Shown: positions 1-26,814 of the stretch, one piece after another
How positions within the stretch are numbered: the first letter of the stretch is position 1
Layout: every line of letters begins with the position of its first letter
Virus record (IMG/VR): IMGVR_UViG_3300027734_000267
Span: 1-26,814 of that record
Reading direction: 5' to 3' (one strand)
Length of the DNA: 26,814 bases
From: a virus
The notes under the pieces: generated by a model
Database searches by the model: none
Seen by the model: the letters and a program-made list of their open reading frames with translations, nothing else
What the model was told of the DNA's origin: nothing
Position numbers and translations under genes: made by a program

Positions 1-1185
1 AAAGTTATTGCCGCTGGACGTAGATGTGGTAAGTCCCGTCTAGCAGCCACTACTTTGCTCATTGAAGGTCTTAGATGCCCCGCTGGTAGTGCGGTTTTGT
101 ACGTAGCCCCCACTAATGGCCAAGCTCGACAGATTATCTGGCATGTCTTAATGGAAATCGGACGAGAGGTAATCTCTGGAAGCCACATTAACAACATGGA
201 CATTACTCTAGTCAATGGAGCTATGATCTATGTACGAGGGGCTGATAGACCGGATACCTTACGAGGTGTTTCTTTAACATACGCCGTTTTGGACGAAGTA
301 GCGGATATCAAACAAGAAGCTTGGGAGCAAGTTATCCGAGCTTCTCTAAGTGATAAAAAAGGCAGAGCGATCTTTATTGGCACTCCAAAAGGACGTAATT
401 GGTTCTATGATTTGTTTAAGTTGGGAGAGAACGGAGACGATGAAGATTGGAAGTCCTGGCACTTCACTACTAAAGACAATCCTTTAATAGACCCAAAAGA
501 GATTGAGTCCGCAAAAAAAACGTTAAGTACGTTTGCTTTCAAACAAGAATATATGGCTTCGTTTGATAACGCTGGAAGTAATTTATTCAAAGAGGAGTGG
601 ATTAAATATGGTAAAGAACCAGAAGGTTCGTACTTCATCACCTGCGACCTCGCGGGGTTTGAAGATGTCTCGAAAACGAACGGTACGAACAAAAGGCTCG
701 ACGAATCCGCCATCGCTATTGTCAAGGTTACTGAAGAAGGTACTTGGTTTGTTAAAAAAATAGAACACGGACGATGGGATATTAAAGACACTGCTTTTAA
801 CATTCTCAGATGTGTCAAAGAATATAAGCCTATACACATAGGTATTGAGAGGGGCGCTTTGAAGAACGCGGTCTTACCTTACCTTAGTGACTTAATGCGA
901 AAATATAATGTATATTGTCACATTGAAGACTTGACTCATGGCAATAAGAAAAAAGCCGATAGGATTATATGGGCTTTGCAAGGTAGATTTGAGCATGGAA
1001 AGATCGTATTAAACGAAGATGAAGACTTTGACGAGTTTATTGATCAATTATTGATGTTTCCGTCAAAAGGTGTCCATGACGATCTTCCTGACGCTTTGGC
1101 TTACATGGATCAACTAGCAGTCACCTCTTATTTTGTTCAAGAGGATGAAGATTGGGAACCGATTGATGTGATTTCTGGCGTTTAA
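1..1185 (+). CDS. terL: Terminase large subunit (5' end outside window)
   Basis: The ATPase-nuclease motor that packages DNA through the portal into the procapsid. The frame is open from base 1, so the true start lies upstream; an internal TTG at 55 is not the start. Nt 16-36 encode GRRCGKS, a terminase Walker A. Nt 280-300 encode YAVLDEV, the Walker B with its catalytic Glu. The segment FIGTPKGRNWFYDLF fits the coupling region. The C-terminal RNase H-like nuclease shows ITCDLAG (Asp near nt 646), IGIERGA and a terminal HDDLPDALAYM with acidic residues. It is followed after 8 nt by the portal gene, the usual order. Only a short N-terminal stretch before Walker A is missing. Function is secure. 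Confidence 0.95.
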   Translation, partial: KVIAAGRRCGKSRLAATTLLIEGLRCPAGSAVLYVAPTNGQARQIIWHVLMEIGREVISGSHINNMDITLVNGAMIYVRGADRPDTLRGVSLTYAVLDEVADIKQEAWEQVIRASLSDKKGRAIFIGTPKGRNWFYDLFKLGENGDDEDWKSWHFTTKDNPLIDPKEIESAKKTLSTFAFKQEYMASFDNAGSNLFKEEWIKYGKEPEGSYFITCDLAGFEDVSKTNGTNKRLDESAIAIVKVTEEGTWFVKKIEHGRWDIKDTAFNILRCVKEYKPIHIGIERGALKNAVLPYLSDLMRKYNVYCHIEDLTHGNKKKADRIIWALQGRFEHGKIVLNEDEDFDEFIDQLLMFPSKGVHDDLPDALAYMDQLAVTSYFVQEDEDWEPIDVISGV

Positions 1186-1193
1186 GGACTAAT

Positions 1194-3218
1194 ATGGACA
1201 ATATTTTTGAGCAACCCTCTGAACAAGATAAAGAGATTGTTGCTTTTGTAGTAAACCATTGTGACCGGTGGAGAGACTACAGAAATACCAATTATTTAAC
1301 TCTGTGGGATGAATACGAGCGTATTTTCCGTGGGGAATGGGCTGTAGAAGACCGTATGAGGGATTCGGAGAGGAGCCGTATTGTGACTCCCGCTGCCCAA
1401 CAAGCCGTAGAAACTCGTCATGCTGAGATTATGGAAGCAATCTTCGGTCAAGGTGAGTTCTTTGACATCGAAGACGATATTAAAGACGTAAACGGCAACC
1501 CGTTAGACGTTGAGATGATCAAAAAACAACTCAACGAAGACTTCAAATTAGACAAAATCCGTAAGTCTATCGACCAAATTGAGTTAATGGCCGAGATTTA
1601 TGGCACTGGTATCGGTGAGATTGTCGTAGTCACTGATAAAACCTTTGAACCTGCCACACAACAGATCCCAGGCCAACAACAAGCCGCTATCGGTGTAGTG
1701 GAAAAAGAGCGAATTGGCGTTCGGATTATTCCAGTTAATCCTAAAAACTTCCTTTTTGACCCTAATGGTACGTCTATTGAAGACTGCTTAGGCGTTGCGA
1801 TTGAAAAGTATGTCTCAATCCATAAAGTAGTAAAAGGTCAGGAAGACGGCATCTATAAAAAAGTAGACATTGGTACTTCTCCTGAAGACGATAGGTTAGA
1901 ACCCACTCAAGAGGTCGTACAGTATCGTGATGACAAAGTTAAGCTCTTAACCTACTACGGTTTAGTACCTAAAGAGCTTTTAAGCGGAAAAGAAGAAGTA
2001 GTAGAGTTATTCCCTGAAGAATCTTTGCAAGACGAATACGACAATTTAGTAGAAGCGATTGTTGTTATTGCAAATGACGGTATTCTTTTGAAAGCAGAAG
2101 AATCGCCGTACATGATGAAAGACCGTCCTTGTGTTCTCTATCAAGATGACACAGTACCTAATCGACTTTTAGGTCGAGGAACTGTTGAAAAAGCATACAA
2201 CATGCAGAAGGCTATCGACGCGCAGATCCGCAGTCACTTAGATTCTCTGGCTTTAACGACATCTCCTATGATTGCGATGGACGCAACTCGTCTTCCTCGA
2301 GGTGCTAAGTTTGAAGTCAAGCCTGGCAAAGCAATCTTAACTAACGGCGCTCCTAGTGAGATCTTGTATCCGTTTAAGTTTGGTAACACAGATGGTAATA
2401 ACATCGCTACTGCTAAAGACTTTGAGAGGATGCTCCTACAAGCTACTGGCACTTTAGACTCTCAAGGTATGGTGTCTCAAGTCGCAAGGGATGGTCAGTC
2501 TATGTCTCTTGCTGTAGCGACTATCATTAAAAAATACAAACGGACTTTGGTAAACTTCCAAGAAGATTTCCTTATCCCGTTTATCAAAAAAGCAGTCTAT
2601 AGGTATATGCAGTTCGATCCTGAACGATATCCTTCTGTAGACTTTAAATTCATTCCAACTGCGACGTTGGGTATTATTGCTAGAGAGTATGAACAACAAC
2701 AACTCATTGGACTTTTACAAACACTTGGCCCCAACACGCCTGTTCTGCCTATTATTCTCAAAGGCATATTAGGTAATTCTAGTCTCTCTAATCGCAATGA
2801 GTTAATTGCTACTCTTGATCAGATGTCTCAGCCCAATCCTGAGATGCAACAAATGCAACTTGTTAAAGAGCAGCTTGCACTTAAAGCGGCTCAGGCTCAG
2901 ATTGCTGTTGATACGACTCAAGCAGAACAGAATCGTGCTGAAGCTACAAAACTGACTGTAGAGGCACAACTTATGCCGAAAGAAATTGAAGCTAAGACGA
3001 TGGCCGCTGTTACCAAAAATCTTCCTACTAACGACGATTTGGCTTCAAAAGAATTCGATAAACGAGTCAAGATTGCTGAGTTAATGTTAAAAGAAGCAGA
3101 CATTAAAAATAAATCAAAAATTGTCGAGCTTCAAATGTCAAAAGCAAAAGACGATGCTTCTGCAACAGAGGAAGACTTCCTTTCACAATTGAATGGAGCC
3201 TTACGAAGTGGCGGGTAA
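1194..3218 (+). CDS. Portal (head-tail connector) protein
   Basis: Dodecameric ring at the packaging vertex; dock for the terminase and later for the tail. The 674-aa length fits podovirus portals. An AAGGA Shine-Dalgarno overlaps the terminase stop and precedes the ATG. Family-like features are the N-terminal segment with SERSRIVTPAAQQAVETRH, the repeated acidic/aromatic core, and a long C-terminal helical tail (residues about 540-670) rich in Gln, Ala, Glu and Lys, as expected for the crown/barrel helices. The position directly after terL supports the call. The assignment rests on recognising the family pattern and the gene order, not on a catalytic motif. Confidence 0.88.
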   Translation: MDNIFEQPSEQDKEIVAFVVNHCDRWRDYRNTNYLTLWDEYERIFRGEWAVEDRMRDSERSRIVTPAAQQAVETRHAEIMEAIFGQGEFFDIEDDIKDVNGNPLDVEMIKKQLNEDFKLDKIRKSIDQIELMAEIYGTGIGEIVVVTDKTFEPATQQIPGQQQAAIGVVEKERIGVRIIPVNPKNFLFDPNGTSIEDCLGVAIEKYVSIHKVVKGQEDGIYKKVDIGTSPEDDRLEPTQEVVQYRDDKVKLLTYYGLVPKELLSGKEEVVELFPEESLQDEYDNLVEAIVVIANDGILLKAEESPYMMKDRPCVLYQDDTVPNRLLGRGTVEKAYNMQKAIDAQIRSHLDSLALTTSPMIAMDATRLPRGAKFEVKPGKAILTNGAPSEILYPFKFGNTDGNNIATAKDFERMLLQATGTLDSQGMVSQVARDGQSMSLAVATIIKKYKRTLVNFQEDFLIPFIKKAVYRYMQFDPERYPSVDFKFIPTATLGIIAREYEQQQLIGLLQTLGPNTPVLPIILKGILGNSSLSNRNELIATLDQMSQPNPEMQQMQLVKEQLALKAAQAQIAVDTTQAEQNRAEATKLTVEAQLMPKEIEAKTMAAVTKNLPTNDDLASKEFDKRVKIAELMLKEADIKNKSKIVELQMSKAKDDASATEEDFLSQLNGALRSGG

Positions 3219-4611
3219 TTCAAATATAAAAAGTTGGTTTTTAACGAATTTGGCTATCATGGTCAAATCGTTAAAAAAAGTAGAAGATAATCTTGATAAA
3301 AAATATGAAAAAATAAATCAAGATGTTTTTGATCGCCTATCTAAAATTGTAGATGGCAAAGATGGGTTGGATGGTAAAGATGGCAAGCAAGGCCAAAAAG
3401 GTGATCGCGGAGAAAAAGGATCACCAGGAATAGATGGTAAAGACGGAAAGGATGGTGATTCTGTAGTAGATGCAAGAATAGACTTTGATGGAAGTCTTGT
3501 TATTACAATGTCTACTGGAAAAGAAATAAATGTTGGTGAAATAGTTCCAGATGATCTAAGAGATAAGTTAAAAGTATTTATCAGCAATACCACGGAATCC
3601 TCTGGAATTACTCCTGGAACTCTTTATGTAGACAATGTAAACAATTTTGTCGGAATAAATGTTCCTACTCCGACTACGCCATTAGATGTAACCGCCAATC
3701 CTGCTTATTCTGGTGGTTATATGAGCAATATTTACAACACTGTAACTGGCGTTCTTAGTGAATCAAAACTATTTATCAATGATGGAACAATTTATCAGAG
3801 ATACACTTATGATGTTTTAGGAGCACCTGCAAATCTTGATTTTATAGTTGAGCCAAGTGCCGTTAACATATCATCTAGTGTTCCAGTTCAATTTACAGCG
3901 TCATTAGTAAATATTCCTACTTTAACCTCAAACTCGTTTGCATTAACAGGGCCAGATTTTAATGTTTCAACATCAAACTCAACAAATCCAGTAAATGTTA
4001 ACTTTACCAATACTCTTGGTGGCGGCTCTAAACTTACATTAAGCACAGCAGGAGCATCGGCACTTTCTGACGCTGTTATTGTATTTAAAAATACTACCGC
4101 TACTACTGCGGATTGGTCTGTTGGTTGCGATCATAGTGACACTAAAGCATTTAAGATTTCAAGATTTACAACTCTTGGAACAAATGATGCAATCGTTATA
4201 CGGAGCGACACGCAACGAGTTGGTATTGGCGCGGCCTATGCAAATATAACTGCGCCGTTAACTGTTGGCGGTGTTGCTGCATTTGCCGCAGGAAATGCAA
4301 ATTTACCATCTATTGCTAGAAGCACAGACCTTGATACTGGAATATGGTTTCCAGCAGCAAATGAAGTTGCAGTATCAACCAATGGAACTGAAAAGTTACG
4401 AGTAATATCTTCTGGAAACGTTGGTATCAACGAGACTATTCCTGACTATAAGCTAGACGTAAATGGAACATTTGGCTTCACTCCAGGCACTTCAGTTACT
4501 CCAGTAGATAACGGTGACGTTGTATTTGAACTGACGAACAACACGACATTTACTATCAGGGCAAAGGGTTCTGATGGAACTACTCGATCTGTAGCATTAA
4601 CGCTTGCGTAA
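3208..4611 (+). CDS. Collagen-like tail fibre protein
   Basis: Virion fibre, probably host-contacting. Order of parts: a short helical N-terminus (SLKKVEDNLDKKYEKI), 12 uninterrupted Gly-X-Y triplets beginning GKDGLDGKDGK, a conserved module DFDGSLVITMSTGKEINVGE, then a long beta-rich region. The C-terminal third has the repeat pattern of phage and bacterial fibres (RVGIG, TDLDTGIWFPAANEVAVST, GNVGIN, YKLDVNG). The start is uncertain. GTG 3208 has GGAG 9 nt upstream and overlaps the portal stop by 11 nt. ATG 3193 is longer but lacks a Shine-Dalgarno, and ATG 3259 would remove helix shared with the next collagen-like protein. The fibre role is inferred from composition and repeats. Confidence 0.82.
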   Translation: MAGNSNIKSWFLTNLAIMVKSLKKVEDNLDKKYEKINQDVFDRLSKIVDGKDGLDGKDGKQGQKGDRGEKGSPGIDGKDGKDGDSVVDARIDFDGSLVITMSTGKEINVGEIVPDDLRDKLKVFISNTTESSGITPGTLYVDNVNNFVGINVPTPTTPLDVTANPAYSGGYMSNIYNTVTGVLSESKLFINDGTIYQRYTYDVLGAPANLDFIVEPSAVNISSSVPVQFTASLVNIPTLTSNSFALTGPDFNVSTSNSTNPVNVNFTNTLGGGSKLTLSTAGASALSDAVIVFKNTTATTADWSVGCDHSDTKAFKISRFTTLGTNDAIVIRSDTQRVGIGAAYANITAPLTVGGVAAFAAGNANLPSIARSTDLDTGIWFPAANEVAVSTNGTEKLRVISSGNVGINETIPDYKLDVNGTFGFTPGTSVTPVDNGDVVFELTNNTTFTIRAKGSDGTTRSVALTLA

Positions 4612-4620
4612 GGAATAAAT

Positions 4621-4944
4621 ATGATTGACGTTTCTTATGAATGGTTTGTTGATCAGATGCTTGTTAAACCAGTAGAGCTTGATAAACAAAATATTGTTTG
4701 TTCTGCAATTTGGCGGTGTATTGGAACGCACGATGAAGTTACTGGAACGCAATTTGGAACGGCTGATATTAAATACTTTGGATCTAAGGACTTTGTTCCG
4801 TATGAACAGCTTACAAAAGATATAGTTTTAAGTTGGTGCTGGTCATCAGGAGTTGATAAAAAAACCATTGAATCTTTGATCTATGAAGAAATTTCTGAAA
4901 AGTTAGAACCAAAGATTATCGCGTTACAGAACCCGTGGACTTAA
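4621..4944 (+). CDS. Small conserved phage protein between the fibre genes
   Basis: 107 aa, preceded by an AAGGA Shine-Dalgarno just after the fibre gene stop. No signal peptide or membrane segment. Visible landmarks are YEWFVDQM near the start, a central WRCIGTHDEVTGTQFGTADI, and an end reading IIALQNPW. This layout (aromatic start, 'W+ ..GTD' core, PW at the end) resembles a small family often found next to structural genes of marine and freshwater podoviruses (I believe DUF7936-like), whose function is unknown. A broken relative may lie at 8696-8785. The link to that family is from memory and unverified. Confidence 0.65.
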   Translation: MIDVSYEWFVDQMLVKPVELDKQNIVCSAIWRCIGTHDEVTGTQFGTADIKYFGSKDFVPYEQLTKDIVLSWCWSSGVDKKTIESLIYEEISEKLEPKIIALQNPWT

Positions 4945-5045
4945 TTAAATTATACTTTTATAGTACGTTTTACATAGATGCCTTTAAATAATTTACTGGC
5001 TTTTCTAGTTTGAATAAAACCGTTTTAGTTTATTTGGAAAATTAA

Positions 5046-7301
5046 ATGGATATTAATAAAATTTTTGATGGCAGTTTGGACGAAATTGCCAATAATATTT
5101 TTAATGAAACTAAAAATACAACGGATAAAGCAAAGGAAATTCAACAGCAAAAGATTGCTGAAAATGTCCAATATGTAATCGACGCACTCAAAAAGATTGA
5201 AGCTGATCTTCGTGGAGAATATGGCGATGTTGCCGACAAGCTATCTGAACGTATTTTGTCTATTAAAGATGGCAAAGACGGGCGTAATGGTGCTGATGGT
5301 CGTGATGGTAAAGATGGGCATCCTGGTCGTGATGGACTTGTTGGTGCAAAAGGTGCTGATGGATTGCCAGGCCGTGATGGAATAGACGGTGTTGATGGAG
5401 TTTCTGTCACTGATGCCAGTATCGACTTTGATGGCTCTCTCATTATTAATTTGTCCAATGGCAGCGTGATAAACGTTGGCGAGGTAGTGTCACAAGATTT
5501 GGCCGATAAGATTCAGGTCATTTCTACGATGTCCACGAATGGCACGATGGCGTCTACTCTGCTCACTTACAGTCCTCAGTATCAGGTGATGACAGCAGGG
5601 CAGACTGTAGTTAACTTTTCAACTACCTATGTTCCTGGAGTTGCTAGTCTTGCAATCTATTACAATGGTCTTCGGCTTGCAGTAAATGTAGACTACACTG
5701 AGACCTCAGTTTCCAGCATTACACTTACAAATCCTGCGTTGGTTGGTGATACAGTCTATAGTATGATTGGGCAGGAAATAGTAAGTACTGATGCTGTTGA
5801 TGCCTCTGTTGTTTCTTATACTCCTGCTGGAACTGGAGCCGTGGCAACAACCGTCCAAGCCAAGCTGAGGGAGAGTGTCAGCGTCAAAGACTTTGGTGCG
5901 GTTGGTAATGGAACGACAGATGACACAGTAGCTATTCAAGCAGCAATTACTGCCGCACAAATAAACGGGCAAAGCGTTTATCTGCCAGCAGGAAACTACC
6001 TTGTCTCAAACACACTGACCTTATCAAAACAAATTACGCTATTTGGTGACGGCATCCGTTCGTACATTAAAGTGGCCGCGTCAGTAGGTGCTACAACTGA
6101 CATCATCAAAATTAGTCCAAGTAGCAGCGACGATACGCAAAGCGGATTTATCCTTAAAGACTTCCGCATCGGGCCGGTGAGTGGAACCCCTGGTCGCCAC
6201 GCCATTGCAATCGACATAACCACCCGCGCTGTATATGCGTCACAGTTCAGCGGACTTCGTTTAGACGCTCTGGGTGGTCGCGGAATTGTAACGCTTCCCA
6301 ACGCCACGCCACTTGTGGATGGGTTCTTCACCTCGGTCATACAAGATTGCACAATTGCAAACGGCATGTATTTGGATGAGGCTGGAGATTCGATTCGTAT
6401 TTTGAATAACATATTCACTGGTGCCAATGTAGGCATTTACTTGAATTGTGTTTTTGTTAGTCCAGGCAATACACCTCACGGCATAGACATTGTTGGAAAC
6501 AGCTTTGTCAGTTCTGGAGGCGGCATTCAAATTAAGAACGGGTATGCAACGAGGGTAATTCGCAATCTGTTTGAAACCTCTGCTGGAAACGCAAACAACG
6601 CACTGTTAGATATTGATGGAACAAGCGCCACGGAAATTCCAGAAGGTGTTTTGGTTGAAGGAAACTTCTTTAGCACACCGCCTGCTGTTGACTCTATCCG
6701 AGTCAATTACGCAAGGATGGCGCAGATTGCATACAACACCATAAATGAGCCGGGCGGCGGTGGCTACGCATTTAGGGTCACGGCAAACGCTGTTAATACA
6801 CAGATTCTTTTTAACCCAACTAGCAGTGATTCTTCTAAAGCCGCGCAGTTAATTGATGCCGGAACAAATACGTTCTGGATGCGTAGCGGTTTGAGTGCGT
6901 ATGCGGAATTGTCTAAAGATTTATATCTGAATTCGCAGGGCGCAAGCGTGCGCGCTTCTGACACTGCGGGAACAGCTATTCGCGTAGTTAAGTGGGAAAG
7001 CGCGGACAATACGTTGAATCTAGGTGTAGTAGACGCTGCCGCTACAAACGGAATTCTTTTCTTATACGCGCAAGGAGTCGCAGCAGCAAGAATAAATGCT
7101 AACTCAACCACTTGGTTCAAGAACAAGATAAACCCCGGAACTGATGCCGGTGCGTTTCAGAGTGCGACAGGAATTTACGGAAATACTGGTGCGCCAAATA
7201 ACGCTAACGGTATTGACGGAGATTTTTATTTCCGCGCTGATGGTGGTGCGCTTACAAGCATTTACCATAAACGGGCTGGTGCTTGGGTCGGCATCATCTA
7301 A
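5046..7301 (+). CDS. Tailspike: collagen-like N-terminus plus pectate-lyase-fold beta-helix
   Basis: 751-aa virion adhesin, possibly a polysaccharide depolymerase. A coiled-coil-like N-terminus (residues 1-75) leads to 15 Gly-X-Y triplets, then a module DFDGSLIINLSNGSVINVGE shared with the fibre at 3208. Residues about 280-300 read VKDFGAVGNGTTDDTVAIQA, the signature opening of pectate-lyase-type beta-helix tailspikes. Turn-rich repeats with Asn and Gly continue to about residue 600. The C-terminus (DGDFYFRADGG, HKRAGAWVGII) resembles other phage spike ends. GGA at 5036-5038 serves as Shine-Dalgarno. The roughly 100 nt before it is AT-rich, with no convincing promoter or terminator. Catalytic residues cannot be assigned by eye. 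Confidence 0.87.
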   Translation: MDINKIFDGSLDEIANNIFNETKNTTDKAKEIQQQKIAENVQYVIDALKKIEADLRGEYGDVADKLSERILSIKDGKDGRNGADGRDGKDGHPGRDGLVGAKGADGLPGRDGIDGVDGVSVTDASIDFDGSLIINLSNGSVINVGEVVSQDLADKIQVISTMSTNGTMASTLLTYSPQYQVMTAGQTVVNFSTTYVPGVASLAIYYNGLRLAVNVDYTETSVSSITLTNPALVGDTVYSMIGQEIVSTDAVDASVVSYTPAGTGAVATTVQAKLRESVSVKDFGAVGNGTTDDTVAIQAAITAAQINGQSVYLPAGNYLVSNTLTLSKQITLFGDGIRSYIKVAASVGATTDIIKISPSSSDDTQSGFILKDFRIGPVSGTPGRHAIAIDITTRAVYASQFSGLRLDALGGRGIVTLPNATPLVDGFFTSVIQDCTIANGMYLDEAGDSIRILNNIFTGANVGIYLNCVFVSPGNTPHGIDIVGNSFVSSGGGIQIKNGYATRVIRNLFETSAGNANNALLDIDGTSATEIPEGVLVEGNFFSTPPAVDSIRVNYARMAQIAYNTINEPGGGGYAFRVTANAVNTQILFNPTSSDSSKAAQLIDAGTNTFWMRSGLSAYAELSKDLYLNSQGASVRASDTAGTAIRVVKWESADNTLNLGVVDAAATNGILFLYAQGVAAARINANSTTWFKNKINPGTDAGAFQSATGIYGNTGAPNNANGIDGDFYFRADGGALTSIYHKRAGAWVGII
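5883..5944 (+). repeat. Copy 1 of duplicated beta-helix entry segment
   Basis: 62 nt encoding VKDFGAVGNG and the following DDTVAIQAA. It matches 7380-7441 in the next spike gene at about 52 of 62 positions by hand alignment. It is a direct repeat inside two adjacent, homologous tailspike domains and could seed recombination between them. Confidence 0.8.
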
Positions 7302-7322
7302 ATCTAATATTTAGGAACTCCA

Positions 7323-8582
7323 ATGACAACACTTTCTAAAGCAAGACAGAACGCACTCTACGCTGACGCTGTGGTTGATGTAAAAGACTTTGGTGCGGTT
7401 GGTGATGGGGTAGCTGATGACACAGTAGCTCTACAAGCAGCTAGGGACTTTATTGCCGCCAATGCAACACGCTACAAATTGATTTTTCCTTCTGGCATTT
7501 ACAAATATACGGCCTCTCCAAATTGGGCTATTCAAAACGCCGAAATTGAGGGGCAAGGTGAGGTTCGGCTGCGATGTGTTACCGCAGGAGTAAACGCTGT
7601 AATTATTGACTCCGGTAGTTCTGGCTATGTTTACAACATGAAGATGACCGGCTTTATTGTGGACGGCATAGCTACAGGGCTAAACGGTGTTTATATCAGG
7701 TCAGTTCACCATAGCAAGTTTGGTTTCAATGTTCGTGGTGCTGGCACAACGTCAGCAGGGTTGTTAATTAAATTTGCTGTCTGCAACATATTCGAGAACT
7801 TTATTTGCTCTGTAAACGAAGGAGGGTGGTATTCAACGACAAAGCCCGCTTTCGGCGTAAGCATGGAAATTCGCAATCCTGGCGAGACGGTTAGCTATTG
7901 CACCTTTATCAACCCCGTGATTGAGGGGCCAGATATAGGTATTCAATCAACTGGCTCTCTTGGTAACGTATTCCTCGGCGGCACTTCGGAAGCCTGTTCT
8001 ACATACGGAGTTTTTCTATCTTCCGCATCAAATGGCGATAAGTTTTTTGGAACAGACTTTGAAGCAAATACGGTGGCTGATGTTTACTGCCAAGCAACTG
8101 CTCTTGAATTACATGGCGTTGACTCAACCAATCTTATTGCGTTCGGAACAACTGCTGTGCGTTGTGCTATTTTGGGTGGGCAACATAGCAGCATTAACAT
8201 AGATGTTGGCGCAATCCGTTGCTCGGTTGTCAATGCGGGCTTTAATAAAACTGGTTTTGCCGGAACATTCTCTGACGCAGGAACGCAAACTTATATTTCC
8301 AACGTCCAGAACATTATTGGGGCGGTGAGATATTTAACTGGAACAATTGCAGCAACACCGGGAACTATTGCCGCTGCGGGACAAGGAGTATTCACGGTAA
8401 CTGTAACAGGCGCAGCATTAGGGGACTTGGCTGTTGCCTCTTATTCGCTCAGTGTTGCCGGATTAGTAATGACTGCAAATGTAACTTCCGCAAACACTGT
8501 AACCGTGTATATGACAAATACTTCACTTGCAGGCATAGCGCCCGGTTCTGGAAATATCCGCGTAATGGTAACGCGAGGTTGA
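7323..8582 (+). CDS. Second tailspike, pectate-lyase-fold beta-helix
   Basis: 419 aa. The Shine-Dalgarno TTAGGA is 7 nt upstream of the ATG. Unlike its neighbour it has no collagen or virion-anchor module: after MTTLSKARQNALYADAVVD it goes straight to the beta-helix entry VKDFGAVGDG..DDTVALQA (residues about 19-42). A right-handed beta-helix-like pattern with short Gly/Asn turns fills the middle. The last 75 residues (from about TGTIAATPGTIAAAGQG) form a separate beta-sandwich-like domain similar to the capsid decoration-like protein at 11522. It may bind a partner protein, or be a subunit attached through another fibre. Depolymerase activity is possible but unproven. Confidence 0.82.
   Translation: MTTLSKARQNALYADAVVDVKDFGAVGDGVADDTVALQAARDFIAANATRYKLIFPSGIYKYTASPNWAIQNAEIEGQGEVRLRCVTAGVNAVIIDSGSSGYVYNMKMTGFIVDGIATGLNGVYIRSVHHSKFGFNVRGAGTTSAGLLIKFAVCNIFENFICSVNEGGWYSTTKPAFGVSMEIRNPGETVSYCTFINPVIEGPDIGIQSTGSLGNVFLGGTSEACSTYGVFLSSASNGDKFFGTDFEANTVADVYCQATALELHGVDSTNLIAFGTTAVRCAILGGQHSSINIDVGAIRCSVVNAGFNKTGFAGTFSDAGTQTYISNVQNIIGAVRYLTGTIAATPGTIAAAGQGVFTVTVTGAALGDLAVASYSLSVAGLVMTANVTSANTVTVYMTNTSLAGIAPGSGNIRVMVTRG
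7380..7441 (+). repeat. Copy 2 of duplicated beta-helix entry segment
   Basis: 62 nt encoding VKDFGAVGDG and the following DDTVALQAA; direct repeat of 5883-5944 with about 10 mismatches by hand alignment. Confidence 0.8.
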
Positions 8583-8608
8583 TTAAACCTAACACTTAGG
8601 AATCTAAA

Positions 8609-8629
8609 ATGACCACACTTTTTAAATAG
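8609..8629 (+). pseudogene. Remnant of a third spike gene start (6 codons then stop)
   Basis: ATG ACC ACA CTT TTT AAA TAG encodes MTTLFK and a stop. It matches the start of the spike gene at 7323 (MTTLSK) at 16 of 18 bases. The leader is also copied: TTAGGA lies 8 nt before this ATG and 7 nt before the one at 7323. It looks like the leftover 5' end of a duplicated or replaced tailspike gene. Too short to be a gene. Confidence 0.6.
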
Positions 8630-8695
8630 TGTTTTGATTTAATTTACAGAATCATCATAAGTGATTGCTACTTACAAGACAATACTGGAGACATA

Positions 8696-8785
8696 ATGTT
8701 TACTTGGCTAATCGAACAGATGGATTGCGCCGTTCAGCAGGACGGTAAAGCGGACGTTGTTCTGCCGCTGCCGTGGAGTAATTAG
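8696..8785 (+). pseudogene. 29-codon ORF, probable internally deleted small structural gene
   Basis: GGAG sits 5 nt before the ATG. The peptide begins MFTWLIEQMDCAVQQDGK and ends VLPLPWSN. The start resembles the start of the 107-aa protein at 4621 (YEWFVDQM), and the PLPW ending recalls the PW ending of the same family. This suggests an in-frame deletion that joined the first about 22 codons to the last few. It could still be translated, given the good Shine-Dalgarno. It shares the intergenic stretch 8583-8800 with the spike start remnant; I see no other gene there. Confidence 0.5.
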
Positions 8786-8800
8786 TTAAATAGATGATTT

Positions 8801-9106
8801 ATGCTAATTCTACTTGGACTCCTTGTAGATGCTATCCTTCTTTCGGTATTATTTTGCCCGGCACATCTAACGCTGGACTTAAAGGAACACGAAGAAAAGC
8901 ACTGCATAGAATTCAAAATACCAAAGCAAAATTGGATATATAACTACACAGATAATTCATTTGGTATTTGTAGCAAAGCAGTAGGTGGAATAGTAGAGGG
9001 TTGTGCAATTAGTGATGGACAAACATGCACCATATTTTTACCGAAATCATACGAGGGTTTAAATGAACGATCAAAAAATCTTGGAATTGAAATTGACTGT
9101 TGCTGA
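8801..9106 (+). CDS. Small membrane-anchored or secreted protein, unknown function
   Basis: 101 aa. The first 20 residues (MLILLGLLVDAILLSVLFC) form one hydrophobic segment: a signal peptide or anchor. The rest is polar, with several Cys (HCIEF, FGICSKA, EGCAI, GQTCTIFLPK and a terminal DCC) and an HEEKH motif. HExxH-like spacing (H-E-E-K-H) might bind metal, but no third ligand or family is recognised. The Cys content suggests disulfides in the periplasm. The ATG is the first start after an in-frame stop at 8795; the Shine-Dalgarno is poor. Its last 44 nt overlap the next small gene. Confidence 0.6.
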   Translation: MLILLGLLVDAILLSVLFCPAHLTLDLKEHEEKHCIEFKIPKQNWIYNYTDNSFGICSKAVGGIVEGCAISDGQTCTIFLPKSYEGLNERSKNLGIEIDCC

Positions 9107-9215
9107 AGTAAATGGTGTTCTTCAAGCTCTTGGTCAGATGCCGTTTGTACAGGTATCTGCTCTGATTCAGAATATTCAGAAACAAGCTGAACCCCAGGTT
9201 AAAGAGCAAGAATGA
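9063..9215 (+). CDS. 50-aa conserved-type small phage protein
   Basis: Reads MNDQKILELKLTVAEVNGVL, then QALGQMPFVQVSALIQNIQKQ and a charged tail. GAGG about 7 nt upstream supports the ATG. It overlaps the previous gene by 44 nt, and its TGA overlaps the next ATG (ATGA). The predicted two-helix layout (LTVAEVN..L..LGQMPF..V..LI..IQ) is a recurrent small protein in phage structural regions, where its role is unknown. No transmembrane segment. Confidence 0.75.
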   Translation: MNDQKILELKLTVAEVNGVLQALGQMPFVQVSALIQNIQKQAEPQVKEQE

Positions 9216-9445
9216 CACCTGAATTACAAAAGTATTATGAAGACAGGTTTTCCATGATGACCACTGAAGGATGGAAAGACCTTGTTGAAGATATTGACAA
9301 TATGGTATATGCTTTGAACAATATATCTGTTATTGAGAATGAATCTCAGTTGCAGTTTAAAAAAGGTGAGCTTTCAATACTTACTTGGTTAAAGAATCTT
9401 AAACAAATAAGTGAAAGAGCATACGAAGATTTAAGTGAAAAATGA
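9212..9445 (+). CDS. 77-aa helical protein upstream of scaffold, unknown function
   Basis: Acidic, probably all-helical (MTPELQKYYEDRF, TEGWKDLVEDIDNM, FKKGELSILTWLKNLKQI). It starts in an ATGA overlap with the 50-aa gene, and its stop overlaps the next start (ATGA), so it is translationally coupled on both sides. Similar short proteins (EGWK..I.D, F..GEL..L..) sit upstream of scaffold genes in other aquatic podoviruses as far as I recall. A chaperone or assembly role would be a guess from position only. Confidence 0.72.
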   Translation: MTPELQKYYEDRFSMMTTEGWKDLVEDIDNMVYALNNISVIENESQLQFKKGELSILTWLKNLKQISERAYEDLSEK

Positions 9446-9669
9446 AACGTATTTATGAATTCGCCTGTGAAAACGGGCATAAATTAGATCGCTACGTTGA
9501 ATATCAACAGAATAGCGTTCTGTGTGAATGTGGTGCGACAGCTTCGCGCCTAATCTCTGCTCCGTCCTTTAAGTTAGAAGGATGGTCTGGTCATTTTCCC
9601 TCTGCTCATGGCAGATTTGATCGGATTCATCGTGAAAAGTTAAAGTCTGAACAGAAAGCTAACTCTTAA
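9442..9669 (+). CDS. FmdB-type zinc-ribbon protein
   Basis: 75 aa. The first 35 residues carry the FmdB-like layout YEFACENGHK...VLCECGATASRLISAP. The pairs are C-E-N-G-H and C-E-C-G, with His replacing one Cys of the usual C-x2-C, so zinc binding is likely but slightly non-canonical. The rest, with GWSGHFPSAHGRF, is conserved-looking and basic. The start is coupled to the preceding gene by ATGA. Such zinc ribbons are common small phage proteins between tail and scaffold genes. Their role (regulation or assembly) is not established. Confidence 0.75.
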   Translation: MKRIYEFACENGHKLDRYVEYQQNSVLCECGATASRLISAPSFKLEGWSGHFPSAHGRFDRIHREKLKSEQKANS

Positions 9670-9724
9670 CCAATTTTGGCGAGTTAATCTCCTACAACCC
9701 ATAGCGGCAGGAAAGGTATAAAAA

Positions 9725-10477
9725 ATGTTAGTTGATACTGAAATTGATACGTTTGATAGTAAAGAATCAGCAAAGTTGGAAGACACTGTTGGGCAAAATA
9801 CCAATGAACTCCCTGAGAAATACCAGGGCAAGTCTTTAGATGACATTGTTAAAATGCACCAAGAGGCTGAAAAGCTCATTGGAAAGCAAGCTCAAGAAGT
9901 CGGTGAAGTCCGCAAACTTGCTGATGAACTCATTAAACAAAATATCAATAAGAATCAAGAAAACATCCAGCAACAAGAGCCTGAAGTAGATTTTTTTGAA
10001 GATCCGAAAAAAGCAATTCAGAATACTGTTGATCGACACCCTGATGTTTTAGCTGCAAAACAAGCCACGCAAGAGTTTAAAAAGATGCAGATCCAACAAA
10101 AACTCAGCAAAGACCATCCTGATTACGTTGACATTGTTAATAACAGTGACTTTGCTAATTGGGTTAAAGAAAGTCCTGTAAGGCTTGGACTTTATGCTAA
10201 AGCAGACGGTGAGTTTGATTACGACAGTGCTAATGAGTTGCTTTCCACCTATAAAGCATTGCGGTCAATTAAGTCAAAGCAAGCGGAGAATGAAGGCAAA
10301 GAAGTCCGTAAGCAAAGTCTTAAAGCCGCATCTGTTGATACTGGTGGATCTGGAGAATCTTCGCGTAGGGTCTACCGTAGGGCTGACCTGATCCGTTTGA
10401 AAATGACTGATCCTCAACGATACGAAGCTCTCAGCGATGAGATCATGAAAGCGTATCAAGAGGGCAGAGTTAAATAA
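9725..10477 (+). CDS. Scaffold (capsid assembly) protein
   Basis: 250 aa, highly charged, mostly helical, immediately before the capsid gene, as in T7-like phages. An acidic N-terminus with a conserved-type LPEKYQGKSLDDIVKMHQEA is followed by a long coiled-coil-like stretch, FFEDPKKAIQNTVDRHP, and a basic C-terminus YRRADLIRLKMTDPQRYEAL that typically binds the coat protein. The scaffold guides procapsid formation and leaves the head before or during packaging. AGGAAAGG upstream serves as Shine-Dalgarno. Called from composition, motif pattern and position. Confidence 0.88.
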   Translation: MLVDTEIDTFDSKESAKLEDTVGQNTNELPEKYQGKSLDDIVKMHQEAEKLIGKQAQEVGEVRKLADELIKQNINKNQENIQQQEPEVDFFEDPKKAIQNTVDRHPDVLAAKQATQEFKKMQIQQKLSKDHPDYVDIVNNSDFANWVKESPVRLGLYAKADGEFDYDSANELLSTYKALRSIKSKQAENEGKEVRKQSLKAASVDTGGSGESSRRVYRRADLIRLKMTDPQRYEALSDEIMKAYQEGRVK

Positions 10478-10494
10478 TTTAAGGAGAATTAACC

Positions 10495-11466
10495 ATGGCG
10501 TTTCCTACCCCTGCCGTAACCATTACCACCGCAGCAACTTTCATTCCTGAAATTTGGAGTGACGAGATTGTGGCTGCATACAAGAAAAACCTCGTTGCTG
10601 CTAACCTGGTTAAGAAAATGAACTACAAAGGCAAGAAAGGTGACACCGTTCACGTTCCTTCGCCGACCCGTGGTTCTGCAACCGCCAAAGCTGCTTCGAC
10701 CGCTGTTACCCTGATTGCCGCCACGGAATCGGAAGTGCAAGTCCTGATCGACAAGCACTACGAATACAGCCGACTGATCGAAGACATCGTTGAAGTCCAA
10801 GCCCTGTCTTCGCTGCGTTCGTTCTACACGGAAGACGCTGGCTACGCTCTGGCGCGTCAAGTTGATACCGACCTGATCCGCTTGGGTCGCGCTTTCAACG
10901 GCGCTACGATTGGTACGAACGATTACGCTACGTCAGCCGCTTCGACCAAAGCTTACATTGGTTCGGATGGCACGACCGCGTACAACAGCTCGAGCTCGAA
11001 CGCCGCTGCTCTGACGGATGCTGCTATTCGTCGCACGATCCAGCGTCTGGATGATAACGACACCCCGATGGACGGTCGTTTCTTTATCATTCCGCCGTCG
11101 AGCCGCAACACGCTGATGGGCCTGGCTCGTTACACTGAGCAAGCGTTCGTTGGTGAGGCTGGTTCCAACAACACCATCCGTAATGGTGAAATTGGCAACC
11201 TGTACGGTATGCCCGTATTCGTTACCTCCAACGCCGACACTGGCGCGGGTAACAGCGGTGCGGATCGTATCTGCCTGATGGGTCATCGTGACTCGATGGT
11301 TCTGGTTGAGCAAGTTGGTATCCGTTCGCAAACACAATACAAGCAGGAATATCTGGCTACGCTGTACACCGCCGATACCCTGTACGGTGTTAAGGCGATG
11401 CGTACGGCTGCAAGCGTTGGTGCTGCTACTTCTAGCTCCGCTGTTGCTCTGGCTGTTCCGGCCTAA
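10495..11466 (+). CDS. Major capsid protein
   Basis: 323 aa, HK97-fold type by expected length and position. It has the best ribosome site in the window: AAGGAG 8 nt before the ATG. The N-terminus (FIPEIWSDEIVAAYKKNLVAANLVKK), then GDTVHVPSP, LIDKHYEYSRLIEDI and DTDLIRLG are typical of podovirus coat proteins. The C-terminal part contains GEIGNLYGMPVFVTSN. Codons end mostly in C or G (CTG, CGT, GAC, ACC, GCT) and GC is clearly above the neighbours, consistent with selection for very high expression. A terminator follows within a few bases of the stop. Confidence 0.95.
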   Translation: MAFPTPAVTITTAATFIPEIWSDEIVAAYKKNLVAANLVKKMNYKGKKGDTVHVPSPTRGSATAKAASTAVTLIAATESEVQVLIDKHYEYSRLIEDIVEVQALSSLRSFYTEDAGYALARQVDTDLIRLGRAFNGATIGTNDYATSAASTKAYIGSDGTTAYNSSSSNAAALTDAAIRRTIQRLDDNDTPMDGRFFIIPPSSRNTLMGLARYTEQAFVGEAGSNNTIRNGEIGNLYGMPVFVTSNADTGAGNSGADRICLMGHRDSMVLVEQVGIRSQTQYKQEYLATLYTADTLYGVKAMRTAASVGAATSSSAVALAVPA

Positions 11467-11471
11467 TAAAT

Positions 11472-11500
11472 TCCCCCCTCAGAAACGGGGGGGGATTTCT
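11472..11500 (+). terminator. Intrinsic terminator after the capsid gene
   Basis: TCCCCCC (11472-11478) pairs with GGGGGGA (11489-11495) around a loop of about 10 nt, followed by TTTCTT. It begins only a few bases after the capsid stop. The tract of eight G allows slipped pairings. The U-tract is imperfect, so partial read-through to the next gene is likely. Confidence 0.75.
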
Positions 11501-11521
11501 TAATTGTTTTAGGAGAATAAA

Positions 11522-11848
11522 ATGGCCGCTGCTACCTCTGTTGTTGCTCGTCAAGGTAATGAGCAGTTCCGTGGTATTTATAGTGATACTTGGGAGGTTT
11601 CCTGCACGTTAGATGCAAGTAACCTTGCTGATGGTGCTGGCGAAACCAATACCATTGCTGTTCCAGGCGTTGTTCTTGGTGATCATGTTATTAGCTTTTC
11701 GTCATCTGTTGATCTGGCTGGTATTACGGTTACGCCTTATGTCAGTGCTGCCGGTGTTGTTTCTTTACGGTATCAGAATGAATCTGGCGGTGCTGTAGAC
11801 TTAGCTTCCGCTACTATCCGCGTTGTTGTAGGCAGGATGGTTGATTAA
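11522..11848 (+). CDS. Capsid decoration-like / small head structural protein
   Basis: 108 aa with a strong Shine-Dalgarno (TTTTAGGAGAATAAAATG). Between capsid gene and tail genes, with its own terminator on either side, it is probably made in large amounts. The sequence is a beta-rich domain: NTIAVPGVVLGDHVISFSSS, then VDLAGITVTPYVSAAGVV and ending ATIRVVVGRMV. This pattern recurs in the C-terminal domain of the spike at 7323 (ALGDLAVASYSLSVAGLV ... NIRVMVTRG). The decoration or head-fibre role is inferred from position and expression signals; the fold is inferred. Confidence 0.72.
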   Translation: MAAATSVVARQGNEQFRGIYSDTWEVSCTLDASNLADGAGETNTIAVPGVVLGDHVISFSSSVDLAGITVTPYVSAAGVVSLRYQNESGGAVDLASATIRVVVGRMVD

Positions 11849-11850
11849 AG

Positions 11851-11876
11851 ACGGGGGCTTCGGCCCCTGTTTTTTT
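11851..11876 (+). terminator. Strong intrinsic terminator with UUCG tetraloop
   Basis: ACGGGGGC (11851-11858) pairs with GCCCCTGT (11863-11870), with one G-U pair, around TTCG, an extra-stable tetraloop. A seven-T run (11870-11876) follows. A textbook rho-independent terminator immediately after the decoration-like gene. Confidence 0.93.
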
Positions 11877-11887
11877 GAAAGTAAATT

Positions 11888-12076
11888 ATGGCTGTATTTA
11901 AGTGTTTGCAAAGTGGCAATACTGTTGAATTTGTTTTACCTCATGATATTGAATCAATGAAAGGACACGCTGGTTATGTCCGTATTGATCAAGAACAACA
12001 AGATCCGCAAGAAAGGGTAAATATCCCTTTTTTAGCTCCTAAAGTTAAAGTTGGCCGTCCGAGAAAAATAGGTTAA
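11888..12076 (+). CDS. 62-aa protein, unknown function
   Basis: Starts MAVFKCLQSGNTVEFVLPHD. It has one central acidic stretch and a basic tail ending KVKVGRPRKIG, in which GRP flanked by basic residues resembles an AT-hook core. Small proteins starting with this pattern follow capsid genes in other podoviruses. DNA binding is only a suggestion from the tail. The gene is 11 nt beyond a strong terminator, so it depends on read-through or a promoter I could not identify. Confidence 0.65.
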   Translation: MAVFKCLQSGNTVEFVLPHDIESMKGHAGYVRIDQEQQDPQERVNIPFLAPKVKVGRPRKIG

Positions 12077-12078
12077 TC

Positions 12079-12516
12079 ATGGAAAATGGATTGTTTGGCG
12101 CTAAGTGTCCTATTGCTACTCAGGACGTAGGAATTAACCTTAAAAATAGGAATCATGCTTTTAAAGAGTATGGTTACGGCCCCGCCAATCCAAATGAACC
12201 TAATGATGCGTTTTGGCTTAAAAAAGCCAAAATGTATAACACTCCCACGGATCAAGTTAAGACTATGCGATGTGGGAACTGTGCTGCTTTTATTCAAACT
12301 CCTGAGATGCTTGAATGTATTAAAAATGGCATGGAAGGCGAAGAAAAAAGCCCTATGGAATATGAAGAACAGGTCATTGAAACCGCCAAATTAGGTTACT
12401 GTGAACTGTTCCATTTTAAGTGTGCTGCCGACCGCACTTGCAATGCTTGGTTGGTCGGTGGCCCTATAACGAAAGGCAAATATGAAAGCAACGAAAGGTC
12501 AGAAGAAAGTAGCTAA
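12079..12516 (+). CDS. Cys-rich protein, possible metal or Fe-S binder
   Basis: 145 aa with seven Cys: C10, C65, C68, C80, C108, C115 and C121. The core TMRCGNCAAF, then GYCELFHFKCAADRTCNAW, resembles the CxxC ... GxC ... CxxW spacing of HiPIP-like clusters and zinc modules. N-terminal GYGPANPNEPNDAFW is a conserved-type phage segment. It starts 2 nt after the preceding stop, and its 3' end overlaps the next small basic gene by 35 nt. The cofactor is inferred from spacing only; which metal cannot be told. Confidence 0.7.
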   Translation: MENGLFGAKCPIATQDVGINLKNRNHAFKEYGYGPANPNEPNDAFWLKKAKMYNTPTDQVKTMRCGNCAAFIQTPEMLECIKNGMEGEEKSPMEYEEQVIETAKLGYCELFHFKCAADRTCNAWLVGGPITKGKYESNERSEESS

Positions 12517-12640
12517 AGTCATGCGAGAGTATAAGGCTGGAAGTCTACATTCTGGAAAGAAAGGCCCGATTGTTAAATCTAAGAAACAAGCCGTGGCTAT
12601 TGCTCTTTCTGAAGCTGGAATGACAAGGAAAAAGAAATGA
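12482..12640 (+). CDS. 52-aa Lys-rich protein, DUF6496-like
   Basis: Reads MKATKGQKKVAKVMREYKAG, then LHSGKKGPIVKSKKQAVAIA and LSEAGMTRKKK. This is the pattern I know as DUF6496: a K-rich 'MxEYKxGxLHSGKKGPxVKxxKQAxAIALSEA' peptide. Function unknown. Very basic, so nucleic-acid or membrane contact is plausible. It overlaps the upstream gene by 35 nt in another frame and the downstream start by ATGA. Confidence 0.82.
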   Translation: MKATKGQKKVAKVMREYKAGSLHSGKKGPIVKSKKQAVAIALSEAGMTRKKK

Positions 12641-12786
12641 AGGGTCTTTACGCAAATATCCATGCTAAACAAGCAAGGATCAAAGCCGGTAGTGGGGAAA
12701 AAATGCGTAAGCCTGGAACTAAAGGTGCTCCTACAGCAGCGTCTTTTAAGGCCGCTAAAAAGACCGCTAAACGAGGCCGTAAATGA
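12637..12786 (+). CDS. 49-aa basic protein, unknown function
   Basis: Begins MKGLYANIHAKQARIKAGSG, followed by EKMRKPGTKGAPTAASFKAA and a Lys/Arg tail. The 'GLYANIHAK..RI..GSGEKMRKPGxKGAPT' pattern is common in phages beside DUF6496 genes. It starts in an ATGA overlap and ends in ATGA with the next gene. Strong positive charge; role unknown. Confidence 0.8.
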   Translation: MKGLYANIHAKQARIKAGSGEKMRKPGTKGAPTAASFKAAKKTAKRGRK

Positions 12787-13055
12787 TTAAACGCGGGAAA
12801 GAACAGTTTTCTGGATTTAATAAACCTAAAAAAACCCCAGGACATCCGACTAAAAGCCATGCTGTTTTAGCAAAGTCTGGTGATACTGTTAAATTGATTC
12901 GTTTTGGTCAACAAGGTGTATCCGGCTCTCCTGCTAAACCTGGGGAATCGGAAGCAGATAAAGCTAGACGTAAATCATTCAAAGCACGACACGCACAAAA
13001 CATCGCAAAAGGTAAATTATCAGCGGCTTTTTGGGCGGATAAGGTTAAGTGGTGA
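12783..13055 (+). CDS. 90-aa basic protein, third member of the basic trio
   Basis: Features KKTPGHPTKSHAVLAKSGDT, KLIRFGQQGVSGSPAKPGES and ARRKSFKARHAQNIAKGKLS, ending AAFWADKVKW. This is a recurring phage protein of unknown function, always basic, with an invariant-looking RFGQQG and a WADKVKW end. It is translationally coupled to the 49-aa gene by ATGA. Such proteins might be packaged or bind DNA, but no evidence is visible. Confidence 0.8.
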   Translation: MIKRGKEQFSGFNKPKKTPGHPTKSHAVLAKSGDTVKLIRFGQQGVSGSPAKPGESEADKARRKSFKARHAQNIAKGKLSAAFWADKVKW

Positions 13056-13070
13056 TTTGCTTTTGATTTA

Positions 13071-13079
13071 TGGTATTCT
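13071..13079 (+). promoter_or_regulatory. Possible extended -10 promoter
   Basis: TGGTATTCT matches the TGnTATnnT form of an extended -10 element. It lies in the 85-nt gap before the tail genes. No good -35 is present, so this is weak evidence. A small CCCG/CGGG palindrome follows near 13100-13115. Confidence 0.25.
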
Positions 13080-13140
13080 CTGCAAAACCTCTAGGTGACA
13101 ACCCGCGTCGGGCCTCCTTACTGATATTTAAGGGATTCTG

Positions 13141-13476
13141 ATGCGGGAACTTTCTGTAGGCGCAACCCCGACTGCTGGTTCAACCTCGACACTTTATACA
13201 GTGCCGACAGGTTATCGTGCGCTATGGAACCTCACTTATATCCACAACACAGGTGGAAATACAAAGCATTTTACTTTAAGTTGGTATGACTCGAGCGCCG
13301 CTATTGCTTATGATATTTTAAGTCAATACAGTTTTAGCTCTAAAGAGTATCTTACATTAGGAGGTGGAGATTATGTTGTTTTGGAGGAAGGCGATCAAGT
13401 TAGAGTAACTCCAGACGCAGGGAGTTCTTTTGCTATTGCAATGACATTTGTTCTTAAAGGCAATCAAAGAGAATGA
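13141..13476 (+). CDS. Small beta-rich structural protein
   Basis: 111 aa. Thr/Ser/Gly-rich with a beta-sandwich-like pattern: STSTLYTVPTGYRALWNLTY, then LGGGDYVVLEEGDQVRVTPD. The sequence 'YTVPxGYRALxxxxYxxN' is common in small virion proteins near head-tail joining genes. Preceded by TAAGGGA as Shine-Dalgarno. The stop overlaps the next start (ATGA), coupling it to the tail tube gene. Head-tail completion or decoration are the likely roles; nothing specific can be shown. Confidence 0.68.
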   Translation: MRELSVGATPTAGSTSTLYTVPTGYRALWNLTYIHNTGGNTKHFTLSWYDSSAAIAYDILSQYSFSSKEYLTLGGGDYVVLEEGDQVRVTPDAGSSFAIAMTFVLKGNQRE

Positions 13477-14126
13477 GCAAAACATACTTACAAGCGGTTA
13501 ATGATGTTCTGGGCAGGCTCCGTGAAGTCCAGGTATCTACCGTTACGCAAACATCTTACTCTACTCTTATTGGTCGATTTGTAAATGATGCAAAACGACA
13601 AGTAGAAGATGCGTTTAACTGGAACGCATTATTCACTAACGTAACAGTAACTACCTCTGCTGGAGTTAGTTCATATTCTGTTACTGGTAGCGGATCTAAA
13701 TTCCGCGTTTCTGATGTATTGAATGTTACCTCGCAAATACCTATGCAAAACATTTCATTTTCTGAGATGAACAGGTATTTGAGTTTTGGAACTCCTGCTC
13801 AGAATATTCCTACTTATTTTGCTTTCAACGGAGTGGACGGAAGTTACGATACGAAAGTAAACGTATTCCCTGTTCCTGATACTGCTTACTCTCTCAAATT
13901 CTCTCTGATTATTCCTCAAGCGGAATTGTCTTCAGATTCTACTGTTATTAAAGTATCAGAGGATCTTGTAATTCAAAACGCCTACGCTAGGGCTTTAGTT
14001 GAACGCGGTGAAGATGGCGGTCTTAACAGTTCTGAGGCATATCAACTTTATCGTCAAATGCTTTCGGATTACATTGCTTTAGAAGCTACTCGCTATCCTG
14101 AATCTCAAGAGTTTATTGCTATCTAA
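13473..14126 (+). CDS. Tail tubular protein A-like (T7 gp11 type)
   Basis: 217 aa, the right size for T7 gp11 (about 200 aa). The N-terminus MSKTYLQAVNDVLGRLREVQ and the following FVNDAKRQVEDAFNWNAL are characteristic of this adaptor family. The protein forms the ring between portal and nozzle. It starts by ATGA overlap with the preceding gene and ends by TAATG overlap with the nozzle gene, so both tail proteins are probably made in a fixed ratio. Confidence 0.88.
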   Translation: MSKTYLQAVNDVLGRLREVQVSTVTQTSYSTLIGRFVNDAKRQVEDAFNWNALFTNVTVTTSAGVSSYSVTGSGSKFRVSDVLNVTSQIPMQNISFSEMNRYLSFGTPAQNIPTYFAFNGVDGSYDTKVNVFPVPDTAYSLKFSLIIPQAELSSDSTVIKVSEDLVIQNAYARALVERGEDGGLNSSEAYQLYRQMLSDYIALEATRYPESQEFIAI

Positions 14127-15685
14127 TGGCGCAACAACTTCAAATATTTGCTATCGCAGCCCCAGGGTTTTTTGGACTAAATACCCAAGACTCTCCTTTA
14201 GATTTAGCTGCTGGTTTTGCTTTAAATGCGACGAATTGTATTATTGACCAATATGGACGCATTGGATCGCGCAAAGGTTATACAAAGGTAAATTCAAGTT
14301 CTGGCGCTGTTGGATCAAACGACATTCAGGCTTTACACGAGCTTGTAGAATCAGATGGTACAGCAACGATTGTATTTGCTGCGAATAACAAGTTATTTAA
14401 ACTTAATTCCAGCAATGTAGTTGTTGAGCTTACCTACGGCGGTGGTGGTTCTACTCCTACGATTTCTGCTAATAACTGGAGTATTGCGACCTTAAACAAT
14501 ATCGCATACTTCTTTCAAACTGGACATGACCCGTTAATTTACGATCCTGCTGTAAGTAATACAACGTATCGCAGGGTATCTGAAAAGACTGGATACTCTG
14601 GTACTGTTCCTAGTGCGAATATCGTTTTAAGTGCTTACGGTAGATTATGGGTAGCTAACACCTCAACCAATAAAGTCACTCTTTCGTTCTCAGATCTTCT
14701 TGCCGGACATATCTGGAATACCGGAACTGCTGGAAGTCTTGATGTATCCAGGGTTTGGGGTGAAGGTGTTGATGAAATCCAAGCTCTTGCTTCTCACAAT
14801 GGATATTTGTTTATCTTTGGCAAGAATCAAATTCTTGTTTATAAAAACGCAACCACTCCTGCGGACTTGATAATTGATGATGCAATTATTGGAACTGGTT
14901 GTATTGCCAGGGACAGTGTTAAAGCTATTGGTACAGATGTTTTGTTTCTTTCCAATACTGGCGTTCGTTCGTTAATGAGGACGATCCAAGAAAAATCACT
15001 TCCTTTCCGTGATCTTTCAAAGAATGTACGAAACGACTTAATGGATATTGTTGCAGGAGAAGATTTAACAAAAGTTAAGTCTGTATTCTCTGAAAGAAAC
15101 GCTTTTTATCTGATTACTTTACCATCTGTAAAACAGGTTTACTGTTTTGATACTAGGGGACAATTACAAGATGGTTCATTACGAGTAACAGTTTGGAATT
15201 CTATAGATCCAAAAGCTCTTTATTCCAGAGCTAACGGAGATTTGTTGTTTGGTAAAACTGGTTATGTAATGAAGTACACCGGTTATCAAGATGATGGTTC
15301 TTCCTACAGGATGCAGTATTACACCAACTACGCAGACTTAGGAAACGTATCTCAGACTTCTGTACTTAAAAGAATCTCTATTGTTGTTATTGGCGGAACA
15401 AATCAATACGTCACTTTTAAATGGGCGTTTGATTTAACTGATAATTATTTATCAGATAATGCCTTAATTCCAATACAAGGCATTTCTGAATATGGTGTTG
15501 CTGAATATGGTGCCAATGGCTCTCCGGTTGCTTATTACAGTGATGGACAACTTATACAGACTTTAACTGTATCTGGTACTGGAACCGGAAAACTGGTTCA
15601 AACAGGATATGAAGCAAATATCAATGGCGCTGCGTTAAGTATTCAGAAAATTGAGATACAGGCCAAGAACGGAAAACTTAGCTAG
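14126..15685 (+). CDS. Tail tubular protein B-like nozzle (T7 gp12 / P22 gp10 type)
   Basis: 519 aa. N-terminal FFGLNTQDSPLDLAAGFALN and CIIDQYGRIGSRKGY are the hallmark of podovirus nozzle/stabilisation proteins. Repeated blade-like segments (LYVFGKN-type LFIFGKNQILVYKNATTP, then VLFLSNTGVRSLMR) fit a beta-propeller. It is shorter than T7 gp12 (about 790 aa) and nearer P22 gp10 (about 470 aa). It closes the tail tube and contacts fibres. Start overlaps the preceding stop (TAATG). Confidence 0.85.
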   Translation: MAQQLQIFAIAAPGFFGLNTQDSPLDLAAGFALNATNCIIDQYGRIGSRKGYTKVNSSSGAVGSNDIQALHELVESDGTATIVFAANNKLFKLNSSNVVVELTYGGGGSTPTISANNWSIATLNNIAYFFQTGHDPLIYDPAVSNTTYRRVSEKTGYSGTVPSANIVLSAYGRLWVANTSTNKVTLSFSDLLAGHIWNTGTAGSLDVSRVWGEGVDEIQALASHNGYLFIFGKNQILVYKNATTPADLIIDDAIIGTGCIARDSVKAIGTDVLFLSNTGVRSLMRTIQEKSLPFRDLSKNVRNDLMDIVAGEDLTKVKSVFSERNAFYLITLPSVKQVYCFDTRGQLQDGSLRVTVWNSIDPKALYSRANGDLLFGKTGYVMKYTGYQDDGSSYRMQYYTNYADLGNVSQTSVLKRISIVVIGGTNQYVTFKWAFDLTDNYLSDNALIPIQGISEYGVAEYGANGSPVAYYSDGQLIQTLTVSGTGTGKLVQTGYEANINGAALSIQKIEIQAKNGKLS

Positions 15686-15693
15686 GGATAAAT

Positions 15694-16386
15694 ATGAGTA
15701 ATTACACAAAAAGCACTAACTTTGCGACCAAAGATACTTTACCTGCTGGCGATTCCAATAAGATCGTCAAAGGTACTGAGATTGACACTGAATTCAATAA
15801 CATTGCAACTGCTGTTTCTACTAAAGCAGATACGGCATCTCCTACTTTTACTGGAACCGTGACACTTCCTACCGGAACTGTTGGCGTTACTCAGACTTAT
15901 GGTGATAACGATACTTCTTTAGCTACAACTGCTTTTGTTCAGTCGGCTTTGGCTGCTGTTTATGCAATTATCTATCCTGTTGGTTCAATATATACAAATG
16001 CTTCAGTAAGCACCAATCCTGCAACACTTTTTGGTTTTGGCACTTGGACAGCATTTGGCGCAGGACGGGTGCCTGTTGGCTTTGACTCAAGCAATGTTTT
16101 ATTTGATACGGCTGAAGAAACTGGCGGTAGTGCTAATGCTACTTTGCCAAGCCACACGCATACTGCGACGGTCACTGATCCTGGGCATACGCACACAGTT
16201 GTAGTTACTGTTGCTGGCGGCGGTGGTGTCTTTGGCGGCACATCAGTTGGCGCAGCTTCAAATTCTAATACGACTGCATCCGCAGTCACCGGCATCACCG
16301 TAGCCAACAGCACAGAAGGCGCAAGCGCGACCAATGCGAACTATCAGCCTTACATCACAGTATTTATGTGGAAACGGACTGCGTGA
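15694..16386 (+). CDS. Short tail fibre with collar-type tip
   Basis: 230 aa. After an N-terminal segment (NIATAVSTKADTASPTFTGT, a trimeric fibre motif) comes TSLATTAFVQSALA. The C-terminal half has the collar layout YPVGSIYTNASVSTNPATLF, GRVPVGFD, then His-rich LPSHTHTATVTDPGHTHTV and the ending NYQPYITVFMWKRTA. His-x-His pairs in such tips bind metal in T4 gp12-like proteins. Probably a host-contact fibre attached to the nozzle encoded just before it. AGGGATAA provides the Shine-Dalgarno. Confidence 0.85.
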   Translation: MSNYTKSTNFATKDTLPAGDSNKIVKGTEIDTEFNNIATAVSTKADTASPTFTGTVTLPTGTVGVTQTYGDNDTSLATTAFVQSALAAVYAIIYPVGSIYTNASVSTNPATLFGFGTWTAFGAGRVPVGFDSSNVLFDTAEETGGSANATLPSHTHTATVTDPGHTHTVVVTVAGGGGVFGGTSVGAASNSNTTASAVTGITVANSTEGASATNANYQPYITVFMWKRTA

Positions 16387-16679
16387 AGATTCCTGTAATT
16401 ACAACTGATTATTACATTATCTACACAGAGGATGTAAATGGTTTGTTATTTGTTCACATGGATGTACTTAAATGGACAAAAAGTATCAAGAAAGAATTTA
16501 GTAAAGATTGGAATGATTGGGCTAGAAAACAGAAGCAACCTATATACGCAATGCCGTTTATAGACGATGAAAAGATGATTAAATTTGTTTCAATGATAGG
16601 TTTTAAATTAATTGAGAATCACAACTGTTTGGATGGAATAACTAGAAAGCTGTATCTCTGGAGAGAAAATTATGGGTAG
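16368..16679 (+). CDS. Internal virion protein A-like (T7 gp13 type, GNAT-like)
   Basis: 103 aa. The central part, LLFVHMDVLKWTKSIKKEF, PIYAMPFIDDEKMIKFVSMI and GFKLIENHNCLDG, resembles the reduced acetyltransferase-like fold seen in T7 gp13 and relatives. The position before the other internal proteins agrees. ATG 16368 overlaps the fibre gene by 19 nt; GTG 16383 would overlap only the stop (GTGA), so the start is open. Catalysis is not expected: in T7-like phages gp13 is needed for virion assembly. Confidence 0.62.
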   Translation: METDCVKIPVITTDYYIIYTEDVNGLLFVHMDVLKWTKSIKKEFSKDWNDWARKQKQPIYAMPFIDDEKMIKFVSMIGFKLIENHNCLDGITRKLYLWRENYG

Positions 16680-17709
16680 TATTGTCGGTAGTGTCTTAGG
16701 GTACATGGGAGCAAAGAAGCAAGCATCAGCAATGGAATCTGCTGCTGCTCAATCTGCTGCAGCTCAAACTGAAGCCGCAAGGATCGCCGCTGATGAAGCG
16801 CGATTCCGACCTATTGGTATTACTACCAGGTTTGGTAGCTCTCAATTTGGGTACGACCCTACTACTGGTCGATTATCTTCTGCGGGATATGAGGTTTCTC
16901 CAGAGCTTAGGGGATATCAAGATAGGATCATGGCACTCACTGGTCAGGGTCTTGGCTTTGCCGAACAAGCGCCTGGTCTTTACGCTCCGCTACAAGGTGC
17001 CGCTACTGGACTGTTTAATTTAGGAAATCAGTATCTCGCAGAATCTCCACAACAAGCGGCAGAACGGTATATTTCTCAGCAGCAAGAGCTTTTAGCGCCT
17101 TCCAGAGAGCGCCAATTTGCTCAACTGCAAAACCGTTTATTCCAGACTGGTCGTGGTGGATTAGCCGTAGGCGGCACTGGTGAGCGTCCTAGCGGTGCTG
17201 CGGGTCTTGGTGCCGCTTCTCCTGAGATGGAAGCCTACTACAACGCATTAGCTCAACAAGATGCTCAGTTAGCTGCTCAAGCCATGCAAGCCGGTCAACA
17301 ACAGACTGCCTTTGGTGCCGGACTGTTTGGAACTGGTGCTGGTCTTTTAGGTGGTTATGGTCAAGGTCTGACTGGTGCTTACGCTCCGTTTTCAACTGGC
17401 CTTGGAACTGTTGGAGCAATTGAAAATCTTGGCATTGATCCTCTTAAACTTGGCATGGAATTAGGTGGAAAAGTAGCAAGTCCTACCGGATCAAATGCAC
17501 TGTTATTAAGTGGTATTAACGCCGCGAAAACACTTCAAAGAGCAAATGAGTTAAGCCCGATGGGTGGTTTCCTTCAAGGTTTAGGTAGGTCTGCTGGTGG
17601 ATATGATTTCTCTAACATGAACAATCCATTTAGCGGATTATTTAGTGGAGGATCATCTAGCCCTTACGGTTCTGCTGATTATTTTTCTACCCCGTCAGGG
17701 TTTGAATAA
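16672..17709 (+). CDS. Internal virion protein (T7 gp14-like, DNA ejection)
   Basis: 345 aa. N-terminus MGSIVGSVLGYMGAKKQASA followed by an Ala/Gln-rich helix, then GITTRFGSSQFGYDPTTGRL. It is rich in Gly, Ala and Gln throughout, with hydrophobic Gly-rich stretches (AFGAGLFGTGAGLLGGYGQG) suited to inserting into the host outer membrane during DNA ejection. GGAGAG is the Shine-Dalgarno, and the start overlaps the preceding gene by 8 nt. Called from position and composition; the exact numbering against T7 is uncertain. Confidence 0.75.
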   Translation: MGSIVGSVLGYMGAKKQASAMESAAAQSAAAQTEAARIAADEARFRPIGITTRFGSSQFGYDPTTGRLSSAGYEVSPELRGYQDRIMALTGQGLGFAEQAPGLYAPLQGAATGLFNLGNQYLAESPQQAAERYISQQQELLAPSRERQFAQLQNRLFQTGRGGLAVGGTGERPSGAAGLGAASPEMEAYYNALAQQDAQLAAQAMQAGQQQTAFGAGLFGTGAGLLGGYGQGLTGAYAPFSTGLGTVGAIENLGIDPLKLGMELGGKVASPTGSNALLLSGINAAKTLQRANELSPMGGFLQGLGRSAGGYDFSNMNNPFSGLFSGGSSSPYGSADYFSTPSGFE

Positions 17710-17725
17710 TTAAAAAAGGTCAATC

Positions 17726-18964
17726 ATGGCACAAGACTCAATCGTAGGCGGTTTGTTTGGATTAACTCCTGAGATGTATCAGCGTTCCCAACAGGCCGAA
17801 GATCAACAGGAAGCAATGCAATTTGCTCAACTCAGTCCATTCCAACAAGCGTCTGCTGGCTTCTATTCCGCTGGCCGTGGTCTTGGTCGCGGTATTGGAT
17901 CTATGCTTGGCGCTGAAGATCCTCAGTTACGGATGATTGCTCAACAACAGCAGATTCTTCGTAACATTGACCCTAATGATCCTGAGTCACTTGCTCAAGG
18001 TGCTAGGATGGCCTCTGAGATGGGTAATGCTAGGCTTGCTGCTGTTCTGGCAGAACAACAACGAAAGGTTCTTGAATCTGCATCTCTTGTTGCACAACGT
18101 GTTGCAGCAGCCACCAGAGAAAAACAAACTGCAATTCCAACGAATATTCAAGAAGCACAATATGTTGCTAATTTGCGGAATAATCGTAATCAAATTTCAG
18201 CATTACCTGATTCTGAAGAAAAAACTGCTGCATTAGCTAATATTGATGCTCAACTCGCACAGTTAATTAAAATTGAAAAACCAATGACTTTTGGCGCTGA
18301 GCGCGAGTCCATTGCTTTTGAATTATATAAAAAAAGGGTGTCTGATTTAAATCAAAATGAGATTGCTGAAGTCAATCGTCGAGCTGAAGCATCCGCTACT
18401 GGACGAGCCAAAGCTGGCGCTACTCAAGTTCTTGTTCCGGGCTTAAAAGATTTAAAGACCATTACTACACTTCGCAATGAGATACAAGATACTATTAAAG
18501 ATGATTTAAAGGTTGTTAAGACTACTCAACAAGCACTTGAGCAACTTGATATATCAATGAAAAAAAATAACTTTGCATCATTTAATGCTGCAAGGGTTCA
18601 ATTAGCAAGGGCAATCGGTGGCGGTGGAGATTTAGCAATTAAAGAAATTCAAGCTGCTGGTGGCGATCCGTCACTTATTGGCAAATTTACAGATGTCACA
18701 TCTACTTTGTTTACTGGAACTCCATCTATTGAAACGCAAAATCAAATTAAAACCACGCTAAATGCTTTAAAAGCTGTTGCGACAAATAGGGCAAATAACG
18801 AGATACAAACTCAACGTGATTTAGCTGTTGCAGAAGGACATAAGCCAAAAAACATTGCTAATGTTTATAAGTTTAAAGAGCTTGAAACTGTTTCTCCAAC
18901 AAACTTGACTCCTGCCGAACAAGCGGCGGCAGAATTAGAAAGACGTCGATCACAACCAAAATAA
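17726..18964 (+). CDS. Internal virion protein (T7 gp15-like position)
   Basis: 412 aa, much shorter than T7 gp15 (about 750 aa). N-terminus: MAQDSIVGGLFGLTPEMYQR, Gln-rich helical with SPFQQASAGFYSAGRGLGRG. Residues about 70-120 (LRNIDPNDPESLAQGARMAS) are a recurrent feature of such proteins. A long helical middle and a conserved-looking Gly-rich AIGGGGDLAIKEIQAAGGDP follow. Probably an inner-core protein that forms the periplasmic part of the ejection channel. Inferred from place between gp14-like and gp16-like genes. Confidence 0.7.
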   Translation: MAQDSIVGGLFGLTPEMYQRSQQAEDQQEAMQFAQLSPFQQASAGFYSAGRGLGRGIGSMLGAEDPQLRMIAQQQQILRNIDPNDPESLAQGARMASEMGNARLAAVLAEQQRKVLESASLVAQRVAAATREKQTAIPTNIQEAQYVANLRNNRNQISALPDSEEKTAALANIDAQLAQLIKIEKPMTFGAERESIAFELYKKRVSDLNQNEIAEVNRRAEASATGRAKAGATQVLVPGLKDLKTITTLRNEIQDTIKDDLKVVKTTQQALEQLDISMKKNNFASFNAARVQLARAIGGGGDLAIKEIQAAGGDPSLIGKFTDVTSTLFTGTPSIETQNQIKTTLNALKAVATNRANNEIQTQRDLAVAEGHKPKNIANVYKFKELETVSPTNLTPAEQAAAELERRRSQPK

Positions 18965-18978
18965 CCTCAAGGTGACAT

Positions 18979-21609
18979 ATGAGTGTAGATTATTCAAAGC
19001 TATCTGACGCAGAACTTGAGGCTCTTGCTGCCGGTGATTACTCAAAGTTATCAGATGCTACATTGATGTCTTTGGCTGGAGAGCCGTCTGGTGACTATAA
19101 AGCCGAGGCCGCTAGAAAAGGCTTTGCAGGTAGTATCGCAACAGGTCTTGCTGCTGGTGGTTCTGCATTAGGCGCTGAGTCTGCCATGCAAAGAGCAATG
19201 GCAAGATCAATGGGAGTTAATGTTCCTGAGACTCCATTGGTTAATCCAGCGCAAGCGTTTACTCAAATTAGAAAGTCTGTATATGACCCGCTGATGTCTT
19301 TTTTAGGATCTACTGGCGCTCAACCACAAACTGGAACTGAAAAAATTATTGGTGCCGGAATTGAATCTGTTACTTCTCCTGAAAGTTATTTGTTTCCAGG
19401 TCTTTCTGCCGCAAGGAGAATGGGATTATTTGGTCAGGCAGTTACTCGTCCAGTTGAGGCCGCAGCCATTGGTGCTGGCGCAGAAGGTGGGGCGCAAGCT
19501 GGTCGATTTGCAGGTCAAAAGATTGGAGCACCTACGGCTGGTGAAATCGTAGGTAGTTTTATTGGCGGCGGCGCGGCGCAGTCTTTAGTTGGTTTTGTAC
19601 CAAGACTGACCCCTGCTGCACAAGCACTTAAAACAAAACTGGATTCTTTCTCAGGTAGAGTTCCACAGGATGAGCTTACTAGAGATATTGATTCTCGTAT
19701 AAACAATATCTTTATTGCTGCTGCCGCCGCAGATCCTAAGTTTGCATCTGTTATAGAGGATGCTGTTAAGGCTCAAAAGGGCGTGTCTATTAAGGCTCCT
19801 GGCGCAGAATCTGTTGAATTGCCTATCAATGCTGTATTGGCAAATAATCCTGTAATCAACAACTTTATTCAAGGTTTGGCTGCTAAAGATCCGGTATTCA
19901 GGGCTAATTACTCAGATCAATTTGAACGCGCAAAAGCAGCTTTAACTTTAAATCAGATGCGCCTTTTTGGTGATCCATCGAAGGCAGAATTAAGTATTTC
20001 AGTACCTAAAGCAGAAAAACCAGTTGAAAGAAAAATACGTTCTATTGATGAACAGATAGCGGACATTTCAAATATTGAAACTGTTGATCCATTTACTTTT
20101 GGTCAAAAGATTTCATCGCTTATAACCAAGAAAGAAGATGACGCAAGGGCGCTTGTCAGGCCGCTTTATCAGGAAGCATTTGATATCGCCGCTAAAAATA
20201 AAGTTGAATTACCTGCCGCTTCTGTTGGAGATATTTACAACTTTGTTGCCAGCGAAAAAGCGTCTGATATTTTTAAGACGTTTCCTAGCATTTATTCTAA
20301 AGTTAAATCCAGATTTGCTCCTGCTGAGGTTGAAACACCTGTAATTCTTGGCGCTAAAGGAGAGGAATTAACTGGCGGTGTTAAACAAATGTTTGCTCCT
20401 GCTGGAGTAGATGATCTTGATTCTCTTAAAAGGGAAATCAATCGTCAACTTCGTAAGACAAATGAACCGTCTGAGATTAGGCTTTTAGGAACATTGAAAG
20501 ACAAGGTTAATTCAACCATTGAAAGTCTTGACCAGAACTTTGTTGCTGCTTATAAAAATGCAGACAAAGAATATTTCAAGAAGGTTGGTCTTCCTTTTGA
20601 TTCCTTTACCTTACAAAACGTAGACAGGAAAAAGTTTAACGAACAGATTGCACCGGCAATTATTGGAAACAAGTCCAATGTAATTGATTTCATAAACGCC
20701 GTTGGTGATGATGGTGTGAGGCTTGTTAAAGATGCTTATCTTGATAATTTTGCTAAAAGCTCGTTAAGGAATGACATTATCAATCCTCAACTTGCGAACA
20801 AATGGATTGAAAAAAACAAAGGTGGAATGTCATTAGTTCCTGGTCTTGAAGATGAAGTTAGGGCTGCTGTTGGTGACGTTCAAAAACTTAATGATTATAA
20901 AAATCGTCTTAACGCAAACTTTACAAAGATTGCCGGTGACGAATTATTGAGACTTGAGGGAAAGAACACTCAACAACTTGTTAGTTCTATGTATGGATCA
21001 AGAGAGTTTACTGATGGATTTTTGCGTAAATACGGTGGGAATAAAGATAACTTAAATGCTGTAAGGTCGTTTATGCTGGATGACATTGTTAATTCTGGAG
21101 ATCCTTTATCAGTATTAAATGATCGTAATAAATCAGCGATCTTTAATCGTGTATTTGGCGCTACATATTCAGAAAAAGTTAAAGACTTTGCTATTGCAGC
21201 AGATCGTTTAACTAGAGATATAACTAACGTACCTTTCCGTGGAGAAACGGTACCTAAGACTCCTATTGAGCAAATGATTGGTGTTCCACCTGAAACTATT
21301 TTATCTAGGTTCTATAACCCTATTTCAGGGCCAGTTTATGCAATGAGTTATATTTTTAGTAAATTTTGGGCTAAACAAGCGTTAGAGGGAACAGAGCAAA
21401 AGTTGAAAGATATTTTGCTTAATCCAAAAGACGCGATGAAAGTTATGTCAATTGTTGCGCCGCAAGCAAAAACGATTGATCCAAAAAAGGTAAAAGAAGC
21501 TACTGATGTTATGACTAGATATGGAATTGATTATGTTAATGCCGCTACTAGAGACTTTTTAACTGGCGGTGCTCGAGGTCAAGTACAGCAAATGCAATCC
21601 GAGGAATAA
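18979..21609 (+). CDS. Large internal virion protein (T7 gp16-like position)
   Basis: 876 aa, the largest protein in the window. It begins with two copies of DYSKLSDA (residues 4-11 and 20-27), giving a short tandem repeat. Gly/Ala-rich hydrophobic stretches follow, then a long charged helical body. No transglycosylase (SLT) motif is visible, though T7 gp16 carries one at its N-terminus; T7 gp16 is also larger, about 1,300 aa. AAGGTGA gives a strong Shine-Dalgarno. Presumed to be ejected with the DNA. Role inferred from position, size and composition. Confidence 0.7.
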   Translation: MSVDYSKLSDAELEALAAGDYSKLSDATLMSLAGEPSGDYKAEAARKGFAGSIATGLAAGGSALGAESAMQRAMARSMGVNVPETPLVNPAQAFTQIRKSVYDPLMSFLGSTGAQPQTGTEKIIGAGIESVTSPESYLFPGLSAARRMGLFGQAVTRPVEAAAIGAGAEGGAQAGRFAGQKIGAPTAGEIVGSFIGGGAAQSLVGFVPRLTPAAQALKTKLDSFSGRVPQDELTRDIDSRINNIFIAAAAADPKFASVIEDAVKAQKGVSIKAPGAESVELPINAVLANNPVINNFIQGLAAKDPVFRANYSDQFERAKAALTLNQMRLFGDPSKAELSISVPKAEKPVERKIRSIDEQIADISNIETVDPFTFGQKISSLITKKEDDARALVRPLYQEAFDIAAKNKVELPAASVGDIYNFVASEKASDIFKTFPSIYSKVKSRFAPAEVETPVILGAKGEELTGGVKQMFAPAGVDDLDSLKREINRQLRKTNEPSEIRLLGTLKDKVNSTIESLDQNFVAAYKNADKEYFKKVGLPFDSFTLQNVDRKKFNEQIAPAIIGNKSNVIDFINAVGDDGVRLVKDAYLDNFAKSSLRNDIINPQLANKWIEKNKGGMSLVPGLEDEVRAAVGDVQKLNDYKNRLNANFTKIAGDELLRLEGKNTQQLVSSMYGSREFTDGFLRKYGGNKDNLNAVRSFMLDDIVNSGDPLSVLNDRNKSAIFNRVFGATYSEKVKDFAIAADRLTRDITNVPFRGETVPKTPIEQMIGVPPETILSRFYNPISGPVYAMSYIFSKFWAKQALEGTEQKLKDILLNPKDAMKVMSIVAPQAKTIDPKKVKEATDVMTRYGIDYVNAATRDFLTGGARGQVQQMQSEE

Positions 21610-21611
21610 TC

Positions 21612-21836
21612 ATGAACGAAATCAGCCATCGTGAGATATACGAACGACTTATAGCAGTAGAGAAAAAAGTAGATCGCGTCGAGGAAAACACCGCAGGTAT
21701 GGTTAAGGCATTTGAAGCAGCCAGCGGTGCGTTTCTTGTTCTTGATTGGTTGGCTAAGTTTGCAAAGCCATTGATTGTGATTGGTACATTTATCGGTGGA
21801 CTTATTATCGCAATTCAATCATTTAAGGTTAAGTGA
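21612..21836 (+). CDS. Single-TM holin-like protein (XhlA type)
   Basis: 74 aa. N-terminal amphipathic coiled coil HREIYERLIAVEKKVDRVEE and then one membrane segment KPLIVIGTFIGGLIIAIQSF, C-terminus basic. This matches the layout of the XhlA-type haemolysin/holin accessory proteins. It is located directly before a three-TM holin and the endolysin. It may regulate or assist pore formation. The start follows the preceding stop by 2 nt. Confidence 0.72.
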   Translation: MNEISHREIYERLIAVEKKVDRVEENTAGMVKAFEAASGAFLVLDWLAKFAKPLIVIGTFIGGLIIAIQSFKVK

Positions 21837-21840
21837 TCCA

Positions 21841-22326
21841 ATGATTACTCTATTATCTACTCTCGTATCTTTCCTCGCTGGTGGTTTACCTAAACTGTTA
21901 GATTTCTTCCAGGATAAGTCCGATAAAAAACATGAATTAGCTCTTGCTCAGATCCAGAGAGAAAAAGAGTTAGAGGCTATGAAATTAGGCTTCCTGTCTC
22001 AACAGAAAGTAGAGGAAATCCGCACCGATCAGATTGCTTTACAGACCGCTGTTCAAGAGCGTGAGTCTCTTTATAAGCACGACATTGAGATCGGTAAAGG
22101 TGCAAGTCAGTGGGTTGTTAATGCTAGGACTATGGTTCGCCCTGGTATTACATACGGTCTTTTTATGCTGTTTTGCTTTGTAGAGATTGCTGGTTTTGTT
22201 TATGCATGGAAGATGGGTGCGGAATTCACCGTAATGTTAGATCAACTTTGGGATGACGAAACTCAGATTATCTGGTCTTCTGTCGTGGCTTTTTGGTTTG
22301 GAACCCAGGCGTTTAGTAAGAAATGA
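21841..22326 (+). CDS. Three-TM holin (GTA_holin-like)
   Basis: 161 aa from ATG 21841. A 20-residue longer version from 21781 is possible but lies inside the previous gene and lacks a ribosome site. The first hydrophobic segment ITLLSTLVSFLAGGLPKLLD leads to a charged helix (KHELALAQIQREKELEAMKL). The conserved-type WVVNARTMVRPGITYGLFML and the terminal QIIWSSVVAFWFGTQAF carry the other two membrane segments. The 'RPxxT...FG(T)xAF' pattern is that of 3-TM holins known from gene transfer agents and phages. It times release of the endolysin. Ends in ATGA overlap with the endolysin gene. Confidence 0.8.
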   Translation: MITLLSTLVSFLAGGLPKLLDFFQDKSDKKHELALAQIQREKELEAMKLGFLSQQKVEEIRTDQIALQTAVQERESLYKHDIEIGKGASQWVVNARTMVRPGITYGLFMLFCFVEIAGFVYAWKMGAEFTVMLDQLWDDETQIIWSSVVAFWFGTQAFSKK

Positions 22327-22802
22327 ACGTAAGCCCTGAAGCCATTAGGGTTATTAAACACCATGAGGGTATTAAGTTAAAACCTTACCGTTGTCCTGCC
22401 TTGCTTTGGACTGTCGGAGTTGGGCATGTAATAGATCCTTCGCATATATCCGTCAAATTCGAGGATAGGAAGGCTCTGGCGATACCGGAAGGTTGGGATA
22501 GGATACTGACACCAGATGAAGTGGATAATCTCCTTAAAAACGATTTACAGCGGTTTGAACAGGGTGTTTTACGACTTTGCCCTAGTTATCTTACTCAGTG
22601 GCGCTTTGATGCGCTTGTGTCATTTAGTTTCAACGTAGGATTAGGGAATCTACAAAGGTCTACGCTCAGGATGAAACATAATCGAGGCGATTTTGATGGC
22701 GCAGCAGACTCGTTTATGATGTGGACTAAAGCAGGTGGTCGAGAGTTACCTGGATTAGTCAAAAGACGTAAAGACGAGCGAAGCATATATCTAATGGGAT
22801 GA
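22323..22802 (+). CDS. Endolysin, GH24 lysozyme
   Basis: 159 aa, no signal peptide or SAR segment, so it needs the holin for export. Active-site region: E15 in HHEGIK, C24 in YRCPA and T30 in WTVGVGH. T4 lysozyme has E11, D20, T26 with the same spacing (9 and 6). The middle Asp is Cys here, which occurs in many phage GH24 enzymes, and Cys substitution is reported to be tolerated in T4 lysozyme. The core WRFDALVSFSFNVGLGNLQR and GLVKRRKDERSIYL match the family. Starts by ATGA overlap with the holin. Confidence 0.93.
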   Translation: MNVSPEAIRVIKHHEGIKLKPYRCPALLWTVGVGHVIDPSHISVKFEDRKALAIPEGWDRILTPDEVDNLLKNDLQRFEQGVLRLCPSYLTQWRFDALVSFSFNVGLGNLQRSTLRMKHNRGDFDGAADSFMMWTKAGGRELPGLVKRRKDERSIYLMG

Positions 22803-22803
22803 C

Positions 22804-23127
22804 ATGCTTGTTACTGAACAGTCTATCAAAGCGTCTTACAATCTTTTAAAAAAGACTGCTTTCAAAGACATACGGCTTCCTGTTAAAGTAAGGTTTAAAG
22901 CTCTTAACATGGAGAAGTTTTGGGGGCTTTATTACTGGCCCGACCAAGTTTTAGTAGTCAATAAAAAAGCAAAAACAATCGAAGACGTATTAAAGATCGT
23001 CGCACATGAAATGATCCATGCTGCGTTAGAACAAAACGCTGACTGTGATCATCACTTACACGATGCGAACTTCTACGCACTTGCTGAGATAGTTTGCAAA
23101 GAAATGGGATGGAAGGGCGGAATATGA
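22804..23127 (+). CDS. SprT-like zinc metalloprotease
   Basis: 107 aa. HEMIH at residues 68-72 is an HExxH zinc motif. A third ligand is probably among the His in DHHLHDANFYAL (83-90), as in SprT-type domains ('HGxxF'). The N-terminal region has the SprT-like GLYYWPDQVLVVNKKAK. Such small proteases are common in phage genomes near lysis genes, but their substrate is unknown. The start lies 1 nt after the lysozyme stop. No zinc-ribbon C-terminus as in cellular SprT. The stop overlaps the next start (ATGA). Confidence 0.75.
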   Translation: MLVTEQSIKASYNLLKKTAFKDIRLPVKVRFKALNMEKFWGLYYWPDQVLVVNKKAKTIEDVLKIVAHEMIHAALEQNADCDHHLHDANFYALAEIVCKEMGWKGGI

Positions 23128-24101
23128 AATCAAATTTTACTGATCAGCAATTCATAGATGCTTGGAACAAACTTAAATCAACGGCTGAAGTTGCAAAATA
23201 TTTTAATCTTGCAGAATCTAATGTCCGTAGAAGACGTAGACGTATGGAAAAAAAATATGAAATTATTCTTCCTACGTTTGATAAATTGCACAGAGAAAAA
23301 TACGATCAAACAATGCTCATTACAGCAGATCGTGTAGAGGTTAAGTTAAAAGTAAAAGACGGTGTTATTTTAGTGGCTGGTGATCAACATTACTGGCCTG
23401 ATAGCGTTCCGGTAATGCACAAGGCTTATGTTTACTTAGCTAAAAAGTTTAAACCTTTTGCTTTGATCTGGAATGGCGATGCTTTTGATGGATCTTCCAT
23501 TAGTCGTTTTCCGTCTATTGGGTGGGAGTCTAAACCTTCGGTAGCTGAAGAAATTGAAGCAGTACAGGATAGGTCTAGGGAGATTTTAAAAGCCTCTCCC
23601 AATTCAAAGAGAATCTGGACGGCAGGTAATCATGACTTAAGGATGGAAAGTCGTATTGCTACTAACCTTCCTGAGTTGCGAAACTTAAAAGGTGTGCATC
23701 TTAAAGACCATATCCCTGAATGGACACCTGCTTGGTTTGTTACCGTAAACGAAGGGCAACCAAGTCAAACTGAAATCAGACACAGGGAAAACGGTGGTAT
23801 CCACGCTGGATACAACAATACCCTAAAGTCTGGTGTAAGCATTGTTACAGGACACGATCACAGGGCCGATGTTGTAGCTTATGACGATAGAAGGGGCCGC
23901 AGGTATGCGGTACGTCATGGGATGACCGCGGACTCATCTCGAGATCCGCAATTCGTTAATTACCTAGAAGGTAAAAAGACGAACTGGCAGTCAGGATTCG
24001 CTGTTTTAACTTATAAGAATGGAATCCTGCTTCAGCCAGAGTTAGCTCTCAAGTTTGACGAGGATTCTTTTGAGTTCCGTGGTGAGGTGATCCAGGTGTA
24101 A
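23124..24101 (+). CDS. Metallophosphoesterase with N-terminal HTH-like segment
   Basis: 325 aa from ATG 23124 (ATGA overlap, GGGCGGA Shine-Dalgarno). An upstream in-frame ATG at 23094 lies inside the preceding gene. Residues 5-40 resemble a helix-turn-helix (STAEVAKYFNLAESNVRRRR) ending in a run of Arg. Then the calcineurin-type motifs follow in order: GDQH (86-89), NGD (117-119), GNHD (168-171), H227 and GHDH (243-246). This set binds two metal ions. The likely substrate is DNA or a nucleotide. The combination with an HTH suggests a DNA-targeted nuclease or phosphatase, but this is inference. Last + strand gene of the window. Confidence 0.88.
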   Translation: MKSNFTDQQFIDAWNKLKSTAEVAKYFNLAESNVRRRRRRMEKKYEIILPTFDKLHREKYDQTMLITADRVEVKLKVKDGVILVAGDQHYWPDSVPVMHKAYVYLAKKFKPFALIWNGDAFDGSSISRFPSIGWESKPSVAEEIEAVQDRSREILKASPNSKRIWTAGNHDLRMESRIATNLPELRNLKGVHLKDHIPEWTPAWFVTVNEGQPSQTEIRHRENGGIHAGYNNTLKSGVSIVTGHDHRADVVAYDDRRGRRYAVRHGMTADSSRDPQFVNYLEGKKTNWQSGFAVLTYKNGILLQPELALKFDEDSFEFRGEVIQV

Positions 24102-24228
24102 ATTCATATTCTAAATCTAGACACCTAGAAGCCATGTCACACAAGGTATTGGCTTCTTCAGGATCTAGGAATTTAGACAAAATCAAAGTGTCTCTGATTA
24201 CTTGAATATCTTCATAAGATAGTTTCAT
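24049..24228 (-). CDS. 59-aa protein, unknown function
   Basis: Starts MKLSYEDIQVIRDTLILSKF; acidic helical middle (DPEEANTLCDMASRCLDL) and a basic end. GGAGGAGAA directly upstream is an excellent ribosome site. The start overlaps the deaminase stop by ATGA, which supports a real gene. Its 3' end runs 53 nt into the 3' end of the convergent phosphoesterase gene. No family recognised. Confidence 0.6.
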   Translation of the reverse strand: MKLSYEDIQVIRDTLILSKFLDPEEANTLCDMASRCLDLEYEFTPGSPHHGTQKNPRQT

Positions 24229-24653
24229 TTCTCCTCCAGTAGATTAACTATAACTCTTGCTTCGTCGAACATCTCTAACGCTAAATCAAAAGAATCCTTC
24301 CATCTCTCATTGTTTGTTTTGTAGGAAATATGCCTACAAATACCGGATTGAATAATCATTCCCGCACATTGAGAGCAAGACATAAATGGATAGGTATAAA
24401 TCGTTGCTCCATTTAACGGTCTTTTCGCGGTGATTATTGCGTTAATCTCCGCATGGATAATCATCTTTAACTTAATGTCTCTATTGTTTAGCCTTTGATC
24501 TGTATCCTGTATTCGTCTTGGTAGACCGTTAAATCCTACTGATATAACAGTATTATCTGAATCTACAATTACAGATCCAACTTTAGTTGATGGGTCTTTG
24601 CTCCATGTCGATACAAGTTTTGCCATCTCCAGGTATCTCAGTTCCCACTTCAT
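24225..24653 (-). CDS. dCMP/CMP deaminase-family protein
   Basis: 142 aa. Zinc site: H67-A-E69 in IIHAEINAI, with E69 the proton shuttle, and C93/C96 in PFMSCSQCAGMI. The N-terminal WELRYLEMAKLVSTWSKDPS with TKVGSVIV is the typical entry of phage dCMP deaminases, which make dUMP for dTTP synthesis. Alternative ATG 24626 would lose this aligned start, so 24653 is preferred. The gene overlaps the upstream 61-aa gene by 71 nt. Cytidine or other substrate use cannot be excluded. A deaminase with no visible thymidylate synthase in the window. Confidence 0.9.
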   Translation of the reverse strand: MKWELRYLEMAKLVSTWSKDPSTKVGSVIVDSDNTVISVGFNGLPRRIQDTDQRLNNRDIKLKMIIHAEINAIITAKRPLNGATIYTYPFMSCSQCAGMIIQSGICRHISYKTNNERWKDSFDLALEMFDEARVIVNLLEEK

Positions 24654-24768
24654 AAGTAGTCCACAATTCCATAAGTAAGCATGGTTTACCTTTATAGTTT
24701 CGTTGATCCTGCCGTGTATAGTGTTCTTTTATGATGTCTTGAATCGTTTTTTTTGGTACAGTTTTCAC
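24583..24768 (-). CDS. 61-aa protein, unknown function
   Basis: GTG start at 24768, which forms a GTGA overlap with the stop of the preceding gene and has GGGAGGG about 8 nt upstream. A longer reading from 24828 would run through the previous gene and is unlikely. The sequence begins VKTVPKKTIQDIIKEHYTRQ, then CLLMELWTTYEVGTEIPGDG. Short, basic N-terminus and acidic C-terminus. It overlaps the deaminase start by 71 nt in another frame. No family recognised. Confidence 0.5.
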   Translation of the reverse strand: MKTVPKKTIQDIIKEHYTRQDQRNYKGKPCLLMELWTTYEVGTEIPGDGKTCIDMEQRPIN

Positions 24769-25013
24769 TTCGTTGCCCTCCCGTTTTGCCCCTCTATGTG
24801 AGGGGCTTTTTTTATCCTGTCTATCCAACGAATCTTTTGTTCAAACTTATTTCCAACACAATTTTCCCTGGCATCTCTAATTTTAGGATAAGTAACACCA
24901 CCGTAAATTGCGTTATGTATTTCAATGGTGACTAAATAAGGATTCTTGCAATAATCTTCATCTCTTATTCCACCACTTTTAAAATGTTTGCAATTTACAC
25001 AAATGTTATTCAT
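24765..25013 (-). CDS. Cys-rich small protein, possible zinc binder
   Basis: 82 aa. CVNCKHF near the N-terminus, EDYCKNP and later RENCVGNKFE give a C-x2-C ... C ... C set like small phage zinc proteins. The ATG lies in an ATGA overlap with the stop of the membrane protein gene. Its 3' portion encodes KKAPHIEGQNGRATK on DNA that forms a hairpin acting as terminator on the opposite strand. Role unknown. Confidence 0.7.
   Translation of the reverse strand: MNNICVNCKHFKSGGIRDEDYCKNPYLVTIEIHNAIYGGVTYPKIRDARENCVGNKFEQKIRWIDRIKKAPHIEGQNGRATK
24788..24813 (+). terminator. Intrinsic terminator for rightward transcripts
   Basis: GCCCCTC (24788-24794), loop TATGT, GAGGGGC (24800-24806), then seven T (24807-24813). 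A strong terminator on the + strand only: on the - strand the hairpin is followed by AAAAC, not U. It lies inside the coding sequence of the Cys-rich gene of the - strand. Probably it stops late transcription that runs past 24101. Confidence 0.9.
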
Positions 25014-25117
25014 TTTATGATTTCAATCTTTTTGCACTCTAGTTTTCCGGTCTGATAGCCAGTAAAAAGACATGCGATCATCAATATAAAAACAGCAATG
25101 AGTTCTGATATTTTCAT
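25010..25117 (-). CDS. 35-aa membrane protein
   Basis: MKISELIAVFILMIACLFTG forms one transmembrane helix; the tail YQTGKLECKKIEIIK is basic. ATG 25117 lies 4 nt after the CCA end of the interrupted tRNA gene. Its stop overlaps the next start by ATGA. A longer reading from 25195 would run through tRNA sequence and is unlikely. Small spanin-like, anchor or regulatory roles are possible; unknown. Confidence 0.55.
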   Translation of the reverse strand: MKISELIAVFILMIACLFTGYQTGKLECKKIEIIK

Positions 25118-25559
25118 GATTGGTAGGCGAGGCCGGAATCGAACCGGCAAGCGCTTTTTTTTCCCAATGATTTTTATAAGAGCCTTTTCCAGCACATTTT
25201 CTGCTGCAATACGGCCCTGATTTTTGTTTTTTTAAGTTTCCTAAAACATAATTTAAAAACTTTGTAAATTTAATATTGCAAGCAGGACAAATACCTTTAA
25301 ATAATTTTCTTTTTCTATGAATTTGCAAAAATTCTTTTTTTGCATTGTCTGAACGAGACAAAATTTGCAAATTTTCAATCCTATTATCTTGAAAATTATT
25401 GTTTATATGGTCTACTGTCTCATGTTCTTTTAATTTTCTTCCAAGATGATTTTCCATTAAAAACTTGGGATAGGATTTTGTTTGTTTTTTTCCATTTTTA
25501 TAAACCAAAATAACGTGCATCCTATTGTCTTTTCTTAAATATGGCCCATAAACTTTCAT
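25023..25559 (-). CDS. HNH homing endonuclease inside a tRNA locus
   Basis: 178 aa from ATG 25559, preceded by AGGTGA. HNH core ETVDHINNNFQDNRIENLQI (residues 47-66), D50-H51 with N54 and N63 as candidate catalytic/metal positions, then LSRSDNAKK. A Cys-ligand ribbon follows: CPAC (91-94) and YCSRKC (117-122). From about residue 138 the frame runs through the 3' tRNA half (LAGSIPASPTN) and then through the start of the next gene. The true end of the domain is probably near residue 130. It makes a double- or single-strand cut that promotes spread of the cassette to uninterrupted alleles. Confidence 0.85.
   Translation of the reverse strand: MKVYGPYLRKDNRMHVILVYKNGKKQTKSYPKFLMENHLGRKLKEHETVDHINNNFQDNRIENLQILSRSDNAKKEFLQIHRKRKLFKGICPACNIKFTKFLNYVLGNLKKQKSGPYCSRKCAGKGSYKNHWEKKALAGSIPASPTNHENIRTHCCFYIDDRMSFYWLSDRKTRVQKD
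25121..25148 (-). tRNA. 3' half of an interrupted tRNA-Leu-like gene
   Basis: Reads GCCGG TTCGATT CCGGC (T arm), then acceptor strand CTCGCCT, discriminator A, and an encoded CCA. There is no 5' half or anticodon arm within the preceding 100 nt on this strand. The acceptor strand pairs at all 7 positions (one G-U) with GGGCGAG at 25716-25722. The region just before it (25149-25165) is A-rich on this strand and may hold part of a variable arm. Confidence 0.75.
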
Positions 25560-25577
25560 ATTTTTCACCTATATAAT

Positions 25578-25654
25578 TGGTACGGGCGGTGAGATTCGAA
25601 CTCACACTTTGAGAATTTTAAGTTCTCTTTCTCTGCCGATTGGAATACGCCCGC
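25578..25654 (-). tRNA. tRNA-Leu (UAA), short variable loop, CCA encoded
   Basis: 77 nt. Acceptor GCGGGCG pairs with CGCCCGT (one G-U). D-stem is weak (TTCC..AGAA) with GG in the loop. Anticodon stem GAGAA/TTCTC is perfect, loop CTTAAAA, so the anticodon is UAA. T arm GTGAG TTCGAAT CTCAC; discriminator A and CCA are encoded. The variable region is only AAAGT, whereas bacterial tRNA-Leu normally has a long variable arm. Decodes UUA, a codon favoured in AT-rich DNA. It lies inside the interrupted tRNA locus. Confidence 0.9.
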
Positions 25655-25662
25655 TTACTTAC

Positions 25663-25690
25663 ATTATATAAATAATTTTAAGAAAAGCAA
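25663..25690 (-). promoter_or_regulatory. Sigma70-like promoter for the tRNA-HNH cassette
   Basis: Perfect -10 TATAAT (25668-25663), 16-nt spacer, partial -35 TTGCTT (25690-25685), reading leftward. Expected transcript start is just upstream of the complete tRNA, whose 5' end is at 25654. The only convincing sigma70-like promoter in the window. The -35 matches only at TTG. Confidence 0.5.
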
Positions 25691-25696
25691 TGTTTT

Positions 25697-25722
25697 GTGT
25701 TTACCAATTTCACCACTCGCCC
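25697..25722 (-). tRNA. 5' half of an interrupted tRNA-Leu-like gene
   Basis: Reads GGGCGAG TG GTGAAATTGGTAAACAC: acceptor strand, then a D arm with the diagnostic Leu pattern (GTGGTGAAATTGGTAGACAC in ordinary tRNA-Leu). No matching anticodon stem or T arm follows directly; the next structure is a different complete tRNA. The acceptor pairs with the separated 3' half at 25125-25131. Confidence 0.75.
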
Positions 25723-25727
25723 AATCC

Positions 25728-25904
25728 TTATTTACGTTTCCTGATTACTGCGGGAAACGACTGATCCAGGACTTCTCTACGATACCTTGCAAAAGTCACG
25801 GAAACGTCCGTAGAGGCCGCATTAGTAGGTTTAAATACATTATCTAAAATGTAGATGTTCCTTTCTTTCAGATAAGACATAGACTTTTGAAGTTTCTCAT
25901 TCAT
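25728..25904 (-). CDS. 58-aa protein, unknown function
   Basis: From ATG 25904 with AAAGG about 9 nt upstream. A longer reading starts with TTG 25931 inside the previous gene. MNEKLQKSMSYLKERNIYIL followed by NVFKPTNAASTDVSVTFARY, basic end. The start overlaps the previous stop by 8 nt. The last gene before the tRNA locus. No family recognised. Confidence 0.6.
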   Translation of the reverse strand: MNEKLQKSMSYLKERNIYILDNVFKPTNAASTDVSVTFARYRREVLDQSFPAVIRKRK

Positions 25905-26037
25905 AAAGTTTGCCTTTGTAAGTTTCAGCAAGTTTTTTAAGATAATCCGAAACCGTTTTGTCTTGGATCATAGACGCTGCGGTTTCGAGTTCATCACATA
26001 AAACTTTTAGATAGTCTCTCAGTCTGTCGGTTCTCAT
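25897..26037 (-). CDS. 46-aa helical protein, unknown function
   Basis: MRTDRLRDYLKVLCDELETA, then ASMIQDKTVSDYLKKLAETY and KGKLYE. Probably helical, soluble. It fills the space between the SSB-like gene and the 58-aa gene with overlaps of the kind seen across this operon. The ribosome site is weak. No family recognised. Confidence 0.5.
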   Translation of the reverse strand: MRTDRLRDYLKVLCDELETAASMIQDKTVSDYLKKLAETYKGKLYE

Positions 26038-26045
26038 TTCAGGAT

Positions 26046-26297
26046 TTACCACGGAATGTCATCCTTCATAGTATTTACAGTTTCTTTCTGGACTGGAGCT
26101 TCACCACGGCTTTGCACTTCTTTGCCGATCTTCATACGGACGAAAGGATTTCCGTTACGGTCTGTCTTTTTGTAGACATCCAAGTAACAAACCTTACCGT
26201 CTGGAAGAACTACTTTTCCTCGGAAGTCTGCATGCCAGTCCTCTTTTTTCTCGTTGAGAAAAGCAGATCCTTCGCCAGGTTTCATTTCGTATGCCAT
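26046..26297 (-). CDS. Small protein with SSB-like acidic tail
   Basis: 83 aa. Beta-rich core: DFRGKVVLPDGKVCYLDVYK and KTDRNGNPFVRMKIGKEVQS, a plausible single small OB-like or related fold. It ends MKDDIPW, close to the DDIPF tail by which bacterial SSB recruits partners. Position next to a YqaJ exonuclease fits recombination or replication. No classic SSB signature, so single-strand DNA binding is inferred. ATG follows AGGAG. Confidence 0.7.
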   Translation of the reverse strand: MAYEMKPGEGSAFLNEKKEDWHADFRGKVVLPDGKVCYLDVYKKTDRNGNPFVRMKIGKEVQSRGEAPVQKETVNTMKDDIPW

Positions 26298-26305
26298 ATA
26301 AACTC

Positions 26306-26814
26306 CTATTTATGCGTTAATTTGAAAAACATCTCGTCTACTTCATCTAAGAACTGGATCGCAGCTAACTCTACTTCCTTCAATTCCTCCTTTGTCGGAG
26401 TGTAGATCTTGTGAAACAACTGCATGTCTTCAGGTAGTCTGTTATCAAACGCAACAAAGTGAACGAAGTCTCGTTTGGTACACAAAGCCTGGACGCACAT
26501 TTGTTTCTTGTGATTATCTGGAATCTCATCTTTTAAAATGTATTCCAGCATCGTCTTTTCAGTAGGGCATTTCACTTCAATCAATCCACCGTCTGATGTA
26601 AAACCATCTGGTGAACAACCAAAGTTATCAATCGTCTGGTGATTCACGAATCCTACGTCTTCAATAAGAATACCTGTCTTTTGTTCAAAAGTCTCCTTTG
26701 CTAGAGGCTCTGCTTCAATTCCATGTTGCATTGCATCATTTACATACTTGGAAACGATGTTATTTGTAAGTCTTTCTAAGAGGATTTCCTTCTTGAGTTC
26801 ATACCGCTTAGAAG
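26306..26814 (-). CDS. YqaJ-type (lambda exo-like) exonuclease, 5' end outside window
   Basis: The frame stays open to the window edge, so residues before position 26814 are missing; ATG 26731 is internal. The conserved-type RLTNNIVSKYVNDAMQHGIE (26775-26716) and AEPLAKETFE match the N-terminal part of the YqaJ family. The catalytic group is SPDGF then LIEVKCP (D ... E-x-K). A 5'-3' exonuclease for recombination or host DNA breakdown, likely paired with the SSB-like neighbour. The C-terminal helices are complete. Confidence 0.9.
   Translation of the reverse strand, partial: SKRYELKKEILLERLTNNIVSKYVNDAMQHGIEAEPLAKETFEQKTGILIEDVGFVNHQTIDNFGCSPDGFTSDGGLIEVKCPTEKTMLEYILKDEIPDNHKKQMCVQALCTKRDFVHFVAFDNRLPEDMQLFHKIYTPTKEELKEVELAAIQFLDEVDEMFFKLTHK

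Follow-up and report, generated by a model that had tools for sequence, protein, structure and literature searches.

Two fibre proteins with a homologous coil-collagen-cap stalk and different tips, encoded behind the portal gene of an uncultured podovirus

Do two neighbouring phage genes encode fibres that share one virion anchor and differ in exchangeable tips, both of them carried at once? An earlier note proposed this for two proteins, here called fibre A and spike B, encoded in a 26,814-base stretch of viral DNA, the whole of which we refer to as the window. The genes of the window follow the order terminase (55-1185), portal, A, DUF7936 protein, B, protein C, scaffold-like protein (9725-10477) and major capsid protein (10495-11466). 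The features on which the analysis turns are as follows.

1194..3218, + strand: portal protein (phrog_1216, E 1.6e-38; SU10_portal, E 4.9e-17)
3193..4611, + strand: fibre A, 472 aa, overlapping the portal gene by 26 nt
3244..3354, + strand: A coiled-coil stretch (LKKVE), residues 18-54 (pairwise and profile tests)
3355..3462, + strand: A collagen-like run of 12 Gly-X-Y triplets, residues 55-90 (Pfam Collagen)
3463..3576, + strand: A cap behind the collagen, residues 91-128 (B-type profile, 72.8 bits)
3607..4608, + strand: A tail-fibre-type tip, residues 139-472 (phrog_9942 and a relative in locus L006)
4621..4944, + strand: DUF7936 protein (PF25590, E 3.3e-14), directly behind A, likewise in L006
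5046..7301, + strand: spike B, 751 aa
5046..5270, + strand: B N-terminal helix/coiled coil, residues 1-75 (alignment A3; AlphaFold2 helix 11-72, pLDDT about 70-80)
5271..5405, + strand: B collagen-like run of 15 Gly-X-Y triplets, residues 76-120 (Pfam Collagen)
5406..5519, + strand: B cap, residues 121-158, predicted three strands and short helix (block pLDDT 83-88)
5553..5780, + strand: B linker domain, folded like the docking domains of phage fibres (model, Foldseek, VIA-align)
5877..7301, + strand: B pectate-lyase-type beta-helix tip and C-terminus (PF12708, E 8.1e-21, residues 278-362)
7323..8582, + strand: C, beta-helix protein, 419 aa (PF12708, E 2.2e-6, residues 18-61)

The terminase frame of the window lacks its start and 15 of the 20 long family records (at least 30 kb, checked for copy number) exceed 35 kb, so the window is probably a fragment of a longer phage genome. 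The closest portals among 50,697 phage records are distant (nine records, 22-26% identity over 28-47% of the length), and the group is therefore without a close cultured member in that collection. HTVC115P carries a relative of the window portal. A host and prophage scan of genome contigs gave 41 pattern matches and no relatives. INPHARED searches returned two records for B, six for A and three for the DUF7936 protein, the matches of A and B being all partial and below 60% identity, and the module shared by A and B is undescribed in the titles and abstract openings of the open-access literature searched. This module is a mark of an uncultured podovirus group. Near the far end of the window a tRNA-Leu gene (taa; 25578-25654, minus strand) adjoins an ORF at 25023-25568 that we read by eye as HNH-like.

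A homologous stalk in A and B

A and B begin with a homologous module composed of a coiled coil with the motif LKK(V/I)E, a Gly-X-Y run and a short cap (DFDGSL). In both proteins the run is uninterrupted and flanked by coil and cap, the arrangement of a collagen-like fibre, and the triplet counts of 12 and 15 agree with those given earlier. Over the 60 residues behind the collagen the two proteins align with a score of 131, which none of 1000 shuffles reached (mean 24.5, sd 4.5), and over the pre-collagen part with a score of 49, a weaker signal that 2 of 1000 shuffles equal or exceed. A profile built from 36 B-type rows gave 21.8 bits for the first 54 residues of A and 72.8 bits for its cap, where the best of 1000 shuffles reached 13.7 and 9.1, respectively. 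The N-terminal parts are thus significantly similar outside the triplets, pairwise as well as by profile, and the cap and coil scores rule out a similarity confined to Gly-X-Y. Distal to the module the score of 51 is reached by 144 of 200 shuffles, that is, the proteins differ there as the earlier note had stated, and the best common DNA stretch of the two genes is 70% identical over 113 bp. The range first assigned to the pair, 3208-5550, starts 15 nt inside A, and the B module ends near 5519.

An AlphaFold2 model of the module built from 38 aligned sequences contains a helix at residues 11-72, a collagen part without order, three strands at 121-146 and a short helix. Confidence is low overall (pLDDT 68, pTM 0.25) and higher in the cap, with blocks of 83-88 over residues 121-150. 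Collagens dominate the matches of a PDB search with the module profile.

The tip of A matches tail-fibre families (phrog_9942, E 6.7e-16), and B ends in a beta-helix spike, as had been proposed; the pectate-lyase-type beta-helix region of PF12708 is present in B and C. A tip 62% identical to that of A occurs in L006, where the N-terminal part is a different one with GPT-type collagen and the tip is again followed by a DUF7936 gene, with DNA identity to the window of 80.7% over 4020-4758. The DUF7936 protein, which is not named in the open-access literature searched, may be a tip-linked chaperone. Among 93 module genes a DUF7936 gene lies directly behind 17 and elsewhere in the locus for 4, and none was seen for 72. 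Its use as a marker of non-lyase tips was dropped since all 93 tips are non-lyase by motif, which leaves no contrast.

The proposal of a common anchor with exchangeable tips stands in part: the stalk is common and tips are exchanged across the 105 proteins described below, whereas the anchor role is called into question by the N-terminus of A and by the position of the cap distal to the collagen. An in-frame stop lies directly 5' of the first ATG of A, and 26 residues precede its coil motif (19 in the A-type protein of L110) versus 44-53 in 35 of the 36 B-type rows. A therefore lacks the stretch with which the B-type helix begins, a natural docking candidate at the extreme N-terminus, and its docking site may be a different one. 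The exception among the B-type rows, L232, has 23 residues before the motif in a single portal-adjacent copy, and so the long helix is not indispensable. For the cap, a role in trimerisation or registration is at least as likely as one in anchoring. What A and B have in common is a capped stalk.

Our reading, to which we assign a probability of roughly three in four, is that A and B are virion fibres on one homologous stalk and that the portal-adjacent gene encodes a receptor-binding fibre whose tip is replaced while its stalk is kept. In the stalk an alpha-helical coiled coil would lead into a collagen triple helix, which a small beta cap would close and connect to the tip; evolution would swap the tip of the gene directly behind the portal and retain the stalk. 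A, the copy next to the portal, is shorter at its N-terminus and B, further downstream, is of full length, so that the phage of the window would display an enzyme-like beta-helix spike alongside a tail-fibre-type tip. We infer that the fibres are trimeric, that the N-terminal helix is the docking part, that the tips bind receptors and that the beta-helix cleaves glycans.

The short N-termini of A and of the L110 A-type protein would equally be expected if the shared part were a generic collagen-closing stalk reused by phages, with A attaching by its own N-terminus, at another site or on B. The Stenotrophomonas phage SOVA965, otherwise different, points the same way: directly behind its portal it encodes a similar collagen-cap protein whose cap scores 26.6 bits (best of 1000 shuffles, 11.0), so the cap is not confined to the phage group of the window. 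However, A is homologous to B also in the helix that precedes the collagen, it sits next to the portal just as the single copies of its relatives do, and the single copy of L232 is likewise short at its N-terminus; we consider a generic stalk possible and lean against it. The short module protein of L232 (3316-3795, a 170-aa frame) has a second Gly-X-Y stretch behind its cap, as does that of SOVA965.

The portal-adjacent slot and the exchange of tips

The portal, directly upstream of the module gene, served as marker of the slot. A portal scan of viral contigs yielded at least 599 stretches, at least 598 of them relatives; as in each of the larger scans, the analysis continued with the best 80, which included 75 new loci. 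Among these 75 new loci (from the best 80 of at least 598 portal relatives), the module lies directly behind the portal in 68, its stop-to-stop frame beginning 0 to 66 nt before the portal frame ends. The seven loci without a module have just 0-368 nt of DNA left after the portal, and the module is present in all 68 new portal loci having at least 842 nt there. The full collection of 153 portal loci, partly chosen by module, comprises 146 with the module and the same seven without. Such a slot would let the candidate receptor-binding protein of these uncultured phages be found by position.

Two module copies are rare and not a family trait. That two tips are carried at once holds for the window, as the earlier note had it, and is rare elsewhere: each of the 20 family records of at least 30 kb has one copy, and two were seen in one of the 153 portal loci, L110 (a 15.4-kb record), a count that leaves out L003, in which B is truncated ahead of the cap, and the window itself. 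The two-copy lineage of the window consists of the window, L003 and L005, in which an A tip stands before a B-type gene. L251 has an A-type gene as in L110, but its record ends before any B. The record of L006 (38.3 kb) and that of L015 (17.3 kb) were retrieved by tip or linker similarity and contain no copy. The A-type match of L110 overruns one TGA, the stop just before the A-type frame and inside the portal gene. The A-type protein of L110 has only 199 aa, and three ORFs of 144, 98 and 560 aa, the last glycine-rich, lie between the A-type and B-type genes of that locus (4996-7871).

A search for further copies with other tips found many different tips behind the module in related phages. 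The 105 distinct complete module proteins (A and B of the window included) have tips of 30-1247 residues, which greedy grouping sorted into 51 tip types, and 3425 of the 5460 pairs share less than 20% of the tip. Where the modules are at least 90% identical (157 pairs), 7 pairs share less than 20% of the tip, 59 share more than 80% and 91 fall between. The N-terminal part is thus conserved in related phages and the C-terminal part replaced independently, the pattern by which modular receptor-binding proteins are recognized, and relatives of both the A and the B tip occur behind other N-termini elsewhere. A Pfam scan of 50 tip representatives (B of the window omitted) identified the S74 chaperone in five and a pectate lyase in none.

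The module gene has itself passed from one backbone to another. The B module is 85% identical to that of L166, whose portal is 80% identical, versus 55-57% to the B-type modules of L170-L173, L175 and L110, whose portals are 93.5-95% identical; its being closer to L166 than to loci with nearer portals indicates that the gene moves too. Between the portal and the single module gene of L166 lies a 32-bp stretch 97% identical to the 3' end of A and the start region that follows, which is consistent with the loss of an A gene. Ahead of the L166 portal (3-893) a frame reads GTKNHP...VYNLTVEHAHSYYANGILVHNC ahead of DALSYIDQLAVTSYF, with an ORF at 137-745; we take the frame to be an intein inside the terminase and the ORF to be HNH-like.

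The position of the gene between portal and scaffold would also suit head or neck fibres, with the module proteins serving as decoration and not as receptor-binding tail fibres. The counterpart in SOVA965, a phage of different architecture, lies between the portal and a head-tail connector, a place that would likewise suit a neck or head fibre. We think a decorative role unlikely for the family, since the tip diversity, the enzyme-like beta-helix of B and the S74 chaperone in 5 of 50 tips are usual in host-recognition proteins, and virion position is not fixed by gene position. The family amounts to a natural series: about a hundred fibres keep the stalk while the tip changes, in a group whose portals are distant from the nearest ones in the 50,697 phage records.

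The build of spike B and its neighbour C

Spike B is an unusual chimera in which the module leads to a domain of docking-type fold and then to a pectate-lyase-type beta-helix. Modelled alone, the linker domain reached pLDDT 84 and pTM 0.65, with core blocks of 91-98 (residues 11-80). Its VIA-align matches include LME-1 (Z 10.2), HRP29 (9.8), a KP1 variant baseplate (9.7), CBA120 TSP4 (9.5), T7 tail and gp17 (9.2 and 8.9) and a T4 baseplate chain (7.6) that we take to be gp10, with rmsd 1.5-3.7 over 64-73 residues; the best Foldseek E is 6.3e-4. Each of the upper 24 rows belongs to a phage tail, neck, baseplate or fibre. Further down, unrelated proteins appear, such as spore fibres (Z 6.9) and a Thermus protein (6.0), and a common arrangement can give a Z near 8. 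A sequence-only PDB search with this domain was uninformative (one row, E 0.68). In a single-sequence search B is the sole match to its own lyase or linker among the 105 module proteins. Linker-bearing ORFs number 36 in the collected loci, most of them retrieved by similarity to B, and only two of these, both from the window, also have the module.

The two sides of the junction have different relatives. From 5046 onwards B DNA shares 81% identity with L166 as far as 5543 and with L005 as far as 5552, and is unrelated beyond. The linker DNA (5555-5948) matches L015 at 90.4% identity between flanks that differ on both sides, the L015 protein having another N-terminus and another beta-helix. The limits at 5552 and 5555 nearly coincide, which suggests where recombination joined the cassettes. 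The module-linker junction was found in no contig besides the window, and an exact 30-mer across it matched no viral contig, exact matching being a procedure that misses variants. This singularity, like the lack of a lyase or linker match in the other module proteins, would be expected if a collagen-module fibre gene had been fused during assembly to the spike gene of another phage. Such an artefact is distinctly improbable, given that the frame is open across the join and that near-identical contigs lie on either side: L003 (99.4% to the window) joins A, DUF7936 and the N-terminus of B and stops at 5390, and L013 (99.96%) starts at 6165 and carries the B tip with C. The nearest linker found is, moreover, only 90% identical, so that of B is not a stray piece of L015.

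In protein C about 16 residues precede the beta-helix. Its relatives found are L013 (the same phage, 100%) and L252, 52% identical, where the match begins at residue 17 behind a longer N-terminal region; L014, a beta-helix relative of B (43% over its tip), has another N-terminal region as well. From the look of the sequence the N-termini of L252 and L014 are presumably of the P22-like head-binding type, and Pfam gave no match on these regions. The B linker and the nearly anchorless C fit an anchor-branch scheme (G7C/KP32 type), in which C would dock on B; the second protein of such systems has a short conserved docking peptide, a role for which the roughly 16 residues of C may qualify. As a speculative extension, which we rate as rather unlikely, B could be a doubly docked hub: a collagen stalk would have been grafted before a spike that kept its gp17/gp10-type docking domain, this domain would hold C, and the apparatus would bear three tips (A, B, C) on collagen stalks, where the shortened A would either attach at a second site or mix with B by way of their common coil.

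Comparison with known systems

The anchor-branch scheme and modular receptor-binding proteins are described for Klebsiella phages (KP32, KP34 and others) in the excerpts of PMC6872550 used here. According to these, the receptor-binding proteins, one or more per phage, have a conserved N-terminal part and an exchangeable C-terminal part, like A and B. The likeness may extend to a gp10-like docking domain behind the anchor and to a second receptor-binding protein without an anchor (PMC6872550), for which the B linker, by its fold, and C, by its sequence, would be the candidates. Unlike in the Klebsiella proteins as excerpted, the N-terminal part is here built of coil, collagen and cap, is common to two proteins and is encoded at the portal. 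In SU10, a short-tailed phage, fibres attach to adaptor and nozzle in the portion of the account considered (PMC9509320).

The E. coli prophage proteins EPclA-D resemble A and B in placing a coiled coil beside a collagen triple helix in a trimeric stalk, putative in the case of A and B, and in having non-collagen end domains and a length that varies by triplets (PMC3368898, in part). They differ in their end domains, PfN and PfC (same excerpts), and neither PfN (PF08400) nor PfC (PF06820) has a Pfam match in A or B at E up to 0.01. FibU (gp68) of staphylococcal phage 80alpha is likewise a collagen-like upper virion fibre (PMC7048315), and its profile match (E 2.1e-6) rests largely on Gly-X-Y. 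It differs in its BppU-like N-terminal domain, its place in a siphovirus baseplate and, within the excerpts of that work, its lack of a coiled coil (PMC7048315).

The docking domains of the T7 gp17 N-terminus, CBA120 TSP4 and T4 gp10 have the same fold as the B linker at 14-18% identity; those of T7 gp17 and its like stand at the N-terminus, whereas that of B follows a collagen module. Modular receptor-binding proteins and phage collagens are already known, and it is their combination, the portal-adjacent slot and the chimeric B that are new.
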